NCBI RefSeq assembly: GCF_900111805.1 | Contig: NZ_FOJN01000011.1 | Coordinates: forward strand, 62,001 to 126,000 | Direction of reading: 5' to 3' | DNA from: Rhodococcoides kroppenstedtii | GTDB lineage: Bacteria > Actinomycetota > Actinomycetes > Mycobacteriales > Mycobacteriaceae | Length of the DNA stretch: 64,000 nucleotides | Shown: in pieces, positions 1 to 64,000 of the stretch | Position numbering within the stretch: the first letter of the stretch is position 1 | Layout: the number at the start of each line of letters is the position of its first letter | Position numbers and translations under genes: made by a program | Notes under the pieces: model-generated | Told to the model about the DNA's origin: nothing | Seen by the model: only the letters and a program-made list of their open reading frames with translations | The model's database searches: none

Positions 1-337
1 GGTCGGTGAACGCGTCCAGCTGCTCGGTGGTGGGGAGCTCGCCGTAGATCAGCAGGTAGCTGACCTCGATGAACGAGGACTTCTCCGCCAGCTGCTCGAT
101 CGGGTACCCGCGGTAGCGCAGGATGCCCTCGGCACCGTCGATGTACGTGATCGCCGACTTGGTGGACGCGGTGTTGACGAACCCGCCGTCCAGCGTCGTG
201 TATCCCGTGTTCGCGAGCAGCTTGCCCAGCTCGATACCGTCGTTGCCTTCGGTGGCTCGCGCGATGGTCATCTCGTGTTCGCCACCGGGGTAGATCAGCT
301 TGGCGGTGGCGGCGTTGTCGGCATTCTCAGCGGGCAC
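1..337 (-). CDS. gltA: Citrate synthase, N-terminal part (runs off window)
   Basis: This is the first 112 codons of a hexameric-type citrate synthase, which condenses oxaloacetate and acetyl-CoA in the TCA cycle. The translation contains an N-terminal beta-domain followed by the family signature [19 protein letters not shown] and the helix [11 protein letters not shown]. The GTG start at 337 is preceded by GAGAGGGA at normal spacing. The catalytic His and Asp residues lie beyond the window edge. A second, shorter citrate synthase (citA) lies about 6.5 kb away; the same pair (gltA2/citA) occurs close together in M. tuberculosis. Identification is by sequence recognition only. Confidence 0.9.
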
Positions 338-392
338 GAAGGGTCCCTCTCGAGCTCGGTGGTAACGGAACTTGTGGTGTCGGAGATAAAAC

Positions 393-1313
393 CTAGCCGT
401 CGGTGACCTCGGACGCCCACGGAGGGTCCGCCCCCGGCCGCGAAACGGTGATCGCGGCGGCGCGTACGGCGAACTCCGCGGCCCGTCGCCACGCGTCGTC
501 GTCCAGGCCGCGCAGCGCGTCCGGACCGTCCACGCCGTGCCCGGTGAGGTGGTGCAGCATCGCGCCGTGCACCGTGTCGCCGGCGCCGATGGTGTCGGCG
601 ACCTCGACCGTCACCCCGTCCACCGACACCTCGCCGCCCGCGGTGACCACCGTGATGCCGTCACCGCCGCGGGTGATCACCACGGCGGTGACGCCCGCCG
701 CCAGCCAGTCCGCCGGCGTCGTTCCCGACGGGCCCTCCGCCAGCCACGCCGCGTCCTCCACGGACACCTTGAGCACGTCCACCGACGGCAACCACCCGCG
801 GAACCGCAGCCGATAGCCGTCGCCGTCGGTCATCGCGGCCGGTCGGATGTTGGGGTCGAGCATGGTCACGACACCGTCGTCGTGCAGGCGGGCGAGCAGC
901 GCGGCGTAGACCGACGCGCCGGGCTCGTAGAGCAGCGACAACGTCCCGAACGACGCGGCGGTCACCGACTCGGGAATCGTCGCGGGGTCCTCGACCAGGC
1001 GGTCCGCCGTCCCCTCGGCGTAGAACGAGTACTCCGCCGAGCCGTCCGCGCTCAGCGTCGTCAACGCCAGCGTCGTGAGCTCCGGGCCGCGTTGCAGCAC
1101 GTCCAGGCCGACGTGCGACGCCTCGAGCCAGGCGACGAGGTCCCGCCCGAACGGGTCGGTGGAGATGCGCGAGAGGAATTGCACGTCGGACCCGAGGCGG
1201 CCGAGGGCGACCGCGACGTTGAACGGTCCGCCGCCGAGCCGCGGCGCGAGCGTCGGGCCGCCGTCCTGCGGCACCAGGTCGACCAAGGCCTCGCCGCACA
1301 CCAGGATCGTCAC
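393..1313 (-). CDS. PfkB-family carbohydrate kinase (fructokinase-like)
   Basis: A 306-aa ribokinase/PfkB-fold sugar kinase. It has the N-terminal substrate motif [15 protein letters not shown] (about residues 27-41) and the C-terminal PfkB signature DTIGAGD with the catalytic Asp, near residue 240. It probably phosphorylates fructose or a related sugar; the exact substrate cannot be read from sequence. An open frame continues upstream, but the GTG at 1313 has an AGGGAG ribosome site and overlaps the stop of the upstream aldose epimerase gene as GTGA, so the two genes are translationally coupled. That partner supports a role in sugar uptake and catabolism. Confidence 0.85.
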
Positions 1314-2254
1314 GACGCGCTCCCTGCTCCGTCGGTCGCGACGCCCAGTCCCCACGCGCCCGTCCACGTCTCCCCCGGTGTCAGGACGACGAGGTCGACG
1401 CCGGAGTTCAGGGCGTCCGGCGGGCACGTCATGGGCTCGATCGCGAGCGCCCGGCCGCGATCCGGATACGCCTGATCGTGCGCGGGGTCGGCCGTGAAGA
1501 CCTGCACCCACGGGAACCGTGCGTCGGTCCACACGACCGTGGCCGGGCCGTCGGGCGGCGTGAGGTACTGGCGCGACCTCCCGTCGGCGTCCGGCACCAG
1601 CGCGCTGAACGGGGTGTCGAGCCACACGCCCGCGAGGCGCCGCGGCGTGGCGAAGTCGGCGTCGGTGCCGGCGACGGGGACCGGGCCGCCGGCCGGCAGG
1701 TTCCGCTCCGGATCGAGCGGCAACCGCACCCCGGCCGACAGGTGCAGCGTGCACTCGTCGAGCGGCGCGTCCCCGGCCCGGGCGAAGGCATGGACGCCGA
1801 GGCCGAACGGCGCCTCGGTGTCGCCGAGGTTGGTCGCGGTGTGCGTGACGGTCAGCCCGTCGTCGGCCAGCGCGTGGCGGACGGTCAGGCGCAGCGGGAA
1901 CGGCCATCCCGGCTCACCGCCCACCTCGATGGCGTGCGTGACGGACGAGTCGGTGCGGTCGACGACGTCCCAGTCCCGGCGGCGGACCAGACCGTGACTG
2001 GCGTTGTTCCGCGCCGCCTCGGTGATCTCGAGACGGTGCGTCGTACCGCCGAAAGCGAACTCGCCGTCGCGCGTGCGGTTGGGCCACGGCGCGAGGACCA
2101 GACCGGCCGACAGCGGTGGCTTCTCCCCGGCGGGCCAGGTCTCCGTCAACGCCCGCCCCGACCGCTCGAGCAAGCGCAATCCCGCTCCCCGCCGCGCGAC
2201 GTCGGCGCGGTACTCGCCGTGGGCCAACGCGGTGGTCGCGTCCTCCGGTGCCAT
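1310..2254 (-). CDS. Aldose 1-epimerase family protein
   Basis: A 314-aa galactose mutarotase-like protein, which interconverts alpha and beta anomers of aldoses. Recognisable family features are the early segment LVLAPWPNRTRDGEFAFGG (about residues 51-69), a conserved HGL around residue 88, the GLGVHAF block around residue 150 and the C-terminal catalytic-Glu region AIEPMTCPPDALNSG. It is first in a two-gene operon and its stop codon overlaps the GTG start of the PfkB kinase gene, suggesting joint sugar metabolism. Length is typical. Whether the substrate is galactose, glucose or a phosphosugar is not visible. Confidence 0.85.
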   Translation of the reverse strand: MAPEDATTALAHGEYRADVARRGAGLRLLERSGRALTETWPAGEKPPLSAGLVLAPWPNRTRDGEFAFGGTTHRLEITEAARNNASHGLVRRRDWDVVDRTDSSVTHAIEVGGEPGWPFPLRLTVRHALADDGLTVTHTATNLGDTEAPFGLGVHAFARAGDAPLDECTLHLSAGVRLPLDPERNLPAGGPVPVAGTDADFATPRRLAGVWLDTPFSALVPDADGRSRQYLTPPDGPATVVWTDARFPWVQVFTADPAHDQAYPDRGRALAIEPMTCPPDALNSGVDLVVLTPGETWTGAWGLGVATDGAGSAS

Positions 2255-2286
2255 GGCAGCACGCTACCGCGATCGCTACAGTCGAC

Positions 2287-3045
2287 GTGGTGTCCACTGC
2301 TCTTCCCGCTTCCGGTCCGGTCGAGTCCCCGGCCGTGACCCCGCGGTGGTTCGACCGCACCGTCGTCGACATCGTCGTCGTCGTGGCCGCGCTGGTCGTC
2401 TTCAACCTCACCGCCCACTTCGCTCCCACCCCCGTCGCGGTCGCGGCCGTGCCGGTGGGTGCGCTCCTGCTCGTCGCCTTCGCCCGCGCCCGCGGGGTCC
2501 AGTGGGCCGATCTCGGACTGCGCAATCTCGGCCGGGGTGCCCGACACGGCGCCGCCGCTGCAGCCGTCACGCTGGCCGTCGTCGCGATCGCGGCCTCGAT
2601 ACCCCTCACGCAGAGCGCGTTCCTCAACGAGCGCTACGGCGTCAACGTGGGGGCCACCCTCGTGGCCGCCCTCGTCATCATCCCCCTGCAGACCGTCATT
2701 CCCGAGGAGCTCGCGTTCCGCGGTGTCCTCCACGCGAAACTGTCCCGCCGCTTCGGTTTTCGCGGTGTGGCGATCATCGGATCCCTGCTGTTCGGACTGT
2801 GGCACGTCGCGTCGTCGCTCGGCCTGACGGTGGGCAACGACGGGTTCTCGGCCGTACTCGGCACCGGGCTGTTCGGCCAGATCGTCGGCGTCTGCGGCGC
2901 CGTCGCCGGCACCACGATCGCCGGTTTCGTCTTCACCTGGCTGCGCCATCGCGGGCGCAGCGTGCTCGCCCCCATCGGTCTGCACTGGGCGCTCAACGGC
3001 GCCGGCGCGCTCGCGGCGCTCACCGTGTGGCAGATGACCCACTGA
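2287..3045 (+). CDS. CPBP family intramembrane metalloprotease
   Basis: A multi-pass membrane protein of the CAAX protease/bacteriocin-processing (Abi) family. Motif 1 EELAFRG is near residue 140, motif 2 FGLWHV near 169-174, and the third-helix HWALNG near 233; these supply the Glu and His metal ligands. Several hydrophobic helices precede and separate them. The open frame extends to 2116, but that region lies over the start of the opposing epimerase gene; the GTG codons at 2287 or 2290 sit 5-8 nt after a TACAGT -10 box (2277-2282), indicating a leaderless start. The 3' end overlaps the convergent tetR gene by 26 bp. Substrate unknown. Confidence 0.8.
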   Translation: MVSTALPASGPVESPAVTPRWFDRTVVDIVVVVAALVVFNLTAHFAPTPVAVAAVPVGALLLVAFARARGVQWADLGLRNLGRGARHGAAAAAVTLAVVAIAASIPLTQSAFLNERYGVNVGATLVAALVIIPLQTVIPEELAFRGVLHAKLSRRFGFRGVAIIGSLLFGLWHVASSLGLTVGNDGFSAVLGTGLFGQIVGVCGAVAGTTIAGFVFTWLRHRGRSVLAPIGLHWALNGAGALAALTVWQMTH

Positions 3046-3739
3046 CGTCCGTTCCGGACAGATCCAGTCCGTCCGCGAGGTCCTCGACGAGTCGCTCGAG
3101 GTAGCGGTCGGTGTCCGCCGTGACACCCACCAGATGGCCGAACCGGTCGAACGACACGGCACCGAAGACGGTGATCCACGCACTCAGCGTGCGCTCGACC
3201 AGGTCGTCGTCCAGCACCGCCGCGCTCGCCTCGCCGATGGTCTCGCGCACGAAGGCGCGCACGGGTTCGTACAGATCGGTGCGCGCGCCGGACCCGTCCC
3301 GTGGCCGAGCCAGCCGGTCGTTCACGACGATGCGCACCAGAACCGCGGTGGGCCGCGTCGCCGGACCGACGGTGTCCCGTGGGGCGGAGTAGCCGGGGAC
3401 GGGTGAGCCGTAGAGCAGGGCGTACTCGTGCGGGTGCGCGGCCGACCAGTCCCGGATGGCCGCGCACGCCGCTCGCCACCGAGTTCGCGGCGACTCCTCG
3501 GGGCGATCCGCGGCCTCGACGGCGGCACCCAGCTCGTCGTAGCACGCGACGATCAACGCCGTGAGCAGGTCGTCCCGGCTGGCCACGTAGCGATACACCG
3601 CCGACGAGACCTTGCCGATGTCCCGCGCCACCGCCCGCAGCGAGAGGGCCGCCGGACCCACCTCGGCCAGCTGCCGCCTCGCCGACGCCAGGATCTCGGC
3701 GGTCAGCTCGTCGCGGGCTCTCTCCCGTGTCGTGGTCAT
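3020..3739 (-). CDS. TetR family transcriptional regulator
   Basis: A 239-aa TetR regulator. The N-terminal helix-turn-helix (about residues 10-55) includes LSLRAVARDIGKVSSAVYRYV; the C-terminal ligand domain resembles TetR_C_13/WHG-type domains. It is divergent from an NAD-epimerase-like gene at 3841, and the 101-bp gap holds three copies of one 15-bp palindrome, which are very likely its operators. A TAGGGT -10 (3746-3751, minus strand) lies 6 nt before the ATG, so its own mRNA looks leaderless and the nearest operator sits just upstream of this -10. Autoregulation plus control of the neighbour is inferred. The C-terminal codons overlap the convergent CPBP protease gene. Confidence 0.85.
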   Translation of the reverse strand: MTTTRERARDELTAEILASARRQLAEVGPAALSLRAVARDIGKVSSAVYRYVASRDDLLTALIVACYDELGAAVEAADRPEESPRTRWRAACAAIRDWSAAHPHEYALLYGSPVPGYSAPRDTVGPATRPTAVLVRIVVNDRLARPRDGSGARTDLYEPVRAFVRETIGEASAAVLDDDLVERTLSAWITVFGAVSFDRFGHLVGVTADTDRYLERLVEDLADGLDLSGTDVSGSSATR

Positions 3740-3754
3740 GGACCGACCCTAACC

Positions 3755-3817
3755 GAGAGCAGTGCTCTTGACATTCGAGAGCAGTGCTCTCATTCTGGGG
3801 TCGAGAGCAGTGCTCTC
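3755..3817. promoter_or_regulatory. Triple palindromic operator in tetR/epimerase promoter
   Basis: Three copies of the palindrome GAGAGCAGTGCTCTC (7-bp arms around a central G) occur at 3755-3769 (last base T), 3777-3791 and 3803-3817, with start-to-start spacing 22 and 26 bp. A perfect -35 TTGACA (3768-3773) and a -10-like CATTCT (3791-3796, 17-bp spacer) for the rightward gene are interleaved with them: copy 1 abuts the -35, copy 2 fills the spacer and copy 3 lies just downstream of the -10. This geometry fits repression by the adjacent TetR protein. Confidence 0.8.
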
Positions 3818-3840
3818 CATTTCCCGAACAGGAGCTCACC

Positions 3841-4755
3841 ATGTCCGATCGTCACGTCGTCGTCGGGGCCGGTCCCGTCGGCACCCACCTCGCCCGTCTG
3901 CTCGTCGCGCGCGGCTCCGAGGTGGTCCTCGTCAGCCGCCGCGGGGTCGGCGTTCCCGGCGCCACCGCTGCCGCCCTCGACGCCGCCGACACCGACGGGC
4001 TCACCGCCCTCACCGACGGCGCCGTCGCGCTGTACAACTGCGTCAACCCCGCCGACTACACGCAGTGGCGCGCCGTGTGGCCACCGATCGCCCGGTCGCT
4101 ACGGACGGTCGCCGAACGCACCGGCGCCGTCCTCGCCGTCACCGGGTGCCTCTACCCCTACGGGCCGGTGCCCGGCGGCGTCATGCGCGAAGACATGCCC
4201 GATGCCGCCACCGACGCCAAAGGCGTTCTGCGCGCGCAGATGTGGGCCGAGCTTGCCGACGCGCACCGGGCCGGCACCCTGCGCGCCGTCGAGGTACGCG
4301 CGTCCGACTACGTCGGCACCGGCGTCGGCGCCAACGGCCACGTGACCCGCGTCCTGCCCGCCGCCCGCGCCGGCCGGACGGCATGGGTGATCGACGCCGC
4401 CGACGTTCCGCACTCCTTCACCGACGTCCTCGACGAGGCCCGCGCCCTGGTCGCCGTCGTCGACGACCCGTCGACCTGGGGACAGGTGTGGCACGCGCCC
4501 ACCAACCCGCCCGTGACGCTGCGACGCGCGATCGGCGACGTTCTCGATGCGGCCGGGATCCCGCCGGTGCCGGTGCGCGTGATTCCGCGCGTCGTCACGC
4601 GGGCCGGTGAGCTCGTCGTCCCGATGATGCGCGAGCTGAACGAGCTGTCCTACCAGCGCACGAGGCACTACGAGATCGACTCGACCCGGTCGCAGGAGAA
4701 GCTCGGCCTCGCGCCGACGCCGTGGGAGCAGGTGTGCCGCCGGACGGGCCTGTGA
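3841..4755 (+). CDS. NAD-dependent epimerase/dehydratase-like protein
   Basis: A 304-aa Rossmann-fold protein of the extended SDR/NmrA-like group. The dinucleotide-binding glycine motif is VGAGPVGTHLARLL (residues 7-20) and a Tyr-containing segment occurs at CLYPYGPVPGG, but no canonical YxxxK is obvious, so catalysis may be atypical. The ATG at 3841 is chosen over an upstream in-frame Met because of the CAGGAGC ribosome site 7 nt before it. It is probably the repressed target of the divergent TetR, through the three operators upstream. Its stop lies 1 bp from the convergent MFS gene. Substrate unknown; a sugar or flavonoid-like reductase role would be speculation. Confidence 0.75.
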   Translation: MSDRHVVVGAGPVGTHLARLLVARGSEVVLVSRRGVGVPGATAAALDAADTDGLTALTDGAVALYNCVNPADYTQWRAVWPPIARSLRTVAERTGAVLAVTGCLYPYGPVPGGVMREDMPDAATDAKGVLRAQMWAELADAHRAGTLRAVEVRASDYVGTGVGANGHVTRVLPAARAGRTAWVIDAADVPHSFTDVLDEARALVAVVDDPSTWGQVWHAPTNPPVTLRRAIGDVLDAAGIPPVPVRVIPRVVTRAGELVVPMMRELNELSYQRTRHYEIDSTRSQEKLGLAPTPWEQVCRRTGL

Positions 4756-4756
4756 G

Positions 4757-6022
4757 TCAGGCCGCCGCGCCCACCCGGTACTTCACGAACGCCGGGATGG
4801 CGAACGCCGCCACCGTCACGCCCACGATCACCAGCACGCCGCCGCCCGCCGCCGCGGCCGCCGTCCCCACCAGGAACGCGGCCGCGCCGTGCAGGACGTC
4901 GCCCACCCGAGGCCCGCCGGCGACCACCACGATGAAGACGCCCTGGAGCCGACCGCGCATGTCGTCGGTGGCCACGGACTGCAGCATCGAGCTGCGGAAC
5001 GCCGCGGAGATCATGTCCGCGCCGCCGCCGAGGGCGAGAAATCCCAGCGCCGCGTACAGCGCCCACCCCCGCTCCCCGACCGTGGCCAGCGCGATCGACA
5101 CACCGAACCCGATCATCGCGACGCCCCACACGACGATGCAGGCGATCACCGCGACGCCCTGGCGTCGTACTCGCGGGAGCCAGCCCGAGAACACGCCGCC
5201 CAGCACCGCACCCGCCGACAGCGACGCGAACAGCAGGCCGAGCACCAGACCACCTTCCGCGGGATCGCCGAAGGTCTCGGTGGCCACCTCCGGGAACAGC
5301 GCCCGCGGCATGCCGAAGACCATCGCGACGATGTCGACGACGAACGACGCCAACAGCACCTTCTGCGTGGCCAGATACGCGAAGCCCGCGATCACCTCGC
5401 GCACACCAGCACGTCGGACGTCGCCGGTGGGCGGGATGGGCGGCAGCCGCAGCACCGCCCACAGCGTCACCGCCAGGGCGACGGTGTCGATCAGGTACAG
5501 CGTCGGCAGGCCGAACGCGGGGATGAGTGCACCCGCCAGCATCGGACCCGCGATCGCGCCGAAGTTGAACACGGTCATGTTCAGCGAGTTCGCGGCGGGC
5601 AGATCCTTCGCGTCGATCAGGCGCGGGATGATCGCGCTGCGCGTGGGCTGGTTGACCGCGAAGAATCCCTGTTGGACGCCGAGGAGGATCAGGACGACCC
5701 AGACGTTGTTCGTCCCCAGATGCGCCTGCAACCAGAGCAGGAACGAGGTGGTGCCGACGCCGATCGTGGTGATGGCGAGGAGCGTGCGGCGGTCCATCAC
5801 GTCGGCGAGCGCGCCGCCCCACAGACCGAAGACGATCAGCGGCACCAACGCGAACGCGCCCGCCAGCCCCACGTACGCCGAGCTGGAGGTGATCTGAAAG
5901 ATCTGCTGCGGCACCGCGACCACCGACAACTGTGCCCCGATGACGGTGACCACGCCCGACGCCCACAGGCGTCGGAAATCCCGGTTCTTCAGCGGGGTGG
6001 TGTCGGCGAGAACGCGACTCAC
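4757..6022 (-). CDS. MFS transporter (enterobactin-exporter/DHA3-like)
   Basis: A 421-aa major facilitator with about 12 hydrophobic helices. The cytoplasmic loop 2-3 motif is GGALADVMDRRTLL (about residues 58-71) and the N-terminus NRDFRRLWASG is typical of the DHA3/EntS-type subfamily. It is likely a drug or siderophore exporter in the plasma membrane. The GTG start at 6022 overlaps the pdxH stop (GTGA), so the gene is co-translated with pdxH; a functional link to vitamin B6 is not implied by the family. A second DHA3-type exporter with the same NYRLWASGQ N-terminus lies at 14050-15369. Confidence 0.85.
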   Translation of the reverse strand: MSRVLADTTPLKNRDFRRLWASGVVTVIGAQLSVVAVPQQIFQITSSSAYVGLAGAFALVPLIVFGLWGGALADVMDRRTLLAITTIGVGTTSFLLWLQAHLGTNNVWVVLILLGVQQGFFAVNQPTRSAIIPRLIDAKDLPAANSLNMTVFNFGAIAGPMLAGALIPAFGLPTLYLIDTVALAVTLWAVLRLPPIPPTGDVRRAGVREVIAGFAYLATQKVLLASFVVDIVAMVFGMPRALFPEVATETFGDPAEGGLVLGLLFASLSAGAVLGGVFSGWLPRVRRQGVAVIACIVVWGVAMIGFGVSIALATVGERGWALYAALGFLALGGGADMISAAFRSSMLQSVATDDMRGRLQGVFIVVVAGGPRVGDVLHGAAAFLVGTAAAAAGGGVLVIVGVTVAAFAIPAFVKYRVGAAA

Positions 6023-6672
6023 GGCTGCAGGCGGACCACGGCGCCGTCCTGCGGCGTGACCCGCAACCGGTTGTGCAGCCTGTTGTTCCGTCCCTGCCAG
6101 AACTCCACCGTCTCGGCTGCGATCAGGTAGCCGCCCCAGTGCGGCGGCACCGGGACCTCGCCGCCCTCGAACCGCCGCGCCACCTCGGCGAGCTGCCGTT
6201 CCAGCTCCACCCGTGAGGCGATGGGCCGCGACTGCTCCGACGCCCACGCCCCCAGCTGCGACCCCCGCGGGCGGGTCGCCCAGTACGCCGCCGTCTCCTG
6301 CTCCGACACCCGCGTCACCGGGCCGCGCACGGTGACCTGCCGCTGGATCCCGATCCACGGGAACGTCGCCGACGCGACGGGACGACCCGCGAGGTGACCA
6401 CCCTTCTCCGAGGTGTGGTTGGTGTAGAAGACGATGCCGTCGTCACGCATCTCCTTGCACAGAACCGTCCGCGTGGCGGGCCGCCCCTCCCCGTCCACCG
6501 TGCCGAGCACGATCGCGTTCGGCTCCGGCAGCCGCGCGTCGATCGCCTGCTGCAACCACGATCGCGCGAGCGCGAGCCACCCGCCGGCCAGATCCGCCTC
6601 GGTGACATCGGCGTCGCCGCCGTAGGCGACCCGCATGTCGGCGAGGTCGACGCGCTGGGATTCGTCGTTCAC
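6019..6672 (-). CDS. pdxH: Pyridoxamine 5'-phosphate oxidase
   Basis: A 217-aa FMN-dependent oxidase converting pyridoxine/pyridoxamine 5'-phosphate to PLP. Family motifs are NAIVLGTVDGEGRPATRTVLCK (start of the FMN-binding barrel), FYTNHTSEKGG, the central RGPVTRVS and the C-terminal FWQGRNNRLHNR, which closes the PLP site. An open frame continues upstream over the promoter, but the GTG at 6672 gives the usual length and lies 7 nt after a TACCTT -10 (minus strand, 6680-6685), so the mRNA is probably leaderless. It is divergent from citA and overlaps the following MFS gene. PLP enzymes nearby include SerC and the DapC-like aminotransferase. Confidence 0.92.
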   Translation of the reverse strand: MNDESQRVDLADMRVAYGGDADVTEADLAGGWLALARSWLQQAIDARLPEPNAIVLGTVDGEGRPATRTVLCKEMRDDGIVFYTNHTSEKGGHLAGRPVASATFPWIGIQRQVTVRGPVTRVSEQETAAYWATRPRGSQLGAWASEQSRPIASRVELERQLAEVARRFEGGEVPVPPHWGGYLIAAETVEFWQGRNNRLHNRLRVTPQDGAVVRLQP

Positions 6673-6773
6673 TCGTCGGAAGGTACTCCCGGCGTCCGAC
6701 ACGCGAAGCGCAGCACTAGGGTGCGATTCATCGGGCCTGTCCGCCGGCCCCACGCACGAATCGAGGTCTTGCG

Positions 6774-7889
6774 ATGGCACCGACGTTGCCCGAGAACTTC
6801 TCCCCCGGTCTCGAAGGCGTCGTCGCCTTCACCACCGACATCGCCGAGCCCGACAAGGACGGCGGCGCACTGCGCTACCGCGGCGTCGACATCGAGGACC
6901 TCGTGGCCCGCGGCGTGACGTTCGGCAACGTGTGGGCGCTGCTGGTCGACGGCCGATTCGGCCCCGGACTGCCGCCCGCCGAGCCGTTCCCGCTGCCCAT
7001 CCACACCGGCGACGTCCGCGTCGACGTCCAGGCGGGACTCGCGATGCTGGCCCCCATCTGGGGGTACCAGCCGCTGCTCGACATCGACGACGACACCGCC
7101 CGCGAGAACCTCGCCCGCGCCTCCGTCATGGCCCTGTCCTACGTCGCGCAGTCCGCCCGCGGCATCTACCAACCCGCCGTTCCCCAGTCGCGAATCGACC
7201 AGTGCGCCACCGTCACCGAACGGTTCATGACCCGATGGAAAGGCGACCCGGACCCCGCCCACACCGAAGCCGTCGACGCCTACTGGGTCTCCGCCGCCGA
7301 GCACGGCCTCAACGCATCCACCTTCACCGCGCGCGTGATCGCCTCGACGGGCGCCGACGTCGCCGCGTCGCTGTCCGGCGCCATCGGCGCCATGTCCGGA
7401 CCCCTGCACGGCGGTGCGCCGGCCCGTGTGCTGCCGATGATCGAGGAGGTCGAGCGCACCGACGACCCCCGCGGGCTGGTCAAGGGCATCCTCGACCGCA
7501 AGGAGAAGCTCATGGGCTTCGGGCACCGGGTCTACCGCGCCGAGGACCCCCGTGCCCGCGTCCTGCGCGCCACGGCGCAGCGACTGAACGCTCCGCGCTT
7601 CGAGGTGGCCGCCGCGCTGGAGCAAGCTGCCCTCGCCGAGCTGCGCGAGCGGCGCCCGGACCGCGCCATCGAGACCAACGTCGAGTTCTGGGCGGCGGTG
7701 ATCCTCGACTTCGCCGAGGTGCCGGCGCACATGATGCCCGCCATGTTCACCTGCGGCCGGACCGCCGGCTGGTGCGCGCACATCCTCGAGCAGAAGCGGC
7801 TGGGGCGGTTGGTGCGGCCCGCCGCCGTCTACACCGGGCCCGAGCCCCGCTCCCCCGAGTCCGTGGAGGGGTGGGCCACCATCGCGTAG
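6774..7889 (+). CDS. citA: Citrate synthase 2
   Basis: A 371-aa short-form citrate synthase. Catalytic regions are visible: LSGAIGAMSGPLHGGAP (first His), GFGHRVYRAEDPRAR (second His, CoA-binding) and the C-terminal ETNVEFWAAVILDF containing the catalytic Asp. The ATG follows a GAGG ribosome site, and a TAGGGT -10 lies at 6717-6722, giving a 5' leader of about 45 nt shared with the pdxH divergent promoter region. It corresponds to M. tuberculosis Rv0889c. With gltA at the window edge it gives two citrate synthases in 8 kb; 2-methylcitrate synthase activity is an alternative that sequence alone cannot exclude. Confidence 0.9.
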   Translation: MAPTLPENFSPGLEGVVAFTTDIAEPDKDGGALRYRGVDIEDLVARGVTFGNVWALLVDGRFGPGLPPAEPFPLPIHTGDVRVDVQAGLAMLAPIWGYQPLLDIDDDTARENLARASVMALSYVAQSARGIYQPAVPQSRIDQCATVTERFMTRWKGDPDPAHTEAVDAYWVSAAEHGLNASTFTARVIASTGADVAASLSGAIGAMSGPLHGGAPARVLPMIEEVERTDDPRGLVKGILDRKEKLMGFGHRVYRAEDPRARVLRATAQRLNAPRFEVAAALEQAALAELRERRPDRAIETNVEFWAAVILDFAEVPAHMMPAMFTCGRTAGWCAHILEQKRLGRLVRPAAVYTGPEPRSPESVEGWATIA

Positions 7890-7890
7890 G

Positions 7891-7958
7891 TCGGGCGGCT
7901 CCCCGGTTGTGGTGCGGCGCCCCGGATCGGGGGCGCCCGATCGGAATCGGGGCGCCGT

Positions 7959-7962
<4 letters not shown>
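7891..7962. repeat. Imperfect direct repeat, copy A (pairs with 8948-9019)
   Basis: On the minus strand this 72-bp segment starts GTGAACGGC and aligns without gaps to copy B at 8948-9019. By hand count 58 of 72 bases agree, including an exact 18-bp core at 7895-7912. The copies flank the AbiEi-like gene, whose stop codon lies inside copy A. They could be remnants of a duplicated gene tail or ends of a small cassette. Confidence 0.7.
7916..7957. terminator. Compound GGCGCC hairpins between citA and AbiEi-like gene
   Basis: Three GGCGCC-containing arms (near 7916, 7931 and 7950) can form alternative GC-rich hairpins such as GGCGCCCGAT paired with ATCGGGGCGCC (one bulge). The position between two convergent genes suits a bidirectional terminator. 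There is no U-run, which is common for actinobacteria. Confidence 0.5.
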
Positions 7963-10234
<2,272 letters not shown>

Positions 10235-10323
10235 CGGGTCTGCGTGTCCCCCCGGCGGATGCATCGAGGTGCATTACAGTCGGGGGGAGGTGCAGTGCGA
10301 GGGCCCGAGCCGAAGGAGTGATC

Positions 10324-11220
10324 GTGCGAGAGATCCACGTGATCGGCCTGGCGTCCGACGGCAAGTTCATCGTGTGCGCCGATTCCTCCGGCGAGAAGTT
10401 CCGTCTCCCGGCCGACGAGAAGTTGCGTGCTGCCGCTCGCGGTGACGCCGCGCGACTCGGACAGATCGAGATCGAGATGGACTCTCTCATGCGACCGCGC
10501 GAGATCCAGGCGCGTATCCGATCCGGCGCCTCCATCGAGCAGGTGGCCAAGGAATCCGGCATGCCGGCCTCGAAGATCGAGCGCTACGCGCACCCCGTGC
10601 TGCTCGAACGGTCCCGTGCAGCCGAACTGGCGCAGCAGGGCCATCCGGTGCGCCCCGACGGCCCGGCGGTGATGACCCTCCTCGAGATCGTGACGCAGGC
10701 CTTCCGGGGCCGCGGCCACACCATGGAGTCCGCCGAGTGGGACGCCTGGCGGGACGAGGACGGGCACTGGATCGCCCAACTGACCTGGCCCGCAGGGCGT
10801 CACACCAACACCGCGCACTGGCGGTTTCAGCCCGACGCGCACGGCGGAAGCGTCACCCCGCTCGACGACGCCGCCTCCGAGCTCGTCGACCCCGATTTCG
10901 GTCGGCAGCTGCGCGGCCTCGCGCCGGTCGCGGCGGTGCAGGACGCGCCGTCGCAGCAGACTTTGGACGATTACTACGGCGTCGACTCCGACAGCGACCG
11001 GGAGGACGCAGCCGTCCTGGACGCCGCGGCGGCCCCCTCCCCGAGCGAGGACGCGTCCGCCGGCGCGGAGACGGCGGACGACTCCGCCGAGGACGCATCC
11101 GACCGCGATCCTCGCCCCAAGCCCGCACCCGCGCACCCCGCCGCGAAGGACAAACGGGGCAAGCCGTCGATGCCGTCGTGGGAAGATGTGTTGCTGGGAG
11201 TCCGCAGCAACGGTCGCTGA
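10324..11220 (+). CDS. sepH: Cell division regulator SepH (DUF3071)
   Basis: A 298-aa actinobacterial FtsZ-binding protein. The N-terminal DUF3071 domain (about residues 1-165) starts REIHVIGLASDGKFIVC and contains a helix-turn-helix-like segment IEQVAKESGMPASKIERYAHP. An acidic Ala/Asp/Ser-rich linker follows, and the conserved tail PSWEDVLLGVRS is at the C-terminus, as in characterised SepH proteins that stimulate FtsZ assembly. The GTG at 10324 has AAGGAG at 5-nt spacing; an in-frame GTG two codons earlier overlaps this site and is rejected. A TACAGT -10 lies at 10275-10280, so it has its own promoter after serC. Confidence 0.88.
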   Translation: MREIHVIGLASDGKFIVCADSSGEKFRLPADEKLRAAARGDAARLGQIEIEMDSLMRPREIQARIRSGASIEQVAKESGMPASKIERYAHPVLLERSRAAELAQQGHPVRPDGPAVMTLLEIVTQAFRGRGHTMESAEWDAWRDEDGHWIAQLTWPAGRHTNTAHWRFQPDAHGGSVTPLDDAASELVDPDFGRQLRGLAPVAAVQDAPSQQTLDDYYGVDSDSDREDAAVLDAAAAPSPSEDASAGAETADDSAEDASDRDPRPKPAPAHPAAKDKRGKPSMPSWEDVLLGVRSNGR

Positions 11221-11258
11221 CGCGCCGAGACATCCGGACGACGAGGAAGGGGCGCCCG

Positions 11259-11996
11259 GTGGGGGTGGGTACAGCAGCGTTGTGGTTCGTCGATGCGGTG
11301 GATCCGAGTGCGATCCTGCGGCCGGGAGTCCGGTCGAGTCACGACGCCGCGGCGGCCGTCGCGCGACGCCTGCATCCCGGCCTCGAACCGGACCTGGTCG
11401 GCATGGCGCCGCTCACGGCGTTCGGGGTGGCGTCCGAGCCGGATCGGGTCCTGGTCGGGTGCTTTCCGGGAGTGACCGTGGTGTGCGCGGCGGAACCCGC
11501 CGCGGTGCGCCCGTCGACGGTGTCCGAGACGTGGCGCACGCTCTCCCCCGCCCGCACGGTGTACCTGGTGGCCTCCGAGCGCGAGCACGCCTGGGGTGCG
11601 TTCGCGCAATGGACCGACGGCACGCTGCGCCGGTCGTTCAGCGCGGGCCCGACGTACATCTTCGAGGACGAGGGCCTGCCGCAGCCATGGGAGCGTCCGT
11701 TCTGGTCCGGCGAGCACCCGCTGCGCTTCGACGGCGACTACCCGGATCCGCAGGCGCTGCCGTTCCACCCGCAGGAGTTCGCCGATGCGGCGGGCGCGCA
11801 GTGGCTCGGCGTCCGCATGATCGGTGGCGCGCAGGACGGCGACGTCGATCCGACGTCGGTTCTGTTGTGCGACTTCGTGATGCGTGATCCGGCCGCGCGG
11901 CCCGCACCGAACTCGGCGCCCGCGTCGTCGGGAACGCAGTCGACCACGGACGACCAGCCCCGCAAGCGCGGGCTGTTCCGACGGCTGGTGGGCTGA
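11259..11996 (+). CDS. DUF6928 family hypothetical protein
   Basis: A 245-aa soluble protein starting at a GTG with GAGGAAGG 8 nt upstream. It resembles the actinobacterial DUF6928 family: N-terminal TAALWFVDAVDP, a central WGAFAQWTDGTLRRSFS and the PFWSGEHP block, ending in a basic tail (KRGLFRRLVG). No catalytic motif is recognised and the function is unknown. It follows sepH by 38 bp in the same direction and could share its transcript. The stop lies 1 bp from the convergent methyltransferase gene. Confidence 0.7.
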   Translation: MGVGTAALWFVDAVDPSAILRPGVRSSHDAAAAVARRLHPGLEPDLVGMAPLTAFGVASEPDRVLVGCFPGVTVVCAAEPAAVRPSTVSETWRTLSPARTVYLVASEREHAWGAFAQWTDGTLRRSFSAGPTYIFEDEGLPQPWERPFWSGEHPLRFDGDYPDPQALPFHPQEFADAAGAQWLGVRMIGGAQDGDVDPTSVLLCDFVMRDPAARPAPNSAPASSGTQSTTDDQPRKRGLFRRLVG

Positions 11997-11997
11997 T

Positions 11998-12801
11998 CTA
12001 CCCCGTCCGCACGCGCTCGTAGAACGCCATCGCCGCGGCGGTCGCGACGTTGAGCGAATCGGTTCCCGGCGCCATGGGAATGCGGGCTCGAATGTCCGTG
12101 GCGCGCATGGCATGTTCGGTCAGGCCGGGTCCCTCCGCGCCGAGGAGGAGTGCCACCTTCTCGCCCGTCATCGCCTCCGCCAGCGGCACGGCCTCCGGGT
12201 TCGGCGTCAACGAGATCAACTGGAATCCGGCGTCACGCACCTGCCCCAGACCGCGCGGCCAGTCCGGCACGGTGGCGAACGGCACCCGCAGCACGTGGCC
12301 CATCGACACGCGAACGGACCTGCGATACAACGGATCAGCCGTCGCACCTCCGAACAGGACGGCGTCGGCGCCGAGACCCGCGGCGTTCCGGAACATCGAC
12401 CCGAGGTTCTCGTGGTCGTTGACTCCCTCGAGCACGGCGACCGTCCGCGCCCCGTCGAGCACGGCGGCCAGCTCCAGCGGCGGCGGGCGGTGCGCCGCGG
12501 CGAGCACGCCCCGATTCAAGTGGAAGCCGACGGCCTCGGCCATGATCTCGGCGGTGGTCCGGTAGAACGGCACGTCGACCCCGTCGAGGTCCTCCGCCAA
12601 CTCGGTCAGCCGCCGGTCCACCCCGAGCAGCGAGATCGGCTCGAAGCGGGACGCGAGGAGTCGCTGCACCACCAGCACCCCCTCGGCGATGACCAGGCCC
12701 TTGCCGCCGGGCAGATCCGGCCGGCGGTCCGAGGAGTTGAGATCCCGGAAGTCGTCGAGGCGGGGATCGGCGGGCGAGGTGATGTCGACGACGTGGACCA
12801 C
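11998..12801 (-). CDS. TrmH/SpoU family RNA 2'-O-methyltransferase
   Basis: A 267-aa SPOUT-fold RNA methyltransferase. A substrate-binding N-terminal domain is followed by the three SpoU motifs: motif 1 LEGVNDHENLGSMFRNA (about residues 118-134), motif 2 LLLGAEGPGL (about 215-224) and motif 3 RARIPMAPGTDSLNVATAAA (about 237-256), which form the SAM knot. Target RNA (tRNA or rRNA) is not determinable. The open frame extends far upstream, but the GTG at 12801 gives the family length and has GGGAGA before it. It corresponds to Rv0881 in the conserved block. Confidence 0.88.
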   Translation of the reverse strand: MVHVVDITSPADPRLDDFRDLNSSDRRPDLPGGKGLVIAEGVLVVQRLLASRFEPISLLGVDRRLTELAEDLDGVDVPFYRTTAEIMAEAVGFHLNRGVLAAAHRPPPLELAAVLDGARTVAVLEGVNDHENLGSMFRNAAGLGADAVLFGGATADPLYRRSVRVSMGHVLRVPFATVPDWPRGLGQVRDAGFQLISLTPNPEAVPLAEAMTGEKVALLLGAEGPGLTEHAMRATDIRARIPMAPGTDSLNVATAAAMAFYERVRTG

Positions 12802-12862
12802 GCAGGTGATTCTCCCACCGGACGATCCACCCGACGCACGCGCCCGATAGTGTTCCGTCTCG

Positions 12863-14077
12863 ATGACTACCGACGACACGATCACCCTCCGCCTGGCCAC
12901 CGAGGACGACTGGGACGCCATCGCGCTGCTCGATGCGCACGCCTTCGGCGAGCACCAGAACAGCGAGGACATGGCGGAGACCAAGCTCCTCACCGCGTCG
13001 TCGGAGATCTTCCTCGCCTGCGACGGCGATCTGCCGGTGGGCGTCACCATGCACTTCCCCATGGACGTCACGGTTCCGGGCGGCACCACGCTGCCCGCGA
13101 CGGGCGTGTCCTGGGTGTCGGTCGCGCCCACGCACCGTCGTCGCGGCATCCTGCGCCGGATGTTCACCGCGCAGCACGAGCGGTTCGAGGAGGCCGGCAA
13201 GCCGCTGTCGGTCCTCACCGCCAGCGAGGCCACCATCTACGAGCGGTTCGGCTACGGCCCGGCGACGCAGGGGGTCACGTACACGATCGACCGCCGGTTC
13301 GCCGCGTTCCGCCCGGACCTCCCGCCGCCCGTCGGCGCGCGTCTGGTGACCAGCGAGCAGGCCCGCGAGCTGCTCCCGGACATCCACCGGCGGTGGCAGC
13401 AGCGCACCCCCGGCGCCCAGCCGATGCCGCAGACCCGGTGGCAGCGCTTCTTCGCGGACCGGAAGAACGCCCGCGGCGGCTTCTCGAAGCTGTTCTTCGT
13501 CGTCCATCCCGACGGCTACGTGGCGTTCCGTCGCGGGTACCGGGTGGGGACGGCGGGAGCGCAGGACGCGCGCATCGTCGATTTCCGGGCCGTGACCGAC
13601 GAGGCCCGGTCGGCGCTGTGGCAGGTGCTGTGCGGCATCGACCTGGTGGAGACGTTCGAGGTGACCCTGCCGGTCGGCGATCCGCTGCTGACCCTGCTCA
13701 CCGATCGGCGGGTGCCGCAGGTCCAGTCGGTGAAGGACGGCCTCTGGGTTCGCCTCATGGACGTGCCGGCGGCCCTGTCCGCGCGGACGTACGCGGTGGA
13801 CACCGATCTCACGGTGGCGGTGGAGGATCCGTTCCTGAACGCGGGCGGGGTGTTCCGATTGGTCGTGCGCGACGGTCACGCCGACGTGGTGCGGACCGAC
13901 CGTGAACCGGACATCACCGTGTCCTCGTCGGTCCTGGGCAGCCTCTACCTCGGGGCGCATCGCGCGCGGCAGTTCGCCGCCGCGAACCGAGTGCAGGCCA
14001 CCAGCGAGCGGGCGCTGCACGAGTTCGATCTGACGTTCGGCACGCCCCGTCAGCCGGAGATCGGCTGGTTCTTCTGA
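12863..14077 (+). CDS. Eis-family GNAT acetyltransferase
   Basis: A 404-aa Eis-type N-acetyltransferase. The first GNAT domain carries the acetyl-CoA loop VSVAPTHRRRGILRRMF (about residues 90-106), a second GNAT-like domain spans the middle, and an SCP2-like domain ends in the aromatic C-terminus GWFF, whose terminal carboxylate acts as general base in characterised Eis proteins. Those enzymes acetylate aminoglycosides or protein lysines at several positions; the substrate here is unknown. A TAGTGT -10 (12848-12853) lies 9 nt before the ATG, suggesting a leaderless mRNA. The 3' end overlaps the convergent MFS gene by 28 bp. Confidence 0.87.
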   Translation: MTTDDTITLRLATEDDWDAIALLDAHAFGEHQNSEDMAETKLLTASSEIFLACDGDLPVGVTMHFPMDVTVPGGTTLPATGVSWVSVAPTHRRRGILRRMFTAQHERFEEAGKPLSVLTASEATIYERFGYGPATQGVTYTIDRRFAAFRPDLPPPVGARLVTSEQARELLPDIHRRWQQRTPGAQPMPQTRWQRFFADRKNARGGFSKLFFVVHPDGYVAFRRGYRVGTAGAQDARIVDFRAVTDEARSALWQVLCGIDLVETFEVTLPVGDPLLTLLTDRRVPQVQSVKDGLWVRLMDVPAALSARTYAVDTDLTVAVEDPFLNAGGVFRLVVRDGHADVVRTDREPDITVSSSVLGSLYLGAHRARQFAAANRVQATSERALHEFDLTFGTPRQPEIGWFF

Positions 14078-15369
14078 TCCGGTACGGCCACTCCAGCCGA
14101 GTCCGCTGACGTCGCGCGCGGCCCGCGGGTGACGACGACGGCCGCCACGGTTCCGGCGACGACGGAGACGATGCCGCCGAGGACCAGCGGTGCGCGCGGG
14201 TCGAGGACGTCCGCGGCCCAACCGAGGATGAGACTGCCGATCGGGGTGCCGCCGAGGAAGCACAGCATGTAGATGCCCATGACCCGCCCCCGCATGTCCG
14301 ACGGGACGGTGGCCTGCAGGATGTTCATGGCCACGGTGGAGAACGTGAGCTGGACCAACCCGGCCGGAATCAGCAGGACCGCCACCGCCCAGAACGCGGG
14401 AGCCAACCCCGCCGCCGTCTCGAAGACCCCGAACACGATCGCGGACGTGACGAACAGCCGCAGCCCGGGCGTGCCGCGTCGCCGGGCGGCGAGGGTGGCG
14501 CCGATGAGCGTGCCGACGGCGAGCACCGTCGAGAGCAGCCCGTAGGCGTCGGCGCCGCGGCCGAAGGTGTTACGCGTGATCACCGACAGCGCGAGGGGGA
14601 AATTGATGCCGAAGGTCGACACGACGGACACGGTCGCGAGCACCACACAGAGATCGCGCCGGCTCGCGACGTAGCGGAACCCTTCGCGCACCTGCCCGGA
14701 CTGTCGGGGCGCGCGGTCGACGCGGAAGAGTTCGTCGGTCCGCATCGCCGCCAGACCGGCGAAGACGGCGGCGAAGGACACCGCGTTGGCCAGGAAGACC
14801 CACCCGGTGCCGACGGCGGTGATGGCGACGCCGGCGATGGCGGGACCGACTATGCGGGCGAGATTGAACGTCATCGAGTTCAGACCGATGGCGTTCGGCA
14901 GTCGGTCCGGTCCGACCATCTCGATGGTGAACGACTGCCGCACCGGGGCGTCGACGGCGGACGAGCATCCGAGCAGCAGGGCCAGCACGTAGACGTGCCA
15001 GAGTTCGACGACGCCGCCGACGTCGAGCAGGCCCAGCACCAGACCGAACACGGCGGCGGTGGCCTGGGTGCCCATGAGCAGCCGACGCTTGTCGTAGCGG
15101 TCGGCCAGCACGCCGCCCCACACGGAGAGCACCAGGGTGGGGCCGAACTGCAGTGCCATCACGATGCCGACGGCGACGGCGTTGCCGTCGGACAGCGTCA
15201 GGACCAACCAGTCCTGGGCGATGCGCTGCATCCATGTCCCGACGAGCGAGACGATCTGTCCCGACGCCCACAGGCGGTAGTTCCGGGTGTGCAACGCGTC
15301 GAAGAGCGACGGGCGATCGGTGGTCCCCGACGATCCCCGCCGAAGCCGGAGTCGAGGAGATCGTTGCAC
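14050..15369 (-). CDS. MFS transporter (DHA3-type) downstream of MarR
   Basis: A 439-aa major facilitator with about 12 helices; loop motif GGVLADRYDKRRLL follows helix 2, and the N-terminus RNYRLWASGQIVSLVG is typical of the DHA3/enterobactin-exporter group. Likely a drug exporter. A TAATAT -10 (minus strand, 15377-15382) ends 7 nt before the GTG at 15369, so a leaderless secondary transcript is plausible; the marR gene ends 10 bp upstream, so the two also form an operon and MarR is the likely regulator. The C-terminal codons overlap the eis-like gene. Confidence 0.85.
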   Translation of the reverse strand: MQRSPRLRLRRGSSGTTDRPSLFDALHTRNYRLWASGQIVSLVGTWMQRIAQDWLVLTLSDGNAVAVGIVMALQFGPTLVLSVWGGVLADRYDKRRLLMGTQATAAVFGLVLGLLDVGGVVELWHVYVLALLLGCSSAVDAPVRQSFTIEMVGPDRLPNAIGLNSMTFNLARIVGPAIAGVAITAVGTGWVFLANAVSFAAVFAGLAAMRTDELFRVDRAPRQSGQVREGFRYVASRRDLCVVLATVSVVSTFGINFPLALSVITRNTFGRGADAYGLLSTVLAVGTLIGATLAARRRGTPGLRLFVTSAIVFGVFETAAGLAPAFWAVAVLLIPAGLVQLTFSTVAMNILQATVPSDMRGRVMGIYMLCFLGGTPIGSLILGWAADVLDPRAPLVLGGIVSVVAGTVAAVVVTRGPRATSADSAGVAVPDQKNQPISG

Positions 15370-15379
15370 TCCCTAAATA

Positions 15380-15808
15380 TTACTCCGACTCGTTGACGAT
15401 GGCCGACATGATGTCGACCGTCCGTCGCACCGCCGCGAGCTGCTCGGCGTCGAGTCCGCGCAGTTGCTCGGTGAGCCACGCCTCGCGCGCGTTGACCTCG
15501 TCCTCGATGACCTGCCGACCGGCATCGGACAGGGACACGATGATCTGCCGACCGTCGGTGGGATGCGGAATGCGGTCGACCAGCCCCAGCTCCCCCAGCG
15601 AGGCCACCACCCGCGTCATCGACGGCGGCTGCACCCGTTCCTTCGCCGCGAGCGTGCCGGGCGTCATCGCCCCTTCCCGCGCGAGCGTGGCGAGCGCGGA
15701 CAGCTGCGTCAGGGTCACCTGACTGGTGCGACGGCCCCGCAGGTGACGCGTCAGGCGCACCACGGCCAGGGAGAGGTCGCCGGCCAGTTGGCGCAGTTCC
15801 TGAGGCAT
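15380..15808 (-). CDS. MarR family transcriptional regulator
   Basis: A 142-aa winged-helix repressor. DNA-recognition region MTPGTLAAKERVQPPSMTRVVASL is followed by the wing IPHPTDGRQIIVSLSDAGR, both classical MarR features. The ATG at 15808 lies 5 nt after a TATTCT -10 on the minus strand (15814-15819), consistent with leaderless transcription; an upstream in-frame Met would overlap this promoter. It is 10 bp upstream of a multidrug-type MFS gene, the usual arrangement for ligand-relieved efflux control, and matches Rv0880 in the conserved block. Confidence 0.87.
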   Translation of the reverse strand: MPQELRQLAGDLSLAVVRLTRHLRGRRTSQVTLTQLSALATLAREGAMTPGTLAAKERVQPPSMTRVVASLGELGLVDRIPHPTDGRQIIVSLSDAGRQVIEDEVNAREAWLTEQLRGLDAEQLAAVRRTVDIMSAIVNESE

Positions 15809-15830
15809 CGCAACAGAATAGCGGGACGAC

Positions 15831-17285
15831 TCAGGCCAGGGCGTCACGGATCGGGCCGACGGCGAAGTACAGCGCGAACAGGACGGCGACGATCGCCATC
15901 AGCGGGTGCACCGAGCGGATCTTCCCGCGCCCGATCGCCAGCACCACCCAGGTGACGAAGCCGACGCCGATGCCGTTGGCGATGGAGTACGTGAACGGCA
16001 TGACGACGATCGTGAGGAACGCGGGCAGCGCGATGTGGAACTTCGAGAAGTCGATGTCGGCGACCTGGCCGATCATCAGCGCGCCCACCACGACCAGCGC
16101 GGGCGCGGCCGCCTCGATCGGCACCACCGAGTAGAGCGGGGTGAGGAACATCGCCGCCAGGAAGAGCACGCCGGTGATTACGTTGGCCAGTCCCGTGCGC
16201 GCCCCCTCCGCGATGCCCGACGCCGACTCGACGAAGACCGTGTTCGACGACGCCGACCCCGCGCCGCCCGCGACGGCGCCGACACCCTCGACGACGAGGG
16301 CCTTGCCGACGCCCGGCAGCGTGCCGTCCTTGTCGGTCAGCCCCGCTTCCTTGCCGAGTCCGGTCATCGTCCCCATGGCGTCGAAGAAGTTGGCGAGCAC
16401 CAGCGTGAACACCAGCAGGCTGGCGGCCAGCACCCCGATGCGCGTGAACGCGCCGAGCAGGTCGACGTCGCCGACCAGCGACAGATCCGGCAGATCGATC
16501 ACCACGTCCGGCAGCTGCGGCACGCTGAGGTTCCATCCCTTGGGGTTGACCCCCGCCGACGCGCCGGTGTCGGTGACGGCCTCGACGATCGCGGCGACGA
16601 CGGTGGTGACGACGATGCCGATCAGCAGACCGCCCCGCACCCTGCGCGCCACCAGGATTCCCATGAGCAGCAGTCCGAAGACGAACGTCACCGTCGGCCA
16701 CGACGCGATGGACCCGTCGATACCGAGCCCCACCGGCACGGTGGTCCCGGCGGCGTCGGGAATGCGGCGGACGAAGCCCGCGTCGACCAGACCGATGAGG
16801 GCGATGAAGGCGCCGATGCCGGCGGCGATGGCCGCTTTGAGTTCGCGGGGAATCGCCTCGAAGACCGCCGTACGGAACCCGGTGAGGGCCAGGATCACGA
16901 TGATGATGCCGTCGATCACCACCAGGCCCATCGCCTCCGGCCACGTCACCTGCGGCGCGATGGTGACGGCCAGCAAGGTGTTGATGCCCAGACCGGCGGC
17001 GATGGCGAACGGGTAATTGGCGACGACGCCGAACAGGATGCTCATGACGCCGGCGACCAACGCCGTCACCGCTGCGACCTGCGGCACCGGAAGAATGTTG
17101 CCCAGAACGTCGGTCTTCGCCGCGGCGTCGTCGGCGGAGAAGCTGCCGAGGATCAGCGGATTGAGCACCACGATGTAGGCCATGGCCACGAACGTGACGA
17201 CGCCACCGCGGATCTCCGCCGAGAGCGACGATCCTCGATCGGTGATCTTGAAATACGAATCGACGAAGGAGGTCGCTCGAGACAT
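15831..17285 (-). CDS. NCS2/AzgA-type adenine/guanine/hypoxanthine permease
   Basis: A 484-aa purine permease with about 13-14 membrane helices. AzgA-group features include the N-terminal SFVDSYFKITDRGSSLSAEI, TFVAMAYIVVLNPLIL, YPFAIAAGLGINT and the long NCS2 motif region FFDAMGTMTGLGKEAG with following SASSNTVFVESASGIAEGART. It imports purine bases by proton symport in characterised relatives. The ATG lies 7 nt after a TACTCT -10 (minus, 17293-17298), so it is probably leaderless, and it is back-to-back with the DUF2530 gene across 35 bp. No purine riboswitch is visible. Confidence 0.9.
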   Translation of the reverse strand: MSRATSFVDSYFKITDRGSSLSAEIRGGVVTFVAMAYIVVLNPLILGSFSADDAAAKTDVLGNILPVPQVAAVTALVAGVMSILFGVVANYPFAIAAGLGINTLLAVTIAPQVTWPEAMGLVVIDGIIIVILALTGFRTAVFEAIPRELKAAIAAGIGAFIALIGLVDAGFVRRIPDAAGTTVPVGLGIDGSIASWPTVTFVFGLLLMGILVARRVRGGLLIGIVVTTVVAAIVEAVTDTGASAGVNPKGWNLSVPQLPDVVIDLPDLSLVGDVDLLGAFTRIGVLAASLLVFTLVLANFFDAMGTMTGLGKEAGLTDKDGTLPGVGKALVVEGVGAVAGGAGSASSNTVFVESASGIAEGARTGLANVITGVLFLAAMFLTPLYSVVPIEAAAPALVVVGALMIGQVADIDFSKFHIALPAFLTIVVMPFTYSIANGIGVGFVTWVVLAIGRGKIRSVHPLMAIVAVLFALYFAVGPIRDALA

Positions 17286-17320
17286 GGAGAGCAGAGTAGG
17301 GCACGAGTAGCGTTGCCGCC
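17286..17320. promoter_or_regulatory. Compact divergent leaderless promoters
   Basis: Only 35 bp separate the two start codons. The leftward -10 is TACTCT (17298-17293) and the rightward -10 is TAGCGT (17308-17313), each ending 7 nt before its start codon. Any -35 contacts must lie over the opposing -10 or start codon, so simultaneous firing should be mutually restrictive. Confidence 0.55.
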
Positions 17321-17584
17321 GTGTCGGTACCAGGTGACGGCCTCACTCCTCCGCCCGCGATGCCCGCCCGGTGGACGGACCCGGCGCCGGTGATCGGTGG
17401 GGGCACCGTGGCCTTCGCCGCCGCGGCCGTCGCGGCCACCGTCGCCGAGTGGTCGATCGCGCCCACCGCGTGGGCGGGAACGGCGTTGGGCGCGCTGGGT
17501 TTCGGGCTGTTCGCTCTGCAGCGCCGGGCGGCTCGCCACGGCCGTCGGACCGCGCAGAAGGGGCTCGTTCCCCCGCCGGTGTGA
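17321..17584 (+). CDS. DUF2530 small membrane protein
   Basis: An 87-aa protein with two predicted membrane helices (GGTVAFAAAAVAATVAEWSI and TALGALGFGLFALQRRAA) and a basic cytoplasmic tail, matching the actinobacterial DUF2530 family. A TAGCGT -10 (17308-17313) lies 7 nt before the GTG, so it is probably leaderless. It is divergent from the purine permease. Function unknown. Confidence 0.7.
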   Translation: MSVPGDGLTPPPAMPARWTDPAPVIGGGTVAFAAAAVAATVAEWSIAPTAWAGTALGALGFGLFALQRRAARHGRRTAQKGLVPPPV

Positions 17585-17746
17585 CCGGCCTCATGTGATC
17601 GGCGGCACGGCGAAATGCCCTCTGACGTGCGCAAACTCACCCCTGTGCGCCTTGAGTAACCTGCCGGAAACATCGAGAATGGTTATGTCAGTTCGGGAAC
17701 CGGACAGGCACCGTCACACACGAAATCAACCATGAGGTCAGCAGAA

Positions 17747-17878
17747 GTGAAGTACATCGACACGTTCCTCAACCGCCGCCGCCACGTTCGCGCGCTCCGC
17801 GATCTCTACGCGCGCGCCAATTCCGTCGGCAGCCCCTCGATGCGGGACGAGCTCCTCGTCATCGCACAGCGCCGCTGA
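17747..17878 (+). CDS. Short hypothetical ORF (43 aa, basic/helical)
   Basis: A short ORF with a GTG start preceded by GAGG at 9-nt spacing; an in-frame ATG at 17732 would give 48 aa but has no ribosome site. The peptide begins KYIDTFLNRRRHVRALRDLY and ends SMRDELLVIAQRR: amphipathic, Arg-rich and high in GC3, so it looks coding, yet I do not recognise a named family. A TAACCT at 17657-17662 is a possible -10. The stop codon lies inside the first unit of a 24-bp tandem repeat. Confidence 0.45.
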   Translation: MKYIDTFLNRRRHVRALRDLYARANSVGSPSMRDELLVIAQRR

Positions 17879-17926
17879 CGCTCTGTGTCACTGCGTCGCT
17901 GACGCCCTATGTCACAGCGCCGCTGA
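17873..17926. repeat. 24-bp tandem repeat (2.25 units)
   Basis: Units at 17873-17896 and 17897-17920 both begin CGCTGACGC and differ at about five positions; a third partial CGCTGA follows at 17921. The array joins the end of the 43-aa ORF to the stop codon of the convergent PAP2 gene (17907), so it shapes both 3' ends. Confidence 0.7.
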
Positions 17927-18488
17927 GCGACGCACGAAGGGCGAGAGTCCCCCACAGCGCCCCGAGCGCCCACCCGGCCAGCACGTCCGTGCACCAGTGG
18001 GCGCCGAGGTAGAGGCGCGAGAATCCGATGAGCAGCGTTGCCGCCGTGAGAACGGCGGCCGCTGCTCTTCCTCGTTTCCGGGCCCGGTCACCGGGTGACC
18101 CGACCGACCGGCGACCGAGAAGACCGCGACCGATCAGCACGATCGCGACCGCGGCCACCATCGCCGACATCATCGCGTGCCCGGACGGGAACGACCAGGT
18201 CGACAGGTCCACGAGACGTTCCGGAGTCGGAGGCCGAGTCCGGCGCACCGCGTACTTGATCCCGTTCATCAGGCCCCAGCCGAGCAGCATCACCGCCAGG
18301 GTGGCCAGAGCCGCCCGGCGATCCCCCCGCCGCCACACGATCGCCGCGAGGATCATAGTGAGGACGGCGACGCCCACGGTGTTGCCGACCGTGGTGACGA
18401 CGGTCATCACGTCGGTCACCCACGGCGTGCGGTGGTCGACCATCCACGTCAGGACCGCCGTGTCGAGTTCGTTCGTGCCGTCGATCAT
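17907..18488 (-). CDS. PAP2 superfamily phosphatase (membrane)
   Basis: A 193-aa membrane phosphatase of the PAP2/BcrC type with about five helices. The tripartite active-site signature is intact: KYAVRRTRPP (about residues 79-88), PSGHAMMSAM (about 101-110) and SRLYLGAHWCTDVLAG (about 157-172). Likely substrates are lipid phosphates such as undecaprenyl pyrophosphate or phosphatidic acid. The ATG overlaps the stop of the large ATPase gene (ATGA), so it is the last gene of the DUF3027-ATPase-PAP2 operon. Confidence 0.88.
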   Translation of the reverse strand: MIDGTNELDTAVLTWMVDHRTPWVTDVMTVVTTVGNTVGVAVLTMILAAIVWRRGDRRAALATLAVMLLGWGLMNGIKYAVRRTRPPTPERLVDLSTWSFPSGHAMMSAMVAAVAIVLIGRGLLGRRSVGSPGDRARKRGRAAAAVLTAATLLIGFSRLYLGAHWCTDVLAGWALGALWGTLALRASLSGAVT

Positions 18489-21190
18489 CGAATCCTCGCC
18501 AGGTGCACCGTGCCGTCGGGGTCGACCCAGTAGGGCACCCGCCGCTCCCCGATGCCCGACGCGGTGACCACCAGGTCGTCGTGGACGACGACGTCGGCCG
18601 GCAGGGTGACGGCGGTCGACGCCCGAGTCGCGGCGGCTGCGTACGCCGCCAGCATCGGATCGTCGGCCACGGCGACGACGTCACCGGCATCGCGGACCGT
18701 CACCGTCAGCGAGTCCGTGGTGTCGACGTCGAGCAGGTCCGCCACCGCGTCCGGATGCGCACCGCCGGGAACGGCGCGGTCGGGCGGAACCACCGCGATC
18801 CAGGCCGGCCCGCCGAGCACCGTCACATCGTCGGCGGACACCACCCGGCCGGCGAGAGTGCGGACCTCGGCCGGGGGATCGACGTCCCGCACGTCGACGC
18901 GGCCGGCCGCGACGTCCTCGCCCAGCGCCGCGTACGTCGCGAGGACGACGCCGGGACGCACCGCACGATCAGGGTCGGCGAGTCGTGCGAGCAGGGCGCG
19001 CGCGGTGGCGGCGTCGTCGACGCGGTCGTGGGCCCACAGCGCGGGGACGGCGGTGGCGCGCACCGCGGGAGCGACGTCGAGGACACCCGCGAAGACGTCG
19101 TCGTCGGGTCGGCGAAGCAATCCGAGTGGTGTGCCGTCGATCTCGGCGTGGCGCCGGAGCCACCACGCGGTGTACCCGTTCCGGTCCGTGAGCAGCGGCG
19201 CGAGAGTCGAGTCGCCCACCATGAGGTCGAGCGCGGCACCCCACCGGTCGGGATCGACCCACTCGAGGTCGCGGACGGCCCGCACGTCCGCGGGCTCGCC
19301 GTCGACGGAGTCCCACCAGGCGTCCTCGTCGTCGAGGTCGTGGTCGGGGCCCAGCGGCGCATCGTCGACGACGGTGCCGAAGGTGGTCCCGACGCCCACC
19401 ACCCGGAGGGCGTGCGCGCCGTATCGCTCCACCAGGCTCGGCTCGACCACGCCGAACGGATGGTCGTCGCTCAGCACCGCCAGGACGGGCGCGTCGGCCA
19501 GCAGCAGCTCGTCCGCCGCGCGGTCCTCGCCCGCCGCGTCGCGCAGCGGGAGTTCCCCGAGCCCGGCGACGACGGTGTGCTCGGGCACCAGACTCGCGAC
19601 GGCGAGCACCTCGTCCACCAGGGCGTCGGGAACCCCGTCCGGGTCGACGAGCCGCTCGGCGAGAACGGGGTCCGCGAGCAGATCCACCGCCCGCGCGGGG
19701 GTCGCGCCCAGGCGTCGCAACAGGGGATGCACGGCGTCGGGGTGGGCCACCCGCGCCCAGCTCACCGCCCCCACCCGTTCCTCGGCGACGACGACGGTGC
19801 GGGGGCCGGTGACGGTCCGGCCGTCGGTGAGCGGCACGGGCATCGCCGCGCACTCGGCGACCTCGCTGCCGGGCAGCAGCGCGTCGACCGCGGCGTACAC
19901 CGAGCGCCACCACGCGGGCACACGGTTCAGTCCGGACAGTGCGTCGACCACCTCCGCGGGGCGCAGGACGCGGACCCCGACACGCGCGAGCGTGCGCGCG
20001 GCATCGCCGTCCGACACGGCGGGGTCGACGAGGCCGGGAATCACGTCGGCGAGCAACGCGGCGAGCTCGTCGGTCAGGCGGTCGACGACGGTGGCCGCGC
20101 CGGGCCGATACGCCCGACCGTCGACACCCGGGACCCAGGCGGTCTCCGCGAGCTCGGCCGCGAGGGCCTCGCGAAGGGCCCCGTCGACGACCGACGCGGG
20201 CACCCCCGGTCGGGGGACGGCGAGGGGACGCTCCGCCGGCGGCAGGTCCGCCACCAACGCGCCGTACCCGTCCGCGAGCGGTCTCGGATCGACGCCGGGG
20301 AGGATCCGGCGACGATCGGGCTGCATCGCCACGTCCGCGACGACGACGGCGGGCAATGTCGTCGTCTCGTCGGAGCGGGTCGGTGCGCGCAGCACGTCGG
20401 TCTCGACCGGACGGACAGCGCCGTTCGTACTCACGGGCAGGTACCAGGTGGCGTGCGGGGCGGCGCCGCGAAGGTAGGACCGCTCCCCCACCGTGACCGT
20501 GGTCCAGGCGCCCGGTCCGTCGGTCTCGACGCGGCGAGTCTCGCGTTCCCCGACGGTGATTCGACCGATGGCCGGCAGTTCGAGGAGCAAGTCGGGCGCC
20601 TCCGCGGACGCGGCGTCCAGGACCGCCTCGGCGTCGGCGACGTCATGAAGGACGATCTCGGTGTCCCACCCCGAGTCCGGTGCCGCGTCGCTCGGCCAGG
20701 GCAGGCGGAACATCGGCACGTCGAGACCGCGTGCAGCGAGGACGGACTGGTCGATCCCGTTCTCCTGCAGCGTGTCTCGCGTGGCATCGGCATCGAAGAC
20801 GACGGACCCGGCGCGCGAGCGAACCTCCACCCGAGCGGTCAGGGCGCGCACGGCGGTGAACCCGACGCCGTATCGCCCGACGTCGCCGCCGCCCTTGTCG
20901 GACGCGCGCAGGGCCGACAGCGCCCGCACACCCGAGACGGTCAGCGGCGCACCGACGTTCGCGCAGTACAGGGTCGAGCCCACGAGTCGCAGCGCCACCC
21001 GGCCGGGGGCGTCCGCGCGACGGGCGGCGTCGGCCGCGTTCTGGACGAGCTCGGTGACGGCGCGGTCGCGATAGCCGCCGACCACCAGATCGTGCTCGGC
21101 CGCCGCGTCCTCGATCAGCCGGGTCGGCGACGACGCCCAGGCGTCCAGCACGGCGCGACGCAGCGCGGCCGTACCGAACGGGTCGGTCAC
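18485..21190 (-). CDS. Sacsin/HSP90-like GHKL ATPase-domain protein
   Basis: A 901-aa protein with an N-terminal GHKL ATPase domain (about residues 1-220): the N-box AVTELVQNAADAARR, a VGAPL loop in place of the usual DxGxG, and the lid GGGDVGRYGVGFTAVRAL. The next 680 residues are Ala/Asp/Val-rich with no recognised domain. This matches the family called 'sacsin N-terminal ATP-binding-like' in actinobacteria; the function is unknown, with chaperone-like action inferred only from the fold. The GTG at 21190 overlaps the DUF3027 stop (GTGA), and the gene overlaps the PAP2 start downstream, so all three are tightly coupled. Confidence 0.75.
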   Translation of the reverse strand: MTDPFGTAALRRAVLDAWASSPTRLIEDAAAEHDLVVGGYRDRAVTELVQNAADAARRADAPGRVALRLVGSTLYCANVGAPLTVSGVRALSALRASDKGGGDVGRYGVGFTAVRALTARVEVRSRAGSVVFDADATRDTLQENGIDQSVLAARGLDVPMFRLPWPSDAAPDSGWDTEIVLHDVADAEAVLDAASAEAPDLLLELPAIGRITVGERETRRVETDGPGAWTTVTVGERSYLRGAAPHATWYLPVSTNGAVRPVETDVLRAPTRSDETTTLPAVVVADVAMQPDRRRILPGVDPRPLADGYGALVADLPPAERPLAVPRPGVPASVVDGALREALAAELAETAWVPGVDGRAYRPGAATVVDRLTDELAALLADVIPGLVDPAVSDGDAARTLARVGVRVLRPAEVVDALSGLNRVPAWWRSVYAAVDALLPGSEVAECAAMPVPLTDGRTVTGPRTVVVAEERVGAVSWARVAHPDAVHPLLRRLGATPARAVDLLADPVLAERLVDPDGVPDALVDEVLAVASLVPEHTVVAGLGELPLRDAAGEDRAADELLLADAPVLAVLSDDHPFGVVEPSLVERYGAHALRVVGVGTTFGTVVDDAPLGPDHDLDDEDAWWDSVDGEPADVRAVRDLEWVDPDRWGAALDLMVGDSTLAPLLTDRNGYTAWWLRRHAEIDGTPLGLLRRPDDDVFAGVLDVAPAVRATAVPALWAHDRVDDAATARALLARLADPDRAVRPGVVLATYAALGEDVAAGRVDVRDVDPPAEVRTLAGRVVSADDVTVLGGPAWIAVVPPDRAVPGGAHPDAVADLLDVDTTDSLTVTVRDAGDVVAVADDPMLAAYAAAATRASTAVTLPADVVVHDDLVVTASGIGERRVPYWVDPDGTVHLARIR

Positions 21191-22029
21191 TCCGCGGGGG
21201 TACCGGCGTCGGACGGGGCGTCGGACTCGGCAGCGGCAGGCTCGGCAGCGGCAGGCGCGGCCTCGGCGGGCGCGCTCTGCGGGCGGGCCTCCACCTCGAG
21301 CGCGCCGTCGTCGTACGCCTCGAACGCGGGAGAGCCTGCGCCCGTGGGCATCTCGGTGTCCGAGTGCGCGCCGCAGCCGTACTCGGCATGCACCACCCGA
21401 CCGTCGGCGGCGAGCTCGTTGCCGCACACCCCGAACGCCGCGCTCAGCGAACCCTGCAGCAGCAGGAAGAACCCGCACGTCCCGCAGTGGGCGGGGGCCG
21501 ATCGAGCCATCGCCGCCTCGGGGCCGAACTCGCTCTCGGCCCACCGCTCGGCGGTCTCCAGCCGACCTTCGCGGCTCATCACCTGCGGCCGGCCCAACCC
21601 CAGCTCGAGGGCGACGTCGTCGACCGCCGGATCACCCGTCGCGCGATAGCCCGGCACCAACCGGACGTCGTCGTGCCGCGGCGGCAGCAGATCACCCGGG
21701 GACAGGTCACCCGGGCGAATGCGCTCGTCCCACGGCACCCATCCGGGGGCCACCAGGGCGTCGGGACCGGGCAGCAGCGCGAGCTCGCTGACCGTGACCG
21801 CCTCGGCCTCCGCGGGGGCGGCGACGACGACGGCCCACTGCCACCCGCCGTACCCGGGCAGGTCGGCGGCGAAGCGGTGGATGGCGGCGGCGTCGTCGAC
21901 GGCCTCCACGCCGAGGTGCGCTCCCACGGGGCCCTCGCCGGCATCGACCGCGGCGGCGCGCGCCACGTCGACCGCGTCGGCGAGCAGCGGGCGGATCTCG
22001 GTCACGGACGGAGCAGTCACGTCGACCAT
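21187..22029 (-). CDS. DUF3027 family protein
   Basis: A 280-aa soluble protein of the actinobacterial DUF3027 family (Rv0877 in M. tuberculosis by context). It has the conserved YGGWQWAVVVA segment, WVPWDERIRPGDLSPGDLLPP and a Cys cluster HCGTCGFFLLL...FGVCGNE...YGCGAHSD that looks metal-binding (CxxC plus later Cys/His). The last 50 residues are low-complexity Ala/Glu/Pro. The ATG at 22029 is chosen, with GTG at 22020 an alternative. It starts the operon with the GHKL ATPase and PAP2 genes and is divergent from a lipoprotein gene 28 bp away. Function unknown. Confidence 0.8.
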   Translation of the reverse strand: MVDVTAPSVTEIRPLLADAVDVARAAAVDAGEGPVGAHLGVEAVDDAAAIHRFAADLPGYGGWQWAVVVAAPAEAEAVTVSELALLPGPDALVAPGWVPWDERIRPGDLSPGDLLPPRHDDVRLVPGYRATGDPAVDDVALELGLGRPQVMSREGRLETAERWAESEFGPEAAMARSAPAHCGTCGFFLLLQGSLSAAFGVCGNELAADGRVVHAEYGCGAHSDTEMPTGAGSPAFEAYDDGALEVEARPQSAPAEAAPAAAEPAAAESDAPSDAGTPAE

Positions 22030-22057
22030 TTTGCAGCATCGCTGCTTGGATGGACCG

Positions 22058-22891
22058 ATGCGGTCCGGCAGCCATGCTCCCCCGACGCGGGCCCGTGCCC
22101 TCGCTCGCGTCGTCGTGCCCCTCGTGGCCGGGTCCGTCGTGACCGCCGGGTGTTCGCCGGCGAGCACGCCCGCCACGCCCGTCGGGCAGGCCGAGCGCCT
22201 CGAGGTCCGCATACTCGCCACCGAGCCGCACGATCCGACCGCGTTCACCCAGGGCCTCGAACTCGACGGCGATCGGCTGCTCGAGGGCACGGGCCGCTCG
22301 GGGCAGTCGCGCATCACGGCGACCGACCGCGCGACCGGCGAGGTGCTCGCCCGCGACGACCTCCCCGCACCCCTGTTCGGCGAGGGCATCACCCGCGCCG
22401 GCGACGTCGTCTGGCAACTCACCTGGCGCGACGGGATCGCCGTGGTGCGCGATCCGGACACGCTGACGGAGCTACGGCGGGTGACCTACGACGGCGAGGG
22501 CTGGGGCATCTGCGCCACCGACGACGCATTGATCACCAGCGACGGGTCGGACACTCTCACCGTGCGCGACCCGGTGACGTTCGCCGTCCGCTCCACCCGG
22601 TCGGTCACCTCCGCCGGGCAGCCGGTCACCGCACTCAACGAACTCGAGTGCACGCCGGACGGCGTGTGGGCCAACCGCTGGCGGACCGACGAGATCGTCC
22701 GCATCGACCCCGACTCGGGCGAGGTGACCGCCGTCGTCGACGCCGCACCGCTGCGCGCGTCGCTCGATCCGGACGCCGACGTCGACGTGCTCAACGGGAT
22801 CGCCGCCGTGGACGGCACCGATCGCTTCCTCGTCACCGGCAAGCTCTGGCCGACGATGTTCGAGGTGCAGTTCGTTCCCGCCGACGCGTGA
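22058..22891 (+). CDS. Glutaminyl-peptide cyclotransferase-like lipoprotein
   Basis: A 277-aa exported lipoprotein. The signal peptide VVVPLVAGSVVTAGC ends in a lipobox with the acylated Cys near residue 32. The mature part is a beta-propeller of the plant/bacterial glutaminyl cyclase family (PF05096 type): FTQGLELDGDRLLEGTGRSGQS, NELECTPDGVWANRW and the C-terminal LNGIAAVDGTDRFLVTGKLWPTMFEV. Such enzymes cyclise N-terminal glutamine to pyroglutamate. The ATG at 22058 is the in-frame start after the divergent DUF3027 gene. Activity is inferred from family only. Confidence 0.82.
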   Translation: MRSGSHAPPTRARALARVVVPLVAGSVVTAGCSPASTPATPVGQAERLEVRILATEPHDPTAFTQGLELDGDRLLEGTGRSGQSRITATDRATGEVLARDDLPAPLFGEGITRAGDVVWQLTWRDGIAVVRDPDTLTELRRVTYDGEGWGICATDDALITSDGSDTLTVRDPVTFAVRSTRSVTSAGQPVTALNELECTPDGVWANRWRTDEIVRIDPDSGEVTAVVDAAPLRASLDPDADVDVLNGIAAVDGTDRFLVTGKLWPTMFEVQFVPADA

Positions 22892-22937
22892 CGGACTCCG
22901 CCGGGGCATCGGTGACACCGGGCTCGTATGGGGAACA

Positions 22938-24575
22938 ATGGAACCCGTGACAGGCCAGGGAGGTGACCACCCGCAGAACCCGGAGCGCCATCCGGGATGG
23001 GACAACTACTCACCCGCCGAGCCGCGACCGACTCGCGGCGCGCGGCGCACCCCGTTGCCGCCCCTGCACCCCGTCGGCGAGACCCCCACCCGTCCCGAGT
23101 CGGAGACGGGCCGCGACGAGGGAGCGGCCGGTCCGCGACGGCCCGCGATGCCGCGCAAGCTCACCGTCACCCGCGTCGCCGCCCTCCGCAGCCGGGAGAT
23201 CACCGGCAAGGGCATCGCCACCTTCCGCCGGGCGGCCACCGCCGACGGCGCCGACAAATCGGGCCTCACCGCCCTGACGTACGCCACCATGGCCAACTTC
23301 GCATGCGACGCCGCCATGGCGGTCGCGCTCGCGAACACCCTGTTCTTCTCCGCCGCCACGGGCGAGGACAAGACCAAGGTCGCGCTCTACCTCCTCATCA
23401 CCATCGCGCCGTTCGCGGTGATCGCGCCGCTGATCGGACCGATGCTCGACCGGCTGCAACGGGGCCGTCGGATCGCGCTGAGCACGTCGTTCGCCCTGCG
23501 CGCGGTCCTTGCGGTGGTGCTGGTCTTCGAGTTCGACTCCTGGCTGCTCTATCCGGCAGCCCTCGGCATGATGGTGCTGAGCAAGTCCTTCTCGGTGCTC
23601 AAGTCGGCGGTGACCCCCCGTGTGCTGCCGCCGGACATCGACCTGGTGCGGGTCAACTCCCGCCTCACCGTCTTCGGCCTGGTCGGCGGCACCATCACCG
23701 CCGGGGCCGTGGCCGCCGCCATCGCGTTCGCGCTGGGATCCGCCGGGGCGCTGTGGTTCACGTTCGCGCTCGCGCTCTTCGGCGCGTGGCTCGCGATGCG
23801 CATCCCGTCGTGGGTCGAGGTCACCGAGGGCGAGGTCCCCGCCACGCTCGGCTATCACGCCGACGCCGACACCGAGTCCCTCGGTGTGGTCCCCGCGCCG
23901 TCGAAGCGACGCCAACCCCTGGGCCGCGAGGTCCTCACGGGCCTGTGGGGCAACGGCACCATCCGCGTGCTCACGGGCTTCCTCACCCTCTACATCGCGT
24001 TCGTCGCCAAGTCGAAGACCGAGCACGAACCACTGCAGCAGGCCCTCATGCTCGCCCTCGTCGGCGCGGCGGCGGGCCTCGGGAACTTCGCCGGCAACGC
24101 CGCCGGCGCGCGGGTCAGGCTGGGACGACCGTCGGTTCTGGTGGTGCGGTGCACCGTCGCGGTCACGGTCGTCGCCGTCCTCGCCGCCGTTCTCGACGGC
24201 CTCGCCACGGCCGCCGTCGCGGCCCTCGTCGCGGCCGCCGCGAGCGCGCTGGCGAAGGTCTCGTTGGACGCGTCGCTGCAGAACGACCTGCCGCCCGAGT
24301 CGATCGCGTCGGGCTTCGGACGCAGCGAGACGGTGCTCCAGCTCAGCTGGGTCCTCGGCGGCACCCTCGGTGTGCTGTTGCCCACCGAGTACTGGATCGG
24401 CTTCACGGTGGTCTCCGTGGTCCTTACCATCGGGCTCGTGCAGACACTCCTGACCCACCGGGGAACAACGATGCTCCCCGGATTCGGCGGTAACCGACCC
24501 GTTCGCGCGCATCAGGAGGTGGCGCGGCCCGACCACGTCGCGCACCCGACCACCGACCGCGGCGGCGTTCGATGA
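22938..24575 (+). CDS. MFS-like membrane protein (Rv0876c type)
   Basis: A 545-aa protein with a hydrophilic Pro/Arg-rich N-terminus of about 90 residues, then about 12 membrane helices with an MFS-like arrangement (PLIGPMLDRLQRGRR after helix 2). Conserved segments include SVLKSAVTPRVLPPDIDLVRVNSRLTVF and SLDASLQNDLPPESIASGFGRSET. It corresponds to the mycobacterial Rv0876c family; the substrate is unknown. Its stop overlaps the start of the DUF2771 gene (ATGA), an arrangement that matches Rv0876c-Rv0875c and suggests a joint envelope role. Confidence 0.82.
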   Translation: MEPVTGQGGDHPQNPERHPGWDNYSPAEPRPTRGARRTPLPPLHPVGETPTRPESETGRDEGAAGPRRPAMPRKLTVTRVAALRSREITGKGIATFRRAATADGADKSGLTALTYATMANFACDAAMAVALANTLFFSAATGEDKTKVALYLLITIAPFAVIAPLIGPMLDRLQRGRRIALSTSFALRAVLAVVLVFEFDSWLLYPAALGMMVLSKSFSVLKSAVTPRVLPPDIDLVRVNSRLTVFGLVGGTITAGAVAAAIAFALGSAGALWFTFALALFGAWLAMRIPSWVEVTEGEVPATLGYHADADTESLGVVPAPSKRRQPLGREVLTGLWGNGTIRVLTGFLTLYIAFVAKSKTEHEPLQQALMLALVGAAAGLGNFAGNAAGARVRLGRPSVLVVRCTVAVTVVAVLAAVLDGLATAAVAALVAAAASALAKVSLDASLQNDLPPESIASGFGRSETVLQLSWVLGGTLGVLLPTEYWIGFTVVSVVLTIGLVQTLLTHRGTTMLPGFGGNRPVRAHQEVARPDHVAHPTTDRGGVR

Positions 24576-25126
24576 CCACCCGGCGCGTCCTGCTGGCCGT
24601 CGGCGTCCTGGTGGCCGTGGTCGGCGTCGCGTTCGTCTGGGTGGTCGGCCGCGCGATCGTCGACGCGCCGGAACGGACACCGCGCATTTCGGCGTTCGCC
24701 GACGGCCGCTTCGCCGAGGTCGAGCCGTTCCGGTACTGCCCGGTGCAGGAACCGCTGTGCGAGTACGAAGGCAGCACCGCGGTCCTGCCGGTGCGCCCCG
24801 GTCACCCGCTGCAGCTGTCCCTGCCCGGCGAGATCTCCGACAGCCCCTGGGGTTTCGCGGCCGTCTACCAGGACCCCGAGACCGGCGAGGCCCTCGAGGC
24901 GGACGACTACTTCGCCCCCGGAACACGGAACACCCTCACGGTCGAGCCCACGCGCGACGGCCTCGACCTGGTCGGCGTCGAGGTGCGTCTGCCGTCCGGC
25001 GTGATCGACGTGGACACCAACCAGGAAGAGATCGTCAGCCACGCGATCTGGTCCATCGCCACGACCCGCGAGGGCCAGGGCGGCGACAGCGGGGACGGCG
25101 GGACCGGAACCGCCGAGGACGGCTAG
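24572..25126 (+). CDS. DUF2771 exported protein
   Basis: A 184-aa protein with an N-terminal signal anchor (VLLAVGVLVAVVGVAFVWVVG) and an extracytoplasmic domain of the DUF2771 family, containing a Cys pair in FRYCPVQEPLCEYEG (about residues 53-67) that could form a disulfide, and the GVIDVDTNQEEIVSHAIWSI block. The tail is Gly/Asp-rich. It is translationally coupled to the preceding MFS-like gene. The stop lies 1 bp from the convergent cspB stop. Function unknown. Confidence 0.8.
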   Translation: MTTRRVLLAVGVLVAVVGVAFVWVVGRAIVDAPERTPRISAFADGRFAEVEPFRYCPVQEPLCEYEGSTAVLPVRPGHPLQLSLPGEISDSPWGFAAVYQDPETGEALEADDYFAPGTRNTLTVEPTRDGLDLVGVEVRLPSGVIDVDTNQEEIVSHAIWSIATTREGQGGDSGDGGTGTAEDG

Positions 25127-25127
25127 G

Positions 25128-25547
25128 TCAGCTGTCGAGCTCGCGCGCGACCGCCCGGACCACCTCGGAGATCTTCTGGGCGGTCTTGCGGTCGGGGTAG
25201 CGCCCCTTGCGCAACTCCGGCTGCACCGTCGCCTCGAGCAGCGTGATCATGTCCTCGACCATGCCGTGCAGCTCGTCCGGCGAGTGCCGCTTGGCCGCTG
25301 CGTCCTTGCGCGCCGCGGCCGCCGCGTTCTGGCGGAGCGACGGAGTGGGATCGAGCACCTTCAGCGACAGCGCCTGCGGACCGCGGCGGCCCGCGGCCAT
25401 CCCGAACTCCACGCGCTGGCCGGCCTTGAGCGAGTCCACACCCGCCGGCAGCGCGGACGCGCGGACGTAGACGTCCTCGCCCTCGTCCTGCGCGAGGAAG
25501 CCGAAGCCCTTGTCGACGTCGTACCACTTCACCTTGCCGGTCGGCAC
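25128..25547 (-). CDS. cspB: Cold-shock domain protein with C-terminal extension
   Basis: A 139-aa protein with an N-terminal cold-shock domain: [20 protein letters not shown] (RNP1-like) and DVYVRASAL (RNP2), then a basic Ala-rich C-terminal half ([18 protein letters not shown]...). The size and extension match mycobacterial CspB (Rv0871). It binds single-stranded nucleic acid in characterised relatives. The GTG at 25547 aligns with the family start; an in-frame GTG four codons earlier is possible. The long upstream region (about 160 nt to a TACCAT -10 at 25712-25717, minus) contains four 14-bp tandem repeats directly before the start. Confidence 0.88.
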
Positions 25548-25559
25548 CGCTCTCACCCG

Positions 25560-25615
25560 TTCGTCTCGTCGTGTTCGACCGGTCGTGCTCGTCCGGTCGT
25601 GATCGTCCTGTCGTG
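25560..25615. repeat. Four 14-bp tandem repeats in the cspB leader
   Basis: On the minus (cspB mRNA) strand four contiguous 14-nt units follow the pattern CACGAC NN G/T CGAN: 25615-25602, 25601-25588, 25587-25574 and 25573-25560, each starting CACGAC. They end 12 nt before the GTG start. The exact period and the location inside a cold-shock leader suggest a protein- or RNA-binding array rather than chance. Confidence 0.8.
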
Positions 25616-25743
25616 TTCCGCACTGCTCGCCGACCGCAGTACGACTGCGGCGCAACGACAAAGCGCGCCTCACGCGCCGACCGGGGTCGGCGGGAAGACG
25701 CGACTGTGATCATGGTACTCCGGCCCCGACTAGGCTCTGCCGC

Positions 25744-25953
25744 GTGACCGCCTCGACCCGCACTCCCCCGTTGCTCCTCGCCGCGCTGATCAGCTTCGGC
25801 CTGGGTGTCCTCGCGATCGTGTCGATGTTCGTGATCATGCTGGTGTCCGACCTCTCGCCCGGCATCTGGCTCTACCTCGCCGCGATGCTGTGCCCACTGG
25901 GGCTGCTGCTCGGACTGGTGCACGCGCTGCGTTCCGGTCGTCGCGCACGCTGA
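25744..25953 (+). CDS. Small two-helix membrane protein
   Basis: A 69-aa protein with two membrane helices (LLLAALISFGLGVLAIVSMF and IWLYLAAMLCPLGLLLGLVH) and a short basic tail. The GTG start lies 7 nt after a TAGGCT -10 (25731-25736), so it is probably leaderless. It is divergent from cspB. It resembles small actinobacterial membrane proteins of unknown function; I cannot name the family with confidence. Confidence 0.65.
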   Translation: MTASTRTPPLLLAALISFGLGVLAIVSMFVIMLVSDLSPGIWLYLAAMLCPLGLLLGLVHALRSGRRAR

Positions 25954-25993
25954 CGCACCTGTCGACCCGCCCGCCGACCGGCATACTGGACCG

Positions 25994-26425
25994 ATGCGGC
26001 TGCTGCTGAACATCGTCTGGCTGATCTTCGGTGGGCTGTGGCTGGCCCTCGGCTACTTCCTGGCCGGCATCGTCTGCTGCATCCTGATCGTCACCATCCC
26101 CTTCGGACTGGCGGCGTTCCGCATCGGCGCGTACGCACTCTGGCCGTTCGGCCGCACGGTGGTCGACCGCCCCACCGCGGGGGTCGCGTCGCTGATCGGC
26201 AACGTCGTCTGGATCGTCGTCGCCGGCATCTGGCTCGCGATCGGGCACGTGATCACGGCCGTCGCGATGGCGATCACCATCATCGGGATCCCGCTGGCGC
26301 TGGCGAACCTCAAGATGATCCCGGTCTCGCTCATGCCGCTGGGCAAGGACATCGTGAACACCGACGCGTACGGGCCCGGCGCGGTGCGGCCCGGACCGTC
26401 CTACGCGAAGGGTCGCGTCGGGTAG
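25994..26425 (+). CDS. YccF domain membrane protein
   Basis: A 143-aa membrane protein with two YccF repeats, each a helix pair: NIVWLIFGGLWLALGYFLAG...IVTIPFGLAAFRIGAYALWPFG and NVVWIVVAGIWLAIGHVITA...TIIGIPLALANLKMIPVSLMPLGK. The repeated 'IPFG/IPLA...LWPFG/LMPLG' pattern is diagnostic. M. tuberculosis has a comparable gene (Rv0870c) next to cspB. Function unknown. Confidence 0.85.
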   Translation: MRLLLNIVWLIFGGLWLALGYFLAGIVCCILIVTIPFGLAAFRIGAYALWPFGRTVVDRPTAGVASLIGNVVWIVVAGIWLAIGHVITAVAMAITIIGIPLALANLKMIPVSLMPLGKDIVNTDAYGPGAVRPGPSYAKGRVG

Positions 26426-26492
26426 AAGAGCCGGTCTCCCGCGCCCGTCGCGCTGCGCGAAAAACCCGCACGTACGGTCTAGAGTGCTGTGC

Positions 26493-27851
26493 GTGATACC
26501 GAAGTCCTCGTCGATCCGTACCTTCGAATCACATCGAGTCTTCGTCGCCGCGACGATCGTCGGCGCGGTCGTGGCGGTGATCGCGCACGATCGACTGATC
26601 CCGTTCGACGTCCCCAAGTTCGGGCTCTTCCGCTTCGGTATCGACGCCCTGGTCTACCGCGCCGGCGGCGCGACCGTGTGGACGTCGGCGCCGCTCTACG
26701 CGCACGACCTGGTCGGCGAACTGCCGTTCACCTATCCCCCGTTCGCGGCCGTCGTCTTCGCCCCGCTGGGCCTGGTGTCCGAGGCCACCACACACCTGAT
26801 CTTCTGGCTCGGCAACCTCGTGCTGATCTACCTGATCGTGCGGTTCTGCTGGCTGCACCTGGGGTTCCGCGACGACCGCAGCCTGCACGTGGTCTCCGCG
26901 GCGCTGACGGTGATCGTCACCTGGCTCGAGCCGGTGCGCATGACGATCTGGCTGGGACAGATCAATCTGGCTCTGCTCGCCCTCGTCCTCTTCGACCTCG
27001 GCCGGGGCGAGCGCAGCCGGCTCCGCGGCATCGGCGTCGGCATCGCCACCGGGATCAAGATGACGCCGGGGTTGTTCCTGATCCACCTGGGTCTGACCCG
27101 GCAATGGGGCGCGCTCGTCACCGCGGTGGTCACCGCGGCCGCCACCGTCGTCGTCGGCTTCGTCGTCCTGTTCTCCGACGCCGCGACGTACTGGTTCGGC
27201 GCGATCTCGGATTCCTCCCGGATCGGAGACATCACCTCGGGAGCCAATCAGTCGCTGCGGGCGTCGGTGCCGCGATGGTTCGGCGTGGCCGACTCGAACA
27301 CGGTGGCGTGGATCCTCGTGGCGGCCGTCGTCGCAATCGCCGGACTGCTGGTCGCGGCCGCCGCCCACCGCCGGGGCCTGCCACTGCTCGGCCTGATCGT
27401 CTGCGGCCTGACGGCGCCGCTGATCTCCCCGTTCTCCTGGGGCCACCACTGGGTGTGGCTGCTCCCGCTGTTCCTCGTCTGCGTGGACGTGGCCCTGCGC
27501 TCCTCGTCGCCGCTCGCGTGGCTGCTTCCGACGGTCGCCGCCCTGCCGCAGATCGCGTGGTTCTGGGTCGCCCCCGGTGACGTCTACGCCATCGGGACGT
27601 TCATGCTGCCGCCGTCGTCACGTCTGGAGGGCGTCGCCTACCAGACGGTCTACCCCACCACCGGGGTCCTGGTGATCGTGGTGGTCGCTCTCGTCCTTCG
27701 CTTCTGTGACTTCCCTCACATCACGAGTCGGTCACGGAGCGATGACGAGACGGGTGTCGACGCCCTCAGGGGCTCTCATCTGCACGAACCCGTACCCACT
27801 CCTCACAACGCCCGCGCGACGCGTCGACCAGCGGACGTTATGGAACGGTGA
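26493..27851 (+). CDS. GT87-family mannosyltransferase (DUF2029)
   Basis: A 452-aa integral membrane glycosyltransferase with about 10 helices. The GT-C signature is visible: an early acidic region FRFGIDALVYRAGG, then LPFTYPPFAAVVFAPLG and SPFSWGHHWVWLLPLF near the C-terminal half. Actinobacterial members (e.g. PimE relatives) use polyprenyl-phosphomannose to extend PIM/LM/LAM. A TAGAGT -10 (26480-26485) ends 7 nt before the GTG at 26493, favouring that leaderless start over the GTG at 26484. Its 3' end carries a CRP-type site and the -35 of the following rpfA promoter. Confidence 0.85.
   Translation: MIPKSSSIRTFESHRVFVAATIVGAVVAVIAHDRLIPFDVPKFGLFRFGIDALVYRAGGATVWTSAPLYAHDLVGELPFTYPPFAAVVFAPLGLVSEATTHLIFWLGNLVLIYLIVRFCWLHLGFRDDRSLHVVSAALTVIVTWLEPVRMTIWLGQINLALLALVLFDLGRGERSRLRGIGVGIATGIKMTPGLFLIHLGLTRQWGALVTAVVTAAATVVVGFVVLFSDAATYWFGAISDSSRIGDITSGANQSLRASVPRWFGVADSNTVAWILVAAVVAIAGLLVAAAAHRRGLPLLGLIVCGLTAPLISPFSWGHHWVWLLPLFLVCVDVALRSSSPLAWLLPTVAALPQIAWFWVAPGDVYAIGTFMLPPSSRLEGVAYQTVYPTTGVLVIVVVALVLRFCDFPHITSRSRSDDETGVDALRGSHLHEPVPTPHNARATRRPADVMER
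27705..27720. promoter_or_regulatory. CRP/GlxR-type binding site
   Basis: TGTGACTTCCCTCACA is an exact match to the TGTGA-N6-TCACA consensus. It lies within the last 50 codons of the mannosyltransferase gene, about 150 bp upstream of the rpfA -10. CRP-type control of rpf genes is known in M. tuberculosis (Rv3676) and C. glutamicum (GlxR); the distance here is larger than usual. Confidence 0.6.
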
Positions 27852-27877
27852 CATCACTGCCCGTTTCGTAATAGTGT
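27848..27877 (+). promoter_or_regulatory. Predicted rpfA promoter
   Basis: GTGACA (27848-27853) and TAGTGT (27872-27877) are separated by 18 bp, predicting transcription start near 27884 and a leader of about 275 nt that contains the riboswitch. The -35 overlaps the stop codon of the upstream gene. Confidence 0.55.
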
Positions 27878-27949
27878 CCCCTTCGGCCGGAACACACGGC
27901 CACGTTCGACCCGCCGCGCTCAACCTCGTCCCGCGGGAATCGAACGGAC

Positions 27950-28140
27950 ATCACGGACCGAAGTCAGGGGCGAGGGCGGGGGACCCACCACGTCCTTCGT
28001 AGATGACCGGCCGACCGTCGCACCCCCCCCGGGAGCGGCGCGGCCTCGGGGTGAAGCCTCGCCCGTTCCAAGCCGGGAACGACGCGGGGCCGGGCTACCT
28101 CTCAGCCCGAATCCGACAGCTGACCTCGCAGGCGCGTGTG
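27950..28140 (+). ncRNA. ydaO-yuaA (cyclic di-AMP) riboswitch
   Basis: The leader of rpfA contains the conserved blocks of this class: GGGGGACCCACC (27979-27990), CTCGGGGTGAAGCCTCGCCC (28044-28063) and the 3' hallmark CCCGAATCCGACAGCTGACC (28106-28125) followed by TCGCAGGCG. The same class controls rpfA-type genes in other actinobacteria. Ligand binding is expected to stop expression of the downstream resuscitation factor. Boundaries are approximate. Confidence 0.85.
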
Positions 28141-28157
28141 GAGAGGAAACAACGAAC

Positions 28158-28751
28158 ATGGGACGTCACCGCAAGCCGAGTACCGCAGGCAAGACCGTCG
28201 CCAAGGTCGCCGTCACCGGCGCCCTGGTCGGCACCGCCGGCATCGCCTTCAGCGGCACCGCCACCGCGGCACCCGACTCCGACTGGGACCGGCTCGCACA
28301 GTGCGAGGCGGGCGGCAACTGGGGCATCAACACCGGCAACGGTTTCCAGGGCGGACTGCAGTTCTCGCCCAGCACCTGGACCGGACACGGCGGCGGCGAA
28401 TTCGCTGCCACCGCCAACCAGGCCTCGCGCGAAGAGCAGATCGTGGTGGCCGAACGCGTGCTCGAGTCGCAGGGCTGGGGCGCCTGGCCCTCCTGCTCCG
28501 CCAAGCTCGGCCTGTCGAGCGCCCCCACCCAGCGTGATGCACCGGCCCAGACGGCGCCCGTGCCCGCGCCGGCCCCTGCCCTCCCGGACCTGACCAGCGT
28601 CCCCTCCACCGAGCAGGCGCTGCAGGGACTGACCGACCTCGTCCGGACCGTCACCGACGATCCCGCCGTCGTCGAGTTCGTGCGCTCCGCCGTCGCCGAC
28701 CCCCAGGTCTCGGCGTTCATCGAGGCGAACCAGAACCTGCTGCCGCGCTGA
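28158..28751 (+). CDS. rpfA: Resuscitation-promoting factor (RpfA-type transglycosylase)
   Basis: A 197-aa secreted muralytic enzyme. A signal peptide ends near TATAAP (about residue 40). The Rpf domain follows: SDWDRLAQCEAGGNWGINTG with the catalytic Glu, GGLQFSPSTWTGHGG and RVLESQGWGAWPSCSAKLG, with the conserved Cys pair. The C-terminal part is an Ala/Pro linker and a short helical region without a recognised binding domain. It cleaves peptidoglycan to wake dormant cells. GAGAGGAA precedes the ATG. Expression is probably controlled by the c-di-AMP riboswitch and possibly by a CRP-type protein. Confidence 0.93.
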   Translation: MGRHRKPSTAGKTVAKVAVTGALVGTAGIAFSGTATAAPDSDWDRLAQCEAGGNWGINTGNGFQGGLQFSPSTWTGHGGGEFAATANQASREEQIVVAERVLESQGWGAWPSCSAKLGLSSAPTQRDAPAQTAPVPAPAPALPDLTSVPSTEQALQGLTDLVRTVTDDPAVVEFVRSAVADPQVSAFIEANQNLLPR

Positions 28752-28765
28752 TCTCCCGCGACACG

Positions 28766-28807
28766 ACGACGAAGGCCCCGCACCGATCGGTGCGGGGCCT
28801 TCGTCGT
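28766..28807. terminator. Strong hairpin terminator after rpfA
   Basis: A perfect 42-bp palindrome centred at 28786/28787 with core GGCCCCGCACCGATCGGTGC, 14 bp after the rpfA stop. It lies between rpfA and the convergent 63-aa gene, so it can serve both directions. Confidence 0.85.
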
Positions 28808-28858
28808 GCCGACTGCTCGGCGGGCTGCGCGTTCGTGCCGACTGCTCGTCGGGCTGCG
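28804..28858. repeat. 29-bp-period direct repeat after rpfA terminator
   Basis: Two 26-bp copies (28804-28829 and 28833-28858) that begin TCGTGCCGACTGCTCG and differ at one base lie between the terminator and the stop codon of the minus-strand 63-aa gene. The first overlaps the terminator's right arm. Confidence 0.7.
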
Positions 28859-28860
28859 GA

Positions 28861-29052
28861 TCAGCGGTTGATGACGGTGTGCGGGTGCGCGTAGGGCAGG
28901 GACTCGGGCGGCAGCGGGAACTCGATCTCCTCGCCGTAGGGAGAGAGATTGCCCGCCCGGGCCGAGGTCAGTTCCGTCACCGCGTGGTCGTCGTCGCCGT
29001 TGCCCTGCGGCCAGCCCGGATCGACGTAGCGCTTCTTCTCGTTCTTCGCCAT
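28861..29052 (-). CDS. Small conserved hypothetical protein (Rv0863-like by position)
   Basis: A 63-aa hydrophilic protein starting [21 protein letters not shown] and ending in a Pro-rich [18 protein letters not shown] segment. It is divergent from the helicase-associated gene, as the similarly small Rv0863 is from Rv0862c. No domain is recognised; the high GC3 and conserved location support it being real. Confidence 0.6.
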
Positions 29053-29165
29053 ACCTCATTCTGGCATCGACCGGTCCCGGCGTGGGTAACGACCCGGTCA
29101 CTCCCGCACCGGGGAGTCCCGGCCCCGGCCGGGCATGTCGCACCCACGTTCTACGCTCGATCACG

Positions 29166-31451
29166 ATGAGCACCGATCCGGGCGAGACGCCCCCGCTCGC
29201 GGACTGGCTGGCCGCGCGCAGCGACGAGGAGCTGGGCGAGCTGCTGCGCCTGCGTCCCGACCTCAGCGTTCCGCCCCCGGCGACGTTCGACATCCTCGCC
29301 GTGCGCGCGGAACAGCGCGCGTCGGTGCTGCGCGCGGTCGAGGACCTCGACACCCCCACCCTGACGGTGCTCGAACTGCTGCTCTTCGAGCAGGGCGACA
29401 CCGCCGCCGTCCCGCGGAAGCGCCTCGACGCGCTCGTGAACAAGCAGGCCACCAAGAAGGCCGTCGACGCCGCGCTGGCCACCCTGCGGTCGCTCGCACT
29501 GGTGCGCGGGACGACGGACCTGCGGACCGTGTCCGCGGCCCGGGACGCACTGCCGTGGCGCGTCGGTCGTTTCGTGACCGCCGATCGCGGCCTCACCGAG
29601 GAGTCCGTCGCCGCGGCGCTGGAGCAGATCGACGACCGCCGGCGTGAGCTGCTCACCACCCTCTCGCGGTCGAGCAACCTCGGTCGCACCCGCGACGCCG
29701 CACCGGGCACCCCGTCGGACCGTCCCGTCCAGCAGTTGCTCGCGGCCGGGCTGCTCGGTCGCGTCGACCACGAGACGGTCGAGCTCCCCCAGCAGGTGAG
29801 CCAGGTGCTGCGCGGCGAGCCGGTCTCCGACCCGACCAGGCTCACCCCACCGCCCGCCGAGCGCGAGATCCAGAACCCGCGGGACGTCGACGCGGCTGCC
29901 GCGGGCGAGGCGCTGGAGTTGCTGCGGCTGTGCGAGAACGTGCTGGCGGCGCTCGGCAGCACGCCCGCTCCCGCACTGAAGGCGGGCGGGCTCGGAGTGC
30001 GCGAGCTCCGCCGGATCGCCAAGACCTGCGACCTCGACGAGACTCAGGCCGCGTTCCTCGTCGAGCTCCTCGCCGCGGCGGGCCTGCTCGCCTCCGGCGC
30101 CCCGGACCCGTCGCCGCCGTCCGACACCGACGATCACTGGGCACCCACGTCCGCCGCCGACGCCTGGCTCGCCTCCCCACCCGCGGTGCGGTGGGCGGCG
30201 CTGGCCGGTGCCTGGCTCGACCTGCCGCGGCTCCCGTGGTCGGTCGGCATGCGCGACGCCAACGACAAGCCGATCGCCGCGCTGTCCGACGAGGCCCGGT
30301 CCGTCGCCGCGCCCCGTGACCGCCGCGTCGTCCTCGGCGTCCTCGCCGACCTCGACGCCGGCGTCACCGTTGCGCGGGACGACGTGGTCCGCATCGCCAC
30401 GTGGCGACGGCCGCGTCTGGCCGGCCGGCTCACCCGGCACGCGGTCTCCCGCTACCTCGACGAGGCCGGGGGCCTGGGCATCCTCGGCCGCGGTGCGGTG
30501 TCGACGCCCGGACGCGCTCTGCTCGCCGACACCGACCGCGACGCGGCCGCGGCCGCCATGGCGGACGCCCTCCCCGATCCCATCGACCACGTTCTGGTCC
30601 AGGCCGACCTCACGGTCGTCGCGCCCGGCCCGTTGACGCCCGAGTTGGCCCACACCATGGCCACCGTGGCGGACATCGAATCGGCCGGCGCCGCCACGAT
30701 GTACCGGGTCGACGAGAACACCTTGCGCCGGGCGTTGGACAGCGGCATGTCCGCCGCTCAGCTGCACGGGTTCTTCGGCGCACGGTCTCGCACGCCCGTC
30801 CCGCAGGCTCTGACCTACCTGATCGACGACGTCGCCCGCCGGCACGGCCGCCTGCGCGTCGGCATCGCGTCGTCGTTCGTCCGGTGCGAGGATCCGGCCC
30901 TGCTCGCCGAGGTCCTCGCCTCACCGGCCGCCGAGGCGCTCGCGCTGCGCGCGCTCGCCCCCACCGTGGCGGTGTCGCAGGCCCCGCTCGGCGACGTGCT
31001 CGAGGCCCTGCGCAGCGGGGGTTTCGCGCCCGCGGGCGAGGATTCGTCGGGCACCATCGTCGATCTGCGTCCCCGCGGCGCCCGGGTCCCCGTGCGCCGG
31101 AACCGCTCCGCGTATCGCACTCCGGTGGTGCCCACCGCGGACCAACGGGGACGGTTGGTCGCCGAGATGCGGGCCGGCACCAAGGCCGCCACCGCCCGGC
31201 GCACCGAAGGCGTCCGAGCCGACGGCACGCGGGCGAGCGGCGCGGCCACCATCTCCCTGCTCCAGCGCGCCGCGATCGCGCGGGCCGCGGTGACCATCGG
31301 GTACGTCGACGCCGCCGGGGTGTCGAGCCAGCGCGTCGTGGCTCCGGTCAGCGTCGGCGGGGGTCGGCTCGACGCCTGGGACGAGGACGCGGGGACCATG
31401 CGGCAGTTCACCCTGCACCGCATCACCTCGGTCGATCTCGTCGATCGGTGA
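29166..31451 (+). CDS. Helicase-associated XPB/Ssl2-like protein (Rv0862c family)
   Basis: A 761-aa protein of the actinobacterial 'helicase C-terminal domain' family. The N-terminus (LADWLAARSDEELGELLRLRPD) and winged-helix-like blocks are conserved; the central part includes DPIDHVLVQADLTVVAPGPL and TMYRVDENTLRRALDSG, the hallmark of helicase XPB/Ssl2 N-terminal-like domains, and the C-terminus ends in a WYL-like GYVDAAGVSSQRVVAPVSV. There is no Walker A, so it is not itself an ATPase. A TACGCT -10 (29152-29157) lies 8 nt before the ATG, suggesting a leaderless mRNA. It directly precedes the XPB helicase gene and probably works with it. Confidence 0.8.
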   Translation: MSTDPGETPPLADWLAARSDEELGELLRLRPDLSVPPPATFDILAVRAEQRASVLRAVEDLDTPTLTVLELLLFEQGDTAAVPRKRLDALVNKQATKKAVDAALATLRSLALVRGTTDLRTVSAARDALPWRVGRFVTADRGLTEESVAAALEQIDDRRRELLTTLSRSSNLGRTRDAAPGTPSDRPVQQLLAAGLLGRVDHETVELPQQVSQVLRGEPVSDPTRLTPPPAEREIQNPRDVDAAAAGEALELLRLCENVLAALGSTPAPALKAGGLGVRELRRIAKTCDLDETQAAFLVELLAAAGLLASGAPDPSPPSDTDDHWAPTSAADAWLASPPAVRWAALAGAWLDLPRLPWSVGMRDANDKPIAALSDEARSVAAPRDRRVVLGVLADLDAGVTVARDDVVRIATWRRPRLAGRLTRHAVSRYLDEAGGLGILGRGAVSTPGRALLADTDRDAAAAAMADALPDPIDHVLVQADLTVVAPGPLTPELAHTMATVADIESAGAATMYRVDENTLRRALDSGMSAAQLHGFFGARSRTPVPQALTYLIDDVARRHGRLRVGIASSFVRCEDPALLAEVLASPAAEALALRALAPTVAVSQAPLGDVLEALRSGGFAPAGEDSSGTIVDLRPRGARVPVRRNRSAYRTPVVPTADQRGRLVAEMRAGTKAATARRTEGVRADGTRASGAATISLLQRAAIARAAVTIGYVDAAGVSSQRVVAPVSVGGGRLDAWDEDAGTMRQFTLHRITSVDLVDR

Positions 31452-31544
31452 TCGGTCACACGGTCGTCGTCCGTCCGTGAACGGGCACAATGGAGTGGTT
31501 GCGCTGCGACCGTACCCGGTCGCGCGTGTGAGGAGAGTGAATCA

Positions 31545-33200
31545 GTGACCGACGGACCACTCATCGTCCAGTCCGACAAGACGCTCCTGCTCGAGGTGGA
31601 TCACGAGCTCGCCCCGCAGGCCCGCGCCGCCATCGCCCCGTTCGCCGAACTCGAGCGTGCGCCCGAGCACGTCCACACCTACCGCGTCACCCCGCTCGCG
31701 CTGTGGAACGCGCGCGCCGCCGGGCACGACGCCGAGCAGGTGGTCGACGCCCTGGTCACGTACTCGCGGTACGCCGTGCCGCAGCCGCTGCTGGTCGACG
31801 TCGTCGACACCATGGCGCGCTACGGCCGCCTGCAGCTCGTGAAGTCGCCCGTCCACGGCCTCTGCCTGGTGAGCCTCGACCGCGCCGTGCTCGAGGAGAT
31901 CCTGCGCCACAAGAAGATCGCCCCGATGCTGGGCGGACGCGTCGACGAGGACACCGTGCTGGTGCATCCGAGCGAGCGGGGCCGCCTCAAGCAGATGCTG
32001 CTCAAGGTGGGCTGGCCCGCCGAGGACCTCGCGGGGTACGTCGACGGCGAGGCCCACCCGATCGACCTCGACTTCACCGGCGGTCACTGGGAACTGCGCG
32101 ACTACCAGCAGATGGCCACGGACTCCTTCTGGGCCGGCGGATCCGGCGTGGTGGTCCTGCCCTGCGGCGCCGGCAAGACCATGGTGGGCGCCGCCGCGAT
32201 GGCGAAGGCACAGGCGACGACGCTCATCCTCGTCACCAACACGGTGGCGGGCCGGCAGTGGAAGCGCGAACTGATCGCGCGGACCTCGCTCACCGAGGAC
32301 GAGATCGGCGAATATTCGGGCGAGCGCAAGGAGATCCGCCCGGTCACCATCGCGACCTACCAGGTGATCACGCGTCGCACCAAGGGTGAGTACAAGCATC
32401 TCGAGCTGTTCGATTCGCGCGACTGGGGGCTGGTGATCTACGACGAGGTGCACCTGCTCCCCGCGCCTGTGTTCCGGATGACGGCCGACCTGCAGTCCCG
32501 CCGTCGGCTCGGTCTCACCGCCACGCTGGTCCGCGAGGACGGCCGCGAGGGCGACGTGTTCTCGCTGATCGGGCCGAAGCGGTACGACGCACCGTGGAAG
32601 GACATCGAGGCGCAGGGTTGGATCGCGCCCGCGGACTGCATCGAGGTGCGGGTGACGCTCACCGACGCCGAGCGGATGGCGTACGCCGTGGCGGAACCGG
32701 AGGAGCGGTACAAGCTCTGCTCCACCGCGCACACCAAGATCGCCGTGGTGAAGTCCATCCTGGACAAGCACCAGGACTCGCCGACGCTGGTGATCGGCGC
32801 GTACCTCGACCAGCTCGACGAGCTCGGCTCGGCCCTCGACGCCCCCGTCATCCAGGGATCGACCAAGAACAAGGAGCGCGAGGTGCTGTTCGACGCGTTC
32901 CGACGCGGCGAGATCAGTCGACTCGTGGTGAGCAAGGTGGCCAACTTCTCCATCGACCTGCCCGAGGCCTCGGTGGCCGTGCAGGTGTCGGGAACGTTCG
33001 GATCCCGCCAGGAGGAGGCCCAGCGGCTCGGTCGACTGCTGCGCCCCAAGCACGACGGTGGCCAGGCACACTTCTATTCGGTGGTCTCCCGCGACACGCT
33101 CGATGCCGAGTACGCCGCCCACCGGCAGCGATTCCTCGCCGAACAGGGGTACGCCTACCGGATCACCGATGCTGACGACTTGCTGGGACCGGCGATCTGA
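31545..33200 (+). CDS. XPB/ERCC3-type DNA helicase
   Basis: A 551-aa superfamily 2 helicase, orthologous by context to ercc3 (Rv0861c). Motif I is LPCGAGKTM (about residues 202-210), motif II YDEVH, motif III GLTATLVRED and motif VI QRLGRLLRPK; an N-terminal damage-recognition-like domain precedes the helicase core (WELRDYQQMATDSFW is the Q-like region). Mycobacterial XPB unwinds 3'-5' and anneals DNA. The GTG at 31545 has AGGAG 9 nt upstream. It follows the Rv0862c-like partner by 93 bp in the same direction. Confidence 0.92.
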   Translation: MTDGPLIVQSDKTLLLEVDHELAPQARAAIAPFAELERAPEHVHTYRVTPLALWNARAAGHDAEQVVDALVTYSRYAVPQPLLVDVVDTMARYGRLQLVKSPVHGLCLVSLDRAVLEEILRHKKIAPMLGGRVDEDTVLVHPSERGRLKQMLLKVGWPAEDLAGYVDGEAHPIDLDFTGGHWELRDYQQMATDSFWAGGSGVVVLPCGAGKTMVGAAAMAKAQATTLILVTNTVAGRQWKRELIARTSLTEDEIGEYSGERKEIRPVTIATYQVITRRTKGEYKHLELFDSRDWGLVIYDEVHLLPAPVFRMTADLQSRRRLGLTATLVREDGREGDVFSLIGPKRYDAPWKDIEAQGWIAPADCIEVRVTLTDAERMAYAVAEPEERYKLCSTAHTKIAVVKSILDKHQDSPTLVIGAYLDQLDELGSALDAPVIQGSTKNKEREVLFDAFRRGEISRLVVSKVANFSIDLPEASVAVQVSGTFGSRQEEAQRLGRLLRPKHDGGQAHFYSVVSRDTLDAEYAAHRQRFLAEQGYAYRITDADDLLGPAI

Positions 33201-33252
33201 CCGTTCTGGCAGGATCGTCTGTCGACCCAACAGCGCGAGGAACGGCGAGCGA

Positions 33253-33939
33253 GTGCGGCATTTCGAGTTTGCGGTGGACCACGGACACGCCAAGGCGGTG
33301 AACGAGACCCTCGGGGACGTCCGGCGTCTCCGCGTGTCGTCGATCATCGTCGGGTTGCTCTTCGCGGCCGGCGCGGTGTGGCTCTACCTGCGGCACTCCC
33401 CCTGGTCGTACATCCTGGCCGCCGTCCTCGCGGTGGCCGCCGTGATGTCGTGGTGGGTGTCGGTGTGGGCACCGCGGAAGGTCGGATCCATCGAGGACCT
33501 GTACCGGCGCGGCCCGCTGGTTCCGGCCATGGTGTCCGAGACCCGCCCGCGCGGCGCGACCATCCTCGCCCTGATCGACATCGCCAAGCCCGAGACGGCG
33601 GTGCCGCACTACGCCCTGGTGGTGCGCAACGTCCGCGCTCTGCCGGGGCACACTCTCACCGAGGGCGAGCGGGTGCCGTCCGTGGCCGTGCTGAGCGATC
33701 GCAACACCTCCTCCACCGCCGAGACGTGGCAGTTGGTCAGCCCCATGCCCATCGCGTGGGGCACGCGGGACCGCGGGGTGCTCCGCCGGGCCGTCGACGC
33801 CGTCGACCCGGTCGAATGGCAACTGCTGCGGAAGAACCTGGCCGTGTCGGAGAAGGTGCGCGGCGCCGAGAACGAGCGCATGCTGATCGACCCCCACGAC
33901 CTGCCGGCCGAGCTCCTCGACCGGGGCGACGACGCATGA
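33253..33939 (+). CDS. DUF3239 family membrane protein
   Basis: A 228-aa protein with two adjacent membrane helices (about residues 32-75: SSIIVGLLFAAGAVWLYL and YILAAVLAVAAVMSWWVSVW) followed by a cytoplasmic DUF3239 domain with GPLVPAMVSETRPRGATILALI and a C-terminal NERMLIDPHDLP. Function unknown. The GTG at 33253 is chosen because an open frame upstream overlaps the helicase gene. The stop overlaps the DapC-like start codon (ATGA), so the two are translationally coupled. Confidence 0.75.
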   Translation: MRHFEFAVDHGHAKAVNETLGDVRRLRVSSIIVGLLFAAGAVWLYLRHSPWSYILAAVLAVAAVMSWWVSVWAPRKVGSIEDLYRRGPLVPAMVSETRPRGATILALIDIAKPETAVPHYALVVRNVRALPGHTLTEGERVPSVAVLSDRNTSSTAETWQLVSPMPIAWGTRDRGVLRRAVDAVDPVEWQLLRKNLAVSEKVRGAENERMLIDPHDLPAELLDRGDDA

Positions 33940-35111
33940 CCGCAGCTCGCACCGTCCCCCGCCTGCGCCCCTTCGCCTCCACCGTCTTCGCCGAGATGAC
34001 CGCCCTCGCCGGCCGGTACGACGCCGTCAACCTGGGCCAGGGTTTCCCGGACACCGACGGGCCGCCGCGCATGCTCGAGGTGGCGCGCGAGGCCATCGCC
34101 TCGGGACTGAACCAGTACCCGCCGGGACCGGGCATGCCCGTCCTGCGTCACGCGATCGCCGACGACCGCCGACGCCGCTACGGCCAGGACCTCGACCCGG
34201 ACACCGAGGTGCTGGTCACCGTGGGTGCCACCGAGGCGATCAGCGCCACCATGCTCGCGCTCGTCGAACCGGGTGACGACGTCCTGCTGATCGAGCCGTA
34301 CTACGACGCCTACGCGGCGGCGGTCGCCCTCGCCGGGGCGACCCGGCGGACGGTCCCGCTGGTGTCGGACGGCGACCGCTTCGTGCTCGACGTCGACGCG
34401 CTGCGCGCCGCGGTCACCCCCGCGACCCGCATGATCGTGGTGAATTCGCCCCACAACCCCACCGGCACGGTCTTCTCGCGCGCGGAGCTGACGGCGATCG
34501 CCGAGGTGGCCTGCGAGCACGATCTGATCGCGCTCACCGACGAGGTGTACGAGCGGCTGGTCTTCGACGACGCCGAGCACGTGCCGCTGGCGACGCTGCC
34601 GGGCATGGCGGACCGCACGATCACGGTCTCCAGCGCGGCCAAGACGTTCAACGCGACCGGGTGGAAGACGGGCTGGGCGTGCGGTCCGGCGCCGTTGATC
34701 GCCGCGGTCAAGACGGCCAAGCAATTCCTCACGTTCGTCGGCGGCGCGCCGTTCCAGCCCGCGGTGGCGCACGCGCTGACGGAGGAGGGCGACTGGGTGG
34801 AGGCGCTGCGCACCGACCTGCAGCGCAAGCGTGACCTGCTGTCCACGGCCCTGGCGGATGCCGGTTTCGGCGTGAAGCACAGCGCGGGAACGTATTTCGT
34901 GTGCGCCGACATCGCACCCCTCGGCGAGACGGACGCCGACGCCTTCTGCCGCGCGCTGCCCGAACGGATCGGGGTGGTCGCCGTTCCGGTCGACGCGTTC
35001 GTCGATCACCGCGAATCCTGGTCCACCCTGGTGCGATTCGCCTTCTGCAAGAAGGACGAGGTGCTTCGGGACGGCGCTCGTCGCCTCGCCTCCGTGCGAC
35101 GGGCCGACTAG
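33936..35111 (+). CDS. dapC: Class I/II aminotransferase, DapC-like
   Basis: A 391-aa PLP-dependent aminotransferase. Features are the substrate loop VNLGQGFPDTDGP (about residues 31-43), YPPGPGMPVLRHAIA, the NSPHNPTG motif (about 169-176), the Asp of LTDEVYERL and the Schiff-base lysine in SSAAKTFNATGWKTGW (about residue 235). By position it matches Rv0858c, annotated as N-succinyldiaminopimelate aminotransferase of lysine/peptidoglycan synthesis; kynurenine or methionine aminotransferase activity is an alternative for this subfamily. It is coupled to DUF3239 upstream. Confidence 0.85.
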   Translation: MTAARTVPRLRPFASTVFAEMTALAGRYDAVNLGQGFPDTDGPPRMLEVAREAIASGLNQYPPGPGMPVLRHAIADDRRRRYGQDLDPDTEVLVTVGATEAISATMLALVEPGDDVLLIEPYYDAYAAAVALAGATRRTVPLVSDGDRFVLDVDALRAAVTPATRMIVVNSPHNPTGTVFSRAELTAIAEVACEHDLIALTDEVYERLVFDDAEHVPLATLPGMADRTITVSSAAKTFNATGWKTGWACGPAPLIAAVKTAKQFLTFVGGAPFQPAVAHALTEEGDWVEALRTDLQRKRDLLSTALADAGFGVKHSAGTYFVCADIAPLGETDADAFCRALPERIGVVAVPVDAFVDHRESWSTLVRFAFCKKDEVLRDGARRLASVRRAD

Positions 35112-35118
35112 GCGCGCG

Positions 35119-36216
35119 ATGGAGAACCCGGCGGCACCGACGGTCTCGGTCGAGTTCGTTCGTATCCCCGTGCTGCTGGCCGGCGAGACGGGCGTGGACC
35201 TGTCGTCGTGCCTGCGCGCCGCCGACATCGATCCTCGGATCCTCGATCGGCCCGACGCCCGGCTGACGGCCGACCAGGTCACGCGGCTCACCCGCGCCCT
35301 GTGGCAGATGACGGGCGACGAGCTGATGGGACTCGGCGCGGAACCCGTGCGCCGCGGCACGTTTCGGGTCATCTGCCTGACCATGATCCATCGGCCCGAC
35401 CTCGGACGGGCACTCGAGCGCATGGCGGACGTCAGCCGCGTGTTCGCCGGTGTTCCCCGATCGGTGCTGCTCCGGGGCGGCGGGCGCGCGCGGCTCGAAC
35501 TGGCGCCGACGCCGCCGATGATCGGGGCGCACCTGTCCCCGGAATCGGCCGCGGCGGCCAGCCGCCTGCAGGCAGAGTTCGTCCTCATCCTCTGGCATCG
35601 CTTCTCGGCGTGGCTGATCGGACGTCGTCTGAAGCTGACCGCGGTGCACCTGCCCTTCCCCGAGCCGGGCTACCCGTCGTGGCGGACGTACGACGACATC
35701 TTCGGCGTCCACGTGACGTTCGGCGCGGAGGTCGGCGCCCTCGAATTCGACGAGGCGGTCCTCGCGTCCCCGCTGGTGCGGAACGAGGCCGATCTGGAGG
35801 ACTACCTCCGAGAGTCGCCGAATCTCCTGTATTCCGAACGGGATTACGGCTCGTCGGCGTCCGCGGTGGTCCGACGCGCCCTCGCCCTCGGGGCGTCGGG
35901 TCGGGCGACGAGCACGGCGGACATCGCCGCGATGCTCTCCATCAGCGTCCCCCACCTGCGGCGGGTCCTGCGTCAGGAAGGCACGTCGCTGGGCCGACTG
36001 CGCGAGGACGTGCTGCGCGACGCCGCGATCGCCGGACTCGAACGCGGGGAGACCGCCGAGGAGCTCTCGGCGCGGCTCGGCTTCTCGGAACCGAGCGCCT
36101 TCCGCCGCGCGTTCAAGCGGTGGACCGGCCGGACGCCCGGCTCCTACCGGGACGGCGCGAGCGCCGACAGCACGAACTCCGCGGCCTTCTCGCCGATCAG
36201 CACCGACGGGGCGTGA
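35119..36216 (+). CDS. AraC family regulator (arabinose-binding-domain type)
   Basis: A 365-aa regulator. The N-terminal about 210 residues match the Arabinose_bd/OruR-type ligand domain (FRVICLTMIHRPDLGRALERM). The C-terminal AraC helix-turn-helix pair is at about residues 265-346: TADIAAMLSISVPHLRRVLRQEGTS, then SARLGFSEPSAFRRAFKRWTGRTPGSYR. A 19-residue tail after the domain is encoded in the 73-bp overlap with the convergent GMC oxidoreductase gene. It starts 8 bp after dapC but control of dapC is unlikely; the adjacent oxidoreductase is the more plausible target. Confidence 0.83.
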   Translation: MENPAAPTVSVEFVRIPVLLAGETGVDLSSCLRAADIDPRILDRPDARLTADQVTRLTRALWQMTGDELMGLGAEPVRRGTFRVICLTMIHRPDLGRALERMADVSRVFAGVPRSVLLRGGGRARLELAPTPPMIGAHLSPESAAAASRLQAEFVLILWHRFSAWLIGRRLKLTAVHLPFPEPGYPSWRTYDDIFGVHVTFGAEVGALEFDEAVLASPLVRNEADLEDYLRESPNLLYSERDYGSSASAVVRRALALGASGRATSTADIAAMLSISVPHLRRVLRQEGTSLGRLREDVLRDAAIAGLERGETAEELSARLGFSEPSAFRRAFKRWTGRTPGSYRDGASADSTNSAAFSPISTDGA

Positions 36217-37748
36217 GTGTGGCCGCGGATGATCGACGGCATGATCGACGCGTCCGCCACCCGGAGCCCGTCGAGACCGCGCACCCGGAGCTGCGGGTCC
36301 ACGACCGACCGCTCGTCCGTGCCCATCCGGCAGGTGCCGACCGGGTGGTAGAGCGTGTGCGACATCGTCGCCACCGCCAGCTCGACGACCTCCTCGATGC
36401 TCGCGCCCGCCGGCGCGACGGGCCGCACGAGCTCGCCGAGGCGTGACCGCAGGGGCTCGGTGGCCGCGATCTCCGCGCTGCGCAGCAGTCCCGCCGTGAG
36501 CGCGGCATGGTCGGCGCCGTCGGGATCGGAGAGGTAGCGGGGGTCGATCACGGGCTTGTCCGCGGGATCGGCGGATCGCAGCGAGATCGTGCCCGTGCTC
36601 TTCGGCTTGAGCAGGATCGCGCCGAGAATCGCGGCGTGGGCGGTGGCGGGCACGAGGCCCTCGTCGAAGAACGGGGCCGGCGCGAACAGCAGTTCCAGGT
36701 CCGGCAGGTCCAGTCCGTCGTGGCTGCGGACGAAGCCGTAGGCCTCGGCGACGTTCGAGGTGAGCATGCCGCGCCGCCGCACCAGGTAGTTCACCAGCGA
36801 CGGCACCTTCTCCGCGGCGAACAACGTGTCCGACTGCACCCCGTACCCGAGAGCCGAGACGAGGTGGTCGAGCAGGTTCTCCCCCACCTCGGGCACGTCG
36901 CGCACTACCTCGATGCCGTGCTCGCGCAGGTGTGCCGCCGCGCCGACGCCGGAGAGCATGAGCAGCTGGGGAGTGTTGACCGCGCCGCCGGAGAGGATCA
37001 CCTCGCGCCGGGCGCGAACCACCTGACGTCGCCCGTCGCGCTCGTACTCCACCCCGACGGCGCGTGTCCCGTCGAAGACGACGCGAGTCACCAGGGCCTC
37101 GGTGATCACGTCGAGGTTCGGCCGCGACGACGCCGGGCGCAGGTAGGCGTCGGCGCAGCTGAAACGGGCGCCGCGCTTCTGCGTCACCATGGTCTGCGTC
37201 ATGCCCTTGGGTGTCGGGAGGTTGGCGCGCTCGGTGGACAGACCGTGCGCGGACGCCGCCTCGAGGTACGCCGCCGTGATCGATCGCGGGCTGCGCTGGG
37301 CGGACACGCGCAGCGGACCGCCGCGCCCCTCGTCGTTCTCGGTCGCCCCCTCGATGTCCTCGATGCGGCGGAAGACCTCGACCGCCGACTCGAACGACCA
37401 GTCCGCGCCGGCCGCCTCGGCCCACTCGTCGTAGTCCGCGGCGAACCCGCGCACCCACATCATGGCGTTCAGCGAGGACGATCCACCCAGCATCTTCCCG
37501 CGTGGCCAGAAGATGCTGCGGCCGGCGAGTCCGGGCTGCGGTTCGGTGTCGTAGTTCCAGTCCAGCTCGGACCGGAACAGTTTCGAGAAGCCCGCGGGAA
37601 TGTGGACGAACTTGTTCTTGTCCTCCGGCCCCGCCTCGAGCACGACCACGTCGATGTCCGAGGCTGCACTGAGCCGGTTCGCCAGCACGCAGCCCGCGGA
37701 TCCGGCACCGACGACGACGTAGTCCGCGATGCGGGTGGTGTCCACCAT
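36144..37748 (-). CDS. GMC family FAD oxidoreductase (alcohol/choline dehydrogenase type)
   Basis: A 534-aa flavoprotein. The FAD-binding motif is VVGAGSAGCVLANRL (about residues 12-26); GMC signature 1 is PRGKMLGGSSSLNAMMWVRG (about 83-102), signature 2 GGAVNTPQLLMLSGVG, and the C-terminal catalytic region has LYHPVGTCRMG (His) and a later His/Asn position as HTHAPSVLIGEKAAEF. The open frame runs further upstream, but the ATG at 37748 gives the right N-terminus. Likely substrate is a primary alcohol (AlkJ-like) or choline. It overlaps araC by 73 bp and is divergent from alkB. Confidence 0.88.
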   Translation of the reverse strand: MVDTTRIADYVVVGAGSAGCVLANRLSAASDIDVVVLEAGPEDKNKFVHIPAGFSKLFRSELDWNYDTEPQPGLAGRSIFWPRGKMLGGSSSLNAMMWVRGFAADYDEWAEAAGADWSFESAVEVFRRIEDIEGATENDEGRGGPLRVSAQRSPRSITAAYLEAASAHGLSTERANLPTPKGMTQTMVTQKRGARFSCADAYLRPASSRPNLDVITEALVTRVVFDGTRAVGVEYERDGRRQVVRARREVILSGGAVNTPQLLMLSGVGAAAHLREHGIEVVRDVPEVGENLLDHLVSALGYGVQSDTLFAAEKVPSLVNYLVRRRGMLTSNVAEAYGFVRSHDGLDLPDLELLFAPAPFFDEGLVPATAHAAILGAILLKPKSTGTISLRSADPADKPVIDPRYLSDPDGADHAALTAGLLRSAEIAATEPLRSRLGELVRPVAPAGASIEEVVELAVATMSHTLYHPVGTCRMGTDERSVVDPQLRVRGLDGLRVADASIMPSIIRGHTHAPSVLIGEKAAEFVLSALAPSR

Positions 37749-37798
37749 GGGTCGAGTCTGCACTCCGCGTCCCGTCCCGGTACCCGGAATCGCGCGAT

Positions 37799-37814
37799 CC
37801 GAACATTCGTTCGA
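37799..37814. promoter_or_regulatory. LexA SOS box upstream of alkB
   Basis: CCGAACATTCGTTCGA matches the actinobacterial LexA box TCGAAC-N4-GTTCGA at 15 of 16 informative/spacer positions (first base differs). It overlaps the -35 region of a TATCAT -10 (37824-37829) that lies 7 nt before the alkB ATG, an ideal position for repression. Confidence 0.7.
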
Positions 37815-37836
37815 TCGAGCGCGTATCATCGGTCGC

Positions 37837-38466
37837 ATGACGTACGCACTGCAGGCGTCGCTGTTCGACGACGCCGCCGCGGGCCCGTCGCTCGCGGCCC
37901 TCGCCGGCGCCCGGCGCACGCACCTCGGCGACGGCGCCTGGATCGACCTGCTCCCCGGGTGGATGAGCGGGTCCGACGCGGTGTTCGACGCACTGGTGGC
38001 CGACGTGCCGTGGCGCACGGAGCGACGGCCGATGTACGACCGGGTGGTGGACGTGCCGCGGCTCGTCTCGTTCTTCCCCGACCCGGACCGGCTTCCCCAC
38101 CCCGCGCTGACGGACGCACGCGCGGCCCTCGACCGGCACTACCGTGCCGAACTCGGGGAGGACTTCGCGACGGCGGGACTGTGCTTCTACCGCGACGGCC
38201 GGGACAGCGTGGCCTGGCACGGTGACGACGTCGGCCGCGGCGCGACCGAGGACACGATGGTGGCGATCCTCTCGCTCGGCGCGGCGCGATCCCTGCTGCT
38301 GCGACCGCGCGGCGGCGGGCCGTCCCGGCGGGCCACGCTGGGCCACGGCGACCTGGTGGTGATGGGCGGCTCCTGCCAACGCACGTGGGAGCACTGCATC
38401 CCCAAGTCCACCAGGCCCACCGGCCCGCGGATCAGCGTGCAGTTCCGTCCGCACGGCGTGCGCTGA
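37837..38466 (+). CDS. alkB: AlkB-type 2OG-Fe(II) DNA dioxygenase
   Basis: A 209-aa alpha-ketoglutarate-dependent dioxygenase that removes alkyl groups from DNA or RNA bases. The iron ligands are H and D in WHGDDVG (about residues 128-134) and the H of RTWEHCIPK (about 184-192); the 2OG-binding Arg is in GPRISVQFRPH. It starts leaderless 7 nt after TATCAT, with a LexA-type SOS box over the promoter. The 3' end overlaps the convergent DAHP synthase gene by 35 bp. Substrate range (DNA versus tRNA) is unknown. Confidence 0.88.
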   Translation: MTYALQASLFDDAAAGPSLAALAGARRTHLGDGAWIDLLPGWMSGSDAVFDALVADVPWRTERRPMYDRVVDVPRLVSFFPDPDRLPHPALTDARAALDRHYRAELGEDFATAGLCFYRDGRDSVAWHGDDVGRGATEDTMVAILSLGAARSLLLRPRGGGPSRRATLGHGDLVVMGGSCQRTWEHCIPKSTRPTGPRISVQFRPHGVR

Positions 38467-39505
38467 CGGCATCCGCCAGCATCCGCAACGCGTCCTCGGT
38501 GGCCGCCCAGCCGAGGCAGGCGTCCGTGATCGACTGTCCGCGAACGAGAGTCGACACGTCCGCGGCCAGGTCCTGACGGCCCTCGACCAGGAAACTCTCG
38601 ATCATGACCCCCGCGACGAAGCGATCGCCGGCAGCGAGACGACGCGCGACGTCGCCGAGCACGTCCGTCTGGCGGCGGTGGTCCTTGGCACTGTTGCCGT
38701 GACTGGCGTCGATCACCACGCGCGGACGGCGTCCTGCGGACATGAGCCTGCGGGCGGCGTCGTCGACCGAGGCGGCGTCGTAGTTCGGGCCGGAGGCACC
38801 GCCGCGCAGGATCACGTGGGCGTCGTCGTTGCCCTCCGTCGCGACGACGGCGAGTCGGCCGTCGTCGTCGACGCCCGGATGGACGTGCGGAGCCGCCGCC
38901 GACCGGACGCCGTCGACGGCCACCTGGACGTCGCCGTCGGTGGCGTTCTTGATTCCGACGGGGAGAGGGAGCCCGCTCACCATCTGGCGATGAATCTGAC
39001 TCGCCGCGGTGCGGGCACCGATCGCGCCGTAGGCCACGAGGTCGGCCAGGTGCGGGGCGAGTGTCGGGTCGAGGAACTCGGTGGCCACCGGCAGTCCTCG
39101 CTCGACCACGTCGGCGAACACCCCACGGGCCGTGGCCAATCCGGCCCCGAGATCGTGCGATCCGTCGAGGCGAGGATCGGACAGCAGACCCTTCCAGCCC
39201 ACCGTGGTGCGAGGTTTCTCGACATAGACGCGCATCGCGACCACCAGCCGGTCGCCGAGCGTCGTCGCGATCGGCGCGAGGCGGTCGGCGTATTCGAGGG
39301 CGGCGGGGACGTCGTGCACGGAGCACGGACCGACCACGACCGCGAGGCGGTCGTCGTCCCCGCGCAGGGTCCGACGCAGGGCGGATCGTGAGTCGTCGAC
39401 CCGGGCGGCCGCGGCCGCCGACAGCGGGACGGCACGACGCAGGTCGCGCGGAGAGGGCAAGGGCACGGCGGCCAGGCGCGGAGCCTGGTCGAGCAGAACG
39501 GTCAC
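38432..39505 (-). CDS. 3-deoxy-7-phosphoheptulonate (DAHP) synthase, type I
   Basis: A 357-aa AroF/AroG/AroH-type enzyme condensing PEP and erythrose 4-phosphate, the first step of aromatic amino-acid synthesis. Motifs: VVVGPCSVHD (about residues 58-67), RVYVEKPRTTVGWKGL, ARTAASQIHRQMVSGLPLPVG and VIDASHGNSAKDH (His, metal). The GTG at 39505 has GAGGA 7 nt upstream and removes a 14-residue extension with no ribosome site. Upstream is a 22-codon leader peptide with Tyr-Phe-Trp-Phe and alternative hairpins, so expression is probably controlled by aromatic amino-acid supply. Many actinobacteria have a separate type II enzyme as well. Confidence 0.92.
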   Translation of the reverse strand: MTVLLDQAPRLAAVPLPSPRDLRRAVPLSAAAAARVDDSRSALRRTLRGDDDRLAVVVGPCSVHDVPAALEYADRLAPIATTLGDRLVVAMRVYVEKPRTTVGWKGLLSDPRLDGSHDLGAGLATARGVFADVVERGLPVATEFLDPTLAPHLADLVAYGAIGARTAASQIHRQMVSGLPLPVGIKNATDGDVQVAVDGVRSAAAPHVHPGVDDDGRLAVVATEGNDDAHVILRGGASGPNYDAASVDDAARRLMSAGRRPRVVIDASHGNSAKDHRRQTDVLGDVARRLAAGDRFVAGVMIESFLVEGRQDLAADVSTLVRGQSITDACLGWAATEDALRMLADAVSARRADGTAR

Positions 39506-39535
39506 GGTGGAATCCTCAGGGAAAGGACCGGACAC

Positions 39536-39580
39536 GAACCGGATCACACACGCCGAGCGCGAGCCGGTTCAGCCGGCTCG
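39536..39580 (-). promoter_or_regulatory. Candidate attenuator: mutually exclusive hairpins
   Basis: In the RNA (minus strand) segment A CGAGCCGG (39580-39573) pairs with segment B CCGGCTCG (39567-39560), loop CUGAA. Segment B', GAACCGG (39570-39564), instead pairs perfectly with segment C CCGGTTC (39542-39536). A-B and B'-C cannot coexist. They lie between the leader-peptide stop and the DAHP synthase ribosome site. Neither stem has a U-run, so control may be Rho-type or translational. Confidence 0.6.
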
Positions 39581-39595
39581 TCGGGTGGGAAGGGG

Positions 39596-39664
39596 TCAGC
39601 GCAGCAGTTCGCCGACCGTGCCCCCGAGGGCCGGCCTGTCGAACCAAAAATATGCGCGCTGCAC
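39596..39664 (-). CDS. Aromatic leader peptide (Tyr-Phe-Trp-Phe)
   Basis: A 22-codon ORF with GTG start and TGA stop, encoding VQRAYFWFDRP...ELLR. Four consecutive aromatic codons (TAT TTT TGG TTC) sit at codons 5-8; TAT and TTT are rare in a genome of this GC content. A TACTGT -10 (39677-39672, minus) ends 7 nt before the GTG, so the leader would be translated from a leaderless mRNA. The ORF ends 90 nt before the DAHP synthase start, with alternative hairpins between. Too short for ordinary gene finders; role as a ribosome-stalling sensor is inferred. Confidence 0.75.
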   Translation of the reverse strand: MQRAYFWFDRPALGGTVGELLR

Positions 39665-39706
39665 GGAAGGGACAGTACACGACGGGCCGCGTGGGAGGAT
39701 CGGTCG

Positions 39707-40501
39707 ATGACGGCCTCGGGCACCTCCTCGCTTTCCCGCATGCAACGCAGCACGGCGTTCGAGCGCGCGGCCCGCGCCGGTCACGCCGTGAGCGGCGTCC
39801 TTCATCTGCTCATCGGGTGGATCACGATCCGCCTGGCGTTCGGACAGGGTGGCAACGCCGACCAGTCCGGGGCGTTGGCGGAGCTCGCGTCGAAACCCGG
39901 TGGGCGGGTGGCCCTCTGGGTTGCCGTCGTCGCCTTCGTGGCGTTGGCGCTGTGGCGCGTGACCGAGGCGGTGGTCGGCAAGAAGCGCGAATCGGGGTCG
40001 GACACGGGCGATCGCCTGAAGGCGGCGGCACTGGCCGTCGTCTACCTGGCGTTCGCGTGGTCCGCGTTCGGGTTCGCGCGCGGATCGGGTCGATCGAGCG
40101 GGGAACAGAACGCGGGCATCACAGCTCGCCTGATGCAGTCGACCCCCGGCAAGGGCGTCCTGCTGATCGCCGCCGCCGTGATCGTGGGGGTGGGCGTCTA
40201 CCACGTCTACAAGGGGGTCTCGACGAATTTCCGGGACGACCTCGACGGGTCCGTCGGGCGCGGCGTGACGTGGCTCGGCATCGCCGGATACACCGCGAAG
40301 GGGATCGCCCTCGCCGGGGCCGGTCTGCTGGTCGCCGTCTCGGTCTTCACCGCGGATCCGAGCAAGGCCACCGGCCTCGACGGCGCGGTGAAGACTCTCG
40401 GCGCGCAGCCCTACGGACAGGTGCTCCTGGTGCTCGCCGGACTCGGCATCGGCTTGTACGGGATCTACGCCTTCGTGCTCGCGCGGCGCGCCACGATGTG
40501 A
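39707..40501 (+). CDS. DUF1206 membrane protein
   Basis: A 264-aa membrane protein with six helices in three DUF1206 repeats: AARAGHAVSGVLHLLIGWIT...VAFVALALWRVTEA, DRLKAAALAVVYLAFAWSAF...GVGVYHVYKG and TWLGIAGYTAKGIALAGAGL...GIGLYGIYAFV. Each repeat pairs an Ala/Arg-Gly-Tyr/His helix start with a later Tyr-rich helix. GGGAGG precedes the ATG. It is divergent from the aromatic leader/DAHP synthase unit across about 42 bp. Function unknown. Confidence 0.85.
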   Translation: MTASGTSSLSRMQRSTAFERAARAGHAVSGVLHLLIGWITIRLAFGQGGNADQSGALAELASKPGGRVALWVAVVAFVALALWRVTEAVVGKKRESGSDTGDRLKAAALAVVYLAFAWSAFGFARGSGRSSGEQNAGITARLMQSTPGKGVLLIAAAVIVGVGVYHVYKGVSTNFRDDLDGSVGRGVTWLGIAGYTAKGIALAGAGLLVAVSVFTADPSKATGLDGAVKTLGAQPYGQVLLVLAGLGIGLYGIYAFVLARRATM

Positions 40502-40529
40502 CCCGTCGGGCGTCGGAGACGTAGATCGG

Positions 40530-40550
40530 TTGTGCACAACTGAATTGTGC
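40530..40550. promoter_or_regulatory. OhrR-type operator
   Basis: Two overlapping palindromes, TTGTGCACAA (40530-40539) and GCACAA-CTGAA-TTGTGC (40534-40550), end 2 nt before the TACCTT -10 (40553-40558) of ohrR. Position and AT-rich palindromic form fit autorepression by OhrR. Confidence 0.65.
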
Positions 40551-40564
40551 GCTACCTTCATGGA

Positions 40565-41050
40565 GTGACCGACGCCCTCGCCCTCGACGCGCAGCTCTGC
40601 TTCGCGCTGTACTCGGCATCACGGGCGACCACGGCGGCCTACCGGCCGCTTCTCGAACCGATGGGCCTGACCTACCCGCAGTACGTGGTGATGCTCGCGC
40701 TGTGGGAGCACGACGGCGCCTCGGTCCGGGAGCTCGGCGACCGCCTGGCCCTCGACTCCGGCACCCTCTCGCCGCTGCTCAAGCGCATCGAGAGCCTCGG
40801 GTTGGTCACCCGTCGACGCGACAGCGCCGACGAACGGCGCGTCGGCATCCACCTCACCGACGCGGGACGGGCGCTGCGCGAGCAGGCGCTGCCCGTCCCC
40901 GAGTGCATCGCCCGGCAGTCCGGCCTCACCGCCGAGGAGGGCGCGCAGTTCGTCCACCTGCTCCGGCGCGTGGCGACGTCGTTACGCGCGCAACCCGACA
41001 ACACCCACCCCGACAACGCTCACCCCGACACGACGGAGGAACCCCGATGA
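40565..41050 (+). CDS. ohrR: Organic hydroperoxide-sensing MarR regulator OhrR
   Basis: A 161-aa MarR-family repressor. The N-terminal ALDAQLCFALYSASRA carries the peroxide-sensing Cys (about residue 10), followed by YPQYVVMLALWEHDGASVRELGDRL and the winged helix GTLSPLLKRIESLGLVTRRRD..DERRVGIHLT. The GTG at 40565 is preferred over GTG 40547 because the TACCTT -10 ends 6 nt before it, giving a leaderless mRNA, and 40547 lies within the operator. Its stop overlaps the ohr start codon (ATGA), the classic ohrR-ohr operon. Confidence 0.9.
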   Translation: MTDALALDAQLCFALYSASRATTAAYRPLLEPMGLTYPQYVVMLALWEHDGASVRELGDRLALDSGTLSPLLKRIESLGLVTRRRDSADERRVGIHLTDAGRALREQALPVPECIARQSGLTAEEGAQFVHLLRRVATSLRAQPDNTHPDNAHPDTTEEPR

Positions 41051-41469
41051 AGACGCTCTACACCGCAGAGGCCCTGGCCACCGGCGACGGCCGCAACGGA
41101 CACGGCCGCACCACCGACGGTCGCATCGACGTCGACCTCGCCACCCCGAAGGAACTCGGCGGCGCCGGCAACGGCACCAACCCCGAGCAGCTCTTCGCCG
41201 TCGGCTACGCCGCGTGCTTCCACTCGGCGCTCCGACTGGTGGCCGGGCAGCAGAAGGCCGACGTCAGCGATTCCTCCGTGGGCGCGAAGGTGAACATCGG
41301 CCCGACCGACGCAGGCGGCTTCCAGCTCTCCGTCGAGCTCGAGGTGACACTGCCGAACCTCGACCACGACACCGCGCAGGCGATCGCCGACAAGGCGCAC
41401 GAGGTGTGCCCCTACAGCAACGCGACCCGCGGCAACATCGACGTGACGGTCACCGTCACCGACGACTGA
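41047..41469 (+). CDS. ohr: Organic hydroperoxide resistance protein
   Basis: A 140-aa OsmC/Ohr-fold thiol peroxidase that reduces organic hydroperoxides. The two catalytic cysteines are in GYAACFHSAL (about residue 60) and EVCPYSNATRGN (about residue 120); the conserved Arg/Glu context and NPEQLFAVGYAACF support Ohr rather than OsmC. It is coupled to ohrR. A 15-bp direct repeat duplicates the last codons and stop region (41453-41467 and 41474-41488), leaving a second VTDD-stop just after the true stop. Confidence 0.95.
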   Translation: MKTLYTAEALATGDGRNGHGRTTDGRIDVDLATPKELGGAGNGTNPEQLFAVGYAACFHSALRLVAGQQKADVSDSSVGAKVNIGPTDAGGFQLSVELEVTLPNLDHDTAQAIADKAHEVCPYSNATRGNIDVTVTVTDD

Positions 41470-41486
41470 GACGCCGTCACCGACGA

Positions 41487-42368
41487 CTAGAAGGTGTAGG
41501 TCACGCCCGTGAGCTTCTCGGACCTCTCCCAGAGCTCACGGGCGGTCCGCTCGTCGCGGGACGCCTTGTTGGACCCGACTTTCTTCGGGTGCCCGGCGAC
41601 CTCGAACAGTCCGTCCGGCCCGTAGTACCCGCCCGGCGTCACCGAGGGGTCCGTGGCCGCGAACAGCGCCGGCAGCGATCCCATGTACGCGCTCTGCGCG
41701 AAGAGCTTGTCGCTGATGTTCGAGAAGAAGTCCTGATACGACTCGGTCCGGCCGGTCAGCTCGGTCTTGGAGTACCCGGGGTGCGAGGCCACCGCGGTGA
41801 TCGACGATCCGGCCGCGCGCAGGCGACGGTCCAGCTCGTACGTGAAGAGCAGGTTGGCCAGTTTGGACTGCCCGTAGGCCGCCCAGCGGCTGTACTTCCG
41901 GTGCTCGAAGTTCAGGTCGTCGAGCTTCAGGCCGGGGATCTGGTGGGCGAAGCTGCTCATGGTGACCACGCGATCCTTCACGCGATCGAGCAGCAGGCCC
42001 GTGAGGGCGAAGTGACCCAGGTGGTTCGTGCCGAACTGCATCTCGAACCCGTCGGCCGTCCGCCCGAACGGCACGGCCATGATGCCCGCGTTGTTGATCA
42101 GCACGTCCACCTCGCCGGTGTTCTCCGCGAACTCGCGGACCGACGCGAGGTCCGCCAGATCGAGGCGACGCACCTGCGCACGGTCCCCGATCTCGGCGGC
42201 CACCGGCTCGGCCTTGGCGACCGTCCGGCACGCCAGGATCACCGTCGCGCCGGCGCGGCCGAGTGCCTTGGCCGCCTCCGCTCCCAGTCCCGAATTGGCC
42301 CCCGTGACGAGGAACGTCCGCCCCTTCTGGTTCGGAATGTCCGTCTCGACCCACTTGTGTTTCGCCAC
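41487..42368 (-). CDS. Short-chain dehydrogenase/reductase
   Basis: A 293-aa classical-type SDR of the retinol-dehydrogenase/protochlorophyllide-reductase-like group. The cofactor motif is VTGANSGLGAEAAKAL (about residues 21-36), NNAG occurs in DVLINNAGIM, and the catalytic set is S (MSSFAHQ) and YGQSK (YxxxK, about residues 169-173). A GGGGGA ribosome site precedes the GTG at 42368. It is convergent with ohr, with only 17 bp between stops. Substrate unknown. Confidence 0.87.
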   Translation of the reverse strand: MAKHKWVETDIPNQKGRTFLVTGANSGLGAEAAKALGRAGATVILACRTVAKAEPVAAEIGDRAQVRRLDLADLASVREFAENTGEVDVLINNAGIMAVPFGRTADGFEMQFGTNHLGHFALTGLLLDRVKDRVVTMSSFAHQIPGLKLDDLNFEHRKYSRWAAYGQSKLANLLFTYELDRRLRAAGSSITAVASHPGYSKTELTGRTESYQDFFSNISDKLFAQSAYMGSLPALFAATDPSVTPGGYYGPDGLFEVAGHPKKVGSNKASRDERTARELWERSEKLTGVTYTF

Positions 42369-42504
42369 CGCGTCCCCCTGATCGTCGGTATCGCACCGCA
42401 GCAACGCTGCCGCGGGCGGTCTCGACCCTACCCGGGGAGGCCGCTGTTCGGGGCGGACCTGCCCGACCCACGGCATCGGGGCAGCGCGCGCCTAGGGTCG
42501 TCGA

Positions 42505-43425
42505 ATGCCCGCTCCGCTGCCCGTGCGCGACGGGCTCAACCCCACCCGCATTCGCATGCCCGACCCCCCGGCGTCGTACCCGACGGTCGTGACCTACTTG
42601 AAGGCGCGCTTTCCCGACGACGCCGACGCCCTGGCCGCGAAGATCGACGCCGGCGAGGTGGTCGACGCGCGGGGCACCCCGATCACCGCGACCACGCCCC
42701 TGGTCCCCCGCGCCGACGTGTGGCTCCACCGTGACCCGCCCGCGGAGCCGGAAGTGCCGTTCGCTCTGCCGGTGCTGCACGCCGACCGCGACCTGGTGGT
42801 GGTCGACAAGCCGCACTTCCTGGCGACCACCCCACGCGGGCGGTTCGTCGTCCAGTCCGCTGTGGTACGCCTGCGTCGAGAACTCGGCAACGACGAGCTC
42901 TCCCCCGCGCACCGCCTCGACAGACTCACCGCCGGCGTACTCGTCTTCACCGCCCGCCCGGACGTCCGCCGGGCCTATCAGGAGATGTTCGCCGCACGCG
43001 CGGTGACCAAGGTCTACGAGGCGGTCGCCCCGGTCGGCGACGTCCCGAGCCTGATGCGCAGCCGCATCGTCAAGACCAGGGAATCGCTGCAGGCCCGCGA
43101 GGTGCCCGGTGAGGTGAACGCCGAGACCCGCGTCGAAATTATCGACACCGCAGGCGATCTCGCGCTGTACCGGTTGCGTCCGACGACCGGGAAGACGCAT
43201 CAGCTTCGGGTGCATCTGGCGTCGGCGGGAATCCCGATCGTCGGGGACTCCCTGTATCCGGTGCCTCGCGAGGTGGCCGTCGACGACTATCGCGATCCGC
43301 TGCGTCTGCTCGCGCGCAGCATCGCGTTCGACGATCCGATCACAGGCGCACCGCGACGCTTCGAGTCCGCGCGGACCCTTCCGCCGTTCGGACCGCCAAC
43401 CGATGGGAGATCGCCGCGAGGGTGA
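42505..43425 (+). CDS. RluA-family pseudouridine synthase
   Basis: A 306-aa RNA pseudouridine synthase. The catalytic motif HRLDRLTAGVLVF (about residues 134-146) contains the essential Asp; LVVVDKPHFL and TTGKTHQLRVHLASAGIPIVGDSLYP are the other conserved blocks. The N-terminus (GLNPTRIRMPD) is characteristic of a group found in actinobacteria and lacks a clear S4 domain. A TAGGGT -10 (42493-42498) ends 6 nt before the ATG, so it is likely leaderless. The 3' end overlaps the convergent membrane protein gene by 86 bp. Confidence 0.88.
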   Translation: MPAPLPVRDGLNPTRIRMPDPPASYPTVVTYLKARFPDDADALAAKIDAGEVVDARGTPITATTPLVPRADVWLHRDPPAEPEVPFALPVLHADRDLVVVDKPHFLATTPRGRFVVQSAVVRLRRELGNDELSPAHRLDRLTAGVLVFTARPDVRRAYQEMFAARAVTKVYEAVAPVGDVPSLMRSRIVKTRESLQAREVPGEVNAETRVEIIDTAGDLALYRLRPTTGKTHQLRVHLASAGIPIVGDSLYPVPREVAVDDYRDPLRLLARSIAFDDPITGAPRRFESARTLPPFGPPTDGRSPRG

Positions 43426-44455
43426 CCAGCCCCAGCGCGAGGTTCGTCAGCGCGGCGAAGCCGATCTGCGCGAAGTCCACGAGCGCGCCCAACAGCGCGT
43501 AGATCAATGCGGCCACTCGCAACCACCGCAACGGCCCGAGGGCATCGGTGCGGTGCAGCGCGATCACGGCCGGCAGTCCCAGCGCCACGGTCAGACAGGC
43601 GGTGATCCACAGAATCCCGCCGGACACCGTCATGCGCTCGACCGTCACCTCGAGATCGTCCGTCGCGACGTCGACGCCGCCCGTCGCCAGGGCCACCGCT
43701 CCACCGATCACCCCGACGATCGCGCTGATCACCATCAGCCACGCGAGCACCGGCACCCACCGCGGACTCCGCACCCAGCGCGGCAACCGCCGACGCAGGT
43801 GGTAGCGCAGTCCGGCCGCACCCGCCGACACCGGTGCGCTGCGGCGCAGCAGCACCTCGAGCCCGGCGACGACGTCGGGGTCCGCCCCGGCCTCGCGTGC
43901 CCGGCCCAGCAGTTCCAACCCCTTCTCGCGGCGGTGCGCGGGGAGCCCGCCGGCGACACCGTCCGCGGCGATGGCCGCGGCGTTCGCGAGACATTCACGC
44001 GGCGTCGGCTCCGCCGCGTCCCGCAGCAACCGCGTCGCCACCAGGACCAGCACCACGGTGACGTACATGATCTCGGCCGCCGGTCCGTAGAAGTAGTCGT
44101 TGTCTCTCGTGACGAACTTGCCGACCTCGTCGAGGAACAGGCCGAACCCGATCCCGCCCAGCACCACCGCGACCACGCGCGCCCCGAAACCGAGGAACAG
44201 CCAGCCGATCACCAGCGCCGCCATCATCCCCGCCCCGCCCCACAGGGCGTGCGCGATGTGCAGGGTGCCGTTTCCCACCTGCGGGTAGTCCATGATCTCG
44301 AGGTAGGCCCGCGTGATCAGGATGGTGGCGACGGCGACGATCACGAAGGACTCGACGGCGGAGGTCCCGTGGGCACTGCGCACCACCGTGCGTCCGCCGC
44401 CCCGCGTCCGTCCCCGCGGAGTGGACCGGGTGTCGTCGACCGGGGTTGTGGCCAT
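43340..44455 (-). CDS. Multi-pass membrane protein of unknown function
   Basis: A 371-aa membrane protein with about 8 helices. The first half has ITRAYLEIMDYPQVGNGTLHIAHALWGG and LGGIGFGLFLDEVGKFVTRDNDYFYGPAAEIMY, conserved-looking His/Asp/Glu positions within helices; the second half has helices around WVPVLAWLMVISAIVG. I cannot name the family. The ATG at 44455 lies 5 nt after a CATAAT -10, favouring it over a TTG at 44461. The last 86 bp overlap the pseudouridine synthase gene. Confidence 0.7.
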   Translation of the reverse strand: MATTPVDDTRSTPRGRTRGGGRTVVRSAHGTSAVESFVIVAVATILITRAYLEIMDYPQVGNGTLHIAHALWGGAGMMAALVIGWLFLGFGARVVAVVLGGIGFGLFLDEVGKFVTRDNDYFYGPAAEIMYVTVVLVLVATRLLRDAAEPTPRECLANAAAIAADGVAGGLPAHRREKGLELLGRAREAGADPDVVAGLEVLLRRSAPVSAGAAGLRYHLRRRLPRWVRSPRWVPVLAWLMVISAIVGVIGGAVALATGGVDVATDDLEVTVERMTVSGGILWITACLTVALGLPAVIALHRTDALGPLRWLRVAALIYALLGALVDFAQIGFAALTNLALGLVTLAAISHRLAVRTAEGSARTRSVAVRL

Positions 44456-44525
44456 CGCCAATTATGGGCACCGTTCTCGCCCGACGGTCTCGATCCGGTG
44501 AGTCCGGCGTCGGTAGACTGCGCCG

Positions 44526-44987
44526 ATGAAACTCGCCGCCACCGTCGTCACCGCCGCAGCCGCCCTCACGCTCGTCCTGTCCGGGTGCAGTTCCGAAGAC
44601 CAGCAAGCCGCGCAGGACACGGCGGGCAACATCGCCGAGAGCGCCCAGAACGCCGCCGAGGGCGCGGTGAGTTCGGCCCGCTCCGCCGCGCCGGGCCTCG
44701 GATCCAGCGCGGAGAGCCTCGGCGACCGAGCGGGATCGGTGTTCGACGACGCCAAGCGGGCCACCTTCGTCGCCGCGTACAAGGCCCAGTTCTCGGCACT
44801 GTCCGAGGGCAAGTCCGACGAGGAGATCGAGGCCTTGCTGGGCGGGATCTGCCAGCAGATCTCGGACGGCAAGGACGAGGCCGAGATCAAGACGGACATC
44901 GAGGCGCAGGCCACCAACAACGGCAACGCCCCCAGCGCGGACGAGGCCGGCCGCATCTTCGACCAGGCGAAACTCGCCTGCCCCTGA
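44526..44987 (+). CDS. Putative lipoprotein (DUF732-like C-terminus)
   Basis: A 153-aa exported protein. The signal peptide ends in the lipobox LVLSGC (Cys at residue 21). A low-complexity Ala/Ser/Glu segment predicted to be helical follows, then a C-terminal about 75-residue domain with Cys at the middle (GGICQQISDGK) and end (AKLACP) that resembles DUF732. A TAGACT -10 (44514-44519) lies 6 nt before the ATG. Function unknown; downstream is the M4 protease gene. Confidence 0.7.
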   Translation: MKLAATVVTAAAALTLVLSGCSSEDQQAAQDTAGNIAESAQNAAEGAVSSARSAAPGLGSSAESLGDRAGSVFDDAKRATFVAAYKAQFSALSEGKSDEEIEALLGGICQQISDGKDEAEIKTDIEAQATNNGNAPSADEAGRIFDQAKLACP

Positions 44988-45024
44988 TCGTCGCCGCGAG
45001 GTTGTCGGCGGGTCGGGTTAGCGT

Positions 45025-45070
45025 CGCAGCATGACCGCCCACCCCGCCCGCGCAGCATGACCGCCCACCC
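45025..45070 (+). repeat. 26-bp-period direct repeat creating a 9-codon upstream ORF
   Basis: The 20-mer CGCAGCATGACCGCCCACCC occurs at 45025-45044 and again at 45051-45070. A TAGCGT -10 (45019-45024) ends 6 nt before the first ATG (45031), which opens a 9-codon ORF (MTAHPARAA, stop 45058-45060) whose TGA overlaps the protease ATG at 45057. Confidence 0.75.
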
Positions 45071-46217
45071 GGCCGCCTCGCGCACCGTCCGCCCGTCCGC
45101 AGGGTGTCCGGGAGTCGTGCCCCCGTACCTGCTGCAGCGGCTCGCGTCCGCACCCGCCGAGCGCAGCGCGCGGCTCGACACCGCGCCGTCCGTCGCGGAA
45201 CGCACGCTCGCACTCGACGCCGAACTGCGGCTGCGCCGTGACGGGGTGCGCGCCGGGGCGGCACTCGGGTCCCGCGGCGCCGTGGCGGGCCGTCTGCAGC
45301 GCACCGTCGCCGACGCGAAGGGAACGCAGACCCTGCCCGGCGACGTCGTCCGTCGGGAAGGCGAGCCCGCGGTGGGCGATCCGGCCGCGGACGAGAGCTA
45401 CGACGGGCTCGGCGTCACCTACGCGTTGTTCGACGAGGTGTACGGCTGGTCGAGCCTGGACGGTCGCGGACTGCCCCTCGACGCGACGGTGCACTACGGC
45501 GAGCAGTACGACAACGCGTTCTGGGACGGCAGCCGCATGGTGTTCGGCGACGGGGACGGCGAGGTGTTCACCCGCTTCACCGTCTCGCTGTCGGTGATCG
45601 CGCACGAACTTGCGCACGGGTTCACGCAGTACACCTCGCAGTTGGAGTACTCCGGACAGTCCGGAGCGCTCAACGAGTCCATCTCGGACGTCTTCGGCGT
45701 CCTCGCCGAGCAGCGTGCGCGGAACGAGAACGCCGAGGACGCGTCGTGGCTGGTCGGCGAGGGCCTGTTCCTCCCCGACGTGCAGGGCAGCGCACTCCGG
45801 TCGATGCTGCGCCCCGGCACCGCGTACGACGACGACGTGCTGGGGCGCGATCCCCAGCCCGCGGACATGGCCGGGTACGTCGAGACCACCGAGGACAACG
45901 GCGGCGTCCACATCAACTCCGGCATCCCCAACCGCGCGTTCGCCGAGGCCGCCGTGGCCCTCCGCGGACCGGCCTGGGACCGTCTCGGCCAGGTGTGGTT
46001 CGACACCTGCACCGGCGGGACCCTGACGCCCACCGCGGACTTCTCCGCCTTCGCCGCCGCCACCGTCGCCGCGGCGACGACGCGGTACGGGACCGGGTCC
46101 GACGTTCACCGGGCCGTCCTGCAAGGGTGGACTACCGTGGGTCTCGGGCAGGGCCTCGGGCAGGGTCTCGAGCAGGGCGGATCCGACGCTCCGGACGAGG
46201 TGAGCAGGAGGACGTGA
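45057..46217 (+). CDS. M4-family metalloprotease, protealysin-like
   Basis: A 386-aa thermolysin-family zinc protease. There is no signal peptide; the short propeptide carries the protealysin-type PPYLLQRLA motif (about residues 22-30). The zinc site is HELAHGF (about 182-188) with the third ligand Glu in NESISDVFG, and the transition-state region HINSGIPNRAF with its His follows. Such enzymes are intracellular or non-classically released and are paired with emfourin inhibitors. The next gene encodes that inhibitor 1 bp after the stop. The tail contains GLGQ repeats (LGQGLGQGLEQGG). Confidence 0.9.
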   Translation: MTAHPAASRTVRPSAGCPGVVPPYLLQRLASAPAERSARLDTAPSVAERTLALDAELRLRRDGVRAGAALGSRGAVAGRLQRTVADAKGTQTLPGDVVRREGEPAVGDPAADESYDGLGVTYALFDEVYGWSSLDGRGLPLDATVHYGEQYDNAFWDGSRMVFGDGDGEVFTRFTVSLSVIAHELAHGFTQYTSQLEYSGQSGALNESISDVFGVLAEQRARNENAEDASWLVGEGLFLPDVQGSALRSMLRPGTAYDDDVLGRDPQPADMAGYVETTEDNGGVHINSGIPNRAFAEAAVALRGPAWDRLGQVWFDTCTGGTLTPTADFSAFAAATVAAATTRYGTGSDVHRAVLQGWTTVGLGQGLGQGLEQGGSDAPDEVSRRT

Positions 46218-46218
46218 C

Positions 46219-46506
46219 GTGGACATCGTGGTGGTGCGCAGCGGCGGCGTGGCGGGGATGACCCGACGCGCAGCGGTGGACACGACCACGCTGGGCGACG
46301 CCGCCACCGAGTGGGAACACCTCGTACGACAGGCGATCCCGCAGATCGTCGACCTGCCCGCGCAGGCCGATCAGCGCGTCCGGGACGCCTACTCCTGGAC
46401 GCTGGAGATCGGCGAACACCGATGCGAGACACCGGATTCCGCCCTCACCGGCGCACTCCGGGAATTGGCCGAGCGCACCCTGCGCGAGGGCCGTCGGCCG
46501 CGCTGA
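46219..46506 (+). CDS. Emfourin-type protealysin inhibitor
   Basis: A 95-aa small protein immediately after the M4 protease gene, starting at GTG with CAGGAGG upstream. It begins DIVVVRSGGVAGMTRRAAVDT and has DAYSWTLEIGE near the middle, matching the emfourin family that blocks the active site of protealysin-like M4 peptidases. Joint expression from one transcript would keep the cytoplasmic protease in check. Confidence 0.82.
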   Translation: MDIVVVRSGGVAGMTRRAAVDTTTLGDAATEWEHLVRQAIPQIVDLPAQADQRVRDAYSWTLEIGEHRCETPDSALTGALRELAERTLREGRRPR

Positions 46507-46525
46507 ACCCCTCGCCCGGCTCGCG

Positions 46526-47776
46526 TCAGCGCAGCAGCCGGGCCACCTCGGCCGCCGCCCGCCCACCGGAGACCAGGGCGCCCTGGATCGACGGCGTGTC
46601 CCGGTGATCGCCGGCCACGAGCACGCGCTCACCCGTCCGCAGCGGTCGTCGAAGCGGCGTTCCGGCGGCCTGGACGGGCAGCGCCCGTGTCACGTCGTGA
46701 CGGACGATCACCCGCCACGAGGCGGTCGAGGTGGCCCAGAGGCGGGTCAGTTCGGCGCGCACGGCGGCCTCCTCCGCGGGACCGGCGTCACCGAGCAGCG
46801 TCGTCGCCTCCACGAGGGTTCGGCCGGGTGGCGCGTAGCCCGGGGCGATGGCGCTCAGCTGCGCGGTGTTGACCACGACACCCCCGGCGCCCGAAATGCG
46901 GAGGAACGCATCGGGTTCCAGCCCGTCGGCGTCGAACCACCACGTCGACAGACCTCGCATCGGCGACGTCGCCGCCGACGTCAGATCGGCGGCGTCGCTC
47001 GCGTCCGTCGCGATCACCACCGCCCGGGCCCGTAGCGTCGCGCCGTCGGCGACACCGACTTCCGGCACCGCGCCGTCGGTGACCCGCTCGACGCGGGCGG
47101 AGTACGTCACGTCGACGCCCTCGGCTCGCGCGAGCTGCCGGGGGAAGGCCTGCATGCCGCGGTCGGGAACACCGGGCGTCGCCAGCAGGAAGCTGCGCAG
47201 CACCAATCGGACGTAACGATCCGAGGTGTCGCCGACTCCGTCGGCGAGGACGCCGCTGAGGAACGGCGACAGAATCGACTCACGGAGGGGTCCGCGCACG
47301 CCGAGACGGTCCCAGTCCGCGGCGAGGGCGGCGTCCGGAGCTGACTCGAGCCGCCGAACCGGGCCCAGCGCCGGCAACGCCCACCGCGCGGCGCCGACCA
47401 CCGCCCGGGGGCGCACGAGCCCCAGGCCGACGGCCGAGCGCACCGTCGCAGCGAGCAGTCCGGGGTGGCGAGTGGGGTCGGCGAGGGTGCGGGACCGACC
47501 GGACCCGTCGACCACCCGCACTCCCCGTCCGGCGGTGCGCAGATCGAGAGCGTCGACGTCGACGTGGCGCCGCACGGCCGGATACGACGGGTTGAGCAAC
47601 TGGAAGCCGCGATCGCATCGGAACCCGTCGACGACGTCGGTGCGGATCCGTCCGCCGGGGGCGGTGTCGGCCTCGAGAACGCGGGCGCTGATTCCTCGGC
47701 GGTGCAGGGCGGCAGCGCAGCGAAGTCCGGCGATGCCCGCCCCCACCACGATGACGTCGGCGTCGATGTCGCTCAT
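46526..47776 (-). CDS. FAD-dependent amine-oxidase-like oxidoreductase
   Basis: A 416-aa flavoprotein of the NAD(P)/FAD amine oxidase-phytoene desaturase superfamily. The FAD motif is VIVVGAGIAGLRCAAAL (about residues 8-24), with LEADTAPGGRIRTD next (GG-R motif) and the C-terminal FAD-binding GERVLVAGDHRDTPSIQGALVSG. Members include protoporphyrinogen oxidase-like and carotenoid-modifying enzymes; the substrate is not determinable. It lies downstream of the tRNA-Phe terminator and is convergent with emfourin. Confidence 0.85.
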   Translation of the reverse strand: MSDIDADVIVVGAGIAGLRCAAALHRRGISARVLEADTAPGGRIRTDVVDGFRCDRGFQLLNPSYPAVRRHVDVDALDLRTAGRGVRVVDGSGRSRTLADPTRHPGLLAATVRSAVGLGLVRPRAVVGAARWALPALGPVRRLESAPDAALAADWDRLGVRGPLRESILSPFLSGVLADGVGDTSDRYVRLVLRSFLLATPGVPDRGMQAFPRQLARAEGVDVTYSARVERVTDGAVPEVGVADGATLRARAVVIATDASDAADLTSAATSPMRGLSTWWFDADGLEPDAFLRISGAGGVVVNTAQLSAIAPGYAPPGRTLVEATTLLGDAGPAEEAAVRAELTRLWATSTASWRVIVRHDVTRALPVQAAGTPLRRPLRTGERVLVAGDHRDTPSIQGALVSGGRAAAEVARLLR

Positions 47777-47839
47777 GGGATGTCGATACCCCGCCGGCGC
47801 TGTCGCCTATCGAACCCGGATCCAACCCCTGAACGACGA

Positions 47840-47867
47840 ACGACCACCTGCGCGAGCAGGTGGTCGT
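47840..47867 (-). terminator. Hairpin terminator after tRNA-Glu-Asp-Phe operon
   Basis: A CGACCACCTG / CAGGTGGTCG stem (47841-47850 with 47857-47866, extended one pair each side) with a 6-nt loop, 7 nt beyond the 3' end of tRNA-Phe in its direction of transcription, followed by GTTCGTCGTT. Confidence 0.75.
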
Positions 47868-47873
47868 GGATCG

Positions 47874-47950
47874 TGGTGGCCAGAGCCGGGATCGAACCGG
47901 CGACCTTCCGCTTTTCAGGCGGACGCTCGTACCAACTGAGCTACCTGGCC
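47874..47950 (-). tRNA. tRNA-Phe (GAA)
   Basis: Cloverleaf read on the minus strand: acceptor GGCCAGG, D-arm with AGCTCAGTTGG, anticodon stem TCCGC/GCGGA around loop CTGAAAA (anticodon GAA), T-loop GTTCGATC. The 3' CCA is encoded. Last of three tRNAs in the cluster. Confidence 0.96.
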
Positions 47951-47997
47951 GAGGATGTCCGATCGAACTGCTGGACACCGGTTGTGCACATGTCTTG

Positions 47998-48071
47998 CGA
48001 CCCTGACGGGACTCGAACCCGCGACCTCCGCCGTGACAGGGCGGCGCGCTAACCAACTGCGCCACAGGGCC
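47998..48071 (-). tRNA. tRNA-Asp (GTC)
   Basis: Minus-strand cloverleaf: acceptor GGCCCTG pairing with CAGGGTC, anticodon stem CCGCC/GGCGG with loop CTGTCAC (anticodon GTC), T-loop GTTCGAGT, discriminator G. CCA is not encoded. Confidence 0.96.
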
Positions 48072-48220
48072 TTGCTGTACTGCTGGTGAAACCGAACTGT
48101 TGTGTAACTCGAACTGCTGTCGTGCTCGCCCGGAGAACCTTACTGCATCTCCCGGCCGGAACAAATTCGCTCCGTGTCGGGGGTTCCCGACCATCTCGGT
48201 GCTGTCACCACACCGACACG

Positions 48221-48293
48221 TACCCCCTACGGGATTCGAACCCGCGCTACCGCCTTGAAAGGGCGGCGTCCTAGGCCGCTAAACGAAGGGGGC
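48221..48293 (-). tRNA. tRNA-Glu (TTC)
   Basis: Minus-strand cloverleaf: acceptor GCCCCCT pairing with AGGGGGT, anticodon stem CCGCC/GGCGG with loop CTTTCAA (anticodon TTC), T-loop GTTCGAAT. CCA is not encoded. First tRNA of the cluster. Confidence 0.96.
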
Positions 48294-48346
48294 CCGCCGG
48301 ATTGCTCCGGCCTCACCCTCCGGCGCGTGCCGTTGGGAGCTTCGAT

Positions 48347-48376
48347 AGCTTAGGACACCGCCGCTTCGACTTCCAA
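48347..48376 (-). promoter_or_regulatory. Promoter of the tRNA-Glu-Asp-Phe cluster
   Basis: On the minus strand TTGGAA (48376-48371) and TAAGCT (48352-48347) are separated by 18 bp, predicting transcription start near 48340, about 47 nt before tRNA-Glu. Confidence 0.6.
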
Positions 48377-48422
48377 ATCTGCAGGTCGGAGGGCAATTCG
48401 GGGGTCGGGACCCCCGCAGGCG

Positions 48423-49076
48423 TCAGGCGTCCGCGCCCACCGGGGCGAGCACGTCACGCCACCCACGGGAACGCCAGCCGTCGAGCCACTCCGGCGACGC
48501 CATGGCCATCAGGAGGACCTCCAGTGACTCCTCGAACAATGCGGCCAGATCGGTCTCGTCGGCCGTCAGGTCGGACATGTACCGCTGGCCGGCGAGGGAG
48601 GTCACCAGAACGCGGGTGAACTGCCGGGGATCGATGTCCGGACGCAGCAGGCCCTCGCGGTGCGCTTCCGCGGCGAGATCGGACGCCGTCTGCCCCCAGA
48701 TCGCCCCGGCACCCTCGCGGATGGTCGCGTAGAACTCCGGCTCGATGATGAGACGGAACTCCGCGCGCACGACGACACTCTCGTCGAAGGAACGCGCCAG
48801 TTCCACGATGAGGGAATGCAGCCACTCGAGAGCGTCCACACCCGCGGGGCGTGGGGTCGACATGACCTCGCGGTACTTCTCGCTCGCGGTCTGCAGCACC
48901 GCGCGCGCCAGGTCTTCCTTGGAACTGAAATGGAAGTACATCGCGCCTTTCGTGGCGCGGGACCCTTCCAGAATCGTGTTCACCGACGCGGCGGTGTACC
49001 CGCGCTTGCTGAACTCGTGGGCCGCGGCCTCGACGATCGCCGCACGGGTCCGTCGGGCGCGTTCTTGCTGTGCCAT
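48423..49076 (-). CDS. TetR regulator, gamma-butyrolactone-receptor (ScbR) type
   Basis: A 217-aa TetR protein whose N-terminus (QERARRTRAAIVEAAAHEFSK...GYTAASVNTIL...TKGAMYFHFSSKEDLARAVL) closely follows the ScbR/ArpA autoregulator-receptor pattern. The C-terminal half is a typical TetR ligand domain with no Trp at the classic receptor position that I can assign with certainty. The ATG at 49076 has GGAGG about 11 nt upstream; an open frame further upstream lacks such a site. No gamma-butyrolactone synthase (AfsA) gene is in the window, so the cognate signal is unknown. Confidence 0.8.
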   Translation of the reverse strand: MAQQERARRTRAAIVEAAAHEFSKRGYTAASVNTILEGSRATKGAMYFHFSSKEDLARAVLQTASEKYREVMSTPRPAGVDALEWLHSLIVELARSFDESVVVRAEFRLIIEPEFYATIREGAGAIWGQTASDLAAEAHREGLLRPDIDPRQFTRVLVTSLAGQRYMSDLTADETDLAALFEESLEVLLMAMASPEWLDGWRSRGWRDVLAPVGADA

Positions 49077-49463
49077 TGCGCGTGTGCCTCCGAATTGGGC
49101 GCCTCGCGGCGCCGTGAAAGTGACGCGAGCGTAACCGACAATCCTGAAAACTCCCTCGAACCCGCCCGAAAACAGCCCGAGGGTGCCAATTGATCGGTCG
49201 GCCCGGTCGATGCATTCGGTTCCGCGGTCACATTCGAAAACGATTCGTCGTGTCCGGAAAGTCCGAATACCGATGCGCGCGAACGGCTGTGTGCGCGTAT
49301 CCGACTCCAGAGTACGCGCGCCGCCCCGGCCGTCGCGGTCGTCCGCGCGATGCGCCGGCGCCGCGTCCCGCCAGGACCGATCGAACAAGCCGCGGGCGCC
49401 GATCGGTCCGACTGTGGCGATGAGTACACTTCTGCCACGTCCGCCCCTGCGGCGGCAACGTCG
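49077..49463. other. Intergenic region between scbR-like gene and tRNA-Lys
   Basis: This 387-bp stretch has no convincing ORF and is less GC-biased than its surroundings. TACGCT (49133-49128, minus) is a candidate -10 for the tetR gene, and TACACT (49425-49430) for tRNA-Lys. I looked for a canonical autoregulator operator and found no clear match. Confidence 0.5.
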
Positions 49464-49536
49464 GCCCCTATAGCTCAGTTGGTAGAGCTACGGACTTTTA
49501 ATCCGCAGGTCCCAGGTTCGAGCCCTGGTGGGGGCA
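49464..49536 (+). tRNA. tRNA-Lys (TTT)
   Basis: Cloverleaf on the plus strand: acceptor GCCCCTA pairing with TGGGGGC, D-arm AGCTCAGTTGG, anticodon stem with loop CTTTTAA (anticodon TTT), T-loop GTTCGAGC, discriminator A. CCA is not encoded. Confidence 0.96.
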
Positions 49537-49835
49537 CCGTGAACGGCGGCCGGACCGAGGTGCGCACACCCCGGCCACTCCCCGACAGCACAGTGCCGAT
49601 CGTCGGTCTTACGGATATTTCACAGCCGATTCGGCCGTCCCGCCGGGCCTATACTCGAACCGGTCGGCACGCAGCCCCGTAACCGAACTCGGCGCCCGTT
49701 CGATGGGTGTCGTCGAGACACGCATTCGGGTCGCCGGCGCGGCGCACGCCGCACAGCGAGGCCCGACGAGACACCCCACAGCGCGGTTACGGTGCCGTAG
49801 GCTGTTTCGGATCGACATCGACACGGAGGATTGGC
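49537..49835. other. Intergenic region upstream of desA1
   Basis: No ORF is supported here. Candidate -10 boxes are TATACT (49650-49655) and TAGGCT (49798-49803); the latter would give a leader of about 26 nt for desA1, the former one of about 175 nt. A slightly AT-richer patch ACGGATATTTCACAG lies at 49611-49625. Confidence 0.45.
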
Positions 49836-50804
49836 ATGGCACGGGATCTGACCCAACTCGAGCTGCTCAGCGAGCTGCAGCCGGTTGCGGAGGAGAACTT
49901 GAACCGGCACCTCTCCATGGCCAAGGAATGGCACCCGCACGACTACGTCCCGTGGGACGAGGGTCGCAATTTCGCCGCCCTCGGCGGCGAGGACTGGTCG
50001 CCCGAGCAGTCGCAGCTCGACGAGGTGGCCAAGGCCGCCATGATCACGAACCTGCTCACCGAGGACAACCTGCCCTCGTACCACCGCGAGATCGCGGAGA
50101 ACTTCTCGCAGGACGGCGCGTGGGGCACCTGGGTGGGCCGGTGGACGGCCGAGGAGAACCGCCACGGCATCGTCATGCGCGACTACCTGGTGGTGACTCG
50201 CGGCGTCGATCCCGTCGCCCTCGAGAACGCCCGTATGGAGCACATGACCAACGGATTCGCCTCCCCCGCCGGGGAGAACGGCGATCAGATGGGCTTCCTC
50301 CACTCGGTCGCCTACGTCACGTTCCAGGAGCTCGCCACCCGCGTGAGCCACCGCAACACCGGCAAGGTCTGCAACGACCCCATCGCCGATCGCATGCTCC
50401 AGCGCATCGCCGCGGACGAGAACCTGCACATGATCTTCTACCGCAACCTCTGCGGAGCGGCGCTCGACCTCGCGCCCGATCAGGCGCTGAAGGGTGTGTC
50501 GGACATCGTGCAGAACTTCGTGATGCCCGGCGCGGGCATGCCGAACTTCCGACGCAACGGTGTCCTCATGGCCAAGCACGGCATCTACGACCTCCGCCAG
50601 CACCTGGAGGACGTGGTCATGCCGGTCCTGCGCAAGTGGAAGATCTTCGAGCGCACCGACTTCGGCGCCGCCGGCGAGCAGACCCGCGACGAGCTCGCGG
50701 CGTTCCTCGAGAAGCTCGAGGGCCAGGTGCTCAAGTTCGAGGAGCAGCGCGACCGCATGCTCTCTCGCGAGGCGGCGAAGCGGCAGGCCGCTCAGGCCTC
50801 CTGA
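49836..50804 (+). CDS. desA1: Acyl-[acyl-carrier-protein] desaturase
   Basis: A 322-aa soluble ferritin-like diiron desaturase. The two iron-binding motifs are TAEENRHG (EExRH, about residues 102-109) and AADENLHMIF (DExxH, about 189-198), with WTAEENRHGIVMRDYL typical of the mycobacterial DesA proteins. These introduce double bases into meromycolate precursors or acyl chains. GGAGG precedes the ATG. By position it matches Rv0824c (desA1). A strong hairpin terminator follows at 50871. Confidence 0.93.
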   Translation: MARDLTQLELLSELQPVAEENLNRHLSMAKEWHPHDYVPWDEGRNFAALGGEDWSPEQSQLDEVAKAAMITNLLTEDNLPSYHREIAENFSQDGAWGTWVGRWTAEENRHGIVMRDYLVVTRGVDPVALENARMEHMTNGFASPAGENGDQMGFLHSVAYVTFQELATRVSHRNTGKVCNDPIADRMLQRIAADENLHMIFYRNLCGAALDLAPDQALKGVSDIVQNFVMPGAGMPNFRRNGVLMAKHGIYDLRQHLEDVVMPVLRKWKIFERTDFGAAGEQTRDELAAFLEKLEGQVLKFEEQRDRMLSREAAKRQAAQAS

Positions 50805-50870
50805 CCTCCGGCCACCGGGCGTCGTCTCGGCCGAACTGGCCGTGACCGCCCCGTGACCCGTATTCTCGAT

Positions 50871-50905
50871 GATGCCCGGCCCCCGTCCGACGGCGGCCGG
50901 GCATC
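50871..50905 (+). terminator. Hairpin terminator after desA1
   Basis: Perfect 11-bp arms GATGCCCGGCC (50871-50881) and GGCCGGGCATC (50895-50905) with a 13-nt loop, followed by GTTCTG. It lies 66 bp after the desA1 stop and partly overlaps the alternative leaderless start of the next gene. Confidence 0.75.
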
Positions 50906-50967
50906 GTTCTGTCGACACGCCGACTCCCCCGTCGGCCCCCCGAGTGCGTTTGGTGCGTGATGTCCCC

Positions 50968-52107
50968 ATGGCTTTGCAGATCGGTTCGTTGACGCTGCGC
51001 AGTCCGGTGGTCCTCGCCCCCATGGCCGGCGTCACCAACGTCGCGTTCCGCACCCTGTGCCGCGAGCTCGAGGACGAGCTGACGGGGTCGACGTCGGGGC
51101 TGTACGTGTGCGAGATGGTCACCGCGCGCGCACTCGTGGAACGTCAGCCCGCCACGCTGCACATGACCACGTTCGGCCCCACCGAGACGCCGCGATCCCT
51201 GCAGCTCTACACCGTCGACCCGCAGACCACGTACGACGCCGCGAAGATGATCGTCGACGAGGACATGGCCGATCACATCGACATGAACTTCGGCTGCCCC
51301 GTGCCGAAAGTGACCCGCAAGGGCGGCGGCGCGGCACTGCCGTACAAGCGCTCGCTGTTCGGCGCCATCGTCGCCGCGGCGGTGCGCGCCACCGAGGGCA
51401 CCGACATCCCCGTCACGGTCAAGTTCCGTATCGGCATCGACGATGCGCACCACACCCACCTCGACGCCGGACGGATCGCGGCCGGCGAGGGCGCGGCCGC
51501 AGTGGCCCTGCACGCACGGACCGCCGCTCAGCGGTACTCCGGCACGGCCGACTGGTCGGAGATCGCGCGGCTCAAGGACCACGTGCGCGACGTGCCGGTC
51601 CTCGGCAACGGCGACATCTTCCACGCCGACGACGCCGCCCGGATGATGACCGAGACCGGGTGCGACGGCGTCGTCGTCGGGCGGGGGTGCCTCGGTCGTC
51701 CGTGGCTCTTCGCCGAACTGTCCGCCGCGCTGCGCGGCACGGAGCGCCCGACGCCGCCGACCCTCGGCCGAGTCGCCGACATCATGCGTCGGCACGCGGA
51801 ACTGCTCGCCGACCACCACGGCGAGGACCGCGGACTGCGGGAGATGCGCAAGCACGTCGCCTGGTACATGCGGGGCTTCCCCGCGGGCTCGGATCTGCGG
51901 CAGAAGATGGCCACCGTCTCCACGCTGGTGGAGCTCGACGGTCTGCTCGACCAGCTCGATCCCACCGTGCCGTTCCCCCCGGACGCCGAGGGTCCCCGCG
52001 GACGGCAGGGCTCGCCCTCGTCGGTCGCGCTGCCCGACGGGTGGCTGGACGACCCGGAGGACTGTGCCGTCCCCGCGGGCGCCGATCTGATGCACTCCGG
52101 CGGATGA
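50968..52107 (+). CDS. dusB: tRNA-dihydrouridine synthase
   Basis: A 379-aa FMN-dependent Dus enzyme reducing uridine to dihydrouridine in tRNA D-loops. Motifs: VVLAPMAGVTNVAFRTLCR (about residues 14-32), HIDMNFGCPVPKVTRKGGGAAL with the catalytic Cys, HARTAAQRYSGTADW and VLGNGDIFHADDA...VVVGRGCLGRPWLF. The ATG at 50968 aligns with the mycobacterial Rv0823c start; a TATTCT -10 at 50861-50866 and in-frame ATGs at 50869/50872 allow a longer leaderless form. It is followed by the LCP gene. Confidence 0.9.
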   Translation: MALQIGSLTLRSPVVLAPMAGVTNVAFRTLCRELEDELTGSTSGLYVCEMVTARALVERQPATLHMTTFGPTETPRSLQLYTVDPQTTYDAAKMIVDEDMADHIDMNFGCPVPKVTRKGGGAALPYKRSLFGAIVAAAVRATEGTDIPVTVKFRIGIDDAHHTHLDAGRIAAGEGAAAVALHARTAAQRYSGTADWSEIARLKDHVRDVPVLGNGDIFHADDAARMMTETGCDGVVVGRGCLGRPWLFAELSAALRGTERPTPPTLGRVADIMRRHAELLADHHGEDRGLREMRKHVAWYMRGFPAGSDLRQKMATVSTLVELDGLLDQLDPTVPFPPDAEGPRGRQGSPSSVALPDGWLDDPEDCAVPAGADLMHSGG

Positions 52108-52167
52108 TCGCTAGGATTGCGTCGATCGCGCGACCTGCGGTCGGTGCACGAGAGGGAGACCGCACGC

Positions 52168-54165
52168 GTGGGTGACGACGACGAGACGCGCGCACCCGGC
52201 GTCGGCCGACGTGCCCCGTGGGAACGTCCGATCTCCCGGCTTCACGATCCGGAGTCCGGCACGAACTCCTCGCCGGAGTCGTCCCGCGACGACGAGGCGA
52301 GTGCCGACGTCCCGGCGCCGACTCCTCGAAACGGCCCCGCCGACACCCCTGCCCCGACCGACGATGCGGACGCCCGCCTGTCCGTCGCGGAACTGGTCGA
52401 CAAGGTCGCCCGCATCACCTCCCGCCGTCGGGACGGTGCGGGCGAGGACGCACCCGCCACCACCCCGCCTCCCACCCCGGCACCACCCGCGCCGACCCCG
52501 ACTCCCGCACCGCCGGTCGAGAACGGGTCCGCATCGGCGACCGAGGACGACCCCACCGTCGTGCTGCCGGCCGCCGCGCCCCCGCGCAAGGGACCCGAAG
52601 CGGTGGGCACCGTCGCACCGCCCGCCCTCACCCGGCTCGCCCTGTCGAAGGCCCGCAAGCGGGCGCGGATGCGGCTGGCCGGCCGCGTGTCCGTCGCCCT
52701 GGTCTCCGTGCTCGCTCTGCTGCTCACCGGCATCGTCTGGGGCTACCTGCGCGCCACCGACCGCGGCTTCGCCCAGGTGTCGGCTCTGGACACCGAGTCG
52801 ACGGACGTCGTCGACGCGCCGGGCCAGTACGGCGACGAGACCTACCTCATCGTCGGCACCGACACCCGCGCCGGTGCCAGCGGGGAGATCGGCGCCGGTA
52901 CCGAGCTCGACGCCGAGGGCGCCCGGTCCGACACCGTGATCCTCATCAACATTCCGGCCGATCGCAGCCGGGTGGTCGCGGTGTCGTTCCCCCGCGACCT
53001 CGACGTGACGCGACCCGAGTGTCAGGCCTGGGACTCGACCACCGGCGACTACACCGACGAGGTCTTCCCGGCGGCGGACGGCGACAAGCTGAACGCGACG
53101 TACGCCCTCGGCGGCCCGAAGTGCCTGGTCAAGGTGATCCAGAAGATGTCCGGCCTGCGTATCGGGCATTTCGTCGGCATCGACTTCGCCGGTTTCGAGT
53201 CCATGGTGGACGAGGTCGGCGGTGTCGACGTGTGCACCACGCAACCGCTGATCGACGACGAGCTCGGCACCATCCTCGCCACGACCGGCGAGCAGCGCGT
53301 GGACGGGCGCACCGCGCTGAACTACGTCCGTGCCCGGAAGGTCGAGGCCGAGGGGACGGGCGATTACGGCCGCATCAAGCGTCAGCAGGTCTTCCTGTCG
53401 TCGCTGCTCCGGTCGGTGCTGAGCAACCGCGTGCTGTTCGATCCGGGCAAGCTCAACGGGTTCGTCACCGCGTTCACGCGCGACACCTTCGTCGAGAACG
53501 TGAAAACGGCGGACCTGCTCACGCTCGGCAAGTCGCTGCGCGGAGTCGACGCGGGCGCGGTCACGTTCCTCACCGTTCCGACGGCCGGCACCACGTACTA
53601 CGGCAACGAGATTCCGCGGACCGACGACATCGACGCCATCTTCCGCGCGATCATCGACGATCAGCCGCTGCCGGGTGAACAGCGCGCACCCGAGACCGCT
53701 CCGACGACTCCGGATTCGACGGACACCCGCGCCGTCGCCACGACGCCGCAGGTCTCCCTCGATCCCACCGCGGTGTCCGTGCAGGTGTCCAACGGCTCCG
53801 AGGTCGGCGGGCTCGCGGCTACCACGGCGGACTCGCTCGCGGCATACGGCTTCCAGATCGTGGGCACGGGCAACGCCGACGCCACGACGACCGGCCCGAC
53901 GGTGGTGCGCTACGGACCGGGCTCGATCGCGGAGGCCGCGACGGTCGCGAGCGCTCTTCCCGGTGCCGTCCTGCAGGAGACGACGTCGCTCGGCGGCATC
54001 GTCGAGGTGATCCTCGGCGGCGCCGACGCCGGCACCGTGACCGCGCCCGCCCCGGTCGGCGAGACGCTGCCGACCTTCGACACGGCCGTCGACGGCGCCC
54101 CCACCGACGTGGCGCTGCCGAGCGACCTCACGGTCACCAACGCCGCCGACGCGACCTGCATGTAG
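52168..54165 (+). CDS. LytR-CpsA-Psr (LCP) family protein with LytR_C domain
   Basis: A 665-aa type II membrane protein. A Pro/Thr/Ala-rich cytoplasmic N-terminus of about 170 residues precedes one membrane helix (VSVALVSVLALLLTGIVWGYL). The extracellular LCP domain follows: YLIVGTDTRAG, ARSDTVILINIPADRSRVVAVSFPRDL with the catalytic Arg/Asp, KLNATYALGGPKCLVKVIQ and VGIDFAGFESMVDEVGGVDV. A C-terminal LytR_C-like domain (VSVQVSNGSEVGGLA) ends in ATCM. LCP enzymes ligate arabinogalactan to peptidoglycan. The GTG has AGGGAG upstream; TAGGAT (52112-52117) is a -10. Confidence 0.85.
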   Translation: MGDDDETRAPGVGRRAPWERPISRLHDPESGTNSSPESSRDDEASADVPAPTPRNGPADTPAPTDDADARLSVAELVDKVARITSRRRDGAGEDAPATTPPPTPAPPAPTPTPAPPVENGSASATEDDPTVVLPAAAPPRKGPEAVGTVAPPALTRLALSKARKRARMRLAGRVSVALVSVLALLLTGIVWGYLRATDRGFAQVSALDTESTDVVDAPGQYGDETYLIVGTDTRAGASGEIGAGTELDAEGARSDTVILINIPADRSRVVAVSFPRDLDVTRPECQAWDSTTGDYTDEVFPAADGDKLNATYALGGPKCLVKVIQKMSGLRIGHFVGIDFAGFESMVDEVGGVDVCTTQPLIDDELGTILATTGEQRVDGRTALNYVRARKVEAEGTGDYGRIKRQQVFLSSLLRSVLSNRVLFDPGKLNGFVTAFTRDTFVENVKTADLLTLGKSLRGVDAGAVTFLTVPTAGTTYYGNEIPRTDDIDAIFRAIIDDQPLPGEQRAPETAPTTPDSTDTRAVATTPQVSLDPTAVSVQVSNGSEVGGLAATTADSLAAYGFQIVGTGNADATTTGPTVVRYGPGSIAEAATVASALPGAVLQETTSLGGIVEVILGGADAGTVTAPAPVGETLPTFDTAVDGAPTDVALPSDLTVTNAADATCM

Positions 54166-54240
54166 TCGGCTGCGCGGCATTCACCCGCCGTTCACCGCCT
54201 GCATCCCGGCCCGATCATCACCCGGGCCTAGAATCGGACC

Positions 54241-54918
54241 ATGCGCGTGGCTTACAACGAACAGATGACCGAGCTCGCCGACCTGCTCGGCGAGATGGCC
54301 GGGCTCGCCGGTCAGGCCATGGAGCGGGCCACGCAGTCCCTCCTCCAGGCCGACCTCCGCATCGCCGAACAGGTGATCGGCGACCACGAGCGCATCACCG
54401 ATCTCAGCGCCCAGGCCGAGGAGCGCGCGTTCGCGCTGCTGGCCCTGCAGGCCCCCGTCGCCGGCGATCTCCGGTCCGTGGTGTCCGGCATCCAGATCGT
54501 CGCGGACATCGACCGCATGGGTGCACTCGCCCTCCACGTCGCGAAGATCGCCCGTCGTCGCCACCCGGCGCACGCCCTCCCCGAAGAGGTCAACGGTTAC
54601 TTCGCCGAGATGGGACGCATCGCCGTCGCGCTCGGCGCGTCGGCGCGCGAGGTCCTCGAGACGCGCGACCCCGAGCGGGCCGCGAAGCTCCGCGAGGAGG
54701 ACGAGGCGATGGACGATCTGCACCGGCACCTCTTCAGCGTCCTGATGGACCGTGAGTGGAAGCACGGCGTGGCCGCGGCCGTCGACGTGACGCTGCTCGG
54801 CCGGTTCTACGAGCGTTTCGCCGACCACGCCGTGGAAGTCGGTCGTCGCGTGATCTTCCTCGTCACCGGTGAACTGCCCTCCGACATGCCGACGCCGCCG
54901 GCGCAGCACGTCAACTAG
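54241..54918 (+). CDS. phoU: Phosphate transport system regulator PhoU
   Basis: A 225-aa two-fold helical PhoU protein, with two PhoU repeats each containing the E/DxxxD metal-binding pattern ([22 protein letters not shown] and [15 protein letters not shown]) and the paired [18 protein letters not shown] / [17 protein letters not shown]. It restrains the phosphate two-component system via PstB. A TAGAAT -10 (54229-54234) ends 6 nt before the ATG, so it is leaderless with its own promoter. It is convergent with pstB across a bidirectional terminator and equivalent to phoY2. Confidence 0.93.
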
Positions 54919-54984
54919 ATCACCCACCCGGTCCGGCTCGTCCGGGCCGGGCCCGCCGGTTCGCCGGCCGCCACGAGCACGAGA

Positions 54985-55014
54985 AAGGGCGCCCCTCGCG
55001 AGAGGGGCGCCCTT
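54985..55014. terminator. Bidirectional terminator between phoU and pstB
   Basis: A perfect 30-bp palindrome; the arm AAGGGCGCCCCTC pairs with GAGGGGCGCCCTT around GCGA. It lies between the convergent phoU and pstB genes. Confidence 0.88.
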
Positions 55015-55030
55015 CGTCGTCGTCGAGTGT

Positions 55031-55807
<777 letters not shown>

Positions 55808-55822
55808 GACGAAGTCCTTCGG

Positions 55823-56755
55823 TCAGAAACTCTTGGGGGCGAAGAAGCGGGAGACCAGCTTCGCGCCGATGTTGAGCACCGCGACGATGAGGATGAGGGT
55901 GAGTGCAGCGCCCCACATCCGCTCGCTGGTGAGCGCGGCCGTACCGGCCTTCTGCAGGTCGACCATCATGAGCGGCAACGAGGTCTGCGGCCCGGCGAAC
56001 AGGTTGAAGTTGATGGCGGTGGCCGATCCCACCAGGATCAGGACCGGCGCCGTCTCCCCCATCACGCGGGCCAGCGCGAGCATGATGCCGGTGACGATGC
56101 CGGAGAGCGCCGTCGGCAGCACGATCTTGGCGATCGTCTTCCACTTGGGCACCCCCAGGGCGTACGAGGCCTCACGGAGGTCCTGCGGCACGATGCGCAA
56201 CATCTCCTCGGCGGACCGCACGATCACCGGGATCATGAGGAGCACGAGCGCGAGGGACACCGCCAGACCGGAGCGGTCGAAGCCGAACGTGGCGATCCAC
56301 AGCGCGTAGACGAACAGCGCGGCCACGATGGACGGCACGCCGGTGAGGATGTCGACCATGAAGGTGGTCGCGCGGGCCAGGCGGGTGCCCTGCCCGTACT
56401 CCACCAGGTAGATCGCCACGAAGATGCCGATCGGGATGGAGATCAGCGCGCAGAACAGGCCCTGGAGCAGGGTGCCGACGATCGCGTGGTACGCGCCGCC
56501 GCCCTCGCGGAACGGCGTGACGCCGGCCTGCGAGTACGTCCACCAGTCGGCCGTGGCGACGGCGCTGATCCCCCGCGAGACGACGGTGTAGAGCACCCAC
56601 ACCAGCGGAACGAGGGCGATCAGGACGGCCAGGGAGACCAGAACCGTCGCAGCGCCGTCGGACGCCTTGCGACGGGCGGACACACCCTGGAAGGTCGGTT
56701 CCTTGACGGGCCGGTCCATGGTGGCGGTGCCACCGGCTGTGCTCGTGTCGGCCAC
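55823..56755 (-). CDS. pstA: Phosphate ABC transporter permease PstA
   Basis: A 310-aa permease with six helices and the inner-membrane EAA loop REASYALGVPKWKTIAKIVLP (about residues 196-215). A hydrophilic N-terminal about 35 residues precedes the first helix. The start is GTG at 56755, 2 bp after pstC; the Met at about residue 13 is an alternative. It forms the channel with PstC. Confidence 0.93.
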   Translation of the reverse strand: MADTSTAGGTATMDRPVKEPTFQGVSARRKASDGAATVLVSLAVLIALVPLVWVLYTVVSRGISAVATADWWTYSQAGVTPFREGGGAYHAIVGTLLQGLFCALISIPIGIFVAIYLVEYGQGTRLARATTFMVDILTGVPSIVAALFVYALWIATFGFDRSGLAVSLALVLLMIPVIVRSAEEMLRIVPQDLREASYALGVPKWKTIAKIVLPTALSGIVTGIMLALARVMGETAPVLILVGSATAINFNLFAGPQTSLPLMMVDLQKAGTAALTSERMWGAALTLILIVAVLNIGAKLVSRFFAPKSF

Positions 56756-56757
56756 GG

Positions 56758-57795
56758 TCAGTCCTTCTTTCCGGCGATGGCGGCGCGGGCGCCGGCGTTG
56801 ACGAGGAAGGTCAACACGAACAGCACGAGTCCGGCGGCGATGTACGCGCCGGCCTGCAGCTCGTTGTTGAACTCCGCCGCGGCCAGGGCGATCTTGGTGG
56901 CGAAGGTGTTACCGCCGTCGAAGAGCGTCCAGCCGAACGTCTGCTGCGTGCTGCGAATGATGATGTAGAGCGCGATGGTCTCACCCAGAGCGCGGCCGAG
57001 GCCGAGCATCGATCCGCTGACGAAGCCGGACTTGCCGAACGGGATCACCGTGGTGCGCACCACCTCCCAGCGGGTGGCACCCAGGGCCAGCGCGGCCTCG
57101 ATCTGCCCCTTCGGGGTCTGCACGAACACCTCGCGGGTCACCGCGGCGATGATCGGCAGGATCATCACGGCGAGGACGATCGCGCCGGTGAAGATGGTGC
57201 CGCCACCGGCGATGGACACCGAGCCGGTGGCGAACAGCGGGATCCACGACAGGTTCTCGTTCAACCACTCCGCGACGGGCGCGATGGCCGGAGCCAGCAC
57301 GTAGAGGCCCCAGAGGCCGAACACGATGGACGGCACCGCGGCGAGCAGGTCGATGACGTATCCGAGCGGGCCGGCCAGACGCTTCGGCGCGTAGTTGGTG
57401 AGGTAGATCGCGATGCCGAGAGCGACGGGCATCGCCAACACGAGCGCGACGATCGACACGGTCGCGGTGACCAGGAAGAGGTCCCGGACACCGAACAGCA
57501 TCGCCGAGGTGTCCGACGTCGACCACTGGCCGTTGTAGGTGAAGAAGTTGACCGTGTTGTTCTGCAGCGCGGGGATCGCCCGCCACAGCAGGAACGCGCC
57601 GATGGCCGCGATGAGAACGATGACGAACACACCCGAGCCGGTGGCCAGAGTGGAGAAGACGCGGTCACCCGGGCGGGTGACCGTCTTGTTGCTCTTGGTG
57701 TCGGGCACTGGCGTCGGCGCTTCCGTCCTTCGAGCGACGCCGGCCGTGGTCGCCGTGGCCGGGGTGACGTCGCTGATCGAATGAGTGTCGCTCAT
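56758..57795 (-). CDS. pstC: Phosphate ABC transporter permease PstC
   Basis: A 345-aa permease with six helices; the EAA-type loop is [26 protein letters not shown] and [14 protein letters not shown] follows. The ATG at 57795 is chosen; an in-frame ATG at 57861 would add 22 residues and lie 22 bp after pstS, but neither has a strong ribosome site. It pairs with PstA. A hydrophilic Thr/Ala-rich N-terminus precedes helix 1. Confidence 0.92.
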
Positions 57796-57883
57796 ACCGC
57801 TCACAGTCTCGTGTCGTGGGGGTACGGCGTCGCCTGCACCGTGATCCGTGGTGTCGGGCATGGTGCAGGCGACGACCAGTGTG

Positions 57884-58981
57884 TCAGGAAATGGCGTTGA
57901 TCGCGGTCACCAGACGCTCCTTGAAGGCGTCCGGCAGCGGCACGTACCCGGCCTCCTCGAGGCCTTCCTGGCCCTCGTTGGCTGCGCTGAGCAGGAACGA
58001 CTTGACCGCAGCCGAGGTGTCGGCGTCGTACCCGGCCGAGCAGACGATCTCGTACGTGGCCAGCACCAGCGGGTAGGAGTCCGGCTCGCTCGAGGTGAAC
58101 AGCGCGTCGGTGTCGAGCACGAGGTCGTTGCCCTCGCCCGAGAAGGTCACGGCGTCGATGGCGCGACCGGCGGTCTCGCTGCTCAGCTCCACGGGGCCGG
58201 AACCGAAGTCGAGGCGCGCGGTGGCGAGGTTCTCCTGGTCGGCGAAGCCCTTCTCGACGTAGGTGATCGAGCCGGGGGTCGCGGCGGCGGCCTGGGCGAC
58301 ACCGGACGAGCCGTTGGCGCCCTCGCCGACTCCACCGGCCCAGTCCGAGCTGTGGTCGAGGGTCCAGGACTCGGGCGCCGCGTCGGAGAGGAAGCGCTGG
58401 AAATTGTCGCTGGTGCCCGAGGAATCGGAGCGGTAGATCGGGGTGATGGCCGTGGACGGCAGGGACACGCCCTCGTTGACCGCGGCGATCGCCGGATCGT
58501 TCCACGTGGTGATGCGGCCGGTGAAGATCTGGGCGACCAGGTCCGGCGTCAGCACCAGATCGTCCACACCGTCGAGGGTGTAGGCGACGGCGACGGGGCC
58601 GAAGACCAGCGGGAGGTTCCAGGCGGGGTTGCCGGCGCAGCGCGTGGCGGCGTCGGCGGCCTGCTGCTCCTTGATGGCGGAATCGGAGCCGGCGAAGTCG
58701 ACCAGGCCGGCGACGAACTGGGTCCGGCCGTTGCCGGAACCGCTGACGGTGTACTCCACGGCCTGACCGGCGCAGACGCCCGAGTAGACCGAGGTGAAGT
58801 TGGACATGGCGTTCTGCTGGGCCGACGAGCCCTCACCGGTGATCGGGCTCTTGCCCTCACAGGTCGCCGCGGACTCGCTGCCGCCGCCGGCCTCGACGTT
58901 CGCGTCGCTGCCACATGCGGCCAGCGTCATGCCGCCGGCGGCCAGGACACCCAGAAGGGCAATGCTGCGCTCGAGCTTCAC
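57884..58981 (-). CDS. pstS: Phosphate-binding lipoprotein PstS
   Basis: A 365-aa periplasmic-type phosphate-binding lipoprotein. The lipobox is MTLAAC (Cys near residue 23). Phosphate-ligand segments are [24 protein letters not shown] and [16 protein letters not shown]. The GTG has GGAGGAG at 5-nt spacing. Transcription probably starts near 59077 from a TACCTT -10 with a PHO box upstream, leading into pstC, pstA and pstB. Confidence 0.95.
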
Positions 58982-59121
58982 CTGTCTCCTCCAAGACCAG
59001 CCCGCTGCGATCGGTCGTCGACCGGCGGGCGCGAGAGATGCGGTGACGTGACCGCAACGGACAACACGCGCTGCCCGACGCGAAAGGTAAGCGGCCTGCG
59101 TGGACGAATCCCCGCGCGCAT

Positions 59122-59138
59122 GTGAACGGAAGGTGAAC
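59122..59138 (-). promoter_or_regulatory. PHO box (PhoP/RegX3-type) before pstS
   Basis: On the minus strand GTTCAC repeats at 59138-59133 and 59127-59122, an 11-bp direct repeat (GTTCACCTTCCGTTCACA). It lies 33 bp upstream of the TACCTT -10 (59089-59084), at about -45 to -61, the expected place for a phosphate-starvation activator. Confidence 0.75.
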
Positions 59139-59177
59139 AGGCGGACGTGGAGCCCGATTCGGGGTGCGATCTCCGTC

Positions 59178-60071
59178 TCAGCGACGGGCGTACGCGGTGT
59201 CCGTGTGGAACCGGGTGAAGCCGAGTCGATCGTAGGTGTGCACGGCCGCGGCGTTGTCGGCCTCGACGTAGAGCAGCACCGCCGACAGCCCCGCGTCGAC
59301 CAGATGGCGGACACCGGCGAGCGTCAGCACCCGCCCGAGTCCCCTGCCCTGCTCGGCCGGGTCGATCCCCACGACGTACACCTCGCCGAGCGCCGGGTCG
59401 GACCCCGCCGGCGGATGCACCTTGGTCCAGTGGAACCCGAGCAGCCGGGTGTCGTCGTCCGCCGGGGTGGCGACGAACAGTCCCGCCGGGTCGAACCACG
59501 ACTCGGCCTTGCGCTCGTCGATGTCCTCCTGCGTCCACCCGCCCTGCTCTGGGTGCCAGGAGAACGCGGCGTTGTTGACCCGCAGGATCTCGGCGTCGTC
59601 ACCGGGGCGGTAGGTCCGCACGACGATGCCCTCGGGCGTCGTCGGCTCCGGCAACGCCTCGGTGGACGGACGACGCATCTGCAGCAACTCCCGCGCGACC
59701 ACGAGATCGAGCCGCTCGGCGACGCGCTGCGCCGCGGGCAGGTCACCGTGCGCCCACACCCGCGCCGCCGGGCCGTCCAGGACGTGGTCGACCAGGCGGG
59801 TACCGACGCCGTGACCCCGGTGATCGGGGTGGACGACCAGTTCGGCGATCTGCGGCGCCGAGTCGGTCGCCACGGCGACGACGGCGTACCCGACCGGCAC
59901 GTCGTCCCGGACGGCGATCACGTGGCGGTCGTCGCCTCGGCCGTCCAGTGCCCGCACGGCCTGCTCGGAGAGCGGGGCGGTGCCGTCCACGGCCGTCGCG
60001 CGCCCGATCGCGTCGCGGATCGCGGCACGCTCGTCGTCGGTGGGGCGTCGGTCGGCCAGGGCGACGGTCAC
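59178..60071 (-). CDS. mshD: Mycothiol synthase
   Basis: A 297-aa protein with tandem GNAT domains. Domain 1 has [19 protein letters not shown]; domain 2, the active one, has [23 protein letters not shown] and [27 protein letters not shown], typical of MshD, which acetylates Cys-GlcN-Ins in the last step of mycothiol synthesis. The GTG at 60071 overlaps the glnR stop (GTGA), so they are translationally coupled, as Rv0818-Rv0819 are adjacent in M. tuberculosis. Confidence 0.93.
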
Positions 60072-60862
60072 GTGAGCAGCTCGTTCCGGGGGTCGGTGCG
60101 GGCGTCGGTGCGGGATTCGTCGGAACCCGCGAGATCGTCGTCGGCGACAGCATCGGTGCCGTCGTCGTCCGCCGGGTCGGCGCCGCCCTTGCGGGCCGAC
60201 GGCCGCACCGCCTTGTAGCCGACGTTGCGGACCGTGCCGATGAGCGATTCGTACTCCGAGCCGAGCTTGGCGCGCAGCCGTCGCACGTGCACGTCGACGG
60301 TGCGGGTGCCGCCGAAGAAGTCGTATCCCCAGACCTCCTGTAGCAGCTGAGCGCGCGTGAAGACACGGCCGGCGTGCTGGGCCAGGTACTTGAGGAGCTC
60401 GAACTCCTTGTAGGTCAAGTCGAGGGGCCGTCCCCGCAGTCGGGCCGTGTAGGTGCCCTCGTCGATCACCAGCTCGCCGAGGGTGATCCTGCCGGTCGCC
60501 TCCGTGTCCGCCACGCCGCCGTGCCGACCGGCCGACAGCCGCAACCGCGCGTCGAGCTCGGCGGGACCCGTGGTGGGCAGCAGGATGTCGTCCACACCCC
60601 ACTCGGAGTTGACGGCCACGAGCCCGCCCTCGGTGAGCACGGCCACCACGGGAACGGAAGATCCGGCCGCCCCGAGCAGACGGCAGAGGCCGCGCGCCGC
60701 CGCGAGGTCGGTCCGGGCGTCGACCACCGCGACGTCCGCGTTGCCCGCCTCGAGCAGCGACGACACATCGGCCGGCACGGGGCGGACGTGATGGGCGAGC
60801 AGGGACAGGGAGGGCAGCACCGAATCCGGGTTCGCGTCGGAGGTCAGCAGCAACAGCTCCAT
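60068..60862 (-). CDS. glnR: OmpR-family nitrogen regulator GlnR
   Basis: A 264-aa orphan response-regulator-like protein. The N-terminal receiver-like domain keeps the Asp in [13 protein letters not shown] but lacks the usual acidic pair, as in actinobacterial GlnR. The C-terminal winged helix (about residues 128-222) has [36 protein letters not shown] and [15 protein letters not shown]. The ATG has GAGGAGGG upstream. GlnR is the global nitrogen regulator in this group (Rv0818). A Asp-rich tail follows the domain. Confidence 0.88.
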
Positions 60863-60986
60863 GCGGCCCTCCTCTCCCGGTGTGTGCGCCGAGGGACAGA
60901 CTAGCCTGTGGCACGGGCGATGCCGGGTCACGGCAGCCCCGTCCGACCGAGCCGGACGGGTGCACGGCCGAAGAGGAAGGACCGCA

Positions 60987-61766
60987 GTGCGCAAACTGAT
61001 CGTCGGGCTCGTCGCCCTGGTGGCCGTTCTCCTGGCCGTCGATTTCGGCGCCGCGGCCTACGCCGAGTACCGCGTCTCCCGGGCGCTGCGCGACGGCGGC
61101 GATCTCGTGTCCGATCCCGACGTCACCGTGCACGGTTTCCCGTTCCTCACGCAGTTCGCCGACGGCCGGTACTCCCGCGTGGAGATCCGCGCCCGCGAGG
61201 TCCCGACGCCGTACGTCGAGAAGACCACGATCGAGGCCACCCTGCGTGACGTGCGCATTCCGCCGTCCGACCTGGTCGACGGCGCCGTGCGCACCGTGCC
61301 CGTGGGCGAACTCGACGCCCGCGTTCGGATCGACGCCACCGACCTCGGTCGCTTCCTGGACATTCCCGACCTGCAGGTCTCGGCGCCGCCCGCCGACCGC
61401 TCCGACGGCACGGGCGGCTCGGGCGGATCCGGCGAGACCACGGCGGGCGCGGTGGTCCTCTCCGGCACCGTCCCGGTCGGACCGATCGACACCGCCGTCA
61501 GCGTGACCGCCGAACTCCTGCTCGACGGCGACGGTGTGTCGATCGTCGCAACCGATCTGTACTTCGGCCCGGAGGGCCGGGCGGACTACACCGTTCCCGA
61601 CTTCCTGAAACCGGCCGTGCTCGGTCTGTTCACGCGCACCATCGACACACAGCAGCTTCCCTTCGGTCTGCGCCCCACCGAGGTGCGAGCCGAGGGCGGA
61701 CAGATCGTCGTCGAGGGCGAGGCCGACGACGTGACGGTCGACCTCAGCGAGATCGGGACCTCGTGA
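60987..61766 (+). CDS. lmeA: LmeA family (DUF2993) phospholipid-binding protein
   Basis: A 259-aa exported protein with an N-terminal signal/anchor helix ([27 protein letters not shown]) and a DUF2993 domain starting [23 protein letters not shown]. smegmatis LmeA acts in mannan elongation of lipomannan. The GTG has AAGAGGAAGG upstream; TAGCCT (60902-60907) is a candidate -10 shared with the divergent glnR region. The stop overlaps the thioredoxin start (GTGA). Confidence 0.87.
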
Positions 61767-62209
61767 CCGGGATCCTGGTGCTCCTCGCGGTCGTCGCGAT
61801 CGCCGTGCTGATCGGGCTGATCGTCCGGCGACGCGACGGGGCCGTCCGCGCGGGCCGAGGCGCCGGGCCGGACGACGCCCGTCGGCGGGCCCTGACCGCC
61901 GCCGGTGCCGCCGAGGGGTCGGTGACCGTGCTGCACTTCTCCGCCGACTGGTGCGGACCCTGCAGCGCGGTGCGCCGCGTGGTGGCCGCGAGCGTGCAGG
62001 CCCTCACCGACGACGGCCACCGCGTCCGCGACGTCGAGGTCGACATGGAGGACGACCCCGCCCTGGCCCGCGATTTTCGCGTCATGTCCCTGCCCACCAC
62101 CGTCGTGCTGGATGCGAACCTCCGCGAGCGCTTCCGGGCCTCCGGTGTGCCCGGGTCGGCCGATCTGCGGGCCGCCGTCCTGGCCGCCGCGGCACCCGAG
62201 CGGGACTGA
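61763..62209 (+). CDS. Membrane-anchored thioredoxin-like protein
   Basis: A 148-aa protein with an N-terminal membrane helix (ILVLLAVVAIAVLIGLIV) and a thioredoxin domain with active site FSADWCGPCSAVR (WCGPC, about residues 62-66) and the cis-Pro in SLPTTVV. It matches thiX (Rv0816c). Redox partner unknown; the location before the sulfurtransferase operon is conserved. The GTG is coupled to lmeA. Confidence 0.9.
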   Translation: MTGILVLLAVVAIAVLIGLIVRRRDGAVRAGRGAGPDDARRRALTAAGAAEGSVTVLHFSADWCGPCSAVRRVVAASVQALTDDGHRVRDVEVDMEDDPALARDFRVMSLPTTVVLDANLRERFRASGVPGSADLRAAVLAAAAPERD

Positions 62210-62272
62210 CCGAGAAACGGTGGTCACCACCCGCGCTGCCGGGACGGCGCGGACGTGCGTACGATGGGCGCC

Positions 62273-62359
62273 GTGATCGCCAGCCGCGAGCTTCTGCTCA
62301 CCCGACGCCGCACAGTGGATCTGTGCCGCCTCGGCGGCTGTTGCTGCCGCTGCCGCTGA
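62273..62359 (+). CDS. Leaderless polycysteine leader peptide
   Basis: A 28-codon ORF starting GTG, 7 nt after a TACGAT -10 (62260-62265), so translated from a leaderless mRNA. It reads VIASRELLLTRRRTVDLC and ends GGCCCRCR, with five Cys codons in the last eleven. Leaderless polycysteine sORFs are described as cysteine-responsive attenuators of sulfur genes in mycobacteria, where the same RELLLTRRR-like lead-in occurs. It precedes DUF4395 and the sulfurtransferase by about 160 nt. Too short for ordinary gene finders. Confidence 0.85.
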   Translation: MIASRELLLTRRRTVDLCRLGGCCCRCR

Positions 62360-62517
62360 ATCACCGGCTCTCCCCGCCGACCGCACTCGCGTGCGACGCG
62401 CCCCGATCGGGCCCCTCCCGCGACGGCCCGGCGCCCCGGGGACGAGCACCCGACACCCCGCCGAACGGCCGTGTGTCCCCTCCCGGTTCGCAGCCCATCC
62501 CGCAGGAGCATCCCGCA
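62360..62517 (+). promoter_or_regulatory. Attenuator region between Cys leader and DUF4395
   Basis: No ORF is supported. The segment is C-rich with several possible stems (for example CGCACTCGCGTGCG near 62386) and a CCCTCCC run (62478-62484) that could pair with the AGGAG ribosome site at 62503-62507. A switch between these forms, depending on ribosome progress over the Cys codons, is plausible but not resolved here. Confidence 0.5.
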
Positions 62518-63018
62518 GTGTCTCTTCATCACCCCGACTCGACCCGACGCGAGTCGTCCCGTTCCGTCTCCCGCGTCGACGTCCGCGGTCCCCGCACCGT
62601 CGCCTGGGTCACCACCGCGGTGCTGGCCGTCGTCCTCCTCCTCGCCGGCGCGAGCACCGTCGCCGCGGCCGTTCTCCTCGGCGTCCAGGCCGTCGTCTTC
62701 GCGATCGGCGCGCTGCGCGGCCCCGCCGGGCACCCCTACGGCGTCGTGCATCGCGCCCTCGTGGCCCCGCGCCTCGGTCCCGTGACCGAGACCGAGCCGG
62801 TCCCGCCGCTGAAGTTCGCGCAGGCCGTCGGGTTCGTCTTCGCCGCCGTCGGCACCGTCGGTTTCGCCGCCGCGGTCCCGGCTCTCGGCTACGTCGCCAC
62901 CGGCTTCGCCCTGGTCGCGGCCATCCTCAACGCCGCCTTCGGCCTCTGCCTGGGCTGCAAGCTCTACCCGCTCGCGAGCCGGTTCCTCCCGGCGCGCACC
63001 ACCGCTGTTCCCTCCTGA
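62518..63018 (+). CDS. DUF4395 membrane protein
   Basis: A 166-aa membrane protein with about four helices and the conserved CLGCKLYPLASRF motif near the C-terminus, plus KFAQAVGFVFAAVG. The GTG has AGGAG at 10-nt spacing. DUF4395 proteins co-occur with sulfurtransferase and thioredoxin genes; a role in sulfur or redox transfer at the membrane is inferred. It is the first structural gene after the polycysteine leader. Confidence 0.85.
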   Translation: MSLHHPDSTRRESSRSVSRVDVRGPRTVAWVTTAVLAVVLLLAGASTVAAAVLLGVQAVVFAIGALRGPAGHPYGVVHRALVAPRLGPVTETEPVPPLKFAQAVGFVFAAVGTVGFAAAVPALGYVATGFALVAAILNAAFGLCLGCKLYPLASRFLPARTTAVPS

Positions 63019-63065
63019 CCCGACTCCACCTTCCGAGCACCGACCGCATCACCGAAAGGAAAACC

Positions 63066-63902
63066 ATGGCCCGCTCCGACGTCCTGGTCTCTGCCGATTG
63101 GGCCGAGCAGAACCTGAACGCCCCGAAGACCGTGTTCGTCGAGGTCGACGAGGACACCAGCGCCTACGACGGCGGTCACCTCGAGGGCGCCGTGCGCCTC
63201 GACTGGAAGAAGGATCTGCAGGACCCGGTCCGGCGTGACTTCCTCAACCAGAAGCAGTTCTCCGATCTGCTCTCCGAGCGCGGCATCGCCAACGACGACA
63301 CCGTGATCCTGTACGGCGGCAACAACAACTGGTTCGCCGCGTACGCCTACTGGTACTTCAAGCTCTACGGCCACCAGGACGTCAAGCTCATCGACGGCGG
63401 CCGCAAGAAGTGGGAGCTCGACGGCCGGCCGCTGTCCAAGGACACCGTGGAGCGCGAGCGCACCCAGTACGAGGCGCAGACCCCGGACCTGTCCATCCGC
63501 GCGTTCCGTGACGAGGTCATCGACGCCATCGGGACCAAGAACCTCGTCGACGTGCGCTCCCCCGACGAGTTCTCCGGCAAGATCCTCGCCCCCGCGCACC
63601 TTCCGCAGGAGCAGGCGCAGCAGCGCGGCCACGTCCCCACCGCCATCAACATCCCGTGGAGCACCACCGCCAACGAGGACGGCACCTTCAAGGACGACGA
63701 CGCCCTCGAGGCGCTGTACAAGGAGAAGGGCTACGACGACGAGAAGGCGACCATCGCCTACTGCCGCATCGGCGAGCGCTCCAGCCACACCTGGTTCGTG
63801 CTCAAGGAGCTGCTCGGCAAGCAGGACGTGAAGAACTACGACGGCAGCTGGGTCGAGTACGGCTCCCTCGTCGGCGCCCCCATCGAGCTGGAGGTGCGCT
63901 GA
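63066..63902 (+). CDS. cysA2: Thiosulfate sulfurtransferase (CysA2/SseA type)
   Basis: A 278-aa protein with two rhodanese domains. The N-terminal inactive domain has SADWAEQNLNAPKTVFVEVDED; the C-terminal active site is the loop AYCRIGERSSHTW with catalytic Cys near residue 232. GAAAGGAAA precedes the ATG. It transfers sulfur from thiosulfate to thiols and is followed 2 bp later by the DUF1416 (SseC) gene. Expression probably depends on the upstream cysteine leader. Confidence 0.95.
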   Translation: MARSDVLVSADWAEQNLNAPKTVFVEVDEDTSAYDGGHLEGAVRLDWKKDLQDPVRRDFLNQKQFSDLLSERGIANDDTVILYGGNNNWFAAYAYWYFKLYGHQDVKLIDGGRKKWELDGRPLSKDTVERERTQYEAQTPDLSIRAFRDEVIDAIGTKNLVDVRSPDEFSGKILAPAHLPQEQAQQRGHVPTAINIPWSTTANEDGTFKDDDALEALYKEKGYDDEKATIAYCRIGERSSHTWFVLKELLGKQDVKNYDGSWVEYGSLVGAPIELEVR

Positions 63903-63904
63903 CC

Positions 63905-64000
63905 ATGTGCGGAGCACCCGTCCAGGGACAGACCCTGCCCGCCGGAGTCGACGTCGAGAAGGAGACCGTGATCGTCGGTCGCGTCCTCTCGGCCGAGGAC
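63905..64000 (+). CDS. sseC: DUF1416/SseC family protein, N-terminus (runs off window)
   Basis: The first 32 codons of a DUF1416 protein: MCGAPVQGQTLPAGVDVEKE then TVIVGRVLSAED. This small family always accompanies CysA-type sulfurtransferases in actinobacteria (sseC with cysA in M. tuberculosis). The conserved N-terminal Cys at residue 2 is present. The rest is outside the window. Confidence 0.9.
   Translation, partial: MCGAPVQGQTLPAGVDVEKETVIVGRVLSAED

Follow-up and report, generated by a model that had tools for sequence, protein, structure and literature searches.

A probable aroR-type attenuator with a mixed aromatic, putatively leaderless leader peptide upstream of the DAHP synthase gene aroF of Rhodococcoides kroppenstedtii

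Results

We analyzed a 64,000-nt stretch of the Rhodococcoides kroppenstedtii genome (contig NZ_FOJN01000011.1; hereafter the window, from whose first letter all coordinates are counted) and found that its gene for a type I DAHP synthase, aroF (38432..39505, minus strand, GTG start at 39505; TIGR00034, PF00793), is preceded by what is very probably an aroR-type ribosome-mediated attenuator. Its leader peptide is mixed aromatic and probably leaderless, and aroF would be switched on by aromatic shortage. Direct support comes from the conservation of the element, its single strong copy, its leaderless geometry, its mutually exclusive helices, and covariation at those positions that vary. The reaction catalyzed by the aroF enzyme commits the cell to aromatic synthesis, and this pathway is in industrial use in actinobacteria. 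The second DAHP synthase in the genome is a type II enzyme (PF01474), and inspection by eye of the region upstream of its gene revealed no leader.

Direct reading placed the leader ORF, the −10 box, the aromatic run, segments A, B, and C, and the GAGGA motif exactly where the original prediction had them. The leader ORF (VQRAYFWFDRPALGGTVGELLR, 39596..39664, minus strand) runs for 22 codons from a GTG at 39664 to a TGA at 39598-39596, a length that depends on the choice of start because the frame remains open as far as 40561 in the upstream direction, running antisense to a DUF1206 gene. Its peptide begins VQRAYFWF, and the putative sensor codons TAT TTT TGG TTC (Tyr-Phe-Trp-Phe) lie at 39641..39652 (minus strand). 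The −10 box, TACTGT (39672..39677, minus strand), is 7 nt upstream of the GTG, a spacing that would place the transcript start at or adjoining this codon and make the ORF leaderless. Within the window this was the sole short ORF with four consecutive aromatic codons, whether or not a −10 box was required, and 40 copies of the window simulated by a first-order Markov model contained none. Furthermore, a covariance model of the leader matched one place in the genome strongly, namely aroF (E = 7.8e-22); its six other matches there were all weak (E 0.3-5), the best of them having an E value of 0.32. The divergent DUF1206 gene (39707-40501) starts 43 nt from the leader start, and the two promoters are therefore close or shared. 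The end of the leader ORF and its stop codon (39617-39594) form a hairpin of their own in the predicted fold (GGUCGGCG with CGCUGACC), which may be the reason for the constant CGC-TGA end among relatives.

The RNA between the leader and aroF, where 90 nt separate the leader stop from the aroF start, holds segment A (CGAGCCGG, 39573..39580), segment B (GAACCGGCTCG, 39560..39570), segment C (CCGGTTC, 39536..39542), and the aroF Shine-Dalgarno (SD) sequence GAGGA (39513..39517), all on the minus strand. B can be the partner of A or of C; its core, CCGGCTCG, occupies 39567-39560 and its GAACCGG stretch 39570-39564 (minus strand). The claim that A:B and B:C are alternative, exclusive pairings stood. 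The B:C hairpin (39536..39570, minus strand) is longer than had been described: a scan returned arms at 39570-39557 and 39549-39536 around a 7-nt loop, and of the 14 positions spanned by these arms, 13 are paired and one is a mismatch in our own reading. Mutually exclusive RNA helices, as in the classical transcription attenuator, are found here. A T run was absent after both A:B and B:C in the window, so that neither hairpin qualifies as an intrinsic terminator; the lack of a U-tract after A:B had been correctly observed at the outset. The initial list of elements missed segment 1 (CCGGCCCTCGGGGG, 39621..39634, minus strand), which lies inside the ORF directly 3′ of the aromatic codons and is able to pair with A. 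The 1:A helix is present in the predicted fold of the window RNA without a ribosome. A is both the 3′ half of 1:A and the 5′ arm of A:B and therefore fits two partners, and B likewise fits two. A search of Rfam 15 with window positions 39300-39900 returned two matches, both far under the gathering score, and six loci searched against the Rfam 15 families gave no match at the gathering score.

Next, we looked into how widely the element occurs. The closest named genome found was that of Rhodococcoides corynebacterioides (92% AroF identity). Type I AroF was present in 37/37 genomes of the genus, 109/131 of the family, 52/121 of the order, and 47/216 of the class. An element-like leader lay upstream of aroF at 30/30 loci of the same genus (window included; the best 30 of 37 places), at 76/80 loci of the family and order (hand-picked across genera), and at 11/20 loci of the class (20 of the 47 genomes), under a lenient rule that accepted any in-frame start with a TANNNT box 5 to 9 nt upstream. 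One further locus (L173) carries an aromatic leader though the rule missed it. Leaders were found under eight family labels (f1, f3, f4, f14, f15, f17, f22, and f98). The nine class loci whose aroF has no leader (L208, L210, L211, L216-L218, and L220-L222) all bear the label f96 and are every f96 locus read. Two other aroF genes without a leader (L133 and L185) are each the second copy in their genome, and a third (L184) is a single copy. Among 51 named loci, at least 18 had a leader of such kind, all of them Actinobacteria by title, blanks at minus-strand whole-genome loci being uninformative; no leader of such kind was seen upstream of aroF in Nonomuraea (L014) or Nocardia sp. AG03 (L019).

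The peptides fall into the types QR.YFWF..PA.GG (that of the window), AYWRF.xAPGG, RWYAYFxLALE, and a few more, and Trp, Tyr, and Phe were all present in 109/117 leaders, counted over the first 16 residues and so beyond the aromatic run alone. In agreement with the leaderless start originally proposed, a TANNNT box stood 5 to 9 nt before an in-frame start in 117/117 leaders, and an SD-like 4-mer preceded the leader start in 1/117. Other start triplets had a TANNNT box at 6 to 8 nt in 7/1701 cases (116 upstream regions); a separate −10 count gave 112/116, with a start choice that favored starts with a −10 box. A search for the YFWF pattern found it in 91/251 family genomes and 10/31 genera, and its reversed-pattern control gave none among the family-genome matches listed. 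With strict filters, leader model R1 met the leader in 4/296 phylum genomes, a figure for the YFWF type alone, from whose sequences the model was built, which says nothing on the spread of other leader types. One leader-model match, in genome G064 (L202, E = 0.0015), was rejected as a GC-rich hairpin with no aromatic leader; a further match was L203 (E = 0.004). Two genomes of one genus (g3) have WRFYF leaders with the 1:3 pairing described below. Outside Actinobacteria, short aromatic-rich ORFs precede aroF in a Planctomycetota MAG (L042, RFYAYFSYPW) and an Armatimonadetes MAG (L025, CFWFDRLW); these may be either separate leaders or chance.

We then evaluated the helices by covariation, using 60 of the 86 distinct YFWF-type sequences (alignment A1; near-identical ones and L165 were left out, and L174 had been dropped before). 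In A1, six of the seven A:B pairs are invariant, and because it is almost invariant A:B has no covariation of its own. For B:C, 86.5% of cells were paired and two-sided changes numbered 21, where shuffled alignments gave 10.0 ± 2.2 (0/500; the shuffles here and below treat related sequences as independent and ignore kinship), and its covariation score was 0.142 against 0.112 (0/500). It also topped its slid controls. Overall, B:C went beyond the shuffles on three of five covariation measures; neither the count of pairs that changed on both sides nor that of pair types exceeded them (223/500 and 214/500). One of the 11 B:C pairs was unpaired in 42/59 sequences, and the helix was weaker in a close relative (L054, best 7/11 ungapped); in such per-relative counts, C was chosen as the best complement to B, which biases them toward pairing. 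The aromatic run was conserved across genera, and the lack of conservation in close relatives that would have spoken against the original prediction was not observed. A 1:C helix, which looked strong both on inspection and in the folds of some relatives, was rejected as the main switch (87.1% paired, two-sided changes 7 against 6.6 shuffled, 261/500). A consensus fold of A1 by RNAalifold was discarded (0/24 pairs with two-sided changes).

For the other clades we used 52 of 55 sequences (alignment A3; L188-L190 left out), in which four rows misaligned at segment 3 (L116, L118, L169, and L191) were counted unchanged. Here the part of the ORF directly 3′ of the aromatic codons pairs with the RNA preceding a terminator-like hairpin. 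This 1:3 helix, the homolog of 1:A, was paired in 93.7% of cells, with 27 two-sided changes against 6.3 ± 2.1 shuffled (0/500, kinship ignored), and its pairing is kept while the encoded residues vary (APGG, APDG, LALE, and LALK). The terminator-like hairpin itself had 61 two-sided changes against 18.6 ± 3.2 (0/500, kinship ignored), and short T runs often lie 3′ of it at many YWRF-type loci. A point against the proposed switch is that in the YWRF-type clades this hairpin and the 11-pair 1:3 helix do not overlap. Within YFWF-type genera, A:B is followed by seven T in L141, and by eye a hairpin is followed by six T in L165.

The synonymous codons of the leaders are the reverse of those of aroF. 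Over all Tyr and Phe codons of 85 distinct leaders, from all clades, Tyr was encoded by TAT 86 times and by TAC 7 times, and Phe by TTT 99 times and by TTC 37 times. In aroF of 38 loci, 30 of them of the same genus and some almost identical, the counts were TAT 3 and TAC 205, and TTT 0 and TTC 184. Slow wobble decoding is one explanation that would account for the U-ending leader codons; the need for an AU-rich, open 5′ end would be another. This reversed choice would connect wobble decoding with starvation sensitivity in a way that can be tested.

Finally, we folded the RNAs with the ribosome footprint as a constraint, using sets of 70, 68, 58, and 56 sequences per test, after removal of duplicates and of any sequence in which the exact core of A or B was missing, C could not be located, or the SD was not called. 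For RNA ending at B, moving the ribosome from the stop back to the first aromatic codon lowered A:B by more than 0.1 in 37/56 sequences and raised it in 0/56. Stalls at the third and fourth aromatic codons gave mean A:B values of 0.94 and 0.99, against 0.94 at the stop, and with a footprint 3 nt longer, a stall at the second codon already gave 0.94, against 0.88 at the stop. The window's own A:B value at the stop rose from 0.01 to 1.0 with the footprint 3 nt longer. As for the output, forcing B:C opened the aroF SD in 33/58 sequences and closed it in 4/58 (mean openness 0.32 to 0.39); in the window it did not open (0.16 to 0.17). When the ribosome sat on the first aromatic codon, the SD was open to 0.40 on average, and to 0.32 when it sat on the stop. 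Masking of the SD by C was considered and set aside as weak: over 53 sequences, the longest complement was 4.06, and 3.6 after shuffling. The modeled folds point one way for early aromatic codons and the other way for late ones, and the evidence on polarity is mixed. The original interpretation was supported in part, by the conserved run, the leaderless geometry, and the exclusive helices; the folds do not give one outcome for stalls at all aromatic codons.

Discussion

From these features we infer ribosome stalling, a direction of switching, an output step, and the sensing of all three amino acids, as follows. Transcription would begin at or beside the GTG, and ribosomes would bind without a leader and translate UAU-UUU-UGG-UUC. 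A shortage of aromatic aminoacyl-tRNA would stall them at these codons and leave segment 1 free for A; B would then be released for C, and aroF would be expressed. With ample charging, the ribosome would reach the stop just 5′ of A and break 1:A, and A:B would form as the OFF hairpin. The exclusive states would be 1:A together with B:C on one side and A:B on the other. In some relatives the putative OFF hairpin, with its U-tract, has the look of an intrinsic terminator; no such tract is present in the window, whose output may therefore be translational or go through another termination route. For polarity taken alone, we lean moderately toward A:B as the OFF state.

The same attenuator could also work with opposite polarity, by the classical four-segment logic: a late stall, at Trp or the second Phe, would cover segment 1, A:B would be permissive, and B:C would be repressive beside the aroF ribosome site. 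The high A:B values predicted for stalls at the third and fourth aromatic codons agree with this, as does the position of B:C just 5′ of the SD, but the U-tract stands on A:B in L141, the hairpin at the same place is terminator-like in other clades, and the SD tends to open rather than close under forced B:C. We therefore give this version a lesser share of the confidence placed in the attenuator and hold it to be rather unlikely. More doubtful still is a refinement in which the response depends on which codon of the run stalls the ribosome: early stalls (Tyr, first Phe) and late stalls (Trp, second Phe) would free different segments and set different aroF outputs, so that the run would report which aromatic is short, and output in the lineage of the window would be translational, the terminator of other clades having been lost.

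Two further readings seem to us highly improbable, the second a shade more so. The conserved peptide might itself arrest the ribosome as a nascent-peptide sensor, of which TnaC is an example, with the RNA pairings secondary. The PA.GG residues that follow the aromatic run are indeed conserved as well, but the nucleotides encoding them form the ORF strand of the 1:A/1:3 helix, and other clades change the residues while two-sided changes keep the RNA pairing. Otherwise the leader ORF might merely feed ribosomes to aroF by reinitiation or coupling, or the region might be a protein-binding RNA element, with no amino acid sensing. The A:B sequence is almost invariant, as for a binding site, but such invariance is equally expected if A and B each need two partners, and the distance from leader stop to aroF start in the window also argues against this explanation. 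Moreover, conserved aromatic codons of unusual synonymous choice, together with aroF as the target, point to aromatic sensing.

If the proposed attenuator is borne out, the regulation of aroF by uncharged aromatic tRNA would be widespread in actinobacteria rather than a speciality of Corynebacterium glutamicum, and Trp would belong to the leader in most members read. The natural series of long, short, and no U-tracts would then serve to test how a switch based on termination gives way to a different output.

Among known systems, the trp and pheA attenuators of Escherichia coli resemble our proposal in that the position of the ribosome on sensor codons selects between exclusive hairpins. The E. 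coli leaders differ from that of the window in being SD-led ORFs, in sensing one amino acid each, and in having a U-tract terminator. Both attenuators are named in the part of PMC11802643 available to us. Leaderless polycysteine ORFs of mycobacteria were reportedly described by Canestrari et al. in 2020. These are leaderless regulatory ORFs with sensor codons, as the leader ORF of the window is proposed to be, but the amino acid is cysteine and the operons are others. Cysteine-rich leader candidates of mycobacteria also appear in the accessible part of PMC4633059.

Within Actinobacteria, the LEU element before leuA, as presented in the portions of Seliverstov et al. 2005 available to us (PMC1262725), resembles the window in having a leader ORF with a codon run and alternative RNA structures that reach the SD of the structural gene. 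It differs in having a pseudoknot and a pairing of the codon run with the SD, and its gene is leuA rather than aroF. The same portions of that survey (PMC1262725) report no conserved RNA structure at the phenylalanine and tyrosine operons of Actinobacteria. Pairing of the sensor codons with the SD, as in the LEU element, was absent in both sequences whose folds we examined.

The nearest relative is the AroR leader peptide and aroF attenuator of C. glutamicum, reportedly described by Neshat et al. in 2014. Judged by the excerpts at hand of three papers that cite it (PMC7356990, PMC11802643, and PMC11525245), AroR has a Phe-Tyr-Phe motif and a Phe-responsive attenuation of aroF. A review among these three adds, in the section available, that aroF transcription rises under Phe limitation and that Tyr availability has no effect. 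The output of AroR differs between papers in the passages at hand, being either a translational regulatory leader acting via Phe and Tyr or a transcription that is attenuated with Phe present, and the visible parts of two RNA-seq papers (PMC4046766 and PMC3890552) report a leader at C. glutamicum aroF. On these partial sources, in which AroR has been in print since 2014, the original statement that such a sensor was undescribed was too strong; in the open-licence literature, as far as its texts were accessible, we found no description of a mixed Trp-containing aroF leader outside Corynebacterium. Set against AroR by its description only, the window differs in lacking a U-tract 3′ of A:B and in having the B:C alternative near the SD. 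Unlike the Phe-Tyr-Phe motif of C. glutamicum known from papers, which is a species feature rather than part of a definition, the motif of the window is Tyr-Phe-Trp-Phe. In both, a short aromatic-rich leader ORF lies directly 5′ of the DAHP synthase gene aroF, and attenuation by AroR is ribosome mediated, as is proposed here. The kind of switch is already known, and its widespread, mixed, Trp-containing version is much less so.
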